Positions 1 through 64,000 of a stretch of 64,000 nucleotides of DNA are shown here, piece by piece. The DNA is from Bacillota bacterium (GTDB lineage: Bacteria > Bacillota > Clostridia > Ch29): contig JABVCK010000029.1 in NCBI GenBank assembly GCA_013540605.1, forward strand, positions 186,001 through 250,000. Reading direction: 5' to 3'. A program made the position numbers and the translations under genes. The notes under the pieces were generated by a model, which saw nothing but the letters and a program-made list of their open reading frames with translations, did no database searches and was not told the origin of the DNA. Positions within the stretch are counted from its first letter, which is position 1, and the number at the start of each line of letters is the position of its first letter.

Positions 1-888
1 CTAGCTCCTGCTATGGCAGGATCCAACCTCTTTGACCATATTAAACACATGGTTTATACTACAGGTCCCAGCCTTTTGATTGCTTTAGTGCTTTATGGTA
101 TACTTGGGGCGAGATTTGCCAGCAAGGAGCTTGACATAACACAGATCAACGAGATTCTAGATGCATTGTCGGCAAACTTTAATATTAGTCCGGTCCTTCT
201 CATACCGCCTCTGGCCGTTATATTGATGGTGGCGTTTAAGATGCCTGCTATACCCGGTCTGGTCGGGGGCGTAATTCTTGGATTCCTCTCCGGTCTTCTA
301 TTCCAGGGTGCTTCCCTTGGTGACCTGATCAATGCCGCCCATTATGGATACGTTTCTGAAACAGGAGTGGAAGTGGTTGACGGTCTATTGTCAAGGGGAG
401 GCCTTGACGGGATGCTGTATTCAATATCCCTTGTGCTGTGCGCCCTGGCCTTTGGAGGGATAATGGAAAAATCGGGTCTGCTGGAGGTTTTATCTGAAAG
501 ACTTCTTGCCTTTGTAAGAAGTACAGGCAGCCTGATAGCGACTACGGTTTTTTCCTGTATTTTTACAAACGTAATTATGCCCGACCAGTATCTTGCGATA
601 GTACTCCCGGGCAGAATGTTCAAGGCAGAATATGAAAAGAGAAAACTGCATCCCAAAAACCTTTCCCGGTGCCTTGAGGATTCAGGTACTCTGACATCCT
701 CTCTTATACCGTGGAATACTTGCGGAGCCTATATGCTGGCTACACTGGGCGTATCTCCCCTTCTGTATGCGCCGTTCGCATTTCTGAACTGGATAAATCC
801 TCTGATATCAATAGCATACGGAATTACAGGGTTTACTATAGAGAAGCTTCCCGATGAGGCTATGGAAAGCGCAAGTGAAGCCAATTAG
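1..888 (+). CDS. nhaC: NhaC-type Na+/H+ antiporter, C-terminal part
   Basis: The reading frame is open to the left edge of the window, so the 5' end of this gene lies outside; the first in-frame ATG (position 13) is not taken as the start. About 295 residues are visible, with several long hydrophobic segments and the polar motif NVIMPDQYLAIVLPG, followed by a segment with SSLIPWNTCGAYM. This fits the C-terminal half of the NhaC family of sodium/proton antiporters, which exchange cytoplasmic Na+ for external H+ at the membrane. A saccharopine-dehydrogenase-like gene follows after 54 bases and is probably cotranscribed. The family is clear; the transported ions are inferred from it. Confidence 0.85.
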   Translation, partial: LAPAMAGSNLFDHIKHMVYTTGPSLLIALVLYGILGARFASKELDITQINEILDALSANFNISPVLLIPPLAVILMVAFKMPAIPGLVGGVILGFLSGLLFQGASLGDLINAAHYGYVSETGVEVVDGLLSRGGLDGMLYSISLVLCALAFGGIMEKSGLLEVLSERLLAFVRSTGSLIATTVFSCIFTNVIMPDQYLAIVLPGRMFKAEYEKRKLHPKNLSRCLEDSGTLTSSLIPWNTCGAYMLATLGVSPLLYAPFAFLNWINPLISIAYGITGFTIEKLPDEAMESASEAN

Positions 889-942
889 CTGGTAAAATTG
901 ATATCCTGAAGAGGAGTATCTTAAAGATAGGAGGAGATAAAA

Positions 943-2082
943 ATGCGTGTTATAGTATTGGGCGGAGGCCTGGTTGGAGGAGTAATGGCTAAAGACCTGG
1001 CAAAGGATCCCCACATTGAAGTGACGGTAGCGGATAGGGACGAGGGGGTTTTAAACCGCCTGGCAGGAGAAGCTCCCGTAAAAGGTGTCAGGGCTGATCT
1101 TTCCGATGCAGGCACCATAAAGGATCTGGTTAAGGATTATGACCAGGTGGTCGGAGCCGTACCGGGTTTTATGGGTATCAACATGCTAAAAGCAGTCATT
1201 GAAGCAGGAAAGAACATTTCCGACATATCATTTGCGCCGGAAGACTTTATGGAGCTGGACGACCTGGCCAAGAGCAAGGGTGTTACCGCAGTGGTTGACT
1301 GCGGAGTGGCGCCTGGCATGAGCAATATGATAATCGGTTACGTAGACAGCCTGCTTGATGAGACAGAACGTGCCCTTATTCTTGTTGGAGGGCTGCCGGT
1401 GGTCAGGGAGTGGCCCTATGAATACAAGATAGTATTCTCTGCCATTGACGTGATAGACGAATACCTGCGCCCGTCCAGAATGGTAGAGCACGGCAAAGTT
1501 GTCGTCAAACCTGCGCTGTCGGATTTGGAACTGATCGACCTGCCCGGTGTAGGTACCCTTGAGGCCTTTAACACCGATGGACTGAGAAGTCTTGCCTATA
1601 CAATGAATATTCCGTTCATGAAGGAGAAAACCCTGAGATTTCCCGGCCACGTTGACAGGATGAGAATGTTGAGAGAAACCGGATTTTTCAGCTATGAACC
1701 AATAAACGTTAAAGGTATGAGCATCAGGCCGATCGACGTTACGGCCAGCCTCCTGTTCCCGGCATGGAAGCTTAAGGAAGGAGAAAGGGAGTTCACTGTA
1801 ATGCGTATTGAAGTAGAGGGTAAGAAGGATGGAAAACGGCTGCTCTACACATACGACCTCTTGGATTACTTTGACGATAAAACGAAAACTACTTCAATGG
1901 CCCGTGCCACCGGCTTCCCCTGCGCCGTCATGGCCCGACAGATTGCCGAAGGCAAATACGACCGTAAGGGCATATGTCCGCCCGAATTCGTTGGGCAAAA
2001 CCATGGGGTGTTCAAGACAGTTATGGAAGAACTGAAAAAGCGCGGAGTAGTGTACAACGAAACAATAAAGGAATTGGACTAG
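943..2082 (+). CDS. Saccharopine dehydrogenase family protein
   Basis: This is a 379-residue soluble oxidoreductase. The N-terminus has a Rossmann dinucleotide-binding motif (VLGGGLVGGVMAKDLA) and an acidic residue after the second strand (VTVADRD). Residues about 115-135 contain VDCGVAPGMSN, typical of the lysine 6-dehydrogenase/saccharopine dehydrogenase branch. A strong AGGAGG lies 7 bases before the ATG. It sits between the nhaC-like gene and a FadR-type regulator, and a terminator follows it. The substrate cannot be read from sequence; an amino acid or imino acid oxidoreduction using NAD(P) is the family expectation. Confidence 0.82.
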   Translation: MRVIVLGGGLVGGVMAKDLAKDPHIEVTVADRDEGVLNRLAGEAPVKGVRADLSDAGTIKDLVKDYDQVVGAVPGFMGINMLKAVIEAGKNISDISFAPEDFMELDDLAKSKGVTAVVDCGVAPGMSNMIIGYVDSLLDETERALILVGGLPVVREWPYEYKIVFSAIDVIDEYLRPSRMVEHGKVVVKPALSDLELIDLPGVGTLEAFNTDGLRSLAYTMNIPFMKEKTLRFPGHVDRMRMLRETGFFSYEPINVKGMSIRPIDVTASLLFPAWKLKEGEREFTVMRIEVEGKKDGKRLLYTYDLLDYFDDKTKTTSMARATGFPCAVMARQIAEGKYDRKGICPPEFVGQNHGVFKTVMEELKKRGVVYNETIKELD

Positions 2083-2094
2083 AAAGTCTGTTTA

Positions 2095-2134
2095 ACGGAG
2101 GGCATATCGCTTATGATATACCCTCTGTTTTTAT
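2095..2134 (+). terminator. Rho-independent terminator after the saccharopine dehydrogenase-like gene
   Basis: A stem formed by ACGGAGGGCATATC and ATGATATACCCTCTGT, allowing G-U pairs, with a short loop, is followed by TTTTTATT. It begins 12 bases after the stop codon. Its right arm overlaps the left arm of a second, perfect 16-base inverted repeat (2125-2169). Confidence 0.75.
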
Positions 2135-2169
2135 TGCATAAGAAAATATACTTTATGCAATAAAAACAG
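2125..2169. repeat. Perfect 16-base inverted repeat overlapping a terminator
   Basis: The left arm CTGTTTTTATTGCATA (2125-2140) is exactly complementary to the right arm at 2154-2169, with a 13-base AT-rich spacer. The left arm contains the T-tract of the preceding terminator, so the two hairpins could exclude each other. It may act as a bidirectional terminator or be a mobile-element scar; nothing further shows its role. Confidence 0.7.
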
Positions 2170-2285
2170 GAAGGGGTGCAGGGGAAAGGGTCCCCCGTAT
2201 TGGTGTGCACCTGAGAAATAGCTTAAAATAATTAGTATTTCCGGGCTAGGCAATGAAAATGCACGCTATTTTGCTCAAATAGAGG

Positions 2286-2314
2286 TTGTTAATGTTCGCT
2301 GTTTAGTCTATTAT
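2286..2314 (+). promoter_or_regulatory. Sigma-A-type promoter of the GntR regulator
   Basis: TTGTTA and TATTAT are separated by 17 bases, about 70 bases before the ATG of the GntR gene. This is a good match to the vegetative consensus. Confidence 0.6.
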
Positions 2315-2342
2315 TTAAGTAATAGTGGAGTTAGGCTGTCAG

Positions 2343-2355
2343 GTGGTAGGACCAC
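2343..2355 (+). promoter_or_regulatory. Candidate operator for the FadR-type GntR regulator
   Basis: GTGGTAGGACCAC is a perfect dyad (GTGGT-N3-ACCAC) and contains TGGTAGGACCA, an exact fit to the TNGTNNNACNA pattern known for FadR-subfamily regulators. It lies between the promoter and the start codon of the regulator, so autoregulation is the simplest reading. Confidence 0.6.
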
Positions 2356-2383
2356 TAAACCTGTATAAAGGAAGTGTTGAATA

Positions 2384-3085
2384 ATGTTCACGCCTGTGAA
2401 AAATGAAAAGATGTATGTTTTGGTAGCAGAGCAGATAAAAAATTTAATCGAAGAGGGAAAACTCAAAACAGGCGAACGGCTTCCATCCGAAAGAGAGCTG
2501 GCTAATCAGTTTGGAGTGAGCCGCTCAACTGTGAGGGAAGCTCTAACGGCATTGGAAATACTAGGAATGATTGAAGTAAAAACAGGACTGGGGACGTTTG
2601 TAAGCATACCGTCAGCAAGGGAACACACAGATGTGGTGATAGAGGATTTGGATAGAGGGACCAGCCCCCAGGAGGTTTTTGAGGCGCGTATGATAATTGA
2701 GCCAAAGCTTGCACGGCTCGCGGCGCAGCGTGCAACCTATGAGGACATTCAAGAGCTGGAGGATATAATCATCAAGAGTGATATTATGAACAACAAGGAC
2801 TTCATACAGTTTGAAAAGCTTGATGAGAGTTTTCATCTATTGATCGCAAAGGCAGCTTATAACGAAGCGTTATATAAGTTTGAAGAGAGCATAAACAGTG
2901 AGCGTTTAGGCAGGTTATGGGGCAATTTGAAACTCAAGAGCTTGCAGAAGGACGGCCGGATACAGAAGTATAAGGCTGAACACAAGGAGATCTTTGAAGC
3001 AATAAAAGAAAGAAATCCTGCAAAGGCAGAACAGGTCGTAAAGAAACATCTCAAGGATATAAAGAAACACCTGTTTGATGATTAA
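2384..3085 (+). CDS. GntR-family transcriptional regulator, FadR/FCD type
   Basis: This 233-residue protein has an N-terminal winged helix (residues about 8-75) with the GntR signature GERLPSERELANQFGVSRST. A helical FCD-type effector domain follows (about 90-230), including RMIIEPKLARLAAQRA and two histidine-containing helices (DESFHLLIAKA, KAEHKEIFEAI) that usually help bind a metal and a carboxylate effector. It is followed after 19 bases by the aldehyde:ferredoxin oxidoreductase gene. It probably represses that operon and itself through the dyad at 2343-2355. The effector is unknown. Confidence 0.88.
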   Translation: MFTPVKNEKMYVLVAEQIKNLIEEGKLKTGERLPSERELANQFGVSRSTVREALTALEILGMIEVKTGLGTFVSIPSAREHTDVVIEDLDRGTSPQEVFEARMIIEPKLARLAAQRATYEDIQELEDIIIKSDIMNNKDFIQFEKLDESFHLLIAKAAYNEALYKFEESINSERLGRLWGNLKLKSLQKDGRIQKYKAEHKEIFEAIKERNPAKAEQVVKKHLKDIKKHLFDD

Positions 3086-3104
3086 AAAATGAGGAGGTCT
3101 GACC

Positions 3105-4814
3105 GTGTCAAAAATTATCAGAATTAATCTGGCAAACAACGAAATTAGGGAAGAAGCTAGCCCCAAAGGATGGGAAATGATTGGGGGAAGAGCGTTAATC
3201 AGCAAGGTTATGGAGGAAGAAGTAGATCCCACCTGTGATCCGTTGGGGCCTAAGAATAAGCTTATTATAGCGCCCGGCGTCCTCGCAGGAACGACTGCCT
3301 CCTGTGTAAACCGAATATCCATAGGTGGCAAAAGCCCCCTTACAGGCACAATCAAAGAAAGCAATGCCGGCGGAACAACGGCATACAAGCTTGGCAGGTT
3401 AGGGATTAAGGCGCTGATTATTGAAGGCCAGCCTGCGGATAACGGGTTGTTTACGATTTATGTATCGGAAGACAAGGTGGAACTGGTTAAGACCGAAGAG
3501 TTGAAAGAGGTAGGGGTATATTCAGCCGCAGACAAGTTGAGGGAACGTTTTGGCGGTAAGGTAGGGATGATAATAATTGGACCCGCCGGAGAAAGACTGT
3601 ACCGTGCTGCCGGTATTGCGAATACGGATAACGAAGGCGTACCTTCCAGGTATTCTGCGAGGGGCGGCCTAGGCGCCGTAATGGGTTCAAAAAGAATCAA
3701 GGCGGTAGTCATAGACGACAGTGTAGCCAAGGGACCGGAAATTGCCAACGAAGAGTTGTTCAAGAAAACCAGAAGCGCCATGGCGGAATTGATAGTCAAT
3801 AATGAGCAGGTTGCAAATTCATATACAAAACTCGGGACTGCAGGTTTGGTGAATCTGACAAACAGTCTTGGCGCGCTTCCGACCCGTAACTTCAGCACCG
3901 GCAGCTTTGAGGGTGCAGAGGAAATTAACGGACAAAAACTGTATGAGTTGATAACATCCAGAAAGGGAGAAGGTAGACCCAGCCATGCTTGCATGCCGGG
4001 TTGCCTGATAAGATGCTCCAACGTATTCCCTGATGAAAACGGTAAAACCATAGTATCGCCTATCGAATATGAGACCATAGGGCTGCTGGGTTCCAACTGC
4101 GGGATCTCAAGTCTTGATACCATCGGAAAACTCAATTACCTTTGCAATGATATTGGACTTGATACCATAGATATCGGAGGAGCAATTGGAGTTGCGATGG
4201 AAGCTGGAATCATCCCGTTTGGAGATGGAGAAGGCGCAGTAAAACTGCTGGAAGAGGTTCAGAATGATACCTACCTGGGTAAAATTATCGGATCCGGGGC
4301 AGCGATTGCCGGCGAAGTGCTTGGGGTAAAGCGTGTACCCGTGGCAAAGGGGCAGGTGTTGGCGGCCTATGACCCAAGGGCTATTAAAGGACTGGGCGTC
4401 ACCTATGCAACATCACCCATGGGTGGTGACCATACCGCAGGTCAAACCCTCCGCTCGCCGGTTGACCATAAAAAACCGGAAGGTCAGGTAGAGGCTTCAA
4501 GGAATGCACAGATAGTAAACACGCTTCATGATTGCATTGGGACCTGTTTCTTTGTGGGAGGAGCGATCAAAGGAGAGCTGCAGCTCCTTGGCGATTTGAT
4601 GGAAAGCATGACAGGAAAACCATGCTCTGTGGAAGATATGAAACAGGTGGCAAAGGACACCCTGATAAGGGAGAGAAGGTTTAACAGAGGTGCAGGGCTA
4701 AACGAAGCTGATGATAGGCTCCCTGAGTTCTTCTATACTGAGGAAAATCCGGCATCGGGTACGGTGTTTGATGTTCCCAATGAAGAGTTGAAGGAAGTAT
4801 TCAATTTCGAGTAA
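3105..4814 (+). CDS. Aldehyde:ferredoxin oxidoreductase family protein (tungsten/molybdopterin)
   Basis: This 569-residue protein has the size and motifs of the AOR family, which oxidises aldehydes to acids with ferredoxin, using a bis-pterin tungsten site and one [4Fe-4S] cluster. Visible are GGRALISKVM near the N-terminus, the cluster cysteines in CMPGCLIRC (residues about 296-304), and the distant cysteine region HDCIGTC (about 477). The start is GTG with GAGGAGGT 6 bases upstream. It belongs to the operon behind the GntR regulator and is followed by a MoaD/ThiS-like gene, as is common for these enzymes. The exact aldehyde substrate is unknown. Confidence 0.92.
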   Translation: MSKIIRINLANNEIREEASPKGWEMIGGRALISKVMEEEVDPTCDPLGPKNKLIIAPGVLAGTTASCVNRISIGGKSPLTGTIKESNAGGTTAYKLGRLGIKALIIEGQPADNGLFTIYVSEDKVELVKTEELKEVGVYSAADKLRERFGGKVGMIIIGPAGERLYRAAGIANTDNEGVPSRYSARGGLGAVMGSKRIKAVVIDDSVAKGPEIANEELFKKTRSAMAELIVNNEQVANSYTKLGTAGLVNLTNSLGALPTRNFSTGSFEGAEEINGQKLYELITSRKGEGRPSHACMPGCLIRCSNVFPDENGKTIVSPIEYETIGLLGSNCGISSLDTIGKLNYLCNDIGLDTIDIGGAIGVAMEAGIIPFGDGEGAVKLLEEVQNDTYLGKIIGSGAAIAGEVLGVKRVPVAKGQVLAAYDPRAIKGLGVTYATSPMGGDHTAGQTLRSPVDHKKPEGQVEASRNAQIVNTLHDCIGTCFFVGGAIKGELQLLGDLMESMTGKPCSVEDMKQVAKDTLIRERRFNRGAGLNEADDRLPEFFYTEENPASGTVFDVPNEELKEVFNFE

Positions 4815-4829
4815 GAATGGGATGATTGC

Positions 4830-5048
4830 ATGAAAAGCGTGAAGTTAGAAATATTTGCCGGAAGTGAAAGTATAGTTAAGGAAATCAACCTGGACGATGA
4901 CAAAACCGTACGGGACCTGCTGACGGAAAACGGTATCGATGAAATAAACGAATATATAGTAATAATAAACGGAGTAAACACTTTTGACAGCTATATACTC
5001 CAGCATGGTGACAGGGTAAAAGTATTTCCGGCTATGAGCGGGGGTTAA
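4830..5048 (+). CDS. MoaD/ThiS-like sulfur carrier protein
   Basis: This 72-residue ubiquitin-fold protein ends in the diglycine tail SGG, needed for thiocarboxylate formation in MoaD and ThiS. The sequence VINGVN and HGDRVKVFPAMSGG match the family. It lies 15 bases after the AOR gene, which suggests a role in making or sulfurating the tungstopterin cofactor of that enzyme. The assignment to the pterin pathway rather than thiamine is inferred from the neighbour. Confidence 0.85.
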   Translation: MKSVKLEIFAGSESIVKEINLDDDKTVRDLLTENGIDEINEYIVIINGVNTFDSYILQHGDRVKVFPAMSGG

Positions 5049-5072
5049 AGAACAGAAGGAGGTGAACAGAGC

Positions 5073-5255
5073 TTGCCGATTATACACGTGAACATGCTAG
5101 AAGGAAGGACAGAGGAACAGAAAAGGAAGATTGCCGAAGGGATCGTAGAAGTAATGGTTAAGGAAGCAAAAGTAAAGGAAGAGGCCGTTAGAATTATCTT
5201 CAACGACATGAAGGGTGAGAATCTCGCAATTGGTAAAAAGCTAGCCAAGGAATAG
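5073..5255 (+). CDS. 4-oxalocrotonate tautomerase family protein
   Basis: This 60-residue protein starts at a TTG preceded by GGAGGTGA. The residue after Met is Pro (PIIHVNMLEG), which becomes the catalytic amino-terminal proline in 4-OT enzymes after removal of Met. The length is the family norm. It is probably part of the AOR operon. The substrate of the keto-enol tautomerisation is not evident. A TAXI receptor remnant begins directly after its stop codon. Confidence 0.85.
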   Translation: MPIIHVNMLEGRTEEQKRKIAEGIVEVMVKEAKVKEEAVRIIFNDMKGENLAIGKKLAKE

Positions 5256-5257
5256 AA

Positions 5258-5707
5258 GTTAAGAAAGAGTTCCTGGCCTTTGCGGATGCTGGATATGCAA
5301 TTAAGGAAGGAAGGATAGATGCATTCGCACAGAGCGGAGCTCCATCGGGGGCAGTCAGTGAACTGGCAGAAACTTCTGACATATATATTATTCCCTTCAC
5401 GGATGAGGAAATGGATACGATAATCAAAGCAGCGCCTTTCTACTATGCCGATACCCTCAAGCCGGGTGTTTACAAGGGTGTGGATGAGCCCGTACAGATG
5501 CCATATTTCAGCGTCTACTGGATAGCAAACAAGAACGTCGATGCGGGTATCATGGAAGAAATACTAAAAGTAACCTTCAAACCGGAAAACCGGAAAACCC
5601 TAGCCGACGGTCATCCCATGTGGGCTGAGATCCAGGAGGACACCGAAACATTCGAAAAATTAGGACCTCCGGTACATCCGGGCGTAAAAAGCTATTTCGG
5701 GAAATAG
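5258..5707 (+). pseudogene. TAXI-family TRAP transporter solute receptor, 5'-truncated remnant
   Basis: About 150 residues are readable in one frame (IKEGRIDAFAQSGAPSGA, PFYYADTLKPGVYKG, PVHPGVKSYFGK). They match the C-terminal half of TAXI periplasmic-type binding proteins, which run to about 320-340 residues. The N-terminal half, including the lipoprotein signal, is missing: the frame has a stop at 5234, inside the tautomerase gene, and homology begins within a few bases of the tautomerase stop. No TRAP membrane subunits follow. I read this as a deletion scar that joined the two genes. The internal ATG at 5411 could give only a 98-residue piece. Confidence 0.75.
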
Positions 5708-5742
5708 CAGAATACGGTCCTGAATAACAGGGATGCTTAATA

Positions 5743-6180
5743 TTGAGTATCTTATCTGACATAACACTGAATGATGCCCTGGCAATGATCGATGAAAGCA
5801 GGGATGTAGTTATATTTACCGCTCTTGGTCCCGAAGATCCGGAACTCCAAAGGCTCAATGATGCAGTTAAGGAAGAGAAAAGCAATAAGGCAGATGTGGG
5901 GAAAATTATCGGTGACTGTCTTGGAGAACTGACGAGGGAAATTATGCTCAACAAACGGTCGAGGAGAATCCTGGTGTGTGGCGGGGATACATCGGGCAGT
6001 GTCACAAAACACCTTGACATACTCGGTCTTGAGATGTCCACGCTGATTGCGCCGGGGGCGCCGCTGTGCAGGTGCTATTCGGATAAAGCGTTGTTTGACG
6101 GACTGGAAATCGTGTTGAAAAGCGGCCAATTCGGGCAGGAGGATTTTTTTGGCAGGGTAAAGGAAGGAAAAGCCCTTTAG
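5743..6180 (+). pseudogene. Four-carbon acid sugar kinase-like (DUF1537) C-terminal remnant
   Basis: This 145-residue frame ends with ILVCGGDTSGSVTKHL, APGAPLCRC, GLEIVLKSGQFGQEDFF. These are the nucleotide-binding C-terminal motifs of the DUF1537/OtnK kinase family, whose members have about 420-480 residues. The N-terminal substrate domain is absent and an in-frame stop lies just upstream (5725). The TTG start has no clear ribosome binding site. It follows the truncated TAXI gene, so it is probably part of the same decaying catabolic operon. Confidence 0.7.
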
Positions 6181-6345
6181 GGAGAACCCTCAATTTCCGG
6201 GGAAAAGTAAAATTATCGGGTCTGCTGCTGAAACATATAATTTTTAAGAGATGGTTGGAAATAAAAACAAAGGTATTCACGAGTACGTGTCGAACTGTAG
6301 TTATATGCTAAAATATTAAATAGCGCGATTATAGGGGGGTATTCC

Positions 6346-6881
6346 ATGAGAAGGATAGCTTTGATAACCGACAGCACCTGTGATTTGCCTAGGGATATTG
6401 TCCGAAGATACTGCATAAATGTAATTCCCCTGCACGTTGTTTACAAAAAAACACGTACACAGATGGTGTTGATATTACACCGGAAGAGGTTTACGATTCT
6501 TTGCCCCGGGAGATTCCCAAAACTTCTCTGCCATCCGCAGGCAAGATATTGGAGCTGCTGGCAAAGCTAAAAGAGGAAGGGTTCATGGATATCATATCTA
6601 TACATATATCCAGTGGTTTGAGCGGGACTTATTCGATGGTGAAAAACCTTGAAGAGAATGCACGGAAGATCGGTTTAAACCTCCACGTAATAGATTCCAA
6701 ATCCCTGTCAATAGGTCTTGGATTCCTCGTAATGAAAGCAGCGCAGCTAATAGAGAACAATACTCCGTTGCCGGAAATACTGTCTTCGCTGAATAGGCTT
6801 AAAGAAGAGATTAAGGTGTTCTTTGTGCTTAAATCGCTCGAATATTTACGAAAGGGCGGACGTATAGGCTTAGTTGAATAA
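6346..6881 (+). pseudogene. DegV family protein, frameshifted and 3'-truncated
   Basis: The start is typical of DegV fatty-acid-binding proteins (RRIALITDSTCDLPRDIV). The frame is lost near 6450 at a run of seven A. The other frame continues the family sequence (TYTDGVDITPEEVYDSLP, TSLPSAGKILELL, ISSGLSGTYSM, LEYLRKGGRIG). It stops after GRIGLVE, where complete proteins of about 280 residues continue for roughly another 100. Both defects together make a functional product unlikely. The ribosome binding site GGGGGG before the ATG is still good. Confidence 0.8.
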
Positions 6882-6901
6882 TATTTTTATTAAATATACT
6901 A

Positions 6902-6930
6902 TTGACACCGTTGCGATATGATGCTAAAAT
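6902..6930 (+). promoter_or_regulatory. Promoter of the ilvNCB operon
   Basis: TTGACA and TAAAAT are separated by 17 bases, with a TG dinucleotide upstream of the -10 box (TGCTAAAAT). It lies just upstream of the T-box leader, so transcription starts near 6937. Confidence 0.75.
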
Positions 6931-6959
6931 TTATTTCAATTATACTAAATTATACTAAA

Positions 6960-7226
6960 AAATGCTATGAAGGAGGCTGGTATTTAGCCAACCAGTTTCA
7001 GAGAGCCGGTGGGTGGTGTGAACCGGTGCTGGAGCCAAATACGAATCCCTCCTGAGCTGCATTCCTGAATTTCAAGTAAGGGATAGACGGTAAGCCCCGT
7101 TACAGGCAAGGGTTTGATTGAACCTGGAGAGAGAGGTTTCTATGTTTTAACATAGAAATAAACAGGGTGGTACCGCGTGGCGCATACTACGCCCCTGCAA
7201 GTTATAATCTTGCAGGGGCGTTTTTA
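6960..7226 (+). ncRNA. T-box riboswitch leader, probably isoleucine-specific
   Basis: The leader contains a Stem I with a base formed by AGGAGG (6971-6976) and CCTCCT (7048-7053), an internal AGAGA motif (7001 on), the T-box AGGGTGGTACCGCG (7164-7177), and a terminator hairpin GCCCCTGCAAG/CTTGCAGGGGC followed by TTTTT (7191-7226). The codon next to the 3' side of the Stem I base is ATC (7045-7047, within GAATCC), which reads as an isoleucine specifier and fits the ilv genes downstream. CTC or TCC are possible if the stem is drawn differently. Uncharged tRNA binding would favour the antiterminator. Confidence 0.9.
7191..7226 (+). terminator. T-box-controlled terminator of the ilv leader
   Basis: A GC-rich 11-base stem (GCCCCTGCAAG) with a 7-base loop is followed by GTTTTTATTT. 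The left arm is close enough to the T-box to be disrupted by the antiterminator. Confidence 0.85.
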
Positions 7227-7301
7227 TTTAATAATACTCAAATAATAGGCGATTGCAAAATGTAATTGCAAAAATGAGGAAGAGAGAAAGGAGGTGGGTT
7301 A

Positions 7302-7823
7302 ATGAACCATTACGTGTTGTCGCTAATAGTCAACAATGAGATTAACGTTATAAGTCGAGTTTCAGGTCTTCTTGCGCGAAGGGGCTATCATGTAAGCTGT
7401 TTGTCGATGAGGGAGGCTGAAGACCCCTCTTTATCGCGGATGACATTTGTGCTGGAAGGTGATGAACACACACTGGATCAAGCGAAGAAACAACTGTGCA
7501 AGCTGGTGGATGTAATAGCTGTGGTTGAAATGAAGATACAGACTTCCATACGGCGGGAACTGGCTCTGGTTAAGGTTAAGGCTGGGCCGACGGACAGGGT
7601 CTTCATAGGGGAAACAGCTAAGTTCTTTAGAGCTAAGATAGTAGATGTTGCAGAGGAAACTCTAATCGTGGAGATAACAGGAGATGATGGTAAAATATCT
7701 GCTTTCATCAATCTTATGAAGCCATATGGAATAGTTGAAGTGGTACGGACCGGCTTAGCCGCACTGGAGAGAGGGAATCAAGGATCTAGCTGTTATAAAG
7801 AGGTGTATGAAAAAGTACAATGA
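7302..7823 (+). CDS. ilvN: Acetolactate synthase small (regulatory) subunit
   Basis: This 173-residue protein starts with an ACT domain (VLSLIVNNEINVISRVSGLL, then RRGYHVSCLSM) and has the second conserved region of IlvN/IlvH (residues about 80-160, RELALVKVKA, EITGDDGKISAFINLM). It confers branched-chain amino acid feedback inhibition on the catalytic subunit. It is the first gene after the T-box leader, with GGAGGTGGG before its ATG. Here it precedes ilvC and ilvB, whereas the usual order has ilvB first. Confidence 0.95.
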   Translation: MNHYVLSLIVNNEINVISRVSGLLARRGYHVSCLSMREAEDPSLSRMTFVLEGDEHTLDQAKKQLCKLVDVIAVVEMKIQTSIRRELALVKVKAGPTDRVFIGETAKFFRAKIVDVAEETLIVEITGDDGKISAFINLMKPYGIVEVVRTGLAALERGNQGSSCYKEVYEKVQ

Positions 7824-7849
7824 TAAATTAAAGTCAGGGGGAATATTGA

Positions 7850-8842
<993 letters not shown>

Positions 8843-8899
8843 TAAAGGACTGACATAGGAGAAACATCCTAAATATTGCACAGTTCGGAGGTGATGAAG

Positions 8900-10567
8900 A
8901 TGCGATTTAACGGCGCCCGAATTTTGCTTGAATGCATAAGAGAACAGGGAGTTGATACGATTTTTGGTTACCCGGGAGGGGCGGTTATCAATATCTATGA
9001 TGAACTATACAAGCAAAGAAATGTTTTGCGACATATACGGACATCCCATGAACAGGGAGCAGTATATGCTGCAGACGGATATGCAAGGGCAACGGGTAAG
9101 GTTGGCGTCTGTCTCGCAACCTCCGGACCTGGGGCAACCAACCTTGTGACGGGCATAGCAACCGCTTTTATGGACTCTATACCAATTGTCGCAATTACCG
9201 GTAATGTACCATTATCTCTTTTAGGGAAAGACAGTTTTCAAGAGGTTGATATAATGGGTATTACTATGCCCATAACGAAACACAACTTTATTGTAAAGGA
9301 TATAAGCAACCTAGCGGATACGGTACGCAGTGCATTCGAAATAGCGAAAAGCGGAAGACCCGGGCCAGTTTTGATAAATATTCCAAAGGATATTACTGCC
9401 CACATTACCGAATATAAAAGAATAACTCATAAAGACAGGAAAGTAAAGGATATTCCTATTTCGCCGGACAGTATTGCACAGGCAGCAGACCTGATTAACA
9501 TGTCCAAAAGACCCTTTATCTATGCAGGAGGAGGAGTTGGATGTTCTGGGGCAGCGGATGAACTGGTTGAATTTGCAGAAATGCTTGATGCCCCAACCGG
9601 ATGCAGCCTGATGGGTTTAGGCTGCTTTCCCGGAACCCATAGGTTGTTCACCGGAATGATTGGTATGCACGGAACTATGGCATCAAACCTGACTGCCACT
9701 AACTGCGACCTGCTAATCGCAGTCGGTGCCAGGTTCAGTGACAGGGTGGTAAGCAATGTTAAAAGGTTTGCACCAAACGCAAAAATAGTACAAATTGATA
9801 TTGACCCCACAGAAATAAGTAAGAATATCGAAATCGACTGTCATATCATGGGCGACGTAAAAAAAGTGCTTAGCCAGCTGAATTCGCATGTTAAAAGGGT
9901 TATCAGAGAAGAGTGGGTGGACCAGGTTATAGGTTGGAAACAGCAATACCCCCTTAAATACAAAAGAGATGGCGGGCTGAAACCACAATACATAATGGAG
10001 AAGATATATGAATTAACAAAGGGAGAAGCAATAATTACAACTGAAGTGGGACAGAACCAGATCTGGGCAGCTCAATATTACAAATATACAAGGCCCCGTA
10101 CGTATATTTCCTCCGGTGGGCTTGGAACCATGGGCTATGGTTTGGGTGCCAGTATAGGTGCCCAGGTAGGCATGCCCCATAAAAGGGTGATCAACATCGC
10201 AGGGGATGGAAGTTTCCTTATGAACTGCAACGAGCTGGCTACAGTAGTAGAAAACAACCTCCCGATTATTGTTGTGGTTCTTAACAACCATGCCCTTGGT
10301 ATGGTATACCAATGGCAGGATATGTTCTATGGTAGCCGGTATTCCTGTACCCAACTGAACAGTCCGGTCAACTTTGTAAAACTGGCTGACGCGTTCTGCG
10401 CCGTTGGTCTAACCATAACTAAGGAAGAAGAAGTGGAGAGCGTCCTATCAAGGGCTCTAGAGCTTGATGGTCCTGTTGTAATTAACTGCGAAATCAGCAG
10501 GGATGAAAAGGTATTCCCGATGGTCCCCCCGGGAGAACCCATTGCAAACACGATTTTAGGGGAATAA
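8900..10567 (+). CDS. ilvB: Acetolactate synthase large (catalytic) subunit
   Basis: This is a thiamine-diphosphate enzyme of 555 residues from the chosen ATG at 8900, which has CGGAGG 8 bases upstream; a TTG 24 bases further 5' is also in frame but lies before that site. Motifs in order are GYPGGAVINIYDEL, the catalytic glutamate region HEQGAVYAADGYARATG, a central FAD-like domain, and the ThDP-Mg motif GDGSFLMNCNELAT with NNHALGMV. It forms acetolactate from two pyruvates, or acetohydroxybutyrate from pyruvate and 2-oxobutyrate. It is the last gene of the T-box operon. Confidence 0.95.
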   Translation: MRFNGARILLECIREQGVDTIFGYPGGAVINIYDELYKQRNVLRHIRTSHEQGAVYAADGYARATGKVGVCLATSGPGATNLVTGIATAFMDSIPIVAITGNVPLSLLGKDSFQEVDIMGITMPITKHNFIVKDISNLADTVRSAFEIAKSGRPGPVLINIPKDITAHITEYKRITHKDRKVKDIPISPDSIAQAADLINMSKRPFIYAGGGVGCSGAADELVEFAEMLDAPTGCSLMGLGCFPGTHRLFTGMIGMHGTMASNLTATNCDLLIAVGARFSDRVVSNVKRFAPNAKIVQIDIDPTEISKNIEIDCHIMGDVKKVLSQLNSHVKRVIREEWVDQVIGWKQQYPLKYKRDGGLKPQYIMEKIYELTKGEAIITTEVGQNQIWAAQYYKYTRPRTYISSGGLGTMGYGLGASIGAQVGMPHKRVINIAGDGSFLMNCNELATVVENNLPIIVVVLNNHALGMVYQWQDMFYGSRYSCTQLNSPVNFVKLADAFCAVGLTITKEEEVESVLSRALELDGPVVINCEISRDEKVFPMVPPGEPIANTILGE

Positions 10568-10593
10568 CATACCGGAAATAACATATCGGATAG

Positions 10594-10622
10594 TTGACAT
10601 AGTCAAGTATATTGAGTATAAT
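10594..10622 (+). promoter_or_regulatory. Consensus sigma-A promoter of the GNAT gene
   Basis: TTGACA and TATAAT, both exact consensus hexamers, are separated by 17 bases, 30 bases before the ATG at 10653. Confidence 0.85.
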
Positions 10623-10652
10623 TATTCCAAATATCAGGGGAGGGATAGAAAT

Positions 10653-11183
10653 ATGAAGGATGGGCTTTCACCGAACGTTCATGAAATCAGGGGTTTAGAT
10701 CGATATCATGCTAAAATCCGCCCCTTTAAGCCTGAGGAGGCAGACTACATAATCAGAAGGCATAGGGACTTATATGCCGATGAATACGGATTTGACTCAA
10801 CCTTTGAGAGCTACGTAGGAGACGCGGTACGCAAATTTCTGGAAACCTATGATGAGGGTGCGGAGAATATTTGGATCGCAGAGTCCCAAGGGCAGCCTGT
10901 GGGCTCGATTGCAATTGTCAGGGTTGATGACACAACCTCGCAGCTGCGGTGGTTCTTAATAGAGCCCGAGATGAGGGGAAAGGGCTTGGGGAACAGGCTG
11001 ATGGAAACCGCCGTTGAATTCTGCAGGGAGAAAAACTACAAGCTGGTTTATCTATGGACGCTAAGCATACTGGAAGCGGCACGGCACCTGTATAAAAGAT
11101 ATGGTTTTGAGCTGACAGGTACTGAAGAACATGATATATGGGGAAAACATCTGATAGAAGAACGCTGGGACTTAAAACTATGA
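10653..11183 (+). CDS. GNAT family N-acetyltransferase
   Basis: This 176-residue protein carries the GNAT core: the acetyl-CoA pyrophosphate loop EMRGKGLGNRLMETAVEFC (residues about 108-126) and a C-terminal YKRYGFELTGTEEHDIWG strand-helix typical of the family. It resembles the acetyltransferase half of MarR-GNAT fusions but has no DNA-binding part. It has its own consensus promoter and AGGGGAGGG before the start, so it should be well expressed. The substrate is unknown. The next gene is convergent, with stops 14 bases apart. Confidence 0.85.
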   Translation: MKDGLSPNVHEIRGLDRYHAKIRPFKPEEADYIIRRHRDLYADEYGFDSTFESYVGDAVRKFLETYDEGAENIWIAESQGQPVGSIAIVRVDDTTSQLRWFLIEPEMRGKGLGNRLMETAVEFCREKNYKLVYLWTLSILEAARHLYKRYGFELTGTEEHDIWGKHLIEERWDLKL

Positions 11184-11196
11184 ACTGAAAAAAGAA

Positions 11197-11986
11197 TTAT
11201 TCTTCCTGTATTAGCATTTCTTTCTTAGGTTTAACGCTGTATATCAAAAGAACTGCAGAAATTATCATGCTTATTCCCAATGTCTGTAATAGAGTCAAAG
11301 ACTCCCTGAGGACAATAACTCCTAAAGAAACTGAGACAACCGGTTCAAGCGTGCTGAGGATAGATGTCCTTGAAGAGCCGATTTCCCTGAGGCCCATAAA
11401 AAACAGGATATTTGATATGACTGTGGAAAAAACAGCCGTTACCAATATAGCCAGCCAACCCTTTGGTGAAACGTTTACGTTAAATTTACCGGTCAAAAAA
11501 CCTGTCAGAAGGAGAGATATTGTCGCAGCAGTAGTAAGATAAGTGGTAACAGTGATGGAGTCTACGTTATCAAGCTTTCTGGCGAACTTGCTCCCCAGCA
11601 TGATCAGCTCTGTTCCGAAGCTCAGGCAGGAGCAGAAAGCAAGAAATACCCCCACCCAGTTTATATACGAAACCGGAGACCAAACCATAATAATACTCCC
11701 AAGCAGTGCCAGGGTTAAAGCGACCGCTTGCTTTGGTACTATCATAAACAATTCCGCCAATAACAAAAAGAACAAATGCCTGGCTGCGGTCAACCCTGAC
11801 CTTGTCCTTCCCACGAAATACCAAACCGTATATCCATAGCAACACGGAAGCTATTAAAAATCGCATTGCAAGAACATATATAGTATTTGCTCCTTCGTTA
11901 TAGGCAATTTTTGCAACTACTACATTAATACCGTATAAGAACGCTGCAATTATTATTAAAGAGCTGCCTTTGAATTTTCTATCCAT
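11197..11986 (-). pseudogene. EamA/DMT-family transporter with internal deletion and frameshift
   Basis: Read on the minus strand, the first frame (from 11986) has the start of an EamA drug/metabolite transporter (GSSLIIIAAFLYGINVVVAK, then a second membrane helix). Near 11750 the homology jumps to another frame (KQAVALTLALLGSIIMVW) that carries the second EamA repeat to the end at 11197 (LREIGSSRTSILSTLEPVVS). The helices expected between these parts, about 50 residues, are missing. Complete proteins have about 290-300 residues and ten helices. The two overlapping frames are therefore pieces of one broken gene. Confidence 0.8.
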
Positions 11987-12379
11987 TTTTTACTCTCTTG
12001 CTCCTTATAAGTTTATTCTTCTGTAAGGTGTAGGTAAAACGCAGCTTCACGCTGCATATGTTTTGCTGAAGTGCTAAGAATTGGTTATATTTTTAACCTA
12101 AATCAATTTATTCAATAGTATGGCAAAAAATCCTGCTATTTTGATACGGATATTAACAACAAAATCCATATTTGCCTAAAGCATTATTTGATTTGATAAC
12201 ATAAGACTGGATATTGTTAACGACATGTTCTTCTATAGGAATATCCGAGTGAACAGCACTTCATGGGGATGGCTCAAAAGGCACGATATAAATAATAATT
12301 GACTTAAAGCCCACCGTGTTTTACAAAACACAGTGGGCTTTAGTCGATCGTAGAGATAATCAATAATTCAAACATTTAA
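11987..12379. other. Intergenic stretch of about 390 bases
   Basis: I see no coding sequence here. It holds one strong hairpin (12305-12342) that serves the ferritin-like gene on the minus strand. A small GCAGC/GCTGC stem near 12040 is too weak to call. Confidence 0.6.
12305..12342 (-). terminator. Hairpin terminator after the ferritin-like gene
   Basis: AAAGCCCACCGTGTTTT pairs with AAACACAGTGGGCTTT with one mismatch and a short loop, about 40 bases past the minus-strand stop codon. The T-tail on the minus strand is weak, so it may also work in the other direction or by stalling. Confidence 0.6.
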
Positions 12380-12871
12380 TTAATTATGATAAAGGAAGCT
12401 GAACATGGTGGCGTGTCTCAATTCGTCGCCCATAGCGTAGAAAAAGGTATCCCTCACCAGAGGGTCCACGGACGAGAGTATTACGTTCTTATAAAACTCG
12501 GCCGCTTCAAGTTCATCCTTCATCGCCATCAACACACCCGTTTTATAGTCCGGATACTGCATAGGATCGATAGCGTATTGGGGATATTGTGAGCAAAAAT
12601 GCTTGTAAAGTTTAAGAAAAGCGTTCAGGTGTTTCTTCTCGTCATTCAACGCCTCTTCAATGAAATCCCTGCTGATTTCGTCGGGAGCGTCTTTCAGCAG
12701 CCTTGAGTAAAAGTCGACTGCAGTCGCTTCACCAATTATTGCTTTATAAATGTATTGGATTAACTGCGGGAAGTTATTGTATCCGAGTATCGGCATCTGC
12801 GGAATCTGTGTATTGCCCGTCGGATGATTACTGCCGGGCATTTGAGCGGCGGCTGGCGGGTAGTAGTACAT
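12380..12871 (-). CDS. Ferritin-like di-iron domain protein
   Basis: The chosen ATG (complement of 12869-12871) has GGAGGTG 7 bases upstream and gives 163 residues; the frame is open further 5' but without a better start. The N-terminus MYYYPPAAAQMPG is Tyr/Pro rich. A four-helix part follows with di-iron-type motifs: GEATAVDFYSRLL, EALNDEKKHLNAF, KDELEAAEFYKN, MGDELRHATMF. This fits rubrerythrin/ferritin-like proteins, some of which are spore-associated in Clostridia. A perfect GGCATATGCC palindrome sits upstream of its likely promoter. Confidence 0.8.
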   Translation of the reverse strand: MYYYPPAAAQMPGSNHPTGNTQIPQMPILGYNNFPQLIQYIYKAIIGEATAVDFYSRLLKDAPDEISRDFIEEALNDEKKHLNAFLKLYKHFCSQYPQYAIDPMQYPDYKTGVLMAMKDELEAAEFYKNVILSSVDPLVRDTFFYAMGDELRHATMFSFLYHN

Positions 12872-12946
12872 TTTTTTCACCTCCGGATAGATAAAGTATT
12901 GGCTATTCATTATAGTATATTGCTTCCGTTTCTTTAATGTTACAGA

Positions 12947-12989
12947 AGTATGATTTGTGTGAAATAAACCGTCAACTGCGGCATATGCC
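12947..12989 (-). promoter_or_regulatory. Candidate promoter of the ferritin-like gene with GGCATATGCC palindrome
   Basis: On the minus strand TTGACG (complement of 12970-12975) and CATACT (12947-12952) are 17 bases apart. The perfect palindrome GGCATATGCC (12980-12989) lies 4 bases upstream of the -35 box. It matches the core of the element shared by four promoters at 16.05, 18.04, 19.47 and 37.07 kb, although it is placed differently. This fifth member is tentative. Confidence 0.35.
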
Positions 12990-13080
12990 ACACAACAAAT
13001 TAAAAAATTATTGATAATTTCTTGTAAAATACACGTTTAAGAGGGTAAAAGGGAGTTGGCAAGGTTCTTGCTCTATATAA

Positions 13081-13755
13081 TAAACGAATCTAAGGCCCTC
13101 CTTGGATTTATATGTTTTAGTGTTCAGTCCCGGCTATTACCGGCAAAACCCATTGGAGATCTTTGCCGTTTATAATGGCGGCCTGTCCATACAGGGAGTG
13201 CTTATAGCGGGCATCATATTTGCTGTCTGGTATACCAGAAGAACAGGAATAGGTTTCTGGAGAACCGCAGACGCCTTTGCTCCGGCAATAATTTTGTGGC
13301 AGGCTATAGGCAGGATTGGCTGCGACGTTTTCGGGGTTCCAATGGATAAGGCTTATCCGTGGGGCGTGATGGTGGGCTCCCAGCTGCTGCACCCTGCCCA
13401 GTTATACGAAGCCCTGTTGAACCTGGCGTTGTTCACGTATCTGTGGTGGAGCAGGGGCAGAACAAAATATGACGGGCAGTTGTTTATCAGGTATTTAATC
13501 GGCTTTTCGCTGATAAGGGCAGCAATTGAATTCTTCAGGACAAATCCGGTGGTTATCGGACCTTTCACGGTAGCCCATGTGACAAGCCTTGCGATAATAA
13601 CAGCATCAATAGTGACGGGCTCGTTACTAAAAAGAAAGGCAAAGAGAAATGAACCTGATACCGGAGAAGGTCCTTCAAGGGTCAGTCTCCTTGAGTATTT
13701 AATAATTGTGGCCGGCGGCGCAGCCGGAACTTTGATTTATTTCAGCATTTACTAA
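13081..13755 (+). pseudogene. lgt: Prolipoprotein diacylglyceryl transferase-like, 5'-truncated
   Basis: The frame encodes the middle and C-terminal part of Lgt: FSPGYYRQNPLEIFAVYNGG, LSIQGVLIAG, GRIGC in the catalytic arginine region, HPAQLYEALLN and LIRAAIEFFRTNP. Lgt transfers diacylglycerol from phosphatidylglycerol to the cysteine of prolipoproteins. The first 60-70 residues, with the first membrane helices, are missing because an in-frame stop occurs at 13081, and no ribosome binding site fits the TTG at 13102. The loop after GRIGC (DVFGVPMDKA) also departs from the usual pattern. It is probably a relic or a specialised paralogue. Confidence 0.65.
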
Positions 13756-13794
13756 GAGGAGGATATCTCAAGGCATTTTGTTATAGTCAACGGT

Positions 13795-14712
13795 ATGAAC
13801 CACAGCGGGCATACCGGGCATGCCCCGGCGGTATCCATGCCGGTACTTGTTTTCAAGAAAGAACAGTTTACGGATGAAGAGTTGGATACTTTGAATAAAG
13901 TGGTTTCGGCGCAGGGAAGGCAGTATATTCATCTGCCTGGCGTTATGGAGATAGGTGAATACAAAACACTCGGACAAGAAGGGAACAGCTTTGATGAACT
14001 GCTGGATAAAATACCGTTTAATGCGGGTCCGGTGGTTGATGACAGCCCTTTCTTCTACAATTATGACAGGTTTGTTCCAAAGCTGCTCCTTGCTATTATT
14101 GCTGCTGCTGTTATGGCAATCATGGTATTCAGCCGGTTTAACGGGTACAGGGTGAGAGACAGCAGAATAGTATATTTTTCTGCTCTGGGTATAGCCTATA
14201 TAATGGTGGAGATTCCGGTAATCCAGAAGATGTCTTTGTTCTTTGGAAGCCCGTCCCTTGCATTTTCTGTTGCGGTACCGGTTCTTCTGGCCAGCAGCGG
14301 TATAGGCAGCCTGATAAGCAGAAGCAAACAACTCAGTAAGTATAACAGATATGTACCGGAAATGGCAGCAGCCATTGGTGCCTTGTTGGTGGTTGCAGGA
14401 TTAAACTATATTGCTGTCCTGCCGGGACTGAAGCGGGTGCTGGACAAGGTAATGCTTGCGGTTCTGGTGCTGTTTCCGGCAGGCTTCTTTATGGGAATGC
14501 CTTTTCCCAGTGGCATTGCCAGGATTAAATCAGGCAGGGAAGACAAGGCAATCCCCTTTATGTGGGGAATTAACGGGCTTGCATCGGTTCTCGGTTCGAC
14601 GCTGGCTACCGTCTTCTCTATGAAGTTTGGTTTTAGCGTAGCGATACTAGCCGGAGCAGCGGTGTATATTCTTTTGTTTTTCAGCAGGTTACAGGGAAAG
14701 CTTGCACGATAG
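13795..14712 (+). pseudogene. C-terminal part of a polytopic spermidine-synthase-like membrane protein
   Basis: This 305-residue frame has VDDSPFFYNY followed by about seven hydrophobic helices, including YFSALGIAYIMVEIPVIQK and GFFMGMPFPSGIARIK. That arrangement is typical of the last third of large membrane proteins that carry a spermidine-synthase-like domain. The upstream domain and helices are missing. It is in the same frame as the Lgt-like remnant before it, separated by one stop codon and 13 codons, and its ATG lacks a close ribosome binding site. I treat it as a truncated gene; a stable C-terminal product cannot be excluded. Confidence 0.55.
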
Positions 14713-14789
14713 CTGCTGACAATTAATGGGTCCCTAATCTGCAAATAATCCTGTAACGGTGGGATAGACTATTAATGAGGTGATTTCTG

Positions 14790-15032
14790 ATGTGGCATAT
14801 GTTTGGTTATGGTTACGGGTATTCATGGCTCTGGATGCTAGGGATGAACCTCTTGTGGATAGCAGCGGTTGTAGTAATTACAGTTATTGTTCTCAGGCTG
14901 GCAGGTAAGAATAGGGGCCAGGGAGGTGAATATAGAAATAGTTCCCTGGATATTCTTCAAGAGCGTTATGCAAGGGGTGAAATCAGCGAAGAGGAGTATA
15001 TCAGCAAGAAAAAAATACTAAGGCAGGAATGA
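14790..15032 (+). CDS. Small membrane protein with SHOCT domain
   Basis: This 80-residue protein has one N-terminal membrane helix (residues about 12-37, LGMNLLWIAAVVVITVIVL) and a C-terminal SHOCT motif (LDILQERYARGEISEEEY). SHOCT segments are short oligomerisation or targeting motifs found at the ends of many bacterial proteins. GAGGTG precedes the ATG. No specific function can be assigned. Confidence 0.8.
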   Translation: MWHMFGYGYGYSWLWMLGMNLLWIAAVVVITVIVLRLAGKNRGQGGEYRNSSLDILQERYARGEISEEEYISKKKILRQE

Positions 15033-15070
15033 CCGTATGAAAAGGTCCCACTTACGGCAAGGGACCTTTT

Positions 15071-15990
15071 CTAATATCTCTTCCTTTTATTTGCCCGCAG
15101 GATTCTCAGTTCGCCTCTATAGTTGGCAACGGTTCTCCGGGAAATGTCTATTCCCTTGCCTGATAGGATGCCGGTAATGTCCTGGTCACTATACGGTGCG
15201 GCCTTATTTTCGTTTTCAACAATTGATCTTATCATCCGCTTTATACTCTCTGAAGACACTGTGAGCCCTTTGGTATTGGTCATACCGCTTTTGAAAAAGT
15301 ATTTAAACTCATAGATTCCCCTTGGTGTATCCATGAATTTTCCGTTTACGGTCCTGCTCACAGTGGATTCATGTATTCCGAGCTTTTGGGCTATATCGGC
15401 CTGGGTCAAAGGCTTTAAGTGCATAGGACCGTCTTTGAAAAAATCGTGCTGTACGGACAGAATTTCTGATGCTACCCTGTAGATGGTATTCTTTCTGTCC
15501 CCAATTGACTTTATTAGTTTCACAGCCTTACTAAAATTATTTTGGAGAAATTCTAAGGTATCCCTATCAATATCTGATGGGTTTGCGAGCATTTTCCTGT
15601 AAAAGTCGTTCACCCGGAGGCGCGGGGCGCAGGTGTCGTTGACCAGTACTATAAATGCGCCGTCAATTTGTTTGATTGTGACATCCGGGATAATATACTG
15701 TATGTTCCGGTTGGACCCGAATAGTCTTTCGGGTTTTGGCTCAAGCAGCTTTATATAGTCAACTGCCTCCTGCTTCTTCTGAAAGAACTTTATTATTTAA
15801 AAGCAAATATCCGTTTTCATCAATGTTATTGATGATATAGCGTGCAGTTTTCCTATCCTCAGAATTAAGGTTTGTAAATGAAAGCTGGGCAATCAGGTGG
15901 TCCTTAAGGTTAGCAGAAGTAGAAATTTCCGGGGTTCGGGACGGGGCAATTTCCTTGTTATGACCATTATCGTAATCGTAATTGGAAGCG
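15071..15990 (-). pseudogene. rpoN: RNA polymerase sigma-54 factor remnant
   Basis: The minus-strand C-terminal part is well kept: RNA-polymerase and DNA-binding regions with LTQADIAQKLGIHESTVSRT and the RpoN box variant SRRTVANYRGELRI near 15100. Upstream in the same frame are PDVTIKQIDGAFIVLVNDT and KLLEPKPERLFG, then a stop near 15790. The other frame carries earlier family sequence (LKDHLIAQLSFTNL, IINNIDENGYLLLN). About 80-100 residues that should separate DENGYL from the LLEPKPE helix are missing, as is the glutamine-rich activator-interacting N-terminus. The GTG-started 180-residue piece alone should not be a working sigma factor. Confidence 0.85.
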
Positions 15991-16053
15991 TCCGTTATTA
16001 GTCTTCTAAATTTTCATGTCATAAAAAATAAATTGCAAAATACTTATAAATAA

Positions 16054-16101
16054 TTGACATATGCCCAATATAATATTAGAATTAATAATGGGCATAAGCC
16101 A
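16054..16101 (+). promoter_or_regulatory. Promoter A with two-part CATATG / GGGC-N4-GCC element
   Basis: TTGACA (16054-16059) and TAGAAT (16077-16082) are 17 bases apart. The -35 box runs into GACATATGCCCA (16056-16067). A second dyad, TGGGCATAAGCCA (16089-16101), lies 6 bases after the -10 box. The half-sites ATATGCCCA and TGGGCATAA are inverted and about 30 bases apart, near three helical turns. It drives the NifX-family genes. Confidence 0.7.
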
Positions 16102-16137
16102 ATAAAAATTACATATTAAAGGAGAGGATAAATTATT

Positions 16138-16518
16138 ATGAAGGTTTGTATTTCGTCGAAGGGAGATTCATTGGATAGTACAATGGATCCTAGATTTGGA
16201 AGAGCGGCATATTTTGTTATTACAGATATCGATACAATGGAATATGTAGTAATAGAAAACGCTGCAGCAGCTTCTGGCGGCGGGGCTGGGATCACTTCGG
16301 GGCAGCTTATGGTTGATAAGGCAGTGGCAGCGGTAATCACGGGCAATGTAGGACCAAATGCCATGAATGTTTTAAAGGCTGCAAATATTGAAGCTTATCA
16401 CGGGGCTGATATTTCAGTAAAAGAAAATATTGAAAAGTTCAAAAAGGGGCTTCTTGAAAAAATCAATACAACAGTTCCTTCCCATTACGGCATGGGTTTA
16501 CAGGGAGGACAGAAATAA
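16138..16518 (+). CDS. Dinitrogenase iron-molybdenum cofactor (NifX/NifB-like) family protein
   Basis: This 126-residue protein has the NifX/NifB C-terminal-like fold: KVCISSKGDSLDSTMDPRFG at the N-terminus, a glycine-rich loop (ASGGGAGITSGQ) and AVITGNVGPNAMNVLKAANI. The family includes the orange protein ORP of Desulfovibrio, which binds a Mo-Cu-S cluster, as well as NifX and NafY carriers. It is the first gene after promoter A and is followed 24 bases later by a paralogue. The bound cluster, if any, is not visible from sequence. Confidence 0.9.
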   Translation: MKVCISSKGDSLDSTMDPRFGRAAYFVITDIDTMEYVVIENAAAASGGGAGITSGQLMVDKAVAAVITGNVGPNAMNVLKAANIEAYHGADISVKENIEKFKKGLLEKINTTVPSHYGMGLQGGQK

Positions 16519-16542
16519 AATCTTTTTAATGGAGGTTTTACT

Positions 16543-16926
16543 ATGCGTATAGCAATTTCTACAGACAGGAGACATGTTTCTCCGCATTTCGGAAGATGTC
16601 CGTCCTTTACTCTGGTTGATATTGAAAATGGCAAAACATTGAAAAGGGTGGAAGTTGAAAATCCTGGACATTCGCCGGGTTATATTCCTCAGTTTTTGCA
16701 TGAAAAGGGTGTTAAATGAATTGTCTGCGGTGGTATGGGGACAAGAGCACAAGGTTTTTTCGATGAACTGGGTATAGAAACGATTATGGGAGTGGACGGA
16801 AAGCTAGATGAAGTAATAGAAAAACTGGAGAAGGATATGCTTGTAGGTGGAGAAAGCTTATGTGCACCAGGTGCAGGAAAAGGATATGGTGTTGAAAAAA
16901 CTGAATGTGACCATGCTCATGAGTAA
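16543..16926 (+). CDS. Second NifX/NifB-family protein with an in-frame TGA at codon 59
   Basis: An ATG with a good GGAGG starts family sequence (MRIAISTDRRHVSPHFGRC, PGYIPQFLHEKGVK), which meets TGA at 16717-16719. The same frame continues perfectly conserved after it (IVCGGMGTRAQGFFDELGI) to GAGKGYGVEKTECDHAHE and a TAA at 16926. From memory, related proteins often have Cys at the TGA position (GVxCIIxGGMG). The reading is either a selenocysteine codon, a nonsense mutation, or a sequence error. A small stem (TTGTC/GACAA) with a G-rich loop starts 2 bases after the TGA, closer than usual for a bacterial SECIS. Nearby genes are broken, so the nonsense option is serious. Confidence 0.75.
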
Positions 16927-16951
16927 ATAAAAAAAGAGAGGAGGTTTTTCT

Positions 16952-17278
16952 ATGCCGTTCGGAGATGGAACCGGTCCGATGGGCATGGGCCCGATGACAG
17001 GCAGAGGAGCAGGGTTTTGCGCGGGTTTTCCAGTACCCGGTTATATGAATCCGGCAGTGGGTTGCGGAATGGGTTTTGGCAGAGGCCGGGGTTTCAGGAG
17101 AATGTTTTATCTTACAGGTATGCCGGGATGGGCGCGGTACGGTTACCCTGCATATGGCGCAGCATATGCACCTGCAGTAGATGAAAAGGAATTTCTGAGT
17201 AGCCAGGTGGAGTTCCTGGAAAACCAATTGCAACAGGTGAAGAAGCGTTTGAAGATGCTCAATGAGGAGACCGAATAA
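16952..17278 (+). CDS. DUF5320 family protein
   Basis: This 108-residue protein begins with the glycine/methionine-rich pattern PFGDGTGPMGMGPMTGRG, continues with FGRGRGFRRMFY, and ends in a coiled-coil helix (residues about 78-106, VEFLENQLQQVKKRLKML). DUF5320 proteins are small, of unknown function, and recur beside NifX-type proteins and MinD-like ATPases in anaerobes. A paralogue lies at 37142, also next to a DUF134 gene. GAGGAGG precedes the ATG. Confidence 0.85.
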   Translation: MPFGDGTGPMGMGPMTGRGAGFCAGFPVPGYMNPAVGCGMGFGRGRGFRRMFYLTGMPGWARYGYPAYGAAYAPAVDEKEFLSSQVEFLENQLQQVKKRLKMLNEETE

Positions 17279-17299
17279 CGAATTCTTCTAATGGTGCAC

Positions 17300-17335
17300 A
17301 GGAAAGAGGCAGGAGGTATGTCCTGCCTCTTTCCT
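17300..17335 (+). terminator. Perfect 15-base hairpin after the DUF5320 gene
   Basis: AGGAAAGAGGCAGGA (17300-17314) and its exact complement (17321-17335) enclose a 6-base loop, 22 bases after the stop codon. There is no T-run, so it may act as a weak terminator or an mRNA-stabilising stem. Confidence 0.6.
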
Positions 17336-17432
17336 CCTATCATATACAAAATACTGCTGTTAATCATTTAAAAATAATGATAAAATGATAATGAAGTTTT
17401 AGGTGTTTTATATAGAAAGGGGAATGAAAAGC

Positions 17433-17912
17433 TTGGCAAGGCCAACAAAGTGGAGAAAGGTTGAGTTCATACCCAATGTGCAATACTTTGCTCCCTATGA
17501 TATTGATGCTGATGCCTTGCAGGAGAATATTATTCGTATCGAGGAACTTGAAGCTATACGTCTAAAGGATCTTGAAGGCATGGAGCAGGAAGAATGTGCT
17601 GAGAAGATGGAGGTGTCAAGGCAAACTTTTCAACGCATCCTGAATGTTGCAAGAGAGAAGATTGCTGACAGCCTTATAAATGGAAAGGCTATCAGAATTG
17701 AAGGAGGCAATTATACGCGTAATATCTGTCCTGTAAAGTGTCTTGACTGTGGAAAACAGTGGAGTGAAAGCTACGAAAACTTTCAGAAAATATTGAATGG
17801 AGAATTTAACTGCCCTAACTGTAATTCTAAAAGAATCGTTTGCTCCCGCAGTGAGAAAAAGAAGTTTTGCAGGCGAAATTGCTGGAGACACGGCAGGGAA
17901 GGTATTGATTAA
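17433..17912 (+). CDS. DUF134 family DNA-binding protein with zinc-ribbon tail
   Basis: The TTG at 17433 (GGGG 10 bases upstream) gives the usual family start MARPTKWRKVEFIP; the ATG at 17424 lies only one base after that site. The protein has 159 residues. A sigma-factor-like helix-turn-helix (LEAIRLKDLEGMEQEECAEK, VSRQTFQRILNVAREKIAD) is followed by IEGGNY and a cysteine-rich tail (CPVKCLDCGKQW, CPNCNSKRIVC, CRRNC) that could bind metal or a cluster. It is a good candidate for the regulator of the CATATG/GGGC-element promoters around it; that is inference from position. Confidence 0.85.
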   Translation: MARPTKWRKVEFIPNVQYFAPYDIDADALQENIIRIEELEAIRLKDLEGMEQEECAEKMEVSRQTFQRILNVAREKIADSLINGKAIRIEGGNYTRNICPVKCLDCGKQWSESYENFQKILNGEFNCPNCNSKRIVCSRSEKKKFCRRNCWRHGREGID

Positions 17913-18280
17913 GCATAAAAAATGTTCCCAAAACAGTGTGTGGAGACTGGAGTTTTATATCCCAGTCTCTTTTACTTTATTACATGAATGCAAGTTAGTA
18001 CAATTACATATCTCTGATTAGAGTTTTTCGCATATTGACATATCTATGCACTAGTGTTAAAATATATTATGGGCAAAAGCCCAAAAAAATTATATCTCTC
18101 ATTAATTTGATTGAAATAGGGGAAATAGCTTTTGATGGATCAGTATTAAAATTTAAAAGGGGCTAAATGGGCATTGGCTCAATAATAAAACGTGGTTGAG
18201 CATTTACAGATGCTAAACGCGTTATTTTTTTAAAAGCAAATTGAAAATGATTATCAATTTCGCTGTAAAGGGGTACAGAT
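17913..18280. other. Leader region upstream of feoA
   Basis: After a short AT-rich stretch this region holds promoter B (18035-18083) and a leader of about 200 bases with no evident gene. A degenerate copy of the downstream element, TGGGCATTGGCTCA, lies at 18168-18181. Confidence 0.55.
18035..18083 (+). promoter_or_regulatory. Promoter B with GGGC-N4-GCCC element, upstream of feoA
   Basis: TTGACA (18035-18040) and TAAAAT (18058-18063) are 17 bases apart. The -35 box runs into GACATATCTATGCA, a degenerate form of the first element. TGGGCAAAAGCCCA (18070-18083) is a perfect dyad starting 6 bases after the -10 box, as in promoter A. Confidence 0.7.
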
Positions 18281-18526
18281 ATGATGCAAAAAAGAAGGTT
18301 GCAACTTTCTATGATGAAAAATTCACAATCCGGAATACTTGCAGCAATCAACGGAGGTGTAGGGATGCGAACCAGGCTTGAAGCTCTGGGCATTCGTGTA
18401 GGAGCGAGAATTCAAAAGAAAAGCGCGCTGGCTGGATTCGGCCCTGTTATAGCTTCGGTAGGAAATACTGAAATTGCCATAGGGTACGGAATGGCTTCGA
18501 GAATCTTTGTGGAGGTGGATGAGTAG
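18281..18526 (+). CDS. feoA: FeoA domain protein
   Basis: This 81-residue protein has the SH3-like FeoA fold (GGVGMRTRLEALGIRVGARI, GPVIASVGNTEIAIG, ASRIFVEV). FeoA assists the ferrous iron transporter FeoB. A ribosome binding site (AAAGGGG) precedes the ATG; a second ATG follows directly and could also be used. Its TAG overlaps the GTG start of feoB by one base. It is intact although the feoB next to it is broken. Confidence 0.85.
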   Translation: MMQKRRLQLSMMKNSQSGILAAINGGVGMRTRLEALGIRVGARIQKKSALAGFGPVIASVGNTEIAIGYGMASRIFVEVDE

Positions 18527-19470
18527 TGAAGATTCTTCTCATAGGTAATCCTAATGTGGGAAAGAGTGCCATATTCAGCCATCTCACAGGAGTGAGTGTT
18601 ACCACATCCAATTATCCCGGAACTACGGTGCAGTATGCAAAAGGGTATTTGATATACAATGCACGGAAATATGAGATTATTGATGTTCCTGGTACATATC
18701 AGCTTGATCCTGAAGCTGAATCCGAAAAAGTCGCGCTGATATGATAGAAGTAGGAGACATACTCGTGAATGTAGTTGATTCAACAAATCTTGAGAGAAAC
18801 TTGAACCTCACGTTCCAATTAATGGATTACGGCAAACCGATGGTGCTGGTTGTTAACATGTGGGATGATGCAAAGCATAAAGGAATCGAAATAGACACCG
18901 GCAAACTGGAAAAACTTCTTAAAATCCATTCGATTATGAAGGGGCTATGGGAGTTTTGACAACAGGGGCGTTTGTGGCATTAGGTATTGTTCTGCCTTAT
19001 ATATCCTTATATATTCCTATTTTATCTGGTGTTTGGGTTTATTGAAGATCTGGGTTACCTTCCAAGGGTTGCTATAATCCTTGATAGATTGCTGCATAAA
19101 ATAGGTCTGCATGGTTATTCAGTGATACCTAATGTGCTGGGAGGTATATTTATAATCAATCTTTTTGCATGTTTCCGGTGTTATAGCCTGGATAGGCAAG
19201 TTGTTTTCCCCCGTGGTTAAAGGCGTATTCGGCCTTCCCGGGGAAATAGTGGCTGCATTGATCATTGGCACAGTCAGAAAGGATGCGGCAGTTGCACTGC
19301 TTGAACCTATCGGGTTAAGCAGTATGCAGATGGTTACTGCAGTAGTCGTACTTACATTGTATTTTCCATGTGTAGCAACCTTTACTGTTTTATTCAAAGA
19401 ACTCGGTATTATGGATACTGCAATATTATTGATTATCCCTCAGCAGCGATTGAATATCAATAATTATTGA
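18526..19470 (+). pseudogene. feoB: Ferrous iron transporter FeoB, heavily degraded
   Basis: The G domain is recognisable: P-loop GNPNVGKSAIFSHLTG, the switch region SNYPGTTVQYAKG, and DVPGTYQL. One base is lost near 18738, shifting the frame into MIEVGDILVNVVDSTNLERN, with VVNMWDDAKHKG as the guanine-specificity region. Near 18925 the rest of the G domain is deleted and the sequence jumps to the membrane part, with fragments in several frames (GVLTTGAFVALGIVLPYI, FGFIEDLGYLPRVAIILDRL, GTVRKDAAVALLEP). Complete FeoB has about 600-700 residues; fewer than 300 remain in four or more frames. Confidence 0.92.
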
Positions 19471-19524
19471 CATATGCTCAGAATAATAATATGATTTAAT
19501 TGCAAAACAAATGGGCATAAGCCC
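19467..19524 (+). promoter_or_regulatory. Promoter C with two-part CATATG / GGGC-N4-GCCC element
   Basis: TTGACA (19467-19472) and TATGAT (19490-19495) are 17 bases apart. The -35 box runs into GACATATGCTCA. TGGGCATAAGCCC (19512-19524) lies 17 bases after the -10 box. It drives the paired MinD-like ATPase genes. Confidence 0.72.
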
Positions 19525-19590
19525 TAAATATACGTTGTAAAAAGTAGAAGTATAACAGATTTATAGTATGAACTTATGAGGAGGTCAGGG

Positions 19591-20421
19591 ATGAAAATAG
19601 CTGTTTTAAGTGGAAAGGGAGGAACGGGTAAAACGACTGTTTCTGCGAGTCTGGCGGCGTCACTGCCGTCTTGCCAGTATATAGACTGCGATGTGGAAGA
19701 GCCCAATGGGGCAATATTCTTAACACCTGAACTGAAGGAAAGTTCACCTGTAAAAGTACCGGTGCCTGAAGCGGATATGGCAAAATGCAATGCATGCGGT
19801 TATTGCGGCAAGGCATGTCAGTTTAATGCAATTGCTGTAGTGAAGGGTAAGGTTCTTGTGTTTCCCGAAATCTGCCATCACTGCGGAGCATGCGTTATAG
19901 CCTGTCCTAATGATGCAATCAGAGAAGTGGAAAGGACTATCGGAGTTGTTGAAGCAAACGGGGATGGCACATTCCTGCAGGGGAAGCTTAACGTAGGCGA
20001 GCCTATAAGCATACCTATCATACGTGAACTTAAAAAGCGTATAAAAAACGATGTGACTGTGATACTTGACTGCTCACCAGGGGCTTCCTGTACAGTAGTG
20101 CAGTCTATTGAAGGATGTGATTATTGTGTGCTTGTAACGGAACCGACGCCTTTTGGACTCCATGACTTGAAGATAGCCGCACAGCTTGTTAAAAAGATGG
20201 GTTTGCCTTTTGGAGTTGTATTGAATAAGGCTTCCGACAGCAGCAGACTTATACACGAATTCTGTGAAAATGAAGGGATTGAGCTGCTAATGGAAATACC
20301 TTTTTCACAGGACATTGCCGAAGGCTATTCAAAAGGTATTCTTCCTGTACAGAATAATGGTTTGTGGAAAGAAAAATTTGAAAAGCTTTATGAAAAGATA
20401 GAAAGGGGTGCTGAGAAATGA
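19591..20421 (+). CDS. MinD-like P-loop ATPase with ferredoxin insert (first of pair)
   Basis: The ATG at 19591 is chosen because GAGGAGGT lies 5 bases before it; an in-frame ATG at 19576 precedes that site. The 276-residue protein has the deviant Walker A motif LSGKGGTGKTTVSA, then a two-cluster ferredoxin insert (CNACGYCGKACQF, CHHCGACVIACP) at residues about 65-110, and the ATPase continues with ILDCSPGASCT. This architecture matches the ORP3/ORP4-type ATPases of the orange protein complex, where paired ATPases may load metal clusters on NifX-type proteins. It overlaps the next gene by four bases. Confidence 0.9.
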   Translation: MKIAVLSGKGGTGKTTVSASLAASLPSCQYIDCDVEEPNGAIFLTPELKESSPVKVPVPEADMAKCNACGYCGKACQFNAIAVVKGKVLVFPEICHHCGACVIACPNDAIREVERTIGVVEANGDGTFLQGKLNVGEPISIPIIRELKKRIKNDVTVILDCSPGASCTVVQSIEGCDYCVLVTEPTPFGLHDLKIAAQLVKKMGLPFGVVLNKASDSSRLIHEFCENEGIELLMEIPFSQDIAEGYSKGILPVQNNGLWKEKFEKLYEKIERGAEK

Positions 20422-21287
20422 AGCAGATTGTATTTATAAGCGGAAAGGGAGGAACGGGAAAGAGCACCCTGGTCTCATCACTGAGCATTCTTGTTCAGGA
20501 TAAAATGCTTGCCGATTGTGACGTTGACGCACCGAATTTGCACATTCTCTTGAAAGGTGAACTTCTGAAGAAGGATAACTATTTTGGCGCAAAGGAAGCT
20601 GTGATTGATTCAGCGGCATGTGTAAAGTGCGGCTTGTGCAAAGAAACATGCAGATTCAATGCTATCAGTGAAGAATTTGAAATCATACCGATGAAATGTG
20701 AAGGCTGTGGTGCATGTATACTGGTATGTCCACAGGAAGCAATACGGTTGGAGGAAGTCAAGACGGGAGAGACATTTGTATCCGGCACCTCAAGAGGAAC
20801 CTTTTCCCATGCACTGCTTGATATTGGAGCTGAAGGGTCCGGCAAGCTTGTAACAGAGGTAAGAAAGAACATATATAATTACAAAAAGAATGAAAAATGG
20901 GTGCTTATTGACGGCTCTCCAGGCATAGGGTGCGTGGTTATTGCATCTATTACAGGAGCGGATGCAGTGGTTGCGGTTTCTGAACCTACAAGGTCCGGTA
21001 AAAGTGACCTGGAAAGGGTTCTGGGCGTAGCAAGACATTTTGGAATACCGTCATTTGTTTGTATAAATAAATATAATTTGAATCCGGAAGTAACTTCAGA
21101 AATAGAAGATTTCTGCAGGAATGAAGGTTTCCCCGTTATTGGAAAGATACCTTTTGATCCGTCTATAGTAAAAGCTTTGCAGGAATTCAAGACTCCGATC
21201 GAGGCCGGTAATAATGCTGTAACCAATGAGATTACGAGCATATGGATGAGGCTTACCGATGAAATGAAGAAATTTGAAAGTGTATAG
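20418..21287 (+). CDS. MinD-like P-loop ATPase with ferredoxin insert (second of pair)
   Basis: Its ATG overlaps the stop of the previous gene (ATGA), so the two are translationally coupled and probably work as a heterodimer. The 289-residue protein has FISGKGGTGKSTLVSS, a ferredoxin insert with CVKCGLCKETCRF and CEGCGACILVCP, and LIDGSPGIGC as the Walker B region. It matches the second ATPase of ORP-like clusters. The role in iron-sulfur or molybdenum-copper cluster assembly is inferred from the architecture and neighbours. Confidence 0.9.
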   Translation: MKQIVFISGKGGTGKSTLVSSLSILVQDKMLADCDVDAPNLHILLKGELLKKDNYFGAKEAVIDSAACVKCGLCKETCRFNAISEEFEIIPMKCEGCGACILVCPQEAIRLEEVKTGETFVSGTSRGTFSHALLDIGAEGSGKLVTEVRKNIYNYKKNEKWVLIDGSPGIGCVVIASITGADAVVAVSEPTRSGKSDLERVLGVARHFGIPSFVCINKYNLNPEVTSEIEDFCRNEGFPVIGKIPFDPSIVKALQEFKTPIEAGNNAVTNEITSIWMRLTDEMKKFESV

Positions 21288-21333
21288 GGCAAAATAAAGA
21301 TTTGTATATTTTCCATGATGAGAAGGATACTCT

Positions 21334-21377
21334 CCATGCAAAAGGAAGCAGGTGATTTGCCTGCACCTTTTGCATGG
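21334..21377 (+). other. Large nested hairpin between the ATPase pair and def
   Basis: CCATGCAAAAGG (21334-21345) pairs perfectly with 21366-21377, and inside it GCAGG pairs with CCTGC. The structure lies between the ATPase operon and the def start at 21415. There is no T-run, so it is more likely an RNA-processing or translation-control stem than a terminator. Confidence 0.5.
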
Positions 21378-21414
21378 ATGGTAAAGTTGGAATCTGGTTA
21401 TAGGAGATTAAGTT

Positions 21415-21882
21415 ATGGCTCTAAGACGTATTGCCAATTATAAAACGGACGATGTTCTGAGAAAGAAATCGAAGTATGTAGATGAGATTAATGAAAAAAT
21501 TATCAAACTGCTGGACGATATGGCTGAAACTATGTATCAGGCAAACGGCGTAGGGTTGGCTGCACCGCAGGTAGGGATATTGAAAAGAGCACTTGTCATT
21601 GATATAGGCGAAGGACTTATCAAGCTGATAAATCCCGAAATTGTAGAACAGGAAGGTGAGCAGCAGGATATTGAAGGCTGTTTGAGTATTCCTGGAATTA
21701 CAGGAGAGGTCAAGCGTCCAAACCGGGTAAAGGTTAAAGCATTAAACGAAAACGGTAAAAATGTTGAGCTTGAGGGGACAGGTTTGCTTGCACGTGCTTT
21801 TTGCCATGAAATTGACCATCTTGATGGTATTTTGTTTATTGATAAGATTGTTCCGGGGACAGAGAAGAATATAAATATTTAG
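21415..21882 (+). CDS. def: Peptide deformylase
   Basis: This 155-residue metalloenzyme removes the N-formyl group from nascent proteins. All three signature motifs are present: [10 protein letters not shown] (residues about 44-53), EGCLSIPG with the metal-binding Cys, and CHEIDHLDG with the HExxH metal and catalytic residues. The length is normal. It lies in the ORP-like region rather than with fmt and priA, so it could be a second copy of the gene; this cannot be decided here. Confidence 0.95.
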
Positions 21883-21902
21883 AATTGGAGGGTGTCGAAC
21901 AG

Positions 21903-22736
21903 ATGGTAGTTTTCGGACCCGTTCCGTCAAGGCGCTTAGGCCGGAGCCTGGGGATAAATAATATACCGCCCAAGATTTGTTCTTACTCCTGTGTTTACTG
22001 CCAGATCGGGAGGACAAACAGGATGCAGATTGAGAGGTGCGGATTCTATAAGCCTGCTGTAATAACGAATGCATCACTGTTATGGATGGATGAGGTCAAA
22101 AAGGATTTAATGAAAGCGGATTGGGTATCGCTCAAAATTGATGCTGCAGATAAAGACACCTGGCGCAGGGTAGACAGACCCCATGGCTATCTGAATATTG
22201 ATAAGATAATGACAGGCACAATAGATTTTGCCAAGAGTTTTAAAGGTATATTAGTAACAGAGACAATGCTGGTAAGCGGGTATAATGACAAGAAAGAGTG
22301 CATTGATGGGATTGGAAAGTACTTGGGGAAGTTAAAGCCATCCAAAGCGTATTTGCTGGTGCCTACACGTCCTCCGGCAGAAAGCTGTGTGCAGAGACCT
22401 TCTACACAAGAATTGAAAGAAGCTTTTAATACCATACGTAATTTGGCTCATGTTGAAGTTGAGTGTATCACAGGAGATGAAGGCGAAAGTTTTTTCTTTA
22501 CGGATGACATAATAAATGATCTGCTTAGCATTATATCCGTACATCCGGTAAGAGAGGATGTTATTGATAAGCTGCTAAAAGACAGAAATCTTGATAGGAC
22601 TATTATTAACAACCTTATACAGCAGAATATAATTGAAGAATTTATGTATGAGAATAAAAAATTTTTTATCAGGAAATCAGGGGAAAGGAGCACCGGAAAT
22701 GAGACCAATAGTGCCAAGAGTAGCAGCAGTACATGA
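21903..22736 (+). CDS. Radical SAM protein with an in-frame internal deletion
   Basis: The chosen ATG has GGAGGGTG 8 bases upstream and gives 277 residues. VPSRRLGRSLGINNIPP and the cluster motif CSYSCVYC (CxxxCxxC) place it in a radical SAM family common in anaerobes. After RCGFYKP the sequence passes directly to AVITNASLLW. In the family, as I know it, about 50-60 residues including the glycine/glutamate SAM-binding segment stand between these points. The C-terminal part is complete. The frame is open, but the missing segment makes activity doubtful. Confidence 0.7.
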   Translation: MVVFGPVPSRRLGRSLGINNIPPKICSYSCVYCQIGRTNRMQIERCGFYKPAVITNASLLWMDEVKKDLMKADWVSLKIDAADKDTWRRVDRPHGYLNIDKIMTGTIDFAKSFKGILVTETMLVSGYNDKKECIDGIGKYLGKLKPSKAYLLVPTRPPAESCVQRPSTQELKEAFNTIRNLAHVEVECITGDEGESFFFTDDIINDLLSIISVHPVREDVIDKLLKDRNLDRTIINNLIQQNIIEEFMYENKKFFIRKSGERSTGNETNSAKSSSST

Positions 22737-22779
22737 CCTTGAGATTGGCAAAAGACCACAGTTATTATTTAGTTTATGA
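22699..22779 (+). pseudogene. Possible start of a pyridoxamine kinase gene, cut after about 14 residues
   Basis: A 26-codon frame with AAAGGAG upstream reads MRPIVPRVAAVHDLEIG. The first part resembles the start of clostridial pyridoxal/pyridoxamine kinases, in which VAAVHDL is followed by SGFG. Homology ends there and a stop follows. The match is short and could be chance. Confidence 0.25.
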
Positions 22780-22799
22780 AACATTGGAGTGATACAAAA

Positions 22800-23627
22800 A
22801 TGTTAAAAGTACATATCCTTACCGACGACAGAGTCAGAAAACGGGGGCTGCTCGCAGAGCACGGGTTATCCCTCTGGATAGAAAAAGACGACAAAGCAAT
22901 ACTGTTTGATACAGGCCAATCTTCAGTTTTTTTCCATAATGCAAAAGCAATGGGCATCAGTCCCGAAGCGGCTGACTATATTGTGATAAGCCATGGTCAT
23001 TATGATCATTGTGGCGGATTGCAGTATTATTCTTGTACGGATATGGCTCCAACGATTTACGTTCATCCCGATGCTTTTTTAAAAAAGTTAGCATCCGCTG
23101 ATGAGGATGAACCGTTTAGGCAAGTAGGAATACCGTTTGAAATATCCGCGCAGGATTGGATGAAAGATCGGATTGTTTGTACCAGACAGCCTTTGAAGAT
23201 TGAAAAAGGCATCCTGGTATCCGGGGAGATACCCTGTTCCAGCGCTTTTGAAGAAGTATCGAAAGACTTTTACGTTGAAAAGGATGGCAAGATAATGCCT
23301 GATATGATGCTGGATGAACAGATGCTTATTATTGAGGATGATGGTGAAGTTGCTATATTTCTTGGATGCAGCCACCCGGGGGTTGTTAACAGCATCAAGT
23401 ATGCACAGAAGCTTATCCCGGATAAAAGCATTAAACTTCTGGTAGCCGGAATGCATCTTGGGAATGTAAGTCCTATACGATTGCAGACGACTATCCGGTA
23501 CATAATGGATATGGATATCCGAAGAGTTGTTCCATTGCATTGTACCGGATTTGGAGCAATGTGTGAGATGAAGCGCTTCCTGGGTGATCGCTGCCTTATC
23601 CTGTGTGCAGGCGATACAATTGATTGA
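22800..23627 (+). CDS. MBL fold metallo-hydrolase
   Basis: This 275-residue protein (start ATG 22800; an in-frame upstream ATG at 22776 lacks a close ribosome binding site) has the metallo-beta-lactamase ligand motif HGHYDHCGG at residues about 62-70, FLGCSHPGVVNSI near 180 and PLHCTGFGAMCEM near 240. It belongs to the branch often annotated as beta-ribofuranosylaminobenzene 5'-phosphate synthase-like hydrolases. That branch recurs beside NifX and MinD-like genes in anaerobes. The true substrate is unknown. Confidence 0.87.
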   Translation: MLKVHILTDDRVRKRGLLAEHGLSLWIEKDDKAILFDTGQSSVFFHNAKAMGISPEAADYIVISHGHYDHCGGLQYYSCTDMAPTIYVHPDAFLKKLASADEDEPFRQVGIPFEISAQDWMKDRIVCTRQPLKIEKGILVSGEIPCSSAFEEVSKDFYVEKDGKIMPDMMLDEQMLIIEDDGEVAIFLGCSHPGVVNSIKYAQKLIPDKSIKLLVAGMHLGNVSPIRLQTTIRYIMDMDIRRVVPLHCTGFGAMCEMKRFLGDRCLILCAGDTID

Positions 23628-23817
23628 TTTAAGCTACCGGTTACTCTCAGGCATGCAGGAACTGGCTCCATTAAACGATATAGTTAAGTATTTCAATACA
23701 AGATATTCTTATAAAGAAATAAAGGAAGTTTATGAAGAGATTAAATACTTAAAAGAGCAGGGACTTCTTTTTTCTACGTTCAAACCTTGGAGTCAAGGCA
23801 CTAAAGAATGCTATTAA
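23628..23817 (+). pseudogene. Short remnant resembling the leader-binding N-terminus of a SCIFF-type maturase
   Basis: A frame that opens inside the previous gene continues past its stop with PLNDIVKYFNTRYSYKEIKE and VYEEIKYLKEQGLLFS. This pattern resembles the winged-helix N-terminus of SCIFF or similar peptide-maturing radical SAM enzymes. No radical SAM domain follows and no ribosome binding site is apparent. The call is tentative. Confidence 0.3.
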
Positions 23818-23893
23818 TGATTATTTTAATAAGAATACTGATAAAAAGGTAGAAGAATAATTCATATTAACAATAAGAAAGGGAGTAAGAAAG

Positions 23894-24736
23894 ATGAAGG
23901 ACATTTTAGAAAAGAACAGGAAAAAAAGTTGCGCTGGTGAGGGAAAAAGCAAGCCCGAGGATTTTATATGTAAAACTCATGAGCTTAATGAAATTAAGAA
24001 AACAGTAGCAGTATTAAGTGGCAAGGGAGGAGTAGGAAAATCACTGGTAACTTCTTTGCTTGCGGTTGTAATGAGAAGGAAAGGGTATAATGTCGGCATA
24101 CTGGATGCAGATATTACCGGTCCGTCAATCCCCAAGGTGTTTGGCAGGGATAATTGCAGGGCGGATACCAGCGAATTAGGTATATACCCTTCCAGAACGC
24201 ATAATGATATCAAGATCATGTCTATCAACCTTCTATTGGAAAAGAACGATGCTCCGGTTATATGGAGGGGACCATTGATTGCGGGTGCTGTAAAACAGTT
24301 CTGGACCGATGTCATTTGGGGAAAGCTGGACTATTTGTTTTTTGATATGCCTCCGGGAACAGGGGATGTGCCCTTGACCGTATTCCAATCTGTTTCTCTG
24401 GATGGGATTATCATTGTGACTTCACCCCAGGATCTTGTTTCCCTTATCGTCAAGAAGGCTTACAATATGGCAAAAACCATGAATATTCCAATTCTCGGAA
24501 TCATTGAAAACATGAGCTATGCAGTTTGTCCTGAGTGTGGGAAGAGAATAGACATTTTTGGAGAAAGCAAGGCGGAAAAGGTTGCTCAGGATATGGGAAT
24601 TCCATTTCTGGGAAGGCTGCCTATTGATCCGGATCTGGCCTCCCTTTGCGACAAGGGGGAAATTGAAAAGTTTGATAAGAATTATGTGGATGAGTGTATA
24701 GGCATGCTTGAAAACAAGCTTAAATCTGAGAAATGA
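23894..24736 (+). CDS. Mrp/NBP35-type P-loop ATPase
   Basis: This 280-residue protein has the deviant Walker A motif VLSGKGGVGKSLVTSLLA (residues about 39-56), the Mrp signature DADITGPSIP, FFDMPPGTGD as Walker B, and the C-terminal CPEC pair that holds a bridging cluster between subunits. Mrp/NBP35 proteins carry and transfer [4Fe-4S] clusters. A homologue of this type is also part of Desulfovibrio ORP loci. It completes the set of NifX, paired ATPases and Mrp seen here. Confidence 0.92.
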   Translation: MKDILEKNRKKSCAGEGKSKPEDFICKTHELNEIKKTVAVLSGKGGVGKSLVTSLLAVVMRRKGYNVGILDADITGPSIPKVFGRDNCRADTSELGIYPSRTHNDIKIMSINLLLEKNDAPVIWRGPLIAGAVKQFWTDVIWGKLDYLFFDMPPGTGDVPLTVFQSVSLDGIIIVTSPQDLVSLIVKKAYNMAKTMNIPILGIIENMSYAVCPECGKRIDIFGESKAEKVAQDMGIPFLGRLPIDPDLASLCDKGEIEKFDKNYVDECIGMLENKLKSEK

Positions 24737-25068
24737 AGACTTAATACTGGGAGAGGATAATGTCATTGTATCGAAGACAGAGCTTGTTGCAAGATATGGG
24801 TAGCATAATTTTGCTGAAGGAGACGTTTATTTAAGTTATACATGCTTGTATTTAGGGAAGAAAGATATTTGAAAAAATGCATGGTGAAGCCTATATATAT
24901 TCATTACAAAACAAGAGTAAAAGGATTCGGGATGCTTTGTAGTGAATCTGATTGATAAGGAGTACAAAGAAACTTTTGATTATTTGGGAAGCCATAGCAA
25001 GCGTGATGAGGATAAACTCGCAAAAATGAATGTCAAACTGATTTTCGTCTATAAGTTTTCTATAGGTT
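24737..25068. other. Gene-poor stretch with unidentified coding remnants
   Basis: No intact gene is visible. One frame at about 24938-25089 reads VVNLIDKEYKETFDYLGSHS and ends YKFSIGFKAGLF before a stop. It looks like the end of a real protein, but I do not recognise the family. It lies immediately before the IS remnant. Confidence 0.45.
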
Positions 25069-25743
25069 TTAAAGCAGGGCTTTTCTAAGGACAAACGACC
25101 GGATCTTTTGCAGGTAGTGATTGGACTTGCTGTTACCAAAGAGGGTATCCCTATCCGTTCTTGGGTTTGGCCTGGAAATACTATGGCAGAACTAGACGGC
25201 TTAAAGCAGCTTCCCAATGAAGCCCATACTAAGGCCGCCTGCCGGTTACGTGCACATTCCTCTTACGGCAAGTATCTTAGACAGTTAAAGGACGGGACCT
25301 TGAAGCTCAATAAAGAGGCTATTCGGGATGAAGAGAGGTATGACGGGGAATACTTAATCAGGACTTCAGATGATACTCTATCCCCGGAGGATGTGGCCTT
25401 GGGGTATAAACAACTGGTAGATGTAGAGAATGCTTTTCGTACGCTAAAAACCACACTGGAGCTTCGTCCTATGTATCATCGCCTGGAAGATGGTATCCGG
25501 GCACATATATTAATCAGCTGGTTGGCGCTCTTATTGGTTAGAATTGCGGAAGCGAAAACCGGTTCTACCTGGCCAAAGTTACGAGATGAACTTGAACGCT
25601 TACATCTTGGACATTTTTCTTCTAAAAACGGAGACCTTTATCAGTCTACGAAACTTACTGTCCCCCTAAACAGCGTGAAACCTTTGCGGCTATTGGGGTT
25701 GAGGCGCCTCCGAGGTTCCTTGAAATCCAACCGAAAGCATAGT
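25069..25743 (+). mobile_element. IS1634-like transposase remnant
   Basis: The frame shows IS1634-family transposase sequence: FSKDKRPDLLQVVIGLAVTK, SWVWPGNT, ERYDGEYLIRTSDDTLSPED, AFRTLKTTLELRPMYHR and the C-terminal helix SWLALLLVRIAEAKTG. The N-terminal third is missing. An internal segment is lost between GNT and HTKAACRL. A frameshift near 25660 moves the end (KQRETFAAIGVEAPPRFLEI) to another frame with a TAG at 25741-25743. The element is inactive. I cannot define terminal inverted repeats or a target duplication. Confidence 0.82.
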
Positions 25744-25766
25744 TACACGCACAAAACATTAAAAAA

Positions 25767-25810
25767 CGCCCGTAAACCCTGTTGTGTCAAGGGTTTACGG
25801 GTATTTTATT
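25767..25810. terminator. Perfect bidirectional hairpin at the IS end
   Basis: CCCGTAAACCCT (25769-25780) pairs exactly with AGGGTTTACGGG (25790-25801). It is flanked by six A on the left and TATTTTATTT on the right, so it can terminate in both directions, as is common at IS borders. Confidence 0.75.
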
Positions 25811-26140
25811 TGCCTAGTAACTGTCGAACTCGGGTGTCATAGTCATGTCAGTTATTAGGATTTGTTACTTCCGGTAAAGTATTCCCATGCCAAAGCGGGG
25901 GAAATGACCTACGCTTTTGATCCCGGACAAACACAGGGAAGCATAAATATCGGCAACAACGGCAATAATGGTGAAGAAAACGGGACGGATGAGGAAAACT
26001 CATCATGATTACGGCAATGACGGGAGGTTCCCGAACGGAGATTATATTAAGCCGGTAATAAGGGGTTTGGACGGAGTGGAAAGAAGAGAATTCCTATGGA
26101 ATAAGGCCGAACTGTAAAAATTGTATAGGGAGTGTAGTAA
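25811..26140. other. Gene-poor stretch with two short unidentified remnants
   Basis: One frame reads LLPVKYSHAKAGEMTYAFDP and ends in an Asn/Gly/Glu-rich tail at 26007. A second at about 26013-26117 ends GVERREFLWNKAEL. Both look like 3' ends of lost genes. I recognise neither. The methyltransferase gene follows. Confidence 0.4.
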
Positions 26141-26758
26141 GTGGAAGTCTTGACTGATAAAATAAGAAGAAGATATGACCGGATATCCAGAGTCTATGAC
26201 ATACTGGAAAACCCGATGGAGAGAATGTCCCTCAAGGGCTGGAGAATAGAGCTTATGAAGGAACTCAGGGGAAAGGTCCTTGAAGTCGGGGTAGGCACCG
26301 GGAAAAATATTCAATACTATCCCGATAACCTGGATATAACGGCTATTGATTTCAGTGAGAGAATGTTGGATAGGGCAAGATTAAGGGCGGCTAAGTATAA
26401 CAAGAAGGCCAATCTGATGCTAATGGATGTACAGAATATGTCCTTTGAAGACAGTACCTTTGATACAGTCTTTACAACCTGTGTGTTTTGTTCTGTTCCA
26501 GACCCCCTTAAAGGCTTTAAGGAAATAAAACGTGTGACCAGAAAAGGCGGCAGGATTATTCTGATAGAGCATGTCAGGAGCGAAGGAAAGGTTGTGGGAG
26601 CCTTGATGGACATCCTGAACCCTCTTGTAGTAAGCCTTTATGGGGCAAACATTAACAGACGTACGGTTGAAAATCTAAAAAAAGCAGGGTTCGAGGAATT
26701 ACAGGTGACAAATCTATGGAAAGATATAGTATTAAAAATTGTGGCGATTAATAATTAA
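26141..26758 (+). CDS. Class I SAM-dependent methyltransferase (UbiE-like)
   Basis: This 205-residue protein starts at GTG. It has a Rossmann-like methyltransferase core: motif I VLEVGVGTGKNIQYYP, the acidic residue of motif II in ITAIDFSERM, motif III MDVQNMSFEDSTFDTV and GGRIILIEH. It resembles the UbiE/phospholipid methyltransferase group, but the acceptor is not predictable. It ends 14 bases before the histidine kinase gene and may be cotranscribed with it. Confidence 0.87.
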   Translation: MEVLTDKIRRRYDRISRVYDILENPMERMSLKGWRIELMKELRGKVLEVGVGTGKNIQYYPDNLDITAIDFSERMLDRARLRAAKYNKKANLMLMDVQNMSFEDSTFDTVFTTCVFCSVPDPLKGFKEIKRVTRKGGRIILIEHVRSEGKVVGALMDILNPLVVSLYGANINRRTVENLKKAGFEELQVTNLWKDIVLKIVAINN

Positions 26759-26772
26759 CAGGGTAGAGGGGA

Positions 26773-28220
26773 ATGGGTATGAGAGACAGACAGGCTGCAA
26801 AGGATGTCCTATTGATAGGGCTTGGAATCGTTTTAGTGACAATACTCCACTATTTCACCGTTTCAACAAGATGGGATATCCATGATTTTTACAGGCGGCT
26901 GTATTATGTGCCGATAATTATGTCGGCATTCAAGTTCAGGCTCAGGGGAGGAGTGTCCACTTCCCTGATCGTATCAATACTCTATGCCCCTCATTTACTT
27001 TTTTATATGGGCACTGTCAATATTGCAGTTCTAAACCAGTTATTGGAAATAATGATGTTTATTACCATTGGTACTGTAACGGGTTTCCTGGTTGAAGCAG
27101 ACCATAGAAAGAAGGAACTCCTCGAAATACAGATCAAGAAGTTGACCGACCTTGAGAACTTTACCCAGAATATACTGGACAGTATAACCAATGTGTTCAT
27201 TGCTGTAGATAAAAGCCTGAGAATCCAGACGTTCAACATGGAAGGCAGAAACTGCTAGGCTTAGACGACACTATACTGGACAAGCCGGTCATTTCAATAT
27301 TTTCTAACCCTGAAGAGGTTAAGACATCCTTAAATGATGCCCTGAAATATAACAGGAGGATGCCCGGGGTGGAGACAGCATGTAACACGGCTGACGGCAG
27401 AAGCATTTATGTAAAGCTCTATTCCTACCCGCTAAAAAACTATCTGGGTAAAGTTGAAGGCCTGGTTTTGGTTCTTGAGGATGTTTCGGAACTGCGGAAG
27501 CTGGAAAACCAGGTGAGAAGGGCCGATAAGCTGTCAGCCGTGGGAGAGCTGGCTTCAGGGGTCGCCCACGAGATAAGGAATCCCCTTGGAATAATAAAAG
27601 CTATAGCTCAGACTATTAATGGAGAAATAAAGAATGATGATGCGAAAGAGGGCATAGGAATAATTGTGCAGGAAGTGGACAGGGCAAATTCAGTTATTAA
27701 GAATCTGCTGGATTTTGCCAGGCCGAATATAGGCAATACCAAGGTTCACAGGCTTAATTCTATTATGGAAGATACCATACGGATTACAAGAAAATACGCT
27801 GAACAAAACAGGGTGGAGATGGTTTATGAAGCTGTGGGAGAAATTTTTGTACAGGCAGATAAAGAAAAACTTCAGCAGGCCTTTGTCAATGTTATTCTCA
27901 ATTCGGTCCAGGCTATGCCTGATGGAGGAAGCCTGAATATAAGCGTTGCGGAGGATGAAAGAACTGCGAAGGTATCCTTTGCCGACAATGGCACCGGAAT
28001 ACCGCCGGATAGGCTTGAGAAGGTATTCGAACCCTTCTATACAACAAAGGATATGGGTACGGGTCTGGGTCTTGCCATAACCCACAGGATAATTGAAGAG
28101 CACAAAGGCTATATTGAGGTTGAAAGCACGGTGGGTAAGGGAACTGTAGTTTCAATATACCTTCCGTCGCAACCGGGGGAGGTAGAGAATTTTGAGCAAG
28201 AGAATTCTCATAGCGGATGA
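26773..28220 (+). pseudogene. Membrane sensor histidine kinase, one-base frameshift
   Basis: The N-terminal frame has three membrane segments (residues about 12-110) and a linker helix, and begins a PAS-like region (NFTQNILDSITNVFIAVDKS). It stops at 27258. The other frame carries on without a gap (KLLGLDDTILDKPVISIF) into the phosphoacceptor box ELASGVAHEIRNPLG, the N box NVILNSVQAMPDGG, the G boxes DNGTGIPP and GTGLGLAI. A single base missing near 27245 (GAAGG-CAG) explains both. The gene is otherwise intact, so a sequencing error or a very recent mutation is possible. It overlaps the downstream response regulator start by 29 bases. Confidence 0.85.
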
Positions 28221-29538
28221 CGAAAAAAATATGGTTTGGGCTTTTAAAAAGGCGTTGAAGGATGAAAAGTACCAGATTATTTCAGCATCAAACGGTATTG
28301 AAGCGGTTGAAAAAATAAAGACTGAGGATCTGGACCTGATACTTATGGATATTAAAATGCCTAAACTGGACGGGATGGGCGTTCTGCAGGAAATCAGGTC
28401 GCTAAATCTTAACACACCGGTTATAATGATAACTGCCCATGGCACAACCGAATCAGCGGTGCAGGCCATGAAGATGGGGGCACTGGACTACATTTCCAAA
28501 CCCTTTGACGTGGAAGAGCTGAAAATCCAACTGCGTAAAGCCCTGGATGTCAAAGATATGAAAGAACAAATACAATACCTGAAGGAAGAACTGGAAAGCA
28601 GGACGGGGAGGCTGATTATTGGCGACAGCCCTGTTATGAAAAGAGTTCTTGACATAGTATACAGGGTAGCTCCGACCAACGCCACCGTATTGATTACAGG
28701 GGAAAGCGGCACCGGCAAGGAGATGATTGCCAACGCGATTCACTATAACAGCGAGAGAAAGGACAAACCGTACATTAAAGTCAACTGCGGGGCCATACCC
28801 GAGAGCCTCATGGAAAGCGAATTGTTCGGCCATGAAAGGGGAGCATTCACCGGGGCTGTATCCAGAAAACCCGGCAGGTTTGAAAGGGCAAACGGCGGGA
28901 CGATATTTCTGGACGAAGTCGGGGAATTGAGCGCTGCAACGCAGGTGAAACTGCTGAGGGTGCTGCAGGAGAAACAGATAGAAAGGGTTGGAGGAACGGA
29001 TGTTATCGATATTGATATAAGGGTGATAGCGGCTACTAACCGCGACCTGAAAAGCATGCTGGAAGAAGGTGCTTTCCGGGAGGACCTGTACTACCGTCTG
29101 AACGTAATGCCCATCGAACTCCCTCCCCTCAGGGAGCGTAAGGAAGATATTCCAAAGCTGATAATGCACTTTCTTGACCGGTTCTGCAGCGAGATGGGAA
29201 GGGGTGCGCTCAGCCTAAGTGAAGAAGCAATGGACGCCCTTGTAAAGTACGATTGGAAAGGCAACATCAGGGAACTGGAGAATATAGTCGAGAGGCTGGT
29301 TTTGCTTTCTCAAGGTAAAGAGATAAGCAGGGATGACCTTCCCAACGAGATTCTGTATTCCGGGGACGGGGCTATAGAGTTCAAGCTTCCGGATGGGGGA
29401 GTGAACCTGGAGGATGTGGAAAAGAGTCTGATAAAACAGGCACTGGAAAGGAGCGGCCACAATCAAACCAGGGCAGCCGAGCTCCTTGGAATCACGCGCC
29501 ATACCCTCATTTATAGAATGGGGAAGTACGGTTTATGA
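28192..29538 (+). CDS. NtrC-family sigma-54-dependent response regulator
   Basis: This 448-residue protein starts at TTG with GGGAGGT upstream, inside the end of the kinase gene. It has a receiver domain (residues 1-120; DDEKN, phosphoacceptor region LILMDIKMP, conserved Lys in SKPFDVEEL), a AAA+ domain (about 140-375; Walker A GESGTGKE, sigma-54 contact loop GAFTGA, Walker B FLDEVGEL) and a C-terminal Fis-type helix-turn-helix (HNQTRAAELLGITRHTL). The intact GAFTGA shows it should activate RNA polymerase holding sigma-54, yet the only rpoN in the window is broken. Confidence 0.95.
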   Translation: MSKRILIADDEKNMVWAFKKALKDEKYQIISASNGIEAVEKIKTEDLDLILMDIKMPKLDGMGVLQEIRSLNLNTPVIMITAHGTTESAVQAMKMGALDYISKPFDVEELKIQLRKALDVKDMKEQIQYLKEELESRTGRLIIGDSPVMKRVLDIVYRVAPTNATVLITGESGTGKEMIANAIHYNSERKDKPYIKVNCGAIPESLMESELFGHERGAFTGAVSRKPGRFERANGGTIFLDEVGELSAATQVKLLRVLQEKQIERVGGTDVIDIDIRVIAATNRDLKSMLEEGAFREDLYYRLNVMPIELPPLRERKEDIPKLIMHFLDRFCSEMGRGALSLSEEAMDALVKYDWKGNIRELENIVERLVLLSQGKEISRDDLPNEILYSGDGAIEFKLPDGGVNLEDVEKSLIKQALERSGHNQTRAAELLGITRHTLIYRMGKYGL

Positions 29539-29571
29539 CAGGTCACGGTTTTTTATATTTTTATATCCAAC

Positions 29572-29597
29572 TTGGAATAATAAATACGAAATTCCAA
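29572..29597 (+). promoter_or_regulatory. Inverted repeat upstream of the iron alcohol dehydrogenase
   Basis: TTGGAAT (29572-29578) and ATTCCAA (29591-29597) form a perfect dyad with a 12-base gap, 18 bases before the GTG start. It may be an operator. No -24/-12 sigma-54 promoter is visible here. Confidence 0.35.
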
Positions 29598-29615
29598 TAA
29601 ATGAGGAGGGTTAAA

Positions 29616-30782
29616 GTGAATAGATTTACTATTCCAAGGGATATATACTATGGCGATGATTCCCTGGAAATTCTGAAAAAGCTTAACGGTAGAAAGGCAA
29701 TAGTAGTAACCGGGGGAAGCTCCATGAAGAGATTTGGTTTTTTGGATAAGGTGGCAGGTTATCTAAAGGAAGCAGGAATGGAGGTAGATTATTTCGATGG
29801 TGTTGAGCCGGACCCATCGGTGGATACGGTTATGAAGGGCGCTCAGACAATGAGAGAGTTGAACCCGGACTGGATTATATCGATAGGTGGTGGTTCAGCG
29901 ATAGACGCTGCGAAAGCTATGTGGATATTCTATGAGCATCCTGATTTAAGCTTCTATGACGTAAAGGAGCCCTTCACAGTTCCGAAATTGAGAAAGAAGG
30001 CAAGGTTTGTGGCAATACCATCCACAAGCGGTACCGCAACTGAGGTCACAGCGTTTTCTGTCATAACCGATTACAGTGAGAAGATCAAGTATCCCCTGGC
30101 CGATTTCAACATCACCCCTGATATTGCAATTGTGGACCCAGCCCTGGCCAATACCATGCCCGAAAAGCTGGCAGCACATACCGGGATGGATGCGCTGACC
30201 CATGCCGTGGAAGCATATGTCGCGACACTGCACTCTCCCTTTACCGACCCCCTGGCACTAAAGGCAATAGAGATGATAAGGGATAATCTTGTTAAATCGT
30301 ATAAGGGGGATAGGGAGGCGAGAAAGCAGATGCACATAGCGCAGTGCCTGGCCGGTATGGCGTTTACAAACGCTCTGCTCGGTATAGTGCACAGCATGGC
30401 CCATAAGACGGGGGCTATATTTCACATACCCCATGGATTGGCCAATGCTATGTTCCTTCCCTACGTAATTCAGTATAATACGAAGACCAGCATTGACAGG
30501 TATGCGGCTATATCAAAGGCATTAGGGCTTCCCGGAAAAACCGATGAAGAACTGACCGATTCCTTTATTGAACTGATAAAGCAGATGAACAGGGAAATGA
30601 ATATACCGCAAACATTGAAGGACTATGGAATTACAGAAGAGGATTTCAAACAGAACCTGGAGTATATATCCGAGAATGCGGTAGAGGACCCCTGTACAGG
30701 TTCAAACCCAAGGGAGACTTCCGTTGAAGACATGAAGAGGTTGTTCACCAGTGTCTACAAGGGAGAAGCCGTGAACTATTGA
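29616..30782 (+). CDS. Iron-containing alcohol dehydrogenase
   Basis: The GTG at 29616 is chosen because GAGGAGGG lies 5 bases upstream; the ATG at 29601 overlaps that site. The 388-residue protein has the NAD(P) motif SIGGGSAIDAAKAMWI, PSTSGTATEVTAF, and the iron-binding region AHTGMDALTHAVEAYV with downstream HSMAHKTGAIFHIPHGLANA, giving the Asp/His ligands of family III dehydrogenases. It interconverts alcohols and aldehydes. Together with the AOR at 3.1 kb it would link alcohols, aldehydes and acids, although they are not in one operon. Confidence 0.93.
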   Translation: MNRFTIPRDIYYGDDSLEILKKLNGRKAIVVTGGSSMKRFGFLDKVAGYLKEAGMEVDYFDGVEPDPSVDTVMKGAQTMRELNPDWIISIGGGSAIDAAKAMWIFYEHPDLSFYDVKEPFTVPKLRKKARFVAIPSTSGTATEVTAFSVITDYSEKIKYPLADFNITPDIAIVDPALANTMPEKLAAHTGMDALTHAVEAYVATLHSPFTDPLALKAIEMIRDNLVKSYKGDREARKQMHIAQCLAGMAFTNALLGIVHSMAHKTGAIFHIPHGLANAMFLPYVIQYNTKTSIDRYAAISKALGLPGKTDEELTDSFIELIKQMNREMNIPQTLKDYGITEEDFKQNLEYISENAVEDPCTGSNPRETSVEDMKRLFTSVYKGEAVNY

Positions 30783-30903
30783 TAATATATCAGAAGAACC
30801 GTCCCCGTGATATATACCGTGACATATGCATGGTAAAAAATGGGGATAAACTAAAAAGGAATAATAAAAGTAGATAAAAATAAAACAAAGAAGGATGTAC
30901 ATC

Positions 30904-31632
30904 ATGCGGGAAGCAGCTTTGTGGGGAGGCATTGCCGGTTCTGCGGTCTATATCGGGGCGCTGGCCGGATTATATTTCAAAGTAAAAAAGGGGCTAATCG
31001 GTTTTATTATGGCCTATGGCACCGGAGTGTTAATAGGAGCGGCAACCTTTGAGCTTTTGGCCCTTTCTTTGAGGGCGGGAGGCATCGAGTTGACGGTCCT
31101 AAGCTTTGTTCTCGGGGCTATGCTATTCACCCTCTTTGATTTGGTGATAGCCAGGAAGGGGGGGAAAGAGAGGAAACGTTCAAAGGAGAGGTCAGGCGGG
31201 AGTTCGGGGCTGGCGATATTTATCGGCACCGTGCTTGATGCCGTCCCCGAGTCCTTTATTATAGGAGCCAGCCTTGTCGGTGGTCATAATGTCAGCTGGC
31301 TGCTCATAACGGCTGTATTTATAAGCAATTTTCCTGAAGGACTGTCGAGCAGTGTCGGGCTGAGAAAAGGCGGGTATTCTAAGGCAAAGGTGCAGCTGCT
31401 GTGGTTATCGGTGCTTGGGTTATCCATTATAAGCTCTATGGCGGGATATGTTATTTTGAACAATAAGCCCGAAAGCCTGGCAGCTGTTATGAGTTCCTTC
31501 GCGGCAGGCGCGGTTGTATCAATGGCCTCATCTACTATGATGCCGGAAGCCTATGAAGAGGGAGGGCCTGTCGTAGGTTTCCTCGCCGCCCTTGGACTGA
31601 TCAGCTCGCTTTTGCTTACAAAGCTTGAATAA
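30904..31632 (+). CDS. ZIP-family metal transporter-like protein
   Basis: This 242-residue protein (ATG 30904; AAGGA about 10 bases upstream) has seven or eight membrane helices and a charged cytoplasmic loop near residues 75-95 (ARKGGKERKRSKERSGG). The ZIP helix IV-V motifs appear as LDAVPESFIIG and FISNFPEGLSSS, and a later AGAVVSMASSTMMPEAYE. The usual His of the HxxPEG motif in helix IV is replaced (DAVPES), so metal specificity may differ. The likely role is divalent cation uptake. Confidence 0.82.
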   Translation: MREAALWGGIAGSAVYIGALAGLYFKVKKGLIGFIMAYGTGVLIGAATFELLALSLRAGGIELTVLSFVLGAMLFTLFDLVIARKGGKERKRSKERSGGSSGLAIFIGTVLDAVPESFIIGASLVGGHNVSWLLITAVFISNFPEGLSSSVGLRKGGYSKAKVQLLWLSVLGLSIISSMAGYVILNNKPESLAAVMSSFAAGAVVSMASSTMMPEAYEEGGPVVGFLAALGLISSLLLTKLE

Positions 31633-31739
31633 CGTCTGGGAAAGGCCTTGGTGGTATTCGATAATTCTTTTTGGATTCTGGTCTGTATACTAATATAATA
31701 ATAGTATATATGGATCAAATTGCACAGGGAGATGAGACT

Positions 31740-32762
31740 ATGAGAAAACTAAGGCTGGGACGTACAAACCTGAAGGTGAGTGGAAGCGGATTCGGTGCCC
31801 TTCCTATTCAAAGAGTCAGCCTTGAAGAAGCTGACAGGATACTTAAAAAGGCATACTATGGTGGTATAAATTTTTTTGATACAGCCCGCATGTATACCGA
31901 TAGTGAGGAAAAAATCGGCTGCGCTCTGTCCGGCGTGCGTGAAAACATAATTATTGCCACTAAGAGCCATGCAAAGGATAAGAAAACCCTGCGTGAGCAT
32001 CTGGAAACCAGCTTGAGAGATTTAAAAACCGATTATGTTGACGTATATCAACTGCACAATATTAAGGAATTACCGGATGAAAACGATAAGGAAGGATTAT
32101 ACAGCGGGCTGATTGAAGCCAGGGACAGCGGAAAGGCCCGCTATATCGGCATTACCACACACAGGCTGGATGTGGCGCTTCAAGCGGCTAGGTCAGGGCT
32201 CTTTGATACCGTCCAGTTTCCCATAAGCTCTATCTCGGAAGAAAGGGAGCTTGAGATAATCCGAGTCTGCCGGGAGCTTGACGTAGGGCTCATAGCTATG
32301 AAAGCCTTATCAGGGGGCTTGATAACCAACGCTGCATCGGCCTTTGCGTTTTTCAGGCAGTTTGATAGCGTGGTACCGATATGGGGCATTCAAAGGGAAG
32401 AGGAGTTGGAAGAGTTCCTGGAGATGGAGAAGAATCCGCCTGAACTGGATGAGACACTGCGCGAAGTCATACGGAGAGACAGGGAGGAACTGGCGGGCAA
32501 TTTCTGCCGCGGCTGCGGCTACTGCCTGCCCTGCCCCATTGATATAGATATTCCTATAGCCGCACGCATGTCCCTTTTACTCAGACGGGCGCCCCACGAG
32601 CCTTTCCTCGAAAGGGATTGGCTTGAGAAAATGGAGCTTATTGCACAGTGTAAGAACTGCGGTCAGTGCAAAGAACGGTGTCCTTACGGCCTTAACACTC
32701 CCGGTATACTTAAGGAGATGCTGGATGACTACAGGGAGTTTTACCGTAAGCATAGATCATAG
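31740..32762 (+). CDS. Aldo/keto reductase with C-terminal [4Fe-4S] domain
   Basis: The ATG at 31740 is preferred because the family starts with MRKLRLGRTNLKVS and a GGGAG lies upstream. The 340-residue protein has an aldo/keto reductase barrel (FFDTARMYTDSEEKIG, ATKSHAKDKK, YVDVYQLHN) and a ferredoxin-like tail with CRGCGYCLPCP and CKNCGQCKERCP. Proteins of this type reduce carbonyls, possibly using ferredoxin. The substrate is unknown. Genes on both sides have their own start signals. Confidence 0.9.
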   Translation: MRKLRLGRTNLKVSGSGFGALPIQRVSLEEADRILKKAYYGGINFFDTARMYTDSEEKIGCALSGVRENIIIATKSHAKDKKTLREHLETSLRDLKTDYVDVYQLHNIKELPDENDKEGLYSGLIEARDSGKARYIGITTHRLDVALQAARSGLFDTVQFPISSISEERELEIIRVCRELDVGLIAMKALSGGLITNAASAFAFFRQFDSVVPIWGIQREEELEEFLEMEKNPPELDETLREVIRRDREELAGNFCRGCGYCLPCPIDIDIPIAARMSLLLRRAPHEPFLERDWLEKMELIAQCKNCGQCKERCPYGLNTPGILKEMLDDYREFYRKHRS

Positions 32763-32890
32763 ATTGCAGAGGTTAGATATTTGTTCGTAGTTCGTAGTTG
32801 GTAGTTCGTAGTTTGCAGATTGCAGACCTCAGGTGCTAGGTGCTAGGTCCTAGGTACTAGACACTGGTCACTGGCCACTAAGTAAAAAAA
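32763..32890. repeat. Intergenic run of short degenerate tandem repeats
   Basis: Three repeat types follow each other: TTCGTAG/TTGGTAG units (from about 32780), a TTGCAGA pair, GGTGCTA/GGTCCTA/GGTACTA units (from about 32831), and CACTGGTCACTGGCCACT (from about 32864). Units are 7 or 8 bases with few changes. There is no coding signal and no spacer structure. They lie just before the ribosome binding site of the M20 peptidase gene. Confidence 0.7.
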
Positions 32891-32903
32891 AGGAGATGGT
32901 ATT

Positions 32904-34109
32904 ATGACAGGCGGATTAATCAAAAGTTTTAAAGAGCGGATTTCCGAACAGGAGATCGTAGAACTGATCAAGGACCTTGTTAGGATACAGAGCTATCCCG
33001 GTATTAAATGCCAGGAAACGGGTGTAGCCGAGTATATACACCGTTTTTTTGAAAAGGAAGGGATAGAATCGGAAGTGATACCCGTCGTTGACGGAAGGTG
33101 CAACGTTGTTGCGCGGATAAAAGGAACAGGCGGAGGCAAAACCCTGCTTCTGACCGGCCATACGGACACGGTACCTCCCTATGATATGCCCGGAGATCCG
33201 TTTGAAGTAAAGATTCAGGATAGGAGAATGACCGGCAGGGGAGTCGTCGACATGAAGGGTGCCATTGCGTGCATGATGGCAGCCATGGCGGCTATTAAAA
33301 GGGCAGGTATCGAACTGAAGGGTGACCTGGTGTTTGCAGGGGTTATAGATGAAGAAAATAAAAGCGAAGGCACCATTGCACTGATAAAAAGCGGCATAAA
33401 AGCTGATGCTGCCATCGTCGGGGAACCATCCCAGCTGGATATTTGCGTTGGGCACCGGGGCCTGGAGTGGTTTGAGTTTTATTTCAGGGGTAAGACCGTC
33501 CATGGAGGCAAACAAAAGGAAGGTATTAATGCGATAAATAAGGCTGTGAAGTTTATGCTAAGGGTGGAGCAGGAGCTATTACCGAAAATAGAGGGCAGAA
33601 AGCACCCCGTAATAGGTGAGTCGTCCATGAACTACGGCTTGATAAGGGGAGGAACGCAGCCCAGCACCGTTGCCGGAGACTGCGTCCTGCAGATAGACCG
33701 CCGCTGGGTTCCGGGTGAAAAATATGAAGATGTGGTTGACGAATACCAGAGAATCATCGATGCGCTGAAGGCGGAAGACCGGGATTTTGATGCGGTAATG
33801 AAGGTTATGGATGTGAGCCTTATGGAGGACGGTATTATTCACGAGCCCATGGAGATAGATCTGAACCACCCGATTGTTGAGGTGGTGTCAAAGGCTGTGC
33901 TGCAAGCTACCGGCCGGGAACCGGGAAAGGTTCCCTTCACTGCATGGAGCGACGGAGGCCTGTTGAGTACATATGCAAAGATTCCGACGATAATACTGGG
34001 ACCCGGTGACCTGGAAAGCGCCCACTCTGCGGAGGAGTACCTGGATATTGATGAAGTTGTACCCGCTGCGTATGCTTATGGCGCAGCAGCCATCTGGTTC
34101 TGCGGATAA
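32904..34109 (+). CDS. M20-family peptidase (ArgE/DapE-like)
   Basis: This 401-residue metallopeptidase has the first metal ligand in LLTGHTDTVPPYD, the bridging Asp in GRGVVDMKGAIACMMAA, the catalytic Glu pair in AGVIDEENKSEGT and a last ligand in the SAHSAEEYLDIDE region. A dimerisation domain lies between (residues about 180-290). The family removes acyl groups from amino acids or opens dipeptides. A strong AAGGAGATG precedes the start. A Cu/Zn superoxide dismutase gene follows. Confidence 0.9.
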   Translation: MTGGLIKSFKERISEQEIVELIKDLVRIQSYPGIKCQETGVAEYIHRFFEKEGIESEVIPVVDGRCNVVARIKGTGGGKTLLLTGHTDTVPPYDMPGDPFEVKIQDRRMTGRGVVDMKGAIACMMAAMAAIKRAGIELKGDLVFAGVIDEENKSEGTIALIKSGIKADAAIVGEPSQLDICVGHRGLEWFEFYFRGKTVHGGKQKEGINAINKAVKFMLRVEQELLPKIEGRKHPVIGESSMNYGLIRGGTQPSTVAGDCVLQIDRRWVPGEKYEDVVDEYQRIIDALKAEDRDFDAVMKVMDVSLMEDGIIHEPMEIDLNHPIVEVVSKAVLQATGREPGKVPFTAWSDGGLLSTYAKIPTIILGPGDLESAHSAEEYLDIDEVVPAAYAYGAAAIWFCG

Positions 34110-34205
34110 TTCGATGCCTTCGTTCTACCGGTATTCTGCACAGTAAACGGTTGAAATACATAGTATGAAGCGGAAGGGATATATACCGGTGGAGGTGAAG
34201 AACCA

Positions 34206-34769
34206 GTGAACAGTAAAAGCGCACCCTGCGGTAAAGCAGTAAATGGGGTGAAAAGGCTGCTGAGTAAGGGAAGGAATTCGGCGCCCGTTCCAAAAGCCGA
34301 GGATGGAGTATCCGCTGTTGCATATATCAGAGGAGGCCCCTTGGCTCCGGACATAAAGGGCGTTGTAAATTTCAAAGACGTGCCCGGGGGGACAGAGGTG
34401 CGGGTTGAAGTAGACGGCCTGCCGCCCTACAAACCGGGAGTTGCGGGGAAAGACCCCATCGGACCGCATGGGTTTCATATCCACGAGAAAGGAAACTGCA
34501 AGGTCGGGGAAACGGCAGATCCTTTTCAGGCGGCGGGGGAGCATTGGAATCCGGATAGGCAGCCCCATGGCAATCATGCGGGAGATTTTCCGGTGCTGTT
34601 TTCAAACAACGGAAAAGCCAGGATGTGTTTTTTCACAAACAGGTTCAAGGTTAAAGACGTTATTGGAAAATCCGTAATAATCCATCAAAACCCCGATGAC
34701 TACCGTACGCAGCCGGCGGGGGATGCAGGGAAGCGCCTGGCCTGCGGAGTAATTGAGAGGGGATGGTAA
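34206..34769 (+). CDS. Cu/Zn-type superoxide dismutase family protein
   Basis: This 187-residue protein starts at GTG with GGAGGTG upstream. All metal ligands appear present: HGFHIHEKGNC (two His and a disulfide Cys), GEHWNPDRQPHG, NHAGDFP with the zinc Asp, VIIHQNPDDY with the last copper His, and the catalytic Arg region GDAGKRLACGV. There is no signal peptide; the 45-residue N-terminus is basic and not hydrophobic. A cytosolic Cu/Zn enzyme is unusual for an anaerobe. It would dismute superoxide during oxygen exposure. Confidence 0.88.
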   Translation: MNSKSAPCGKAVNGVKRLLSKGRNSAPVPKAEDGVSAVAYIRGGPLAPDIKGVVNFKDVPGGTEVRVEVDGLPPYKPGVAGKDPIGPHGFHIHEKGNCKVGETADPFQAAGEHWNPDRQPHGNHAGDFPVLFSNNGKARMCFFTNRFKVKDVIGKSVIIHQNPDDYRTQPAGDAGKRLACGVIERGW

Positions 34770-34824
34770 AACCTATAACCAAATGATAGAATCTAATTGA
34801 AATACGCTGAGGGGGTAAAGGAAA

Positions 34825-36156
34825 TTGAACAGGAATATATTGGGAAAGTCTTATGATGAGTGGGTATTGGAATGCCCGATTATCAGGGATATAACAGAAC
34901 TTAATCCTGTGCTTTGGTTAAATCCCGGGAAGGCAAGCTGTGAAGAGGTTTTACCCGGACTGCCTTATTCCATAAAGGATATTGAAGAAGCGGAGGCACG
35001 GTGGAATAGGTTTGCGCCTTTGCTGGAGAGGCTTTTTCCTGAGACAGCGGAGAGCAGAGGCATAATTGAATCAAATATGATGAGTATTCCCAATACTAAG
35101 GCAATGATGGAGCAGCGGTATGGCGTCCCGATTAAGGGTAAACTTTTTTTGAAATGCGATAATTATCTTCCAGTGGCAGGCTCAATTAAGGCCAGAGGAG
35201 GAATATACGAGGTCCTGAAACATGCTGAGGAATTGGTGTTGAAGAGCGGCATGCTGGGCCTTGAGGACAATTACGCGGTGCTGGCGGAAGAGAGGTTTAG
35301 AGAGTTTTTCAGCAGGCATCACCTGGCGGTAGGTTCTACGGGCAACCTCGGGATGAGCATAGGAATAATGGGTTCAGCCCTTGGCTTCAGGGTTACTGTT
35401 CATATGTCGTCCGATGCAAAGGAGTGGAAAAAAGGCCTTCTGAGGTCAAGGGGAGTAGAGGTTATCGAATACGCAACCGATTACAGCAAAGCGGTCGAGG
35501 AGGGTAGAAAACAGTCGCTGCAGAATCCTATGAGTTATTTCATCGATGATGAGAACTCTATAGACCTGTTCATGGGATACAGCGCTGCGGCATTTCGATT
35601 GAAAGGGCAGCTTGAAGCAGCCGGAGTTGCCGTTGACAGACAAAATCCTCTATATGTATACCTGCCCTGCGGAGTCGGAGGCGCTCCGGGAGGTATCTGC
35701 TTTGGCCTCAAGAACGTGTTCGGAGATAGTGTGCGGTGTTTTTTCGTTGAGCCGACTCATTCCCCATGCATGCTTCTCGGGATGGTTACGGGTCTCCATG
35801 AAGGGGTGAGCGTCGGAGACTTCGGTATAGACAATGTCACCGAAGCCGATGGACTTGCCGTAGGCAGGCCTTCAGGGCTGGTGGGAAGGCTTCTGGGAAA
35901 ACTGATCGATGGAATTTATACCATTGACGATAATGAACTCTACAGGCTGCTAGTCATGGTGAAAGACGGGGAAGACGTCAAAGTGGAGCCATCGGCGGCT
36001 GCCGGATTGCCGGGACCGTTCAGGGTTTCGGATAAAATTCCAGATTCTTGCAGAAGTAACGTTACCCATCTGGCATGGGCAACAGGCGGGCTTTTTGTAC
36101 CCGGAGATATGTATGAAAGCTTTTATGAAAAGGGTAAGAAATTGTTGAATTTATGA
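34825..36156 (+). CDS. dsdA: D-serine dehydratase
   Basis: This 443-residue pyridoxal-phosphate enzyme starts at TTG with GAGGGGG upstream. The PLP lysine lies in VAGSIKARGGIYE (residues about 110-122), the phosphate-binding loop in GSTGNLGMSIG, and the C-terminal PLP ring contact region in HLAWATGGLFVP. The family converts D-serine to pyruvate and ammonia. The length is normal. It is a single gene followed at once by a terminator. Confidence 0.93.
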   Translation: MNRNILGKSYDEWVLECPIIRDITELNPVLWLNPGKASCEEVLPGLPYSIKDIEEAEARWNRFAPLLERLFPETAESRGIIESNMMSIPNTKAMMEQRYGVPIKGKLFLKCDNYLPVAGSIKARGGIYEVLKHAEELVLKSGMLGLEDNYAVLAEERFREFFSRHHLAVGSTGNLGMSIGIMGSALGFRVTVHMSSDAKEWKKGLLRSRGVEVIEYATDYSKAVEEGRKQSLQNPMSYFIDDENSIDLFMGYSAAAFRLKGQLEAAGVAVDRQNPLYVYLPCGVGGAPGGICFGLKNVFGDSVRCFFVEPTHSPCMLLGMVTGLHEGVSVGDFGIDNVTEADGLAVGRPSGLVGRLLGKLIDGIYTIDDNELYRLLVMVKDGEDVKVEPSAAAGLPGPFRVSDKIPDSCRSNVTHLAWATGGLFVPGDMYESFYEKGKKLLNL

Positions 36157-36187
36157 ATTCCGTAACTTATGTTACGGAATTTTTGTT
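36156..36187 (+). terminator. Terminator after dsdA
   Basis: AATTCCGTAAC and GTTACGGAATT form a perfect stem with a TTAT loop followed by TTTTGTTT. It starts at the last base of the dsdA stop codon. Confidence 0.85.
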
Positions 36188-36283
36188 TGCATAGCATTAT
36201 AATCAAATTGAACATAAATAATCAAAAGGGGACATTCCTTTGAAAAGGTGTGTCGCCTTATATTAAAAAGGGAGGAAATGAAA

Positions 36284-37039
36284 ATGGCAAAAAGGAAGAT
36301 TGTTCATATAAATGAAGAAAAATGCAATGGCTGCGGTCTTTGCATACCGAATTGCGCGGAAGGAGCACTTCAGATTGTTGACGGGAAGGCGAAACTCATA
36401 ACGGACAAATACTGTGACGGGCTCGGAGCGTGTCTCGGTCACTGCCCAATGGATGCCATAGAGATTATCGAAAGGGAAGCCGATGAATTCGATGAAAGAG
36501 CCGTGGAAGAACATCTGGAGAAAATGAACAGGGAAAGCAAAAGTCCTCCGAAACAGTCTGCCCATCACCATGGCGGCGGTTGCCCGGGAAGCAGGGTAAT
36601 GTCAATCAGGAACGAAAGCAAAACTGAAGGCTCTACAATAGAAACGGGAGACATTCAGCTTTCAATAAAACCCCAGCTGCGGCAGTGGCCGGTGCAGCTT
36701 AAGCTTGTACCATATAATGCACCGTATTTTGACGGTTCTCACCTGCTGGTTACGGCGGACTGCGTGCCATTCGCCTATGCCGACTACCATCTCAGCCTTC
36801 TGAAGGGAAAGAGTGTTGTGGTAGGATGCCCCAAGCTGGATGATGTGGAATACTACGCAGAGAAGCTTACAGACATTATAAAAAACAATGATATTAAAAG
36901 CGTAACCGTAGCATACATGGAGGTACCCTGCTGTTCCGGTATGGTTTGGGCAGTAAATAAAGCGGTGGAGGATTCGGGCAAAGCCGTTCCTGTAAAGCAG
37001 GTAGAAATCAAGATCGACGGAAGCAAGAGGGAGAAATAG
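36284..37039 (+). CDS. 4Fe-4S ferredoxin-domain protein
   Basis: The ATG at 36284 has GGGAGG 8 bases upstream; earlier in-frame ATGs at 36248 and 36278 do not. The 251-residue protein has a two-cluster ferredoxin domain (residues about 8-65; CNGCGLCIPNC, then CDGLGACLGHCP), a His/Gly linker (HHHGGGCPG) and a C-terminal domain with VTADCVPFAY, VVGCPKLDD and EVPCCSGM. It resembles proteins that accompany carbon monoxide or other redox enzymes, but a precise role is unknown. It precedes promoter D. Confidence 0.85.
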   Translation: MAKRKIVHINEEKCNGCGLCIPNCAEGALQIVDGKAKLITDKYCDGLGACLGHCPMDAIEIIEREADEFDERAVEEHLEKMNRESKSPPKQSAHHHGGGCPGSRVMSIRNESKTEGSTIETGDIQLSIKPQLRQWPVQLKLVPYNAPYFDGSHLLVTADCVPFAYADYHLSLLKGKSVVVGCPKLDDVEYYAEKLTDIIKNNDIKSVTVAYMEVPCCSGMVWAVNKAVEDSGKAVPVKQVEIKIDGSKREK

Positions 37040-37067
37040 ATGCGATAAATATTGTTTAAAATAGTTA

Positions 37068-37118
37068 TCGACATATGTTCAAAATAGAGTATAATAAAAT
37101 TAAAAAGAGCATATGCCA
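37068..37118 (+). promoter_or_regulatory. Promoter D with the CATATG-type two-part element
   Basis: TCGACA (37068-37073) and TATAAT (37090-37095) are 16 bases apart. The -35 box runs into GACATATGTTCA, and GAGCATATGCCA (37107-37118) lies 11 bases after the -10 box. This is the same layout as promoters A-C some 18-21 kb away, upstream of a second DUF5320-DUF134 pair. Confidence 0.68.
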
Positions 37119-37141
37119 GAAACCAAAAGGAGGTAATAACC

Positions 37142-37429
37142 ATGCCAGGAAGGGATGGAACGGGTCCAATGGGGCGTGGAGCAATGACAGGAAGAGGTCT
37201 TGGATTTTGTACTGGAATAAATGCTATTAGATATGGTGCCGGGCTAGGTCTTGGGTTAGGACTAGGTTTAGGATTTGGGTACAGGCGAGGTTTTAGGAGG
37301 AATTATATAGCAGGTCCAATTGTATCAAAATCACAAAAAGAACTGCTAGCAGAGCAAAAGGAACTTCTTCAAAGCAGACTTAACATTATAAGTAAGATGC
37401 TGGAGGGCCTGTCAGAGAATGATAAATAA
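37142..37429 (+). CDS. DUF5320 family protein (second copy)
   Basis: This 95-residue protein begins PGRDGTGPMGRGAMTGRGLG, has a run of Gly/Leu repeats (GLGLGLGLGFGYRRGFRR) and a C-terminal helix (QKELLAEQKELLQSRLNI) that may form a coiled coil. It is a paralogue of the protein at 16952. It is driven by promoter D with AGGAGG upstream of the ATG, and is followed by a DUF134 gene. Confidence 0.85.
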   Translation: MPGRDGTGPMGRGAMTGRGLGFCTGINAIRYGAGLGLGLGLGLGFGYRRGFRRNYIAGPIVSKSQKELLAEQKELLQSRLNIISKMLEGLSENDK

Positions 37430-37451
37430 CAGGGGTATACCCCTGTTATTT
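37424..37451 (+). terminator. Hairpin between DUF5320 and DUF134 genes
   Basis: AAATAACAGGGG and CCCCTGTTATTT form a perfect 12-base stem with a TATA loop. The DUF5320 stop codon lies inside the left arm. It probably limits read-through into the DUF134 gene. Confidence 0.7.
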
Positions 37452-37478
37452 ATGTTGCTAATGTGAGGTGAATTAATT

Positions 37479-37856
37479 GTGCCAAGACCAAGAAAATGGA
37501 GAAAAGTATGCCGTTTGCCAAAGAGTAACCTTTTTGGACCACTAAATTCCTCTAATCTGGATTGTGGAATAATAATGACTGTCGAAGAATATGAAACGAT
37601 ACGTCTGATTGACCTGGAAGGTTTAACGCAAGAAGAATGCGCTGATAGAATGGATGTTGCACGGACAACAGTACAGCGAATTTATAATGACGCACGTAAA
37701 AAGCTTGCTGAGGCTCTTGTTAACGGAAATGTACTGAAGATTGAAGGTGGAAATTACAAGCTTTGTGATGAAAGGGAACAAGTATATGGGTGTGGTAGAC
37801 GTCGCAGACATAGATTTGGACACAATAATACATTGGATGAGGACCGAGGTGAGTAG
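37479..37856 (+). CDS. DUF134 family DNA-binding protein (second copy)
   Basis: A GTG start with GTGAGGTG upstream gives the canonical family beginning [19 protein letters not shown]. The 125-residue protein has the helix-turn-helix region [19 protein letters not shown] and [20 protein letters not shown], then IEGGNYKL. The tail is short and basic ([13 protein letters not shown]), without the cysteine cluster of the copy at 17433. Two paralogues near promoters of one type suggest that they read related operators. Confidence 0.87.
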
Positions 37857-37862
37857 AACAAT

Positions 37863-38405
37863 TCATTATTCTTCTAAATACAAATCTGAAATCCTTATTA
37901 TTGAATACGAGTTCAAATAAGTTTATAGGTGTTTGTTCATAGTCTATGCGGTTGTGCTTTCCATAGGATTGAAGCATAGCGGTTATGCTTAGCGAATTAA
38001 ACTTGCGGCAAAAGTCATTTTCCAGTTCAAAGGATTCAAGGTATCTTCTGATATAGATTATTCCTTTCAGGGACATGTCATCAAAAACCAAAGGATAATC
38101 TATGTCGCTTGATGTATCCTGGGCAGAGAAAATCACGTCATAGCTTGAAAAGAAATTTGGTATCGCTGTTGTAAAGGTTTCATTATAGATAGCATTTGGC
38201 ACTAATACACGCTTTGCCTCTATGGATTTGTATAAATTTTTTGTCTCTTCAACGTAGTTATTGGCGTACTCTATTGCCTCTTTATAAAGCATTTTAATAC
38301 TGGATGATTTCAAATGGCTAATGGCAGCCTCGGGAGTACCGTACTTCATTACCTTATTTATTTTTTGCCTGACTTTCTTCCGATAATTGTCATGATGTGG
38401 TAGAA
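37863..38405 (-). pseudogene. Fragment of a hypothetical protein, possibly DUF6179-like
   Basis: The minus strand has about 175 codons of plausible protein (SHLKSSSIKMLYKEAIEY, IPNFFSSYDVIFSAQDTSSD, IIYIRRYLESFELENDFC, LQSYGKHNRIDYEQTPINLF). It has no start near its 5' side and no stop after FRFVFRRI, where it runs into the antisense of the DUF134 gene. It looks truncated at both ends. I tentatively recall similar sequence in clostridial DUF6179 proteins but cannot confirm it. Confidence 0.4.
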
Positions 38406-38438
38406 TATAGAAAAATGCAGAGCCCAGGGGGATTAACA

Positions 38439-38960
38439 ATGCTTGAACGGCTAGCACCGGATGAATATGTTAAATCAATTTTCGACATTGACCTTGATGT
38501 ACTAAAGGAGAAAGGCATTAGAGGACTGATTATTGATGTGGATAATACCCTTGTCAGTTGGGAGACTAAAACCGCTGACAGACGCATACTTGACTGGTTT
38601 TTTGTGTTGGAAACCAAGGGTTTCAGGGCGTGTATCCTTTCAAACAACACTAAGGACAGGGTTGTCAAATTCACCGAACAGATAAGAATTCCGGCAGTAT
38701 ACAGGGCTGCTAAACCAAGGAAAAAAGCGTTTCTAAAGGCAATGCGGGCTATGGGGACCGGAGATAAAGAAACTGCGGTAATAGGCGATCAGATTTTCAC
38801 CGATGTATACGGGGGTAAAAGGCTGAAGCTTTATACCATATTGGTGATGCCGGTTGCTGAAAGGGAGTTTTTTACCACAAGGTTTGCCAGAAAAGTAGAA
38901 AGGAAGATAATAAAAAACCTGGTGAAAAGAGGGGATTTGCAGGAACCCCGGACCAGATAA
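38439..38960 (+). CDS. YqeG-family HAD phosphatase
   Basis: This 173-residue protein (ATG 38439; GGGGG upstream) has the HAD motif I GLIIDVDNTLVSWE, motif II ILSNNTKDRV, the Lys motif KPRKKAFLKAM and motif III AVIGDQIFTDVYGG. YqeG proteins are HAD class IIIA phosphatases, related to mitochondrial PGP phosphatases, so phosphatidylglycerophosphate dephosphorylation is possible. The pilus operon follows after about 150 bases. Confidence 0.88.
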   Translation: MLERLAPDEYVKSIFDIDLDVLKEKGIRGLIIDVDNTLVSWETKTADRRILDWFFVLETKGFRACILSNNTKDRVVKFTEQIRIPAVYRAAKPRKKAFLKAMRAMGTGDKETAVIGDQIFTDVYGGKRLKLYTILVMPVAEREFFTTRFARKVERKIIKNLVKRGDLQEPRTR

Positions 38961-39108
38961 GCCTCAAATTTCCATAGGAAACGAAAATAAACACCAGGAA
39001 TATTGAAGGAATTATGCTGATTTTATCGAATATTACATGGATATCAATAATATTATGTCAATCCTAATTTTCACAGTCCTTAAGCACATTTAACAAGGGG
39101 TAGTGCAT

Positions 39109-40797
39109 ATGTTCGGTAAAAACAGGAAAAAACTTGGGGATATACTGGTTGATGCAGGGAAGATCTCTAAGGAGCAGTTGGAGTATTCTCTGGACTTGCA
39201 GAAAAAACGTGGGGACAAGCTGGGGAAAATCCTTGTTGACGAGGGAATGTTATCCGAGGATGAGATAATAGAGGTCCTGGAATATCAACTCGGGATACCC
39301 CACGCGATGCTTGAAAAGTATTACATCGATCCCGAGATTGCCAGACTGATTCCTGAATCCCTTGCCCGCAGGTATAATGCCATTCCGATAAAAAAGTATA
39401 ACGGGATTCTCACCGTTGCTATGAGCGATCCAATGAACATATTTGCAATAGATGAACTGAAACTGGCAACGGGAATGAACATACAGCCTGCAATCGCCTC
39501 AGAGGACGATATACGCTCCGCAATAGAGTTCTATTACGGTAAGCAAACGGCAGAAAAAGCGGTGGAGGACTTTAAAAAAGAATTCAAAATAGATAGCAGC
39601 ATTGAGCTTGATAAGGAACTGCTGGACCAGGTGAACAACGCCCCGGTCGTGCGGCTGGTGAACTCGATTATAGAGCAGGCTGTAGTCAGCAGGGCCAGTG
39701 ATGTTCACATTGAACCCGGAGAGAATAGTCTGAGGATTAGATTCAGGATAGACGGAGAACTGCACGAGATGATGACTACTCCAATGAATACCCACGGAGC
39801 GGTGGTAGCCCGTATAAAGATTATGAGCAACCTGAACATTGCAGAGAGAAGGCTTCCGCAGGACGGCAGGGTGGAGATGGATGTAGCGGGAAAAAATCTG
39901 GATTTAAGGATATCCATTCTGCCTACGGTGTTTGGTGAAAAGGTGGTCATAAGGCTGCTTGACAGGGGCAGCTTTCTGATGACCAAGAAGCAGCTGGGTT
40001 TTACCGAGGGAAACATCAGCCTTTACGATAAATTGATTAAGGTTCCCTACGGGATTATTCTGGTTACCGGTCCTACCGGAAGCGGCAAGACGACAACCCT
40101 TTACACCGCTCTAAGGGAGCTTAATGATACGACAGTAAACATAATAACTTTGGAGGACCCGGTTGAGTACAGATTGGAAGGAATAAACCAGGTTCAGGTT
40201 AACCCCAAGGCGGGCCTTACTTTTGCAGGCGGGCTGCGCTCCATACTCAGGCAGGACCCTAATATTATCATGGTTGGTGAAATAAGGGATGAGGAAACTG
40301 CCAACCTGGCGGTCAGGGCGGCCATAACCGGCCATCTGGTATTGAGCACCATGCATACCAACGACGCTTCCAGTTCGGTTGTAAGGCTGATCGATATGGG
40401 AGTCGAACCCTACCTGGTAGCTTCCTCAGTAATGGGCGTGATTTCACAGCGGCTTGTGAGGAAGATTTGTCCCGAGTGCAGGAAAGGGTATAAGCCCGGT
40501 GCCGACGAGCTGAAACTGGTTGGTCTTGAGGAAGAAGACGGCTTAGTCCTGTACAAGGGGCAGGGATGCAGCGGGTGCAACGGTACCGGATACAGGGGAA
40601 GGACCGCAGTCCATGAGATAATGACCATTACCGGCAAACACAGGGATTTGATTAACCGCAGGGTCTCCTCGGACAAGCTCGCCCGGCTTTCCGAAGATCT
40701 TGGAATGAAGACATTGAGGGACAACTGTATTGAGCTAGTTAAGATGGGTATTACCACAGTCGAAGAGATGATGAAGGTGGTATACTTGCAGGAATAA
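39109..40797 (+). CDS. pilB: Type IV pilus assembly ATPase PilB
   Basis: This 562-residue secretion ATPase powers pilus extension. It has an N-terminal MshEN-type domain (residues about 1-145), a linker, and the ATPase core with Walker A TGPTGSGKTTTLYTAL near 325, an Asp box, Walker B SILRQDPNIIMVGEIRDEET and a His box (LSTMHTNDA). The four-Cys zinc motif CPEC...CSGCNGTGYRGR near 460-490 is characteristic of PilB/GspE. The ATG at 39109 is preferred over the GTG at 39103 by ribosome binding site spacing. It begins the pilus operon. Confidence 0.95.
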   Translation: MFGKNRKKLGDILVDAGKISKEQLEYSLDLQKKRGDKLGKILVDEGMLSEDEIIEVLEYQLGIPHAMLEKYYIDPEIARLIPESLARRYNAIPIKKYNGILTVAMSDPMNIFAIDELKLATGMNIQPAIASEDDIRSAIEFYYGKQTAEKAVEDFKKEFKIDSSIELDKELLDQVNNAPVVRLVNSIIEQAVVSRASDVHIEPGENSLRIRFRIDGELHEMMTTPMNTHGAVVARIKIMSNLNIAERRLPQDGRVEMDVAGKNLDLRISILPTVFGEKVVIRLLDRGSFLMTKKQLGFTEGNISLYDKLIKVPYGIILVTGPTGSGKTTTLYTALRELNDTTVNIITLEDPVEYRLEGINQVQVNPKAGLTFAGGLRSILRQDPNIIMVGEIRDEETANLAVRAAITGHLVLSTMHTNDASSSVVRLIDMGVEPYLVASSVMGVISQRLVRKICPECRKGYKPGADELKLVGLEEEDGLVLYKGQGCSGCNGTGYRGRTAVHEIMTITGKHRDLINRRVSSDKLARLSEDLGMKTLRDNCIELVKMGITTVEEMMKVVYLQE

Positions 40798-40812
40798 AGG
40801 AGATGGAGCTAT

Positions 40813-41868
40813 TTGGATATTGAGCAGCTGCTAAGCTATGCGGTGGAAAACAGTGCGTCCGACATACACATTACGGTTGGATTGCCGCCTACAGCAAGAA
40901 TAAATGGCGTACTTGTGCCGATCAGCCAGGAAAAACTCGACCCCGCTGATACCAGGAAGCTGGTTGAAGAGATAGTCGCCCGTGACCATATAGATGTGTT
41001 GGAAAGAAAAGGAGAGATTGACCTTTCCTACTCTGTGAAAGGGATTGGAAGGTTCAGGGTAAATGTGTACCGGCAGAGGGGAAGCTACAGCCTGGCTTTG
41101 AGGGTAGTATCGCTCTATATACCATCGATAGAGGAACTTAACCTGCCTCCGATAATAAAGGAACTGTCCCGGAAAACAAGGGGGCTCGTGTTGGTGACCG
41201 GACCAACCGGCAGCGGAAAGTCCACCACTCTGGCGGCAATGATAGACCTGATAAACAGCGAGAGGAACTGCCACATACTGACCCTGGAGGACCCTATAGA
41301 GTACCTTCACCGGCACAAGAGGAGCATAGTGAACCAGAGGGAAATCGGCTATGATTCGGAGAGTTTTGCCACCGGGTTAAGGTCAGCACTTCGTCAGGAT
41401 CCTGATGTTATACTTGTTGGGGAGATGAGAGACCTGGAAACTATATCGACGGCGATAACCGCTGCCGAGACCGGACATCTGGTACTATCGACCTTACATA
41501 CTATAGGCGCAGACAAGACAATAGACAGGATAATTGATGTGTTTCCGCCGTACCAGCAGCAGCAGATACGGGTGCAGCTGTCAACTGTGCTGCAGGGGGT
41601 TATCTCTCAGAATCTGATAAGCAGCAGGGACGGTAAAAAAAGAGTGCCTGCGGTGGAGGTAATGATAGCCACCCCTGCGATAAGAAATCTTATAAGGGAA
41701 GGCAAAACTCACCAGATAATCACTTCGATGCAGACGGGCGGCAAATACGGTATGCAGACAATGGACGCAGCCCTGGCGCTGCTTTATAAGGAGGGTTCAA
41801 TTAAGTATGAAAGCGCGCTGCTGTATTGTACCAGCGAGGAGGCGCTGTTGAGGTTTATAGGAAACTGA
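40813..41868 (+). CDS. pilT: Type IV pilus retraction ATPase PilT
   Basis: This 351-residue ATPase drives pilus retraction and twitching. It starts at TTG. A PAS-like N-terminal domain (SASDIHITVGLPPTARING) precedes Walker A TGPTGSGKSTTLAAMID, Walker B LRQDPDVILVGEMRDLET and the PilT signature ALRQDP. The His box LSTLHTIGA and C-terminal ALALLYKEGSI are present. There is no zinc motif, which separates it from PilB. The gene follows pilB after 15 bases. Confidence 0.95.
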   Translation: MDIEQLLSYAVENSASDIHITVGLPPTARINGVLVPISQEKLDPADTRKLVEEIVARDHIDVLERKGEIDLSYSVKGIGRFRVNVYRQRGSYSLALRVVSLYIPSIEELNLPPIIKELSRKTRGLVLVTGPTGSGKSTTLAAMIDLINSERNCHILTLEDPIEYLHRHKRSIVNQREIGYDSESFATGLRSALRQDPDVILVGEMRDLETISTAITAAETGHLVLSTLHTIGADKTIDRIIDVFPPYQQQQIRVQLSTVLQGVISQNLISSRDGKKRVPAVEVMIATPAIRNLIREGKTHQIITSMQTGGKYGMQTMDAALALLYKEGSIKYESALLYCTSEEALLRFIGN

Positions 41869-41891
41869 TAACGGATTTGCGGGGGATAAAT

Positions 41892-43106
41892 ATGCCTGTA
41901 TATCAGTATAGGGCAAAGAACCGGTTGGGGGAAGAAATCACAGGGACTTACGAATCGGCTGACAAAGCGGATGTTGTATATATGTTGAGAGGAAAGGATT
42001 ATTATCCCGTTTTAATAAAAGAGTTCAAGAAAAAACCCGGTTCGTTTTCACTGAAAAGCTTTTTCAACAGAATTACATACAAGGACCTTGCGGTATTCTG
42101 CAGGCAGTTCTCGACGGTGGTTAACGCTGGAGTGCCTATTCTGGCGAGTCTTGATATTCTAAGAAAGCAGACCGAAAACGCGAGGCTTAGGGAGACGTTG
42201 AATACCCTCTTTGAGGAGGTTCAGAAGGGAAAAAACCTGTCTCTTGTGATGGGCATGTATAAGGGAATTTTCCCGGAACTGCTGGTAAACATGGTGGAGA
42301 CCGGGGAAATCAGCGGTACCCTTGACAGGGTTATGGACAGGATGGCAACCCATTATGAAAAGGAATACAAGATCAACCAGAAGGTGAAAAACGCCCTCGT
42401 TTACCCGTCCCTAATCGCAGTTGTGGCGACTCTGGTGGTTATTTTCTTGGTAGCCGTTGTGCTGCCAACCTTTGCGTCGATGTTTGAACAGATGGGGGCT
42501 GTGCTCCCGTTATCGACCAGGGTTTTGATGAGAGTGAGCTATTTTATCCGAGACGGTTGGTTGATTTTGTTGATGGGACTAGTTGGGGCATTACTGGGTA
42601 TAAGAGCATATTCAAACACCGAAGGCGGCAGGGAGATTTTTGACGGCTTAAGGCTCAGGATGCCAATTATAGGCAATGTGAACAGGAAGGTCGCCACTGC
42701 CAGGTTTGCAAGGACGCTCGGGGCATTGATGTCCAGTGGCATATCCCTGCTGCAGGGGATAGAGGTAACAAAGAAAGTGGTTGGCAACGCTGTGGTACTT
42801 AAGGGCCTGGCTGAGGTTGAGGATGACATCAAGAGGGGCAAGGGTCTTGCCGAGCCGCTGAAGAAAATAGAAGCCTTTCCGCCAATGCTCACCCATATGG
42901 CCAAGATCGGAGAGGATACCGGGACCCTTGACTATATACTTGAGAAAACCGCCGACTTTTACGACGAAGAGGTGGAAAGCGCGGTCACCAGGATGACCAC
43001 GCTGCTCGAACCCGCTATTATCGTAGTGATGGCAGTGGTGGTTGCCTTTATAGTAATTTCGATAGTTATTCCTATGTTTGACATGATGACACGGATAAAT
43101 TTCTAG
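41892..43106 (+). CDS. pilC: Type IV pilus inner-membrane platform protein PilC
   Basis: The start ATG at 41892 (GGGGG upstream) gives 404 residues beginning PVYQYRAKNRLGEEITGTYE. Two GspF domains (residues about 75-195 and 275-395; FCRQFSTVVNAGVPILASL, FARTLGALMSSGISLLQGI) alternate with three membrane helices near 170, 220 and 375. PilC couples the ATPases to pilin assembly. It follows pilT in the usual order. Confidence 0.95.
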   Translation: MPVYQYRAKNRLGEEITGTYESADKADVVYMLRGKDYYPVLIKEFKKKPGSFSLKSFFNRITYKDLAVFCRQFSTVVNAGVPILASLDILRKQTENARLRETLNTLFEEVQKGKNLSLVMGMYKGIFPELLVNMVETGEISGTLDRVMDRMATHYEKEYKINQKVKNALVYPSLIAVVATLVVIFLVAVVLPTFASMFEQMGAVLPLSTRVLMRVSYFIRDGWLILLMGLVGALLGIRAYSNTEGGREIFDGLRLRMPIIGNVNRKVATARFARTLGALMSSGISLLQGIEVTKKVVGNAVVLKGLAEVEDDIKRGKGLAEPLKKIEAFPPMLTHMAKIGEDTGTLDYILEKTADFYDEEVESAVTRMTTLLEPAIIVVMAVVVAFIVISIVIPMFDMMTRINF

Positions 43107-43147
43107 ATAGAAGTTTAGGATTGATTGTGGAAAGGGGGTGAACGGGG

Positions 43148-43558
43148 ATGATACTGATGATAGCAAAGGCTATGAAGAGGGCAGGCAGGGATAAAAGGGG
43201 ATTTACCCTGGTTGAGTTGATGGCAGTTATGGCAGTACTGGCAATCATTGCAGCGATAGCTGTACCGAGGTTTACTGGAACAATTAATCAGGCTAAGATA
43301 AATGCTGATAAGTCATCGGCTCTTATAGTCGCTCGGGCAGCAGAACAAAAATGGATTGACGATGGAGAAGATTCTGCAGAAGATTATCTGGCAAGTGAAT
43401 TGGCCACTGCTAACTATTTGAGGGAAAAACCAAAGGTCCAGGCTAACAGCACATATACAAATTATAAGGCAGAGGTTAATAGCTCAGGTAAATGTACCGG
43501 AGTTTATTATTCAAATGATAATGGCACAAGCACAAGTTCAAGTAATCTGTTAGATTAA
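43148..43558 (+). CDS. Type IV major pilin-like protein
   Basis: This 136-residue prepilin has a short basic leader (MILMIAKAMKRAGRDKRG) cut before FTLVELMAVMAVLAIIAAIA by the prepilin peptidase. The N-terminal helix with Glu5 is intact. The rest is a small globular head ending in a Ser/Thr/Asn-rich tail. GGGGGTGA precedes the ATG. Its place between pilC and pilD, followed by a strong terminator, suggests it is the abundant pilin. Confidence 0.92.
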   Translation: MILMIAKAMKRAGRDKRGFTLVELMAVMAVLAIIAAIAVPRFTGTINQAKINADKSSALIVARAAEQKWIDDGEDSAEDYLASELATANYLREKPKVQANSTYTNYKAEVNSSGKCTGVYYSNDNGTSTSSSNLLD

Positions 43559-43574
43559 GTTAACTTGAATTGAT

Positions 43575-43613
43575 TTCACAGGGCAAATATTTGCCCTGTG
43601 AACCACATTTTTT
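43575..43613 (+). terminator. Terminator after the pilin gene
   Basis: TTCACAGGGCAAA and TTTGCCCTGTGAA form a perfect 13-base stem followed by CCACATTTTTTC. A second stem (CATGGGACA/TGTCCCATG, 43614-43644) follows directly. Partial termination here would make pilin transcripts exceed those of the downstream genes. Confidence 0.8.
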
Positions 43614-43677
43614 CATGGGACAAAGAATCATCCCCTGTCCCATGTGTAAAATTAACTGAGGAAGAAGAAAGGATACG

Positions 43678-44421
43678 ATGCAGTACACAATTGTTTTCAT
43701 TATCGGACTTATTGTAGGCAGCTTCTTGAACGTATGCATATGCAGGATTCCCGGGGGGCTGTCAATCACATACCCGCCGTCACGGTGTACCGAGTGCGGC
43801 AAGCGGCTGAAGTGGTATCATATGATACCTGTTGCAAGCTTCGTGTTCCTTGGCGGAAGGTGCGCATACTGCCGGGAAAGGATATCTCCGGTATACCCTG
43901 CCGTCGAGTTAATTACTGCAGTTCTCTATACAGCGGCGTTTCACCGGCTCGGTGCAGGGGTATTGTTTATAAAAAGCGCTGTATTGTTTTCTTTACTTAT
44001 AGTCATAACCTTTATTGATTTAAAAGAACAGATTATTCCTGACAGCCTCATAGTATTCGGTTTAGCCGCAGGGATAGTCTTTACCATAATTGACGGCAGC
44101 CATTCTTTTAAGGATGCCGTGCTCGGTTTCGCAATAGGAGGAGGGCTTCTCCTGACCATCGTCCTGCTTTCAAGGGGAGGCATGGGGGGAGGAGACGTAA
44201 AGTTTATGGCGGTAATCGGCCTCTTCCTGGGGTGGCGGCTGACACTGGTTACGTTGTTCATTTCGTTTGTAACAGGAGGAATTACTGGTATCTTACTCCT
44301 GCTGACCGGAAAAAAGGGAAGGAAGGACCCGGTACCCTTTGGACCATTCATCGGCATATCGGCAGTTGCAGCGGTTTTATGCGGACAAACCCTGATTTCC
44401 CTTTACCTGAACCTTTACTAA
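43678..44421 (+). CDS. pilD: Prepilin peptidase
   Basis: This 247-residue aspartyl membrane protease cleaves prepilin leaders and methylates the new N-terminus. Visible are GSFLNVCICRIPGG, the zinc-ribbon-like loop CTECGKRLKWYHMIPV and CAYCRERI, the first catalytic Asp in TFIDLKEQIIPDSL, and the second in GMGGGDVKFMAVIGLFLG (GxGD). About seven membrane helices are present. It serves the pilin and prepilin-like genes on both sides. Confidence 0.95.
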   Translation: MQYTIVFIIGLIVGSFLNVCICRIPGGLSITYPPSRCTECGKRLKWYHMIPVASFVFLGGRCAYCRERISPVYPAVELITAVLYTAAFHRLGAGVLFIKSAVLFSLLIVITFIDLKEQIIPDSLIVFGLAAGIVFTIIDGSHSFKDAVLGFAIGGGLLLTIVLLSRGGMGGGDVKFMAVIGLFLGWRLTLVTLFISFVTGGITGILLLLTGKKGRKDPVPFGPFIGISAVAAVLCGQTLISLYLNLY

Positions 44422-44433
44422 GGGGGAAGTGCC

Positions 44434-44904
44434 ATGGGGCACAGGAGGCGCGGAGGCTTTACGCTTACAGAGCTGCTGGCGGTCATGCTGATCCTGGCCA
44501 TAGCAGCTGCGCTGGCAAGGTCGGGTTTCGAAGGGCTTATGGCCGGTGCGAGAGCAAGGGCTGCAATAAGGGAAATGGTGACCGATTTCCGGTATGCCCA
44601 GCAGATGGCGGTTAGCGAGGGTAAAAACTATTATGTTTTAATCGACTGGGAAAACAACTTTTACAGGATAAAAACATCGTCCCACCCCCAGCCAAAGGTA
44701 ATCAAGCAAGTTTGGCTGGAAGGGAATGTCAGGCTGACCGGAATAAAAAGTAATGATAATAATTTTTATTCACGCAAGGAGTTTCATTTCTGCAGCAGTG
44801 GTGCACCGTCATCGGGTATAACCATATATTTACAGGATTACAGGGGAAAGGACTATAGCATTACCGTCCTGCCGGCTACGGGCAGGGTAAGGGTTTACTA
44901 TTAA
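44434..44904 (+). CDS. Prepilin-like minor pilin, GspH/FimT type
   Basis: This 156-residue protein has a short leader (MGHRRRGG) and the cleavage motif GFTLTELLAVMLILAIAAAL. A globular domain with beta-strand pattern follows (EMVTDFRYAQQMAVSEGK, TGRVRVYY). It resembles FimT/GspH minor pilins, which help start pilus assembly. It is separated by 12 bases from pilD and by 17 from the next prepilin-like gene. Confidence 0.85.
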   Translation: MGHRRRGGFTLTELLAVMLILAIAAALARSGFEGLMAGARARAAIREMVTDFRYAQQMAVSEGKNYYVLIDWENNFYRIKTSSHPQPKVIKQVWLEGNVRLTGIKSNDNNFYSRKEFHFCSSGAPSSGITIYLQDYRGKDYSITVLPATGRVRVYY

Positions 44905-44921
44905 GCAAGGCGGGGTATAAA

Positions 44922-45668
44922 ATGGGGGAAAATAAAAGGTTTTGTGGGGGATTTACCCTTATTGAGATTCTAATAGCCCTGGCTGTTCTGGGGGTAGTAA
45001 TAACCCCTGTTATCGGCATGTTCACTTCTACTGCCCAGAGCAACCTAAAATCTCGCAGGAACACCGTAGCTTTGACGGTTGCAAGGGATATCATGGACAG
45101 GATTAAAACAGGAGATATAAACAGCGCTAATATTGTAGGTGAGATAGATAATTATAAATCCACCTATGGTGTTGAAATAAAGGTGGATGTGCCGGAGGAT
45201 ACAGGCAGCAACGCTTTAGAAAAGCTAAAGGTGTTTGTCACGCCCTTTGAGGGTATGGATGCGGAAAAAGAGGGTATCCTTGTGGCATCCTATACAACAA
45301 ATGTATTTGTTTCCAGCATTGATACATCTCCGCCGGAAGGAACCGGAGGCGGGGGTGCAGGTGGAGGTGGAGGCGGAATCGAAGAACCCCCTCCGGAGGG
45401 CTCGGATGAAGATGATTATTGGAATTGGTATAATCGTCTGCTGAATTCGTTGCGTGCGGTGGGCGTTATTATCCTTGCGTTAACTATTGTCCCTATTGTT
45501 CTATGGATCAAGGTGGAAGAGCTGCATACACCAATAGATGCTCTGATTGCCAGCTACAATATTTTAGTACATATACATAATACCTATGGGGTAATAAACT
45601 GGGGTCACTTTACTAACGAGGTGAGGGACAGATACGGGGTACATCTGAGGATAAGAGATTTTTTCTAG
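44922..45668 (+). CDS. Prepilin-like protein (PilV-type) with Gly-rich linker and extra membrane helix
   Basis: This 248-residue protein has a PilV-type N-terminus (GGFTLIEILIALAVLGVVIT). After a pilin-like domain (to about residue 140) comes an unusual linker with runs of glycine and glutamate/proline (residues about 144-168), then a second hydrophobic helix (VGVIILALTIVPIVLWI, about 185-201) and a 45-residue tail. Ordinary minor pilins have no second membrane helix. It may be a fusion or a specialised anchor. The frame is well formed and fits between its neighbours. Confidence 0.82.
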   Translation: MGENKRFCGGFTLIEILIALAVLGVVITPVIGMFTSTAQSNLKSRRNTVALTVARDIMDRIKTGDINSANIVGEIDNYKSTYGVEIKVDVPEDTGSNALEKLKVFVTPFEGMDAEKEGILVASYTTNVFVSSIDTSPPEGTGGGGAGGGGGGIEEPPPEGSDEDDYWNWYNRLLNSLRAVGVIILALTIVPIVLWIKVEELHTPIDALIASYNILVHIHNTYGVINWGHFTNEVRDRYGVHLRIRDFF

Positions 45669-45690
45669 ATAAGGACAGGTGGGGGATTAT

Positions 45691-46179
45691 ATGGTAGTAC
45701 CAAAGGGTAAAGGGGGTTTTTCACTGGTTGAGCTGCTCGTCAGCCTGGGCCTTATAGGCCTGGTAATTGCCGCTGCCGGCCTTTTGTATTTTTCCGGGGT
45801 TAAGGGGTGGGAGCGGAGCGAAAACCAGGTGGAGGTACAGCAGAACCTGAGGATTGCCCTCAACACCCTCAGTACGGAGGTCAGAAAGGCGGACGTCATA
45901 GAGATTGACAAAATCCAGAAAAGGATTACCCTTACCTTTTACGACGACGATGGCGCCGTCAGCGCCGTCAGGTCCTACCGGTTCAATGAGGATAGAAAAG
46001 AGATCTGGCTTGATGAAAGCAGCAGTACCGTTGCAATGTATATCCAGGACTGCAGTTTTGACTATGATGACGACAGCCTGTTGACCATATCTGTAACAAC
46101 CCAGCCTTTGAAGGGAATGGAGAGCAGGAATTACACTTTCAGCATTAATACCAGGGGGAAGAGTGTCTATGAGAATTAA
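45691..46179 (+). CDS. Prepilin-like minor pilin, PilW/PulJ type
   Basis: The ATG at 45691 (GGTGGGGG upstream) gives 162 residues with leader MVVPKGKGG and the motif GFSLVELLVSLGLIGLVIAA. The middle part shows QQNLRIALNTLSTEVRKADV, typical of PilW/PulJ-like minor pilins. It overlaps the next gene by 11 bases, which suggests coupled translation. Confidence 0.85.
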   Translation: MVVPKGKGGFSLVELLVSLGLIGLVIAAAGLLYFSGVKGWERSENQVEVQQNLRIALNTLSTEVRKADVIEIDKIQKRITLTFYDDDGAVSAVRSYRFNEDRKEIWLDESSSTVAMYIQDCSFDYDDDSLLTISVTTQPLKGMESRNYTFSINTRGKSVYEN

Positions 46180-46672
46180 TAACGATAGGGGCTCAGCCCT
46201 GGTTATGGTCATGATGTTTACTTTGATACTCACAATCCTGGGCACCGCAATGCTGGGGGTAGCAATCAACGAATACATGATGGAAAAAGCCCACAGGAAC
46301 AGCGTTAAGGCCTATTACCTGGCAGAGGCCGGTATGGAGAAGGCCATATACGAGATTACCGACCTGGAATCAATAGAGGGATCAATAGACATAGGGGACA
46401 TATGGGAGATGGAAAGCGAGGATGAAGACCTCGTAGACAGTGGTATTGCCGGAAATTTTACCGTAACAGTGGACGATATTAGCCTTACGGGAACCGTATA
46501 TGTGGACGAGCTTGAAACGGAGGTCTATAAATATATTTATGAAATAATCCTCACGGCAGAGGGTCAAGTGGACGGAGCAGCAAAAAGATTGGAAGCAAAG
46601 ATTGAAGTCGAGGACTATGTCGAGGATATTGAAAACAAGGTGCATGTAATATACTGGAAACAGACTAGCTGA
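46169..46672 (+). CDS. PilX-like pilus assembly protein
   Basis: The ATG at 46169 (GGGGAAG 7 bases upstream) gives 167 residues. The N-terminus RINNDRGSALVMVMMFTLIL is the PilX pattern, in which the helix begins after GSALV. The segment YYLAEAGMEKAIYEITD is also conserved in PilX proteins. It is the last minor-pilin-like gene of the series. Confidence 0.82.
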   Translation: MRINNDRGSALVMVMMFTLILTILGTAMLGVAINEYMMEKAHRNSVKAYYLAEAGMEKAIYEITDLESIEGSIDIGDIWEMESEDEDLVDSGIAGNFTVTVDDISLTGTVYVDELETEVYKYIYEIILTAEGQVDGAAKRLEAKIEVEDYVEDIENKVHVIYWKQTS

Positions 46673-46688
46673 TAGGGGGGAAAAGGGT

Positions 46689-46952
46689 ATGAAACTGAAA
46701 AACTACATGGAAGACGTGGTGTTTCACCTTTTGTTGGATATTCTTAAGGACATGGATGACGTGTGTAAATGTGAAAAATGTGTCCATGATATAGCCGCGT
46801 TAAGCCTGAACAGGCTGAAACCCCAGTACGTAGTAACCGAGAAGGGCGAGGCCTATTCCAAGGTATTGGAGATGTATACACAGTTTCAGGTGGATGTAAC
46901 AACAGTAATTCTGGAATCCATTGAACAGGTATCCCGGAACCCAAGGCATTAG
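46689..46952 (+). CDS. ComFB-like late competence protein
   Basis: This 87-residue protein matches the ComFB fold: NYMEDVVFHLLLDILKDMDD, CKCEKCVHDIAALSLNRLKP and YVVTEKGEAY. The CxCxxC motif could hold zinc. ComFB proteins occur in competence operons and, in cyanobacteria, bind cyclic di-nucleotides to control pili. Its place inside the pilus operon fits a regulatory role. Confidence 0.85.
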   Translation: MKLKNYMEDVVFHLLLDILKDMDDVCKCEKCVHDIAALSLNRLKPQYVVTEKGEAYSKVLEMYTQFQVDVTTVILESIEQVSRNPRH

Positions 46953-46972
46953 GCAGGAAGGGGAACAAGAAT

Positions 46973-48031
46973 ATGTGGGGATTGACAGGGAAAATGCTGG
47001 GGCTGGACATTGGAAGCAGCAATATTAAATGGATAGTTTATGGGGGTAGCTGTAAGACACCGGTTATACACAACTGGGGTATGGTTAAAACGCCACAGGA
47101 TTCCTTAAGAGACGGAAGAATCATTGATAAGCACGGGCTGCTTGAAAAGATAAAGGAAGTGTTGGCTTCCGGGGAGAAGAAGATTTCAAAGGCAAGCATC
47201 ACACTGTCCTGTCCGGAGATGATTATAAGGACACTGGAACTGCCAAAAATGAATTTTAGGGAAATGGACAGCGTTATAAATTATGAGGCTGAACAATTCA
47301 TCCCCGTAAATGCCGGTGAATATATCAGCGACTACAGGATAATCGGGGAAGTAGAAAGGGATGGAGCCAGGCTGAACAGAGTTCTTCTGGCAGCAGTACC
47401 TTCAGGGATAGTTCAGGGATATGTTGAATTGCTGGAAGGCCTTGGTGTAAAACCAGGAGCGGTTGATTTTCACGGCAACAGCGCTGCCCGGCTTTTGTCC
47501 CGTTACCCCTCGGTTTCCTCTGACGGCAGCTTTGCCATACTGGACTTAGGGGCCTCAACCACCACTATTTCGATAACAGAAAAGGGAATTCCCATGTTTA
47601 CAAGGGTGGTTCAGAATGGAAGCGAGGAGATAACCCGGTCCATTGCCAACTCTTTTAATCTTTCCATTGAAGACGGTGAAAAATATAAAATCCTTCACGG
47701 GAGGGTATTGAATGAGGGGGAAGAACCGCAGGAAGGTATGGTCAGGGATATGCTTGAAGGGGTAATGCCGGTGGTTGAATACCTGATAAGCGATGTATAT
47801 CGCTCAATAGAGTTCTATAAAACTAGGACAGGTTCGCAGATAAACTCTATGGCTCTCATAGGCGGTGGAAGCTATTTACCGGGCTTAGGAGAATACCTGA
47901 GTTCCCATCTTAGCCTGGAATACAGGAGGATTGAGGGAGAACTGCCACTAAAAATCAAGAATGGATTTGATAATGACCAGCTCCTGTTTTATGCAAATGT
48001 GCTTGGCCTGGCTTACCGGGAGGAGAGGTGA
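46973..48031 (+). CDS. pilM: Type IV pilus assembly protein PilM
   Basis: This 352-residue actin-like protein has the nucleotide-binding signatures LGLDIGSSNIKWIVY at the N-terminus, AILDLGASTTTISI near 190 and MALIGGGSYLPGLGEYL near 300. PilM sits on the cytoplasmic side and binds the N-terminus of PilN. Its stop is 2 bases before the PilN ATG. Confidence 0.92.
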   Translation: MWGLTGKMLGLDIGSSNIKWIVYGGSCKTPVIHNWGMVKTPQDSLRDGRIIDKHGLLEKIKEVLASGEKKISKASITLSCPEMIIRTLELPKMNFREMDSVINYEAEQFIPVNAGEYISDYRIIGEVERDGARLNRVLLAAVPSGIVQGYVELLEGLGVKPGAVDFHGNSAARLLSRYPSVSSDGSFAILDLGASTTTISITEKGIPMFTRVVQNGSEEITRSIANSFNLSIEDGEKYKILHGRVLNEGEEPQEGMVRDMLEGVMPVVEYLISDVYRSIEFYKTRTGSQINSMALIGGGSYLPGLGEYLSSHLSLEYRRIEGELPLKIKNGFDNDQLLFYANVLGLAYREER

Positions 48032-48033
48032 CA

Positions 48034-48591
48034 ATGAGAAGGGATATTAACCTGCTTCCGGATAGATATAGAGATGCTAGACATAGAAGGAAAATTGAAA
48101 GGACCAGAAAAGCCATTCTGGCAACTATCATATTAATAGCTGCTGCTGCAGTGTACCTGCCTATCTATATGGTGAATAACCTTAAGAATGTAAGCGCCTC
48201 GGTGGAAAACCAGATCGTAGACAAAAAGGATGCGGCCAACTACCGGAGGGTTCAGGAGGAACTGCGAAAAGAAATAGAAAGAAGAAATGAAATTATTGAA
48301 GAATTACGCTCAAACGTACTTAGATGGTCGGGACTGATAGAAGAAATAGGTGAACAGGTGCCGGAGGGGGTGGCCTTACAGAGCATATCCTATGGTGAGG
48401 AAGACAGCGTGAAGATTATGGGCCAGGCGGCCACCTATAACCTTGTGGCTCAATTTCTGGTAAACCTGCAAAACATGGAGACTATTGAAGAGGCGAATCC
48501 GGTTACCATTGCTCAGGAGGAAAGCGGGCTTTACGGTTTTGATATAAAATGCATAATTCAGGGCGGAAGTGATAGTGATGAAACTCAGTAA
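48034..48591 (+). CDS. pilN: Type IV pilus assembly protein PilN
   Basis: This 185-residue protein starts MRRDINLLPDRYRDARHRR, the conserved INLLP motif that binds PilM. One membrane helix (residues about 27-46) and a coiled-coil/ferredoxin-like outer domain follow. It overlaps pilO by 14 bases. The order pilM-pilN-pilO is the standard alignment subcomplex. Confidence 0.9.
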   Translation: MRRDINLLPDRYRDARHRRKIERTRKAILATIILIAAAAVYLPIYMVNNLKNVSASVENQIVDKKDAANYRRVQEELRKEIERRNEIIEELRSNVLRWSGLIEEIGEQVPEGVALQSISYGEEDSVKIMGQAATYNLVAQFLVNLQNMETIEEANPVTIAQEESGLYGFDIKCIIQGGSDSDETQ

Positions 48592-49378
48592 AAGGGAAAG
48601 CAGATTGGTTTCTATCGCACTTTTAGCGGCGGTGGTTTTTATTTACTACCTATATTTCCTGTCACCTAAAATTGATGAATACAACAAACTTAAAGAAGAA
48701 GTGGAACAGAATAAACAGGAACTGGGGACACTTAAGGCCGCAGAGAGCGAACTTGCAAAACTAATGGACAGTATAAATAGCGACAAAAAAGAGATTACAC
48801 GTCTCGAAGGAATCATCCCATCCAGCAAAAAGCTGCCTGAGATTATTGTTCAGATGGAAAGCCTCTCCCATGAGGCCGGTTTAAAGCTCAAGAAGGTTTC
48901 CTTCGAAACCCCTTCGGAAGGCAAGGATAACAAGGCGAAAAACAAGGATGTGGATACTAAGGAGCGGGAGTATGCTGAGATTTCTGTTAAGCTTTCATTG
49001 ACGGGTACCTACGACCAGATATTGAATTTCCTGCGCAGCGTTGAGGAGACCGAAAGGATTTATTCTGTCAGAAGCATAATCCTTGCCCGGGAGTATGAGG
49101 TTGCCCAGAGCAGTATAGACGCTGATATTGAGCTAAGTACCTTTGCAGTAAAACATGACGGCGAACTACTTGATGATCCCGGTGCCTACGAATTTATGAA
49201 CGGGACGTACGGTAGGGAGAATCCCTTTAAACCGCTGCTGGAAGAGACGGCGGCATACACCGTTCCAGCAGTGGACAGTAGTAAGAGCAGTACTGTGAAT
49301 ATGCCTTCCGACGAATTTATAGAAGATATGATGGAACGATTGTTTGACCAGATACTTAAGGATTTGATGAAACAGTGA
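48578..49378 (+). CDS. pilO: Type IV pilus assembly protein PilO
   Basis: This 266-residue protein starts MKLSKRESRLVSIALLAAVV, with one membrane helix, then a long coiled coil (residues about 35-90) and a PilO domain (SVKLSLTGTYDQILNFLRSV). The C-terminal 60 residues are an extension rich in Ser, Glu and Asp. It pairs with PilN. A terminator follows and ends the pilus operon. Confidence 0.87.
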   Translation: MKLSKRESRLVSIALLAAVVFIYYLYFLSPKIDEYNKLKEEVEQNKQELGTLKAAESELAKLMDSINSDKKEITRLEGIIPSSKKLPEIIVQMESLSHEAGLKLKKVSFETPSEGKDNKAKNKDVDTKEREYAEISVKLSLTGTYDQILNFLRSVEETERIYSVRSIILAREYEVAQSSIDADIELSTFAVKHDGELLDDPGAYEFMNGTYGRENPFKPLLEETAAYTVPAVDSSKSSTVNMPSDEFIEDMMERLFDQILKDLMKQ

Positions 49379-49412
49379 TACAGTACAACCCTTTAGGGTA
49401 GGTTTGGAGAAG

Positions 49413-49436
49413 CGGCTGCCAGCAGCCGTTTTGTTT
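49413..49436 (+). terminator. Terminator of the pilus operon
   Basis: CGGCTGC and GCAGCCG enclose a two-base loop and are followed by TTTTGTTTTG, 35 bases after the pilO stop. Confidence 0.78.
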
Positions 49437-49453
49437 TGTATAATATATAGTGA

Positions 49454-49482
49454 TTGACAAATACATAAATAGGAAATATATT
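49454..49482 (+). promoter_or_regulatory. Promoter of the aro genes
   Basis: TTGACA and TATATT are separated by 17 bases, 40 bases before the GTG of the DAHP synthase gene. It marks the start of a new transcription unit after the pilus terminator. Confidence 0.72.
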
Positions 49483-49522
49483 TTAACATATCATATAATA
49501 TGGACAGGAGGAGGTAATCCGG

Positions 49523-50536
49523 GTGATTGTGGTTATGGCTTCCCGGGCGCAGGAGCAGGACCTGAAGCGGGTAATTGATATAATAACTGAGAAGGGGTAC
49601 AAGCACAGCCTGTACCATGACAAAAACCAGTATATAATAGGTGTTATCGGTGATGTCAAAGGGCAGGACAAGCAGCAGCTTGAAGCATGCGATGAGGTGG
49701 AGAAGGTCGTAACGGTAACCCACCCCTTTAAACTTGCAAGCCGTGAGTTCTTTCAGGATACTACCGTTATCAATGTAAAGGGTATTGCAATCGGCGGGAG
49801 CAAAATGGTGGTCATGGCCGGGCCCTGTGCGGTGGAAGGAAGGGATATAACCCTTGACATAGCAAAGAGGATGAAAGAGCTTGGAGTTAGCGTGCTAAGG
49901 GGAGGAGCCTTCAAACCCAGGACATCTCCTTACAGTTTTCAGGGTTTGGGCAGGGAAGGCCTGGACTACTTGAAAGAAGCCGGGGATCTGACAGGGCTGC
50001 CGGTGATTTCTGAGGTTCTTTCTCCTGAGGACGTTGAAATGGCCTATGAGTTCATAGATATATTTCAGATTGGGTCCAGGAATGCACAAAACTTTTCCCT
50101 GCTGAGGGAGGTCGGCGGGACGGATAAACCGGTCATGCTGAAAAGGGGCATGATGAACACCATAGAAGAATGGCTGATGTCTGCAGAGTACATTCTGTCC
50201 GAGGGCAATTCAAAGGTTATACTTTGCGAGCGGGGCATCAGGACCTTTGAGAAGTATACCCGGAATACCCTGGACCTGAGCGCGGTTCCTGTTATAAAGA
50301 GGTTGAGCCATCTTCCCATAATGGTTGACCCCAGCCACGGGACAGGACACTGGAGGTTGGTTGCTCCGATGGCAAAGGCAGCGGTCGCTGCAGGCTGCGA
50401 CGGCCTGATTGTAGAGGTCCACCCGGATCCTGAGAATGCCCTCTCGGATGGGCAGCAGTCCCTTAATTATGAGAAATTTGAAAGCCTGATGGAAGAACTG
50501 AAACCGGTAGCAAGGGCAGTAGGAAGAAGCATATAA
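49523..50536 (+). CDS. aroF: 3-deoxy-7-phosphoheptulonate (DAHP) synthase
   Basis: This 337-residue enzyme starts at GTG with GGAGGAGG upstream. An N-terminal ferredoxin-like regulatory domain (residues about 1-70) precedes the barrel, with [50 protein letters not shown] and DPSHGTGHW. It is the AroA-I-beta/KDO8PS-like type common in Gram-positive bacteria. It condenses phosphoenolpyruvate with erythrose 4-phosphate, the first step of aromatic amino acid synthesis. The aroK-aroB fusion follows. Confidence 0.95.
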
Positions 50537-50559
50537 TTGATATTTTGGGGTGATAAGAA

Positions 50560-52221
50560 TTGAAGCTGAAAAAAAATCTAGTCTTGATTGGATTACCGGG
50601 CTCCGGTAAAACTACCCTGGGTAGATTCGTTTCGCGTAAAGCCGGTGTACCTTTTATAGATACCGATGAATTGATTGAAGAAAGCACCGGAAAAACAATA
50701 CCACAAATCTTTGCAGCGTGTGGAGAAACGGCTTTTCGCGAAATGGAGAGGGAAACCGTGCTGAAGGTTTCGCAGCTTAAAGGAGTGGTGATTGCCACAG
50801 GTGGGGGTGCATGGATAAATGAAGATAACAGGAAAGCTTTAAGGGAGAACGGAGTTGTAGTGTACCTTGATGCCAAACTCAAGGAGTTATGGGAAAGGCT
50901 GAAGGGTGAGGAAAAGCGGAGGCCTCTCCTTGCAGAAGGGTTCAGTGCGCTGGAGGAACTCTACTTAAGACGGCACAGTACATATATGACTGCAGACCGG
51001 GTCGTTGATGCTGCGGCTAAGACATTCGAAGACTTGTATGAAGAGATATACCCTGTCCTGGACATTTTTGAAGAGCATCAAGTTTCCCAAGCCCTGCCGT
51101 ATGCGGTTGATATACATCTTCCGCAAAAATCCTACCCGGTGTATATAAGCCCCGGATTGGTTTCATCCGTGGGGAAATACATGGAGGAAAAGTTCAGTAA
51201 GAAGTCTGGTAATAAGCCGAAGGTATTTATAGTGACAAACCCTCTGGTGAAATCCATATGCCTGGAGGCTGCTGCCAAATCACTTACAGATGCAGGTTTT
51301 GATTTTGATGTATTTACGGTTCCGGACGGGGAAGAGCATAAAGGGCTTGAATGGTGCGAAAAGGCATATACAAAACTGGTAGCCCGGAGATTTTCCAGGG
51401 ATGATGTTTTGGCAGCGCTGGGAGGCGGGGTTACCGGAGACCTTGGCGGTTTTGTTGCAGCTACATATATGCGGGGAATGAGGTTCGTTCAGATACCTAC
51501 AACCCTTATCGGACAAGTGGACAGCAGTGTTGGGGGCAAAACCGCAGTAAACCTGCCGGAGGGTAAAAACCTGGTTGGATGCTTTCATCAGCCGGACATG
51601 GTTCTTGCTGACCCAAACCTATTGGTTTATCTTTCGGATTACCAGTTCCGGCAGGGGTTGGCCGAGTGTATAAAATACGGAATACTGCACAGTACGGATT
51701 TTTTTGAGTTCTTTGAAGGCAATCTCACAAAAATAAAGAATAGGGATGTTGGAACGCTATCCGAACTGGTGGCCGGGTGCTGCAGGATAAAGGGTGAAAT
51801 CGTTGAAAGCGATGAACGGGACATGGGGTTAAGAATGAAACTTAACCTTGGACATACGGTGGGCCATGCCCTTGAGGCGGCGGCAGGGTACGGCAACCTG
51901 GGACATGGTGATGCGGTTGCGCTGGGAATTATTGCGGAGGGGTATATAAGTAAAAGGATTGGGGTGCTTGGGGAGGAACAGTTTGCCAGGATTGAGAGGT
52001 TGATAGATACTGCCGGGCTGCAAATAAGAATCGGTTTTTCCATACCGCAGGTATTGGAGTACATGAAGGTTGATAAAAAGAGGAATACTGGAAATATAAG
52101 GTTTGCTCTGCCGGCGGGTATAGGTCTGGTTGATATTGCCGGTGATGTTGATGCCGGTACGATCGAAGAAGCGTTGAGGTATATCGGAGGAGAGTACAAA
52201 AACAGGAGAGGTGAAGTATAG
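50560..52221 (+). CDS. Shikimate kinase / 3-dehydroquinate synthase fusion
   Basis: This 553-residue protein, started at TTG, carries two enzymes. Residues about 1-170 are shikimate kinase (P-loop IGLPGSGKTTLGRF, DTDELIEESTGKTI, GGGAWINEDNR, RRPLLAEG). Residues about 185-550 are 3-dehydroquinate synthase (PDGEEHKGLEWCEKAY, ALGGGVTGDLGGFVAATYMR, GQVDSSVGGKTAVNL, zinc ligands in ECIKYGI, LGHTVGHALE and GHGDAV). Both active sites look intact. They catalyse steps two and five of the shikimate pathway. The gene follows aroF. Confidence 0.95.
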   Translation: MKLKKNLVLIGLPGSGKTTLGRFVSRKAGVPFIDTDELIEESTGKTIPQIFAACGETAFREMERETVLKVSQLKGVVIATGGGAWINEDNRKALRENGVVVYLDAKLKELWERLKGEEKRRPLLAEGFSALEELYLRRHSTYMTADRVVDAAAKTFEDLYEEIYPVLDIFEEHQVSQALPYAVDIHLPQKSYPVYISPGLVSSVGKYMEEKFSKKSGNKPKVFIVTNPLVKSICLEAAAKSLTDAGFDFDVFTVPDGEEHKGLEWCEKAYTKLVARRFSRDDVLAALGGGVTGDLGGFVAATYMRGMRFVQIPTTLIGQVDSSVGGKTAVNLPEGKNLVGCFHQPDMVLADPNLLVYLSDYQFRQGLAECIKYGILHSTDFFEFFEGNLTKIKNRDVGTLSELVAGCCRIKGEIVESDERDMGLRMKLNLGHTVGHALEAAAGYGNLGHGDAVALGIIAEGYISKRIGVLGEEQFARIERLIDTAGLQIRIGFSIPQVLEYMKVDKKRNTGNIRFALPAGIGLVDIAGDVDAGTIEEALRYIGGEYKNRRGEV

Positions 52222-52256
52222 GAAGTCAGCAATATAGAGAGGACGTGATTTATATT

Positions 52257-53123
52257 ATGAAGGTATTGTTTGGTCCGTCCGGGAACTCGGAATCCTTTTA
52301 CGATGAGGGGAACAAGTCCTCTGTTGAAGCTCCGGGTTGGCTTAAGGCCAAGGGCCTTGACGCCTATGAGTATTCATGTACCAAAGGTGTTAAGATAAAG
52401 GAAAAAACAGCAGAGGAAATCGGACAGGAGGCGGAAAAGCACGGTATATTTCTCAGCATTCATGCACCATATTATATTAATCTTGCAAATCCTGACAGCG
52501 ATAAACGCAAAAATTCAATCGGGTATATAATGGACAGTCTGCAGGCTGCCCGGTGGATGGGGGCCAAAAGGGTTGTTTTTCATCCCGGTTCATGCAGCAA
52601 GGTATCCAGGAGGAAAGCCCTTGAGATTGCAAAGGAGACGTTGAAATTTGCAATGGATCAGGCCGTTGAAAGGGGACTGGATGATATCAGCCTGTGCCCT
52701 GAAACCCTGGGAAAGAAGAATCAGCTTGGCAACCTGGAGGAAGTGATAGAGCTGTGCAAACTGGATAAAAGATTCGTTCCGGCTCTGGATTTTGGACACA
52801 TACATGCGTTCAACCTGGGAGGGCTGACAGAGGATGCCGACTACGAAAGGGTATTTCAGACAATAATAAAGGAACTCGGTGAAGACAGGACCAGAAACTT
52901 ACACATCCACTACAGCAGGATAGAGTATACCCGGAGCGGCGAAAAGAAACACTGGACCTATTCAGACACACAGTATGGGCCGGAATTTGAGCCCCTTGCG
53001 CGCTGTCTGAAGAAATTTGATGTCAGCGCGGTGATAATCTGCGAATCCAGGGGGACTATGGCGGAGGACGCGGTGAAGCTGAAAGAAATATACAACAATA
53101 TACTGGGCAGCGGGCGAATTTAG
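52257..53123 (+). CDS. Endonuclease IV-like TIM-barrel protein
   Basis: From the ATG at 52257 the protein has 288 residues; a GTG at 52245 is a possible alternative start. FGPSGNSESFYDEG, FLSIHAPYYINLANP, RVVFHPGSCSKVSRR, CPETLGKKNQLG, ALDFGHIHAFN and HIHYSRIEYT follow the metal-ligand order of AP endonuclease IV/xylose-isomerase-like barrels (His, His, Glu, Asp, His). It is likely a DNA repair AP endonuclease of the Nfo type common near efp in Clostridia, but it is divergent. Confidence 0.83.
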   Translation: MKVLFGPSGNSESFYDEGNKSSVEAPGWLKAKGLDAYEYSCTKGVKIKEKTAEEIGQEAEKHGIFLSIHAPYYINLANPDSDKRKNSIGYIMDSLQAARWMGAKRVVFHPGSCSKVSRRKALEIAKETLKFAMDQAVERGLDDISLCPETLGKKNQLGNLEEVIELCKLDKRFVPALDFGHIHAFNLGGLTEDADYERVFQTIIKELGEDRTRNLHIHYSRIEYTRSGEKKHWTYSDTQYGPEFEPLARCLKKFDVSAVIICESRGTMAEDAVKLKEIYNNILGSGRI

Positions 53124-53194
53124 CTATCAAATAGATGAATAATATGGTAATATAGAGTGGGAAAAAATGAAAAGAGTTCTGTGGGGGGATATTT

Positions 53195-54262
53195 TTGAAC
53201 AGCAGGCTGGAAAAGGTCAGGAGAATTATACAGCAGAAAGAACTGGACGGGGTATTCATTTCGGACCCTGTTAACAGGAGATATCTGAGCGGGTTTACGG
53301 GTTCTACGGGATACCTGCTGATAACCCGGGGAAAAAGGCTTTTTATTACCGATTTCAGATACGTGCAGCAGGCAAAGCAGCAGTGTGAGGGTTTTGAAGT
53401 GGTTGAACTGCCAAGGGATATACTGGAAAAGATAAACGAACTGGTGGTTGAGTTGAATATAAGGGACCTTGGCTTTGAGGATGGCCACGTCAGTTTTATG
53501 CAGTATACCGGAATGAAGGAGAAACTTGAGAGAACCTATCTCCACCCCCTTGGGGAAGCCATAAATCATCTCAGAATGGTAAAGAATGCTGATGAGATAA
53601 GGCTGATAAAAACAGCGGTCGGTATAACAGAAAAGGCCTTAGAACATATAAAACCGTATATTAAGCCCGGTGTCAAGGAGAGGGAAATTGCCCTTGAGAT
53701 CGAGTATTTCATGCGCAAAAAGGGCGCGTCGGCTGCGGCGTTTGATTTTATAGTTGCTTCCGGCTGGAGGTCGGCTTTGCCCCACGGGGTTGCCTCGGAT
53801 AAAACCATCCAGGACGGTGAACTTATTACCCTTGACATAGGCTGTAAGTACGAAGGTTATTGTTCAGACATGACCAGGACCTTTGTTGTGGGGACTTATT
53901 CACCTAAACAGAGGGAAATATACGATATAGTGCTGGAAGCCCAGACCCAGGTGCTGAGCCTTATGAAACCGGGTATGACGGGTATTGAAGTTGACAGTAT
54001 TGCCAGGGATGTGATTGAAAGGGCCGGGTATGGGGAGTACTTCGGGCATGGTTTAGGTCATGGCGTAGGTCTTCAAATCCACGAATCTCCAAGTTTAAGC
54101 CAGAAGGGTAAAACGGTCCTGGAGCCGGGTATGGTAGTAACGGTTGAGCCCGGCATTTACTTGCCAGACTTCGGCGGAGTCAGGATTGAGGACCTGGTAG
54201 TAATAAAAGAGGATGGTATAGAGAACCTTAACAACTCTTCCAAGGAGTTAACCACAATATAA
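53195..54262 (+). CDS. M24-family Xaa-Pro aminopeptidase
   Basis: This 355-residue metallopeptidase starts at TTG. It has a creatinase-like N-terminal domain (residues about 1-125) and a pita-bread catalytic domain with ligands in [19 protein letters not shown] (two Asp), [16 protein letters not shown] (His), [15 protein letters not shown] (Glu) and [10 protein letters not shown] (Glu). It removes N-terminal residues before proline. It sits directly before efp, a frequent arrangement in Gram-positive bacteria and one that links it to proline-related translation. Confidence 0.93.
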
Positions 54263-54285
54263 TTTCTTACACAGGAGGGATAAAC

Positions 54286-54843
54286 ATGATTTCAGCAGGC
54301 GACTTTAAAAAAGGAATTACCTTTGAAATGGACGGACAGGTGTATCAGGTATTGGATTTTCAGCACGTGAAGCCGGGTAAAGGAGCAGCATTCGTAAGAA
54401 CAAAATACAAGAATATCGTAACAGGGGCAATCCAGGAAAGAGCTTTCAACCCCTCGGATAAATTCCCCAGGGCGCATATCGATACAAAGGAGATGCAGTA
54501 CCTTTACGATGATGGAGACTTGTACTATTTTATGGATTCTGAAACCTATGAGCAGGTCCCTCTGGGTAAGGATATGGTGGAGGATGCTATATTGTATCTG
54601 CGCCCAAACGACATGGCAACGATAAAATTCTTCAAAGGGAACGCCTTTTCTGTGGACCCGCCCAACTTTGTTGAACTGGAAGTCGTGGATACAGAACCCG
54701 GCTTCAAGGGGGATACGGCACAAAACACCACAAAACCTGCTACGGTGGAGACCGGTGCCGTTGTTCATGTTCCGTTGTTTGTTGAAGTCGGTGACATTGT
54801 TAGGATCGATACCAGAACCGGTGAGTATATGTCAAGGGTTTAG
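54286..54843 (+). CDS. efp: Elongation factor P
   Basis: This 185-residue protein has three beta-barrel domains: [35 protein letters not shown] with the modifiable Lys in the PGKG loop, and the C-terminal signature [20 protein letters not shown] with [14 protein letters not shown] relieves ribosome stalling at polyproline. No modification enzyme is seen nearby. GGAGGG precedes the ATG. Confidence 0.97.
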
Positions 54844-54887
54844 GGTAATAATAGGAATAGGCTATATAAAAAAAGGAGGTTAGTTAA

Positions 54888-55310
54888 ATGAAGTACTTAT
54901 ATGAAAGGGTTTCATATCTCAGGGGACTTGCGGACGGTCTTCAGATAAGCGAGGACTCAAAGGAGGGGAAACTGCTTCTTCAGATCGTTGACGTGCTTGA
55001 GGAATTTGCAGATGCGGTAAATGAACTTGCAGAGGCGCATGATGAGCTTGACGAATACGTGGAGTGCATCGACGAAGACCTGGCAGGTGTTGAAGAGGAA
55101 GTATTTGATGATGTATATGAAGATGATGAAGAATTTGAAGATGACGAAGAATTTGTTGAAGTTGAATGTCCTCACTGTGAGCATACAGTATTTATAGAAG
55201 AAGATGTTTTTAACGATGATGATGCCGATATTCTATGTCCCAACTGCCATGAGCCGATATATCTGGAGTTTGAGGACGAGGAAGAAGATGAAGAGGACCT
55301 CGAAGAATAA
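54888..55310 (+). CDS. CD1247-type protein with zinc ribbon and acidic tail
   Basis: This 140-residue protein has an N-terminal helical domain (YERVSYLRGLADGLQISEDS) recognised as CD1247-like in Clostridia, a very acidic middle, and a zinc ribbon (CPHCEHTVFIEE, CPNCHEPIYLEF). Its position between efp and the spoIIIA operon is conserved in many spore formers. The function is unknown. A terminator follows. Confidence 0.88.
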   Translation: MKYLYERVSYLRGLADGLQISEDSKEGKLLLQIVDVLEEFADAVNELAEAHDELDEYVECIDEDLAGVEEEVFDDVYEDDEEFEDDEEFVEVECPHCEHTVFIEEDVFNDDDADILCPNCHEPIYLEFEDEEEDEEDLEE

Positions 55311-55312
55311 CG

Positions 55313-55341
55313 AGAGCGGTGGCTGGCCCACCGCTCTTTTG
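55313..55341 (+). terminator. Terminator after the CD1247-type gene
   Basis: AGAGCGGTGG and CCACCGCTCT form a perfect 10-base stem with a 5-base loop, followed by TTTTGAT. It begins 3 bases after the stop codon. Confidence 0.8.
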
Positions 55342-55375
55342 ATATGGATTATATCTCACTAAAGGAGATGATATT

Positions 55376-56869
55376 TTGCAGGAACGCATTGCCACCGAAT
55401 ATTCTAATCAATTGCATCAACTGATGGTTTCCGTATCAAAACACTTTTACTTTGGCAGTGACGGCTATGTAAAGTACCAGGAAAAACTCATGGATGTCAA
55501 TATAAAAAACTGCCATAAATCCAGAAAGGAGCATCTTGTCTACTATATTTTGCGAGACCACTTTAGCGGAAGCTTTACCTTCCAGATTGCTACCACGAAA
55601 AAGCTTATCCCCCTTGCTGATTTCTTGTATTACGCCTGGAGTGAGGATGTGGGTGAAGAAAAATTCCTTTGGGGAATGCCGGATTTTATATTCATCCCCC
55701 AGATGATTACCTCAGACGATCTCCTTTTCGGATTAAACAGACTTTATGTCAACCCTTTGCATCCTCCCAGTGGTTTTGCTTCAGGGATAAGAATCATCAG
55801 GGATATTGAGGAGAATTTGGGTTACTTTATGAGCAGAACTGTTGACCATAGCTTGGAGGGCATGAACAAATTGCGATTTGAAGTATATAAGTACCTTATT
55901 GATTCCTCTTATCGAGATAATAAATTCGCCAAATGGCAGACAAGCCTGCCTTCCCAAGGTCATCCAAGAGCTGTTCCTGCTTACCCGGATTTCATCCGTC
56001 TCTTCTCAACGGGTGACGCCGGGGGCTCCGGTTTTGTCCTGGTGAGACAGGCCCAGAAAGACAAGGGTTCACAACAGGAAAAGCATAATCAGCAAAAGAA
56101 AAAGGCAGTCTATGATTATCCACCATTTTCTGAGGAAAAACTCAGCCAGGCTCAAGAGCTGATCTATGACGCCTGGGAAGAGCCGAACCGGCAAAAGCGT
56201 CTCGCTTTAGCCCGCAAAGCGCTGCGCATATCGCCTTACTGTGCCGATGCATACAATTTGCTGGCTGAAGAAAGCAAGTCACTTGAGGAACGCCAGGATT
56301 TATACGAACAAGGGGTAAAAGCCGGCCGCATGGCATTAGGTGATTTATTCTTCAAAAAGTATGCCGGCCATTTCTGGGGATATATAGAAACCCGGCCATT
56401 CATGAGAGCTTTGGCCGGATTGTCGGAATGTCTCTGGAGGAATGGGCGACGGCAGGAAGCCATCGAAAACTATAAAGAACTGTTACAATTGAACCCTAAC
56501 GATAACCAGGGAATTCGCTACATCCTGGTCAATTGCCTGCTGGCCGAAGGGATGGATGGGGAGGCAGAGAAGCTGCTGTCAGAGTATCAGGAGTCGTCCT
56601 GCTTTATGTTATACAGCGAAGCCCTTTTTTCATTTCGGAACTTAAGCCGTGGCAAGGCTGCTAAGCATTTGGAGCAAGCCCTTGCGTCCAACCCCCATGT
56701 GCCTTCATACCTGTTAGGTTTAAAGCACATCCCCTTTGTTCTACCTGCCGCCTATTCATGGGGGAGCGAAGAAGAGGCTATCCTCTACGCAGCCGATGCC
56801 TATGATGTATGGAAAAGTACCCCAGGCGCTTTAGGTTGGCTAGCTGAAGAAATTAAGAATCCCCTGTAA
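55376..56869 (+). CDS. TPR/ST7-like repeat protein with unrecognised N-terminal domain
   Basis: This 497-residue protein starts at TTG with AAAGGAGATG upstream. Residues about 1-235 contain a region I do not recognise with certainty (EHLVYYILRDHFSGSFTFQI, GFASGIRIIRDIEENLGYFM); its strand pattern recalls integrase-type cores, but the acidic triad is not clear. A charged linker (QQEKHNQQKKK) follows. The C-terminal half has tetratricopeptide-like repeats (LARKALRISPYCADAYNLLA, AIENYKELLQLNPNDNQGI) similar to the ST7 family. It separates CD1247 from spoIIIAA, so it is probably an accessory insertion. Confidence 0.7.
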   Translation: MQERIATEYSNQLHQLMVSVSKHFYFGSDGYVKYQEKLMDVNIKNCHKSRKEHLVYYILRDHFSGSFTFQIATTKKLIPLADFLYYAWSEDVGEEKFLWGMPDFIFIPQMITSDDLLFGLNRLYVNPLHPPSGFASGIRIIRDIEENLGYFMSRTVDHSLEGMNKLRFEVYKYLIDSSYRDNKFAKWQTSLPSQGHPRAVPAYPDFIRLFSTGDAGGSGFVLVRQAQKDKGSQQEKHNQQKKKAVYDYPPFSEEKLSQAQELIYDAWEEPNRQKRLALARKALRISPYCADAYNLLAEESKSLEERQDLYEQGVKAGRMALGDLFFKKYAGHFWGYIETRPFMRALAGLSECLWRNGRRQEAIENYKELLQLNPNDNQGIRYILVNCLLAEGMDGEAEKLLSEYQESSCFMLYSEALFSFRNLSRGKAAKHLEQALASNPHVPSYLLGLKHIPFVLPAAYSWGSEEEAILYAADAYDVWKSTPGALGWLAEEIKNPL

Positions 56870-56946
56870 AGTTGATGAGCATAGCCATACCTGCCAAGGG
56901 AAAGAAATCCGAATATGATACTATAAATCCAGGAGGTGGACTTGGG

Positions 56947-56985
56947 GTGGGAGTGGACAGTATGATAATTATCTGTTACTCCCAC
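56947..56985 (+). promoter_or_regulatory. Inverted repeat before the HicB gene
   Basis: GTGGGAGT (56947-56954) pairs with ACTCCCAC (56978-56985), and an inner GACAG pairs with CTGTT after a one-base bulge. It ends 11 bases before the HicB start. It could be an autoregulatory operator, since HicB proteins often bind DNA, or a terminator for the gene upstream. Confidence 0.4.
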
Positions 56986-56995
56986 TTAAATAAGA

Positions 56996-57349
56996 ATGGA
57001 TAAAAAAGATATCACATACTATATGAATTTGCCCTATAATTATTTAATACAACCAATTACCGATGAAAGCGGTAGCTATTACTATGGCAGAGTATTAGAG
57101 TTGGATGGATGTCAAAGTACAGGCACTACCTTTGAAGAAGCATTTAAAAATTTATTAGAAGCAATGGAAGGTTGGCTAGAGGTAAAACTAGAGTATGGAG
57201 ACCCAATTCCTACTCCTGTAGCAGATGGAGGCTATAGTGGAAAATTTGTGGTCAGGATACCCAAAAGTTTGCACCGGAAATTGGCTATAGAAGCTGAGCA
57301 GGAAGGCGTTTCTTTAAATCAATATGCAATATACAAATTAAGCAGATAA
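56996..57349 (+). CDS. hicB: HicB-family antitoxin-like protein (no HicA partner seen)
   Basis: This 117-residue protein has the HicB RNase-H-like core (YYYGRVLELDGCQSTGTTFE, EAMEGWLEVKLEYGDPIPTP) and a C-terminal ribbon-helix-helix (KFVVRIPKSLHRKLAIEAE, SLNQYAIYKLSR). HicB neutralises the HicA mRNA interferase. No HicA-like frame lies on either side, so it may be an orphan repressor. A terminator follows. Confidence 0.88.
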   Translation: MDKKDITYYMNLPYNYLIQPITDESGSYYYGRVLELDGCQSTGTTFEEAFKNLLEAMEGWLEVKLEYGDPIPTPVADGGYSGKFVVRIPKSLHRKLAIEAEQEGVSLNQYAIYKLSR

Positions 57350-57362
57350 AGGCTTACTGTGC

Positions 57363-57398
57363 ATCAGGGGGACGATTGTTCGTCCCCTGATTTTTTTA
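57363..57398 (+). terminator. Terminator after the HicB gene
   Basis: ATCAGGGGGACGA and TCGTCCCCTGAT pair with one bulged G, followed by TTTTTTTATC. This separates the accessory genes from spoIIIAA. Confidence 0.85.
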
Positions 57399-57601
57399 TC
57401 TTATTTGATAATGTGTTCCAGAATATCTATGTTTCTTTCGTTACTGTTCATAGAGCAAAATTTCATCACTGCTTATCCGTTTCAGGAATTTATCTTTTCC
57501 TCATATGTTTGCACGTCCTCCCGTTCCGGATAAAAAAATTTAAGACATATTATATCCCCCATAAAAATAATATTTATATAAGAAAGGAGGACATGTTCGC
57601 A

Positions 57602-58645
57602 ATGTACACCTACGATAAAACGATGGACCGCGAGAAAAACCGTTATCCCGGAGAGGGCATTTCCAAGGGAAGGTACAGGTTCATATTGGAATCGGTTCCT
57701 ATCAGTATCAGAAGCCTCCTGAGCAACTTATCGATAGATGAACTTGACGGTATTGAGGAATTTCGGCTGAAGGTTGATGCTCCCTTGATGGTATATGGGA
57801 GCGGTTTTAATGCGTTCGTGACTGAAGACGGCAGGCTCAGCAAACAGAAAACCAGGGCATACGTTGTAACCGAAGAGGATGCTTCAAAAGCCCTTCAGCT
57901 TATGTGCAACTGTTCTCTTTATTCCATAGAGGATGATCTCAGAAGCGGTTTCATTACAATAAGGGGAGGACATCGTATAGGGGTTGCGGGTAAGGTAGTG
58001 ACAGACGGGGGAAGGATAAAAACCATTAAAGATATATCCAGCCTTAATATTAGGGTCTCAAGGGAAGTGCTTGGGTGCGCTGGCAGTGTAATACCATATC
58101 TTATTAAAGATAGAACGGGGGTTTACAATACGTTGATAATATCACCGCCGCAGTGCGGAAAGACAACGCTGCTCAGGGATATAATCAGGCAGCTGAGCGG
58201 GGGCGTTCCATCCCTTGGATTTGAAGGAATAAAGGTCGGTGTTGTTGATGAGCGTTCTGAGATAGCGGGATGCTACAAAGGAGTACCGCAGAATGATGTG
58301 GGGATCAGGACGGATGTGCTGGATGCGTGTCCAAAGGCCCAGGGCGTGATGATGCTTATCAGGTCCATGTCACCGGTGGTTATTGCCACCGATGAGCTCG
58401 GAAGGCCCGAGGATCTGACGGCCGTGGGTGAAGCGGTGAACGCCGGCGTGAGCATACTGACCACGGTGCACGGGTGGGGCAGGGATGATGCCGCCCGGAA
58501 GCCGGTGATCGGAGAGCTGCTGAGGGATGGTGTGTTTGAAAGAATCGTGGTGTTGAGCAGAAAGCGGGGGCCGGGTACTATTGATGAAATCTATGATGGA
58601 GCACTGGGCAAAAAAATTTCCGTTTCCGGGGGTGGGGTCGGATGA
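57602..58645 (+). CDS. spoIIIAA: Stage III sporulation protein AA
   Basis: The ATG at 57602 has AAAGGAGG 12 bases upstream; an ATG at 57593 is too close to it. The 347-residue ATPase has IRGGHRIGVAGKVV, Walker A ISPPQCGKTTLLRDIIRQ, the Walker B region GVVDERSEIAGCYKG, and SPVVIATDELGRPED. SpoIIIAA resembles secretion ATPases and acts in the mother cell as part of the SpoIIIA-SpoIIQ channel to the forespore. It is the first gene of the operon. Confidence 0.95.
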   Translation: MYTYDKTMDREKNRYPGEGISKGRYRFILESVPISIRSLLSNLSIDELDGIEEFRLKVDAPLMVYGSGFNAFVTEDGRLSKQKTRAYVVTEEDASKALQLMCNCSLYSIEDDLRSGFITIRGGHRIGVAGKVVTDGGRIKTIKDISSLNIRVSREVLGCAGSVIPYLIKDRTGVYNTLIISPPQCGKTTLLRDIIRQLSGGVPSLGFEGIKVGVVDERSEIAGCYKGVPQNDVGIRTDVLDACPKAQGVMMLIRSMSPVVIATDELGRPEDLTAVGEAVNAGVSILTTVHGWGRDDAARKPVIGELLRDGVFERIVVLSRKRGPGTIDEIYDGALGKKISVSGGGVG

Positions 58646-59163
58646 TTTTGAAGATGATAGCCTGTTCGGTTGTCCTATTTTCCGCAACTGCAGCGGGTTT
58701 TGTCATAGCCGGGAGGTTTTCCGGCAGGGTTAGGGATTTGAGGCTCATCCAGGAGGGGCTGAAAATGATGGAAAGCGAAATACTCTTCACATCCACGCAG
58801 CTGCCTGAAGCCCTGCTGAATACTTCCGCCAAACTGGAAGCACCATTGGATAGAGTGTTTGTGCATGCTGCGCAAATACTCGAGGGAAGGATGGGATATA
58901 CGGCGGGAGAAGCATGGAATCTGGCCTTTGAAAAATACCTGGAGGCTCTTTGTTTCAACAAGGAAGACCTGGAGATTATCCGGGATTTCGGCAAGAGCCT
59001 GGGGTCGACCGACAAAGCCAATCAGGAGAAAAACTTCCGGCTGGCCAGACTGCAGCTTAGTTCCCAACAGGTTAAGGCGGAAGAGGACAGAGGCAGGAAT
59101 GAAAGGATGTATAAAAACCTGGGTTTTTTGCTGGGTGTGACTATAATCATACTTTTAATCTGA
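58642..59163 (+). CDS. spoIIIAB: Stage III sporulation protein AB
   Basis: This 173-residue protein overlaps spoIIIAA by four bases. It has one N-terminal and one C-terminal membrane helix (KMIACSVVLFSATAAGFVIA; NLGFLLGVTIIILLI) around a helical domain related to GspF (LRLIQEGLKMMESEILFTST, SLGSTDKANQEKNF). It is part of the SpoIIIA secretion-like complex. Confidence 0.93.
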   Translation: MILKMIACSVVLFSATAAGFVIAGRFSGRVRDLRLIQEGLKMMESEILFTSTQLPEALLNTSAKLEAPLDRVFVHAAQILEGRMGYTAGEAWNLAFEKYLEALCFNKEDLEIIRDFGKSLGSTDKANQEKNFRLARLQLSSQQVKAEEDRGRNERMYKNLGFLLGVTIIILLI

Positions 59164-59198
59164 AATCATACTATTGGTCTGAGGGGAGAGGGTTCCGC

Positions 59199-59396
59199 AT
59201 GGATGTAAACATGATATTTAAAATTGCTGCCGTGGGGATACTTGTTGCGGTTTTGAACCAGGTGCTGGTCAGAACCGGCAGAGAAGAACAGGCAATGATG
59301 GTAGCCCTGGCAGGCATAGTAATAGTACTTATGATGGTAATAAAGATGATTAGTGATCTTTTTAATACGGTGAGGACCATGTTCCAGCTTTACTAA
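59199..59396 (+). CDS. spoIIIAC: Stage III sporulation protein AC
   Basis: This 65-residue protein has two membrane helices (IFKIAAVGILVAVLNQVLV; EEQAMMVALAGIVIVLMMVI), the normal size and pattern of SpoIIIAC. GAGGGGAGAGG precedes its ATG. Confidence 0.93.
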   Translation: MDVNMIFKIAAVGILVAVLNQVLVRTGREEQAMMVALAGIVIVLMMVIKMISDLFNTVRTMFQLY

Positions 59397-59410
59397 AGGG
59401 TGTGATGCAG

Positions 59411-59797
59411 ATGGAAATTTTCCAGATAGTTGGTTTGGGTTTGATCGCTGCTGTGCTTGCGGTTCTATTAAAACAGCACAGGCCGGAGATAGCTTTACAG
59501 GTCAGTGTTGTCACCGGGCTGATCATCATAATGCTGATTATGTTTAAACTGGCTTCCGTACTGGAGGCGCTGCAGGGCATGGCACAGCGGATAAACGTGG
59601 ACACCGTTTATATATCCACCATATTCAAGATCGTTGGCATTGCTTATATAGCTGAGTTCGGGTCACAGGTATGCAGGGATGCCGGTGAGACTTCAATCGC
59701 TTCCAAGATTGAGCTTGCAGGTAAGGTTATAATTATGGTTCTGGCAGTTCCAATTCTGATGGCGCTGCTTGATTTAATAATAAGCATAGTGCCCTGA
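59411..59797 (+). CDS. spoIIIAD: Stage III sporulation protein AD
   Basis: The family start MEIFQIVGLGLIAAVLAVLL points to the ATG at 59411 rather than the GTG/ATG 6-9 bases earlier. The 128-residue protein has three to four membrane helices and the motif GIAYIAEFGSQVCRDAGETS. It is a membrane component of the SpoIIIA complex. Confidence 0.93.
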   Translation: MEIFQIVGLGLIAAVLAVLLKQHRPEIALQVSVVTGLIIIMLIMFKLASVLEALQGMAQRINVDTVYISTIFKIVGIAYIAEFGSQVCRDAGETSIASKIELAGKVIIMVLAVPILMALLDLIISIVP

Positions 59798-59811
59798 GGG
59801 GAGGGGAAAAC

Positions 59812-60996
59812 GTGAGAAAAAGGGCGGCTTTGGTTGTAATCATGGTGTTGTTAGTGTTTGGCCCCTCTACCTGTGCCTGGGCAGCGGAGGAAGCAGACAG
59901 CTCGAGACAGGGGGTTATTGATGCCCAGATAGACAGAATCGACATGGACGAAATGCAAAGGGTGCTGAACAGTCTTAACGAAGACGTGCAGGAATACATG
60001 CCCAGGTTAAGCGCAAAGGATATGATAAAAGGGCTGGCTACCGGCAAGGTTGGTATTTCTCCCGGTCAGGTTATTGCCGGAATCGGCAGATACCTGTTTT
60101 CGCAGGTGCTTGCTAATATAAACCTGATGGCAAAGTTGATTGTGCTTTCGGTTATCTATGCAGTATTAAAAAATATTCAAACGTCCTTTGGGAGCGGCAT
60201 GGTGGGAGAACTGGCGCAGATGAGCTGCATGCTGGTGCTGATCGCTGTCGCAGTACAGAGCTTTGCGTTAGCAATGGATGTGGGGTCAAGGGCCATAGAC
60301 AATATGGTTCTGTTCATGCAGGCGTTTTTACCGGCCCTTCTGGCTTTGCTGGCCGCTATGGGGGGTATCGTTTCCACCGCGCTGCTGCAGCCTATGATTG
60401 CGGTTTCCATAGGATTTTTCAGTACCATGTTCAAGAATATTCTGATGCCGGTTATATTCTTTTCAGCCATACTGGCAATCGTTAACAATATATCGGAAAG
60501 CTTTCACCTTTCCAAACTTTCTTCCCTGATAAAACAGGGGTGTGTTGCTTTTATCGGTCTGGTCCTTACGGTATTTATCGGGATAATGACTATACAGGGG
60601 GTTGCTGCATCAACCGCTGACGGAGTTACCATAAGAACCGCAAAATTCGCCGTAGACAACTTTATTCCCATTGTCGGGGGTTTTCTATCGGATGCCGTTG
60701 AAACCATTGCAGGCTGCTCGCTTGTGATAAAAAATGCCATAGGAGCCTTTGGCCTGATTTCATTGTTTGTAATAGTTGCTTTTCCCATACTCAAGATAAT
60801 TTCACTGGTGGTCATCTACAAGGTTTGCGCCGCTATCATTGAACCCATTGCCCAGGGACAGCTGGTAAAATGCCTCAATGAAATGGCAGGCAGCTTGCTG
60901 CTTTTGTTCGCTACTGTGGCTTCCGTTGCGTTTATGTTTTTTGTATCGGTCACTATTATTATTGGCGCAGGAAATGCTGCCCTTATGATGAGGTAG
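59812..60996 (+). CDS. spoIIIAE: Stage III sporulation protein AE
   Basis: This 394-residue protein has an N-terminal signal-like helix (AALVVIMVLLVFGPSTCAWA), a short acidic extracytoplasmic part and about eight membrane helices (residues about 100-390), including MVLFMQAFLPALLALLAAMG. It is the largest membrane subunit of the complex and starts at GTG with GGGAGGGG upstream. Confidence 0.94.
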   Translation: MRKRAALVVIMVLLVFGPSTCAWAAEEADSSRQGVIDAQIDRIDMDEMQRVLNSLNEDVQEYMPRLSAKDMIKGLATGKVGISPGQVIAGIGRYLFSQVLANINLMAKLIVLSVIYAVLKNIQTSFGSGMVGELAQMSCMLVLIAVAVQSFALAMDVGSRAIDNMVLFMQAFLPALLALLAAMGGIVSTALLQPMIAVSIGFFSTMFKNILMPVIFFSAILAIVNNISESFHLSKLSSLIKQGCVAFIGLVLTVFIGIMTIQGVAASTADGVTIRTAKFAVDNFIPIVGGFLSDAVETIAGCSLVIKNAIGAFGLISLFVIVAFPILKIISLVVIYKVCAAIIEPIAQGQLVKCLNEMAGSLLLLFATVASVAFMFFVSVTIIIGAGNAALMMR

Positions 60997-61005
60997 GTGA
61001 TTCGG

Positions 61006-61629
61006 TTGGACTTTTTAAGGCAATGGATAATCAACATTGTGGCAACCATGATATTCGTTTCCTTTATAGAGATAATAATGCCGGAAAGCAGTATGCGGAA
61101 ATACATCCGGCTGGTGGTGGGGCTTCTTGTGATGATAGTAATAATTAACCCTCTTCTGAACCTGGCAGCCGGCGAGTTTGATATGGGAGACAGGATACTT
61201 GGAATGGCTTCGGCCATAAATATCCAGGATACAAGGCATCAGGTTGAAAACATTGAAGAAGGGCAGAGGGAGAGTATCATACTGGTATACAGGAACAGGC
61301 TGGAAGAACAGATAGCAAGGCAGGTTATCGAAGAAAACCTTGCGGATAATGTGATAGCGGAGGTGGACATTGAGGAGGACTTCAAGTCGGAAAGGTTTGG
61401 AACCATAAAAGGTATCAGGGTGTTTGTACATGACAAAGGAGACAATTATGACGGGATTAAAAAAATCGGAATAGACAAAGTGGAAATCAATGCAGGGAAA
61501 CAGCCCCATGAAAACACTGTCGATGCGATGTCGCAAAGTCAAGCACAGCTTAGCGATAAAATATCGGAATACCTTGCGCGCATATATAGGGTGGCGCCGG
61601 ATAAAATTGACGTGGTAATAAGGAGGTAA
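61006..61629 (+). CDS. spoIIIAF: Stage III sporulation protein AF
   Basis: The TTG at 61006 gives the usual start MDFLRQWIINIVATMIFVSF; a GTG 9 bases earlier is also in frame. The 207-residue protein has two membrane helices (residues about 6-25 and 37-55) and a ring-building domain with EEQIARQVIEENLADNVIAE. SpoIIIAF forms a ring in the channel. Confidence 0.9.
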   Translation: MDFLRQWIINIVATMIFVSFIEIIMPESSMRKYIRLVVGLLVMIVIINPLLNLAAGEFDMGDRILGMASAINIQDTRHQVENIEEGQRESIILVYRNRLEEQIARQVIEENLADNVIAEVDIEEDFKSERFGTIKGIRVFVHDKGDNYDGIKKIGIDKVEINAGKQPHENTVDAMSQSQAQLSDKISEYLARIYRVAPDKIDVVIRR

Positions 61630-61633
61630 GGGT

Positions 61634-62224
61634 ATGGTGGACTTTAAGGAGATAAAGGGCAGGCTGAAGGAAATAGGCAGCAAAAAAACGCTGCAGAACC
61701 TGTTGATTTTGCTATTGATAGCAGCAATTACCGTTATTGCTTCCAGCACTTTTTTGGATAGCAGCAGGCAGAATAGAAATAGTATCGGGGATTCAGACAT
61801 ACAATTAAATAAAGACCTTAATCTGAAGGCTTCATACGAAGAACAGATCGAGACCAAGCTTAAGAATACTCTGGAGCAAATCTCCGGTGTCGGGGAAGTA
61901 TCGGTAATGATAACCCTGAAGGTCGGTAAGGAGATTGTCCCGGCTTCCAACGTTGTGGAGACTGAGAGTGAGACAAACGAAAGGGACTCCGACGGCGGAA
62001 CCAGAACTGTTTTGCAGCAGAGCGCCGATAAAAAAGTGGTTGTGAACAGCGGCAGCACTGCAAGCGACCAGCCCTTGATCGTTAAAGAGATAATGCCGGA
62101 GGTTAAGGGGGTAATAGTGGTGGCCGAAGGGGCGGAGCACCCGGAGGTTGAGGCGCGGCTGACAGAGGCTGTTCAAACGGTCCTCGGCATACCTGCTTTT
62201 AGGGTAAAGGTCTATCCCAGATAA
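61634..62224 (+). CDS. spoIIIAG: Stage III sporulation protein AG
   Basis: This 196-residue protein has one N-terminal membrane helix (LLILLLIAAITVIASSTFL) and a ring-building domain split by an insertion (TLEQISGVGEVSVMITLKVG, VKGVIVVAEGAEHPEVEARL). SpoIIIAG forms a large ring in the intermembrane space. It follows spoIIIAF after 4 bases. Confidence 0.93.
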   Translation: MVDFKEIKGRLKEIGSKKTLQNLLILLLIAAITVIASSTFLDSSRQNRNSIGDSDIQLNKDLNLKASYEEQIETKLKNTLEQISGVGEVSVMITLKVGKEIVPASNVVETESETNERDSDGGTRTVLQQSADKKVVVNSGSTASDQPLIVKEIMPEVKGVIVVAEGAEHPEVEARLTEAVQTVLGIPAFRVKVYPR

Positions 62225-62248
62225 TTTTGAATAGGGGGAATGTATATT

Positions 62249-62845
62249 ATGATGGTTTTGAGGAGAAAGACACTTGTGCTGTCGTTCCTGGTACTGTTGC
62301 TGGTTGTGGTTGCGGTGGTCAACCATAATTTCAACAGGGAAGTGGCATCGGACAAGAACCTGACCTTTGTTAAGAGCAGTGACAACGAGTCTGGAGAAGT
62401 ACCGGAGCCAGGAGAAAATATTGCAATGGATGACGAAACCGATGGAACTGTGGAGATCGAACAGGGCCTGGAAGCAAGTGCGGAAAGCCTGGCCTCTACC
62501 AGCTTCTATATCCAGTCGCGGCTGGATAGGGATAAGAACAGGAGTTTTTACATTGAAACCCTTAACGGTATAGTTGCCGATGACAAGATTGATAAACAGG
62601 TACGGGAGATGGCACAAACGGAAATGATAGCTTTGATCAAAAGAAGCGAGACCGAGAGGATAATCGAAAACCTTATCAAGGCCAAGGGCTTTAAGGATGC
62701 GCTGGTCATTATGGGCGATGAGTACGTAAACGTTATAGTCAGTTCAGAAAAGCTCACCCAGCCGCAGGTCGCACAGATAAAGGACATAGTGTCCAGGGAG
62801 GCGAAGGTTGGCCTGGACAAAATTAAGATTATGGAAAAACAATAG
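62249..62845 (+). CDS. spoIIIAH: Stage III sporulation protein AH
   Basis: This 198-residue protein has an N-terminal membrane helix (LRRKTLVLSFLVLLLVVVAV), an acidic linker and a YscJ/FliF-like ring-building domain at the C-terminus (RIIENLIKAKGFKDALVIMG, IKDIVSREAKVGLDKIKI). It binds SpoIIQ across the septum. The ATG at 62249 fits the ribosome binding site GGGGGA better than that at 62240. Confidence 0.92.
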   Translation: MMVLRRKTLVLSFLVLLLVVVAVVNHNFNREVASDKNLTFVKSSDNESGEVPEPGENIAMDDETDGTVEIEQGLEASAESLASTSFYIQSRLDRDKNRSFYIETLNGIVADDKIDKQVREMAQTEMIALIKRSETERIIENLIKAKGFKDALVIMGDEYVNVIVSSEKLTQPQVAQIKDIVSREAKVGLDKIKIMEKQ

Positions 62846-62924
62846 AATAGTTTGTAATGCTATAGGGCATTTGGTATAATAAGTAATAAAGTCAGCAACA
62901 CGCAAAGTGGGGGTGTAGTAATCT

Positions 62925-63317
62925 ATGGACAAGACGAAGCAGGAGCCTGAAGAGTTCGGTTCGGTTAAGATATCCGATGATGTCGTATCGATTATTGCAG
63001 GGCTGGCGGCCACTGAGGTTAAAGGTGTGGCTGGGATGAGCGGCGGCATTGCAGGTGGCATTGCAGAGCTTCTCGGGAAGAAAAACCTCGCCAAAGGGGT
63101 TAAGGTAACCGTGGGGGAAAAAGAGGCTGCTGTCGATCTATACATAATAGTGGAATACGGAGTGAAAATCCCGGATGTGGCCTGGGAAGTTCAGGATAAG
63201 GTTAAGAAAGCGATAGAAACAATGACTGGTCTTGATGTGGTGGAAGTCAATATACACGTTCAGGGTGTTAACATGGGCAAGGAAGAAGACCAGCAGGACC
63301 AGGAAAAGTTCAGATAG
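62925..63317 (+). CDS. Asp23/Gls24 family envelope stress protein
   Basis: This 130-residue protein has the Asp23 pattern KISDDVVSIIAGLAATEVKG, GVKVTVGEKEAAVDLYIIVE and GLDVVEVNIHVQGVNM. These cytoplasmic proteins associate with the membrane and are linked to cell envelope homeostasis. It lies between spoIIIAH and nusB, as in many Clostridia. A hairpin follows. Confidence 0.93.
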   Translation: MDKTKQEPEEFGSVKISDDVVSIIAGLAATEVKGVAGMSGGIAGGIAELLGKKNLAKGVKVTVGEKEAAVDLYIIVEYGVKIPDVAWEVQDKVKKAIETMTGLDVVEVNIHVQGVNMGKEEDQQDQEKFR

Positions 63318-63325
63318 ATATGATG

Positions 63326-63355
63326 CTAACCTCCTTTTCCGGGAGGTTAGTTGTT
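63326..63355 (+). terminator. Hairpin terminator after the Asp23 gene
   Basis: CTAACCTCC and GGAGGTTAG form a perfect 9-base stem with a 7-base loop, followed by TTGTTTAG. The T-tail is moderate. Confidence 0.6.
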
Positions 63356-63492
63356 TAGTGTGTGGAAAATGTACAAGCCCTTCAAACCGGGTGCTATGTG
63401 GTATGTTGTATTTGTGGCGGGAAGATTATGAGAAGTTATGGTTATAATATTACTGCTGTGAAGAATAGGCGTAAATATGGGAGGAATACCGG

Positions 63493-63903
63493 ATGAGTAG
63501 AAAACTGGCAAGGGAGATGGCTGTAAAATTCCTCTTCCAGATGGAAGCCAGGGGAGAAGATTACAGGGACATGGTTGATGATTTCCTTGAGGATAACCCG
63601 TTGAAGGAAGGGGACGAAAGGTTCTTCCGAGACAATATTGAAGGGACCGTAGCAAATCTGAAGGAAATTGACGGCCTTATTGAGCGCAAGCTGGTCAACT
63701 GGACCATAAGCCGGATACCCAAGGTTAACCTTGCTGTGCTTCGGAATGCTATCTATGAACTCATGTACAGGGAAGATATTCCGGTTAGCGTTTCTATCAA
63801 TGAAGCGGTTGACCTGGCAAAAAGATTTGGTGATGAGGAATCCGGTGTATTTGTTAACGGCATACTTGGAACCCTGGTGAGAGACAGGGAGATTAGCAGG
63901 TGA
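63493..63903 (+). CDS. nusB: Transcription antitermination factor NusB
   Basis: This 136-residue all-helical protein has SRKLAREMAVKFLFQMEARG, WTISRIPKVNLAVLRNAIYE and VSINEAVDLAKRFGDEESGV FVNGILGTL, the two conserved blocks of NusB. It binds boxA RNA with NusE in antitermination at rRNA operons. It follows the Asp23 gene after about 175 bases. Confidence 0.95.
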   Translation: MSRKLAREMAVKFLFQMEARGEDYRDMVDDFLEDNPLKEGDERFFRDNIEGTVANLKEIDGLIERKLVNWTISRIPKVNLAVLRNAIYELMYREDIPVSVSINEAVDLAKRFGDEESGVFVNGILGTLVRDREISR

Positions 63904-63907
63904 TTTT

Positions 63908-64000
63908 ATGGACGCATACATGGGTATAGACACCAGCTGCTATACCACCTCACTGGCCATGGTTGACCGGGAGGGGACGCTCATAGCAGATGAAAGAATA
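63908..64000 (+). CDS. M22/TsaD-like protein, N-terminal fragment cut by the window end
   Basis: The last 31 codons read MDAYMGIDTSCYTTSLAMVD and continue to the edge. This is the phosphate-1 motif of the ASKHA fold as in TsaD/Kae1-like glycoprotease family proteins. Clostridia often have such a gene between nusB and xseA. It could be a paralogue rather than the essential tsaD. The rest lies outside the window. Confidence 0.72.
   Translation, partial: MDAYMGIDTSCYTTSLAMVDREGTLIADERI

Follow-up and report, generated by a model that had tools for sequence, protein, structure and literature searches.

The window analysed here, i.e. the whole stretch of 64,000 nucleotides, contains an operon with two NifX-like genes, the second of which is interrupted by a stop codon (Table 1). 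The frame of this second gene translates as MRIAISTDRRHVSPHFGRC...EKGVK*IVCGGMG...CDHAHE*, the TGA being its sole internal stop, and no second lesion was found in the gene. Apart from codon 59 the frame is intact, as the initial annotation had proposed: the start codon is present, a GGAGG lies 7 nt 5′ of the ATG, and the C-terminus is conserved. When read through, the frame matches PF02579 with an E value of 6.4e-22 and passes the Pfam gathering cut-off (78.1 bits vs. 26.3). As this match runs over residues 9-96, both flanks of the TGA belong to one domain.

Table 1. Features of the interrupted NifX-like gene and of its surroundings (positions in the window)
Feature	Positions	Strand	Remarks
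EamA transporter	11197-11986	-	split by frameshift
Lgt-like frame, followed by a membrane protein frame	13102-14712	+
rpoN (sigma-54) pseudogene	15071..15990	-	split across frames; directly beside the ORP-like locus
TGGGCNNAAGCC motif, three copies	16089-16100, 18070-18081, 19512-19523	+
First NifX-like gene of the operon	16138..16518	+	intact; PF02579, E 9.4e-24
Ribosome-binding site (GGAGG) of the interrupted gene	16531..16535	+	assigned from sequence
Interrupted NifX/ORP-type gene	16543..16926	+	127 codons; PF02579 Nitro_FeMo-Co; single in-frame stop
In-frame TGA, codon 59	16717..16719	+	very likely a nonsense mutation; sense codons at the site in relatives
Hairpin directly 3′ of the TGA	16721..16744	+	same fold in CGA and CAG relatives
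DUF5320 gene	16952..17278	+	intact; PF17253
DUF134 putative DNA-binding regulator	17403..17912	+	intact; Pfam
feoA	18281..18526	+
feoB pseudogene	18526..19470	+	FeoB_N and Gate fragments lying in separate frames
Two MinD-type ATPases with ferredoxin domains	19576-20421, 20418-21287	+	intact; as in ORP loci

The interrupted gene comes second in an ORP-like locus. Specifically, its NifX-like product adjoins MinD-type ATPases with ferredoxin domains, the arrangement by which an ORP-type locus is recognized. In Desulfovibrio, the ORP complex comprises the NifX-like protein Orp8 and two MinD-type ATPases with ferredoxin domains (PMC6345978), and the orange protein (PDB 2wfb) is a relative of the window protein that is detectable by sequence. 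The window gene resembles the NifX-like proteins of ORP loci (2wfb; Orp8/DVU2108) in its PF02579 domain, in a conserved HFGRC motif and in the identity of its neighbours (PMC6345978), whereas it differs from them in being cut by a TGA at codon 59 and in belonging to a clade that has no Cys at this site.

The three copies of the motif TGGGCNNAAGCC lie just upstream of the NifX-like operon, of feoA and of the MinD-type ATPase operon, respectively; 0.29 copies were expected, and three were reached in none of 100 shuffles. By eye, a TTGACATAT-like box precedes each copy at a short distance, and TTGACA-like boxes are seen upstream in the ORP-type locus. The motif also precedes the same locus in the relative L062. 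TGGGCNNAAGCC is probably a shared operator, for which the DUF134 protein would be a candidate regulator.

Genes close to the locus had been described as broken, and this holds for feoB, rpoN and the EamA transporter, all of which are in pieces. In particular, the feoB pseudogene consists of four frame-shifted pieces and is far shorter than an intact feoB, while three intact FeoB frames of 614-715 aa are present elsewhere in the genome and an intact rpoN lies on contig 9. The orp operons of Desulfovibrio depend on sigma-54, as in Desulfovibrio vulgaris. In the region of the Lgt-like frame, the PF01790 match starts only at profile position 64, and the membrane protein frame that follows has no Pfam match and looks N-terminally truncated. 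A second locus, located on contig 31, carries two intact NifX-like genes identified by Pfam, together with a DUF134-like gene and an Mrp-type ATPase, both named from sequence.

The selective regime of the interrupted gene was assessed by comparison with its relatives. Pairwise dN/dS values range from 0.06 to 0.20 on either side of the TGA, and the window copy shows a single unique change, G9R, at sites that are invariant within its clade. In other words, neither unique replacements nor dN/dS gave any sign of relaxed selection in the window copy, and the few unique replacements together with the low dN/dS argue against an old pseudogene. The low dN/dS on both sides of the TGA indicates that the lesion is recent. 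Taken by itself, the absence of relaxed selection would be compatible with a mutation of recent date, with a base-call error and with continued function alike.

The residue at codon 59 differs markedly between near and distant relatives. The initial annotation had proposed a frequent Cys at this position (GVxCIIxGGMG). In a first, class-level comparison Val was found in 21 of the 29 class relatives, which suggested that the proposed Cys was wrong; this objection was dropped after a GTDB-wide scan of 81 relatives, chiefly from Omnitrophota and other phyla, had shown that no residue is commoner than Cys in the wider subfamily (59 of the 81, some with CxxC), and it was replaced by a test of codon 59 at the level of the clade. 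The window gene falls into a supported Bacillota clade (support 100/93 with 11 rows and 97/67 with 13 rows), among whose other members neither Cys nor TGA was found at this codon. The clade residues are Arg (CGA in L036, CGG in L066), Gln (CAG in L061 and L062, CAA in L064 and L065), Gly (GGA in L143, an additional close relative), Phe (L063), Val (L006), Lys (L007 and L127) and Leu (L076 and L082), the closest relatives using CGA, GGA, CAG, CGG, TTT, CAA and GTG. Thus, the proposed Cys is correct for the wider subfamily and does not extend to the window's own clade, and the expectation that close relatives would carry Cys or TGA, if the codon specified selenocysteine (Sec), was contradicted. 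The most similar relative, L036, shares 88% identity over its 68 available residues, and its CGA is one C-to-T transition away from TGA. A paralogue in the window's own genome has Ala (GCT) at the equivalent codon.

Among the sequences compared, the in-frame TGA is present in the window copy alone, rather than being conserved in at least two sequences. Specifically, three genome surveys, which covered relatives, the class and the phylum in overlapping samples of 148, 391 and 398 genomes, list no other match with an internal TGA, and none was seen in the 81 further relatives. The other in-frame stops among homologues, a TAG in L144 and a TAA in L145, lie only near the C-terminus.

The genome of the window decodes selenocysteine. 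The initial annotation had made a selenocysteine reading dependent on selA, selB, selC and selD, and the machinery is indeed present, with selD, selA, selB and a tRNA-Sec in one cluster of about 6.5 kb on contig 11 (L003). An in-frame TGA interrupts SelD (TASSG*AAK), and one internal TGA occurs in GrdA. Four GrdB-type frames (L048-L051) all have a TGA in the context ILTST*GT(C/S)TRCG, and 18 nt beyond it each shows the 3-nt loop of a similar hairpin. The window gene shares with SelD, GrdA and GrdB an in-frame TGA in a frame that is otherwise open, in a Sec-decoding genome. In contrast, these three are known selenoprotein families whereas the window site is not conserved, and the hairpins of SelD and GrdB are strong and correctly spaced, of a kind that the window site lacks. 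A literature search combining selenoproteins with ‘dinitrogenase iron-molybdenum cofactor’ found nothing, and a 2026 review names neither NifX nor orange protein; the only Sec candidate that it lists is a nitrogenase component I alpha subunit with a GenBank annotation.

As a possible bacterial SECIS hairpin, a stem had been pointed out directly behind the TGA. This stem, TTGTC (16721-16725) paired with GACAA (16740-16744) around a 14-nt loop, is present, while RNAfold prefers a slightly different hairpin over the same nucleotides, with a 6-nt loop (-8.4 kcal/mol, z -2.1 vs. shuffles). In most bacterial SECIS elements a stem of 4-16 bp carries a loop of 3-9 nt whose first two positions include a G, and the distance to the UGA is 16-37 nt (PMC13188914). 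The loop starts 6 nt after the TGA in the first of the two hairpins and 10 nt after it in the RNAfold version, so that the doubt already voiced about so close a hairpin was justified. Moreover, the same fold forms identically, at -6.1, in L036, which has CGA, and in L062, which has CAG. Its presence there indicates that the hairpin tracks the conserved IVCGGMG coding sequence and not the TGA, so that it is not a TGA-linked SECIS. When hairpins conforming to the SECIS rules were sought, the best one at the window TGA reached -4.6 kcal/mol; 40% of 1500 in-frame sites drawn at random from the same genome did as well or better, whereas the positive controls gave -15.5 (selD) and -8.3 to -13.9 kcal/mol (the four grdB). 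The GrdA site of this genome was missed, with -1.4 kcal/mol; the scan is thus informative, though not perfectly sensitive. Accordingly, no bSECIS conforming to these rules and better than chance was found at the window TGA.

These results bear unequally on the possible readings of the TGA, two of which, selenocysteine and nonsense, the initial annotation had offered with no choice between them. If SelB and tRNA-Sec inserted selenocysteine at UGA-59, a UIVC redox or metal-binding motif would arise and the protein would found a new selenoprotein family. This is very unlikely, since the nearest relatives carry other residues and no proper SECIS signal follows, and this despite a complete selA, selB, selD and tRNA-Sec set, genuine selenoproteins encoded by the same genome (selD, grdA and four grdB), Cys at the site in most wider relatives, an intact frame under purifying selection on either side of the TGA and a G-rich hairpin right behind it. 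Most bacterial selenoproteins are thought to derive from Cys forms (PMC1794560, PMC13188914), so that Sec at a site that has drifted away from Cys would be unusual; the own paralogue with Ala, the restriction of the TGA to a single genome and the chance-level score of the rule-conforming hairpin likewise argue against it. A variant in which UGA-59 would be read by means of a non-standard, very close SECIS, placing UIVC where distant homologues have CxxC, is just as improbable, and the short-range hairpin on which it would depend is common to relatives with sense codons.

An error of base calling or assembly, with a sense codon really present and the NifX-like gene intact, would leave the biology equally ordinary. 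A single lesion in one assembly, one substitution away from the CGA of L036 and with no relaxed selection, is what such an error would produce; nevertheless, the multiple frameshifts and deletions of the nearby feoB and rpoN look biological, and an error is improbable, if somewhat less so than selenocysteine. Least credible is a functional split or readthrough, in which a near-cognate tRNA would suppress the UGA, or translation would restart at the ATG at 16735 to give two cooperating halves. The stop is followed 15 nt later by this ATG, and 63 codons of the downstream frame are open, but the GGTGG in front of it is only 1 nt away, too close for a good ribosome-binding site, and the cut falls within the single PF02579 domain.

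The TGA is very likely a recent and ordinary nonsense mutation rather than a selenocysteine codon, and of the two readings first offered this is the one that the comparison with relatives supports. The interruption is real but ordinary. As in ordinary nonsense-mutation pseudogenes, one substitution accounts for the stop, the close relatives all have sense codons at the site, the paralogues are intact and the neighbours are decaying; no difference from such pseudogenes was seen. Some features count against a nonsense mutation: the stop codon is TGA, it stands in a genome that decodes Sec, and Cys occupies the site in the majority of the subfamily, where the CxxC of some members would become UxxC in the window protein; likewise, neither a second lesion nor relaxed selection is seen, and the SECIS scan is imperfect, as GrdA shows.

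The most likely course of events begins with purifying selection, which acted on the gene until recently. A point substitution, most simply from CGA (Arg) to TGA, would then have struck the second NifX-like gene of the ORP-type locus. Translation would most likely stop after 58 residues, leaving a half-domain presumably devoid of function. The loss may have been tolerated, on the one hand because contig 31 provides another locus whose two NifX-like genes are intact and, on the other, because the window locus was already decaying at feoB and rpoN. Given these intact paralogues and the eroding surroundings, a fresh loss would be unremarkable.

Selenocysteine at this site, if true, would bring selenium into the ORP metal-cluster system and would extend the range of spacings accepted for bacterial SECIS elements. 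If it is a nonsense mutation, the case serves mainly as a warning: a TGA aligned with a family-wide Cys in a Sec-decoding genome can still be no more than a stop, which is revealed by close relatives only and not by distant ones.

A further observation concerns the distribution of Cys in the wider NifX/ORP subfamily (L061-L140). Here, Cys59 tends to be paired with Ala62 (42 sequences), and sequences devoid of Cys59 tend to have Cys62 (17 sequences), while both Cys59 and Cys62 are present in 13 sequences. In these alignments, the pattern looks as if one Cys had been shifted by three residues.
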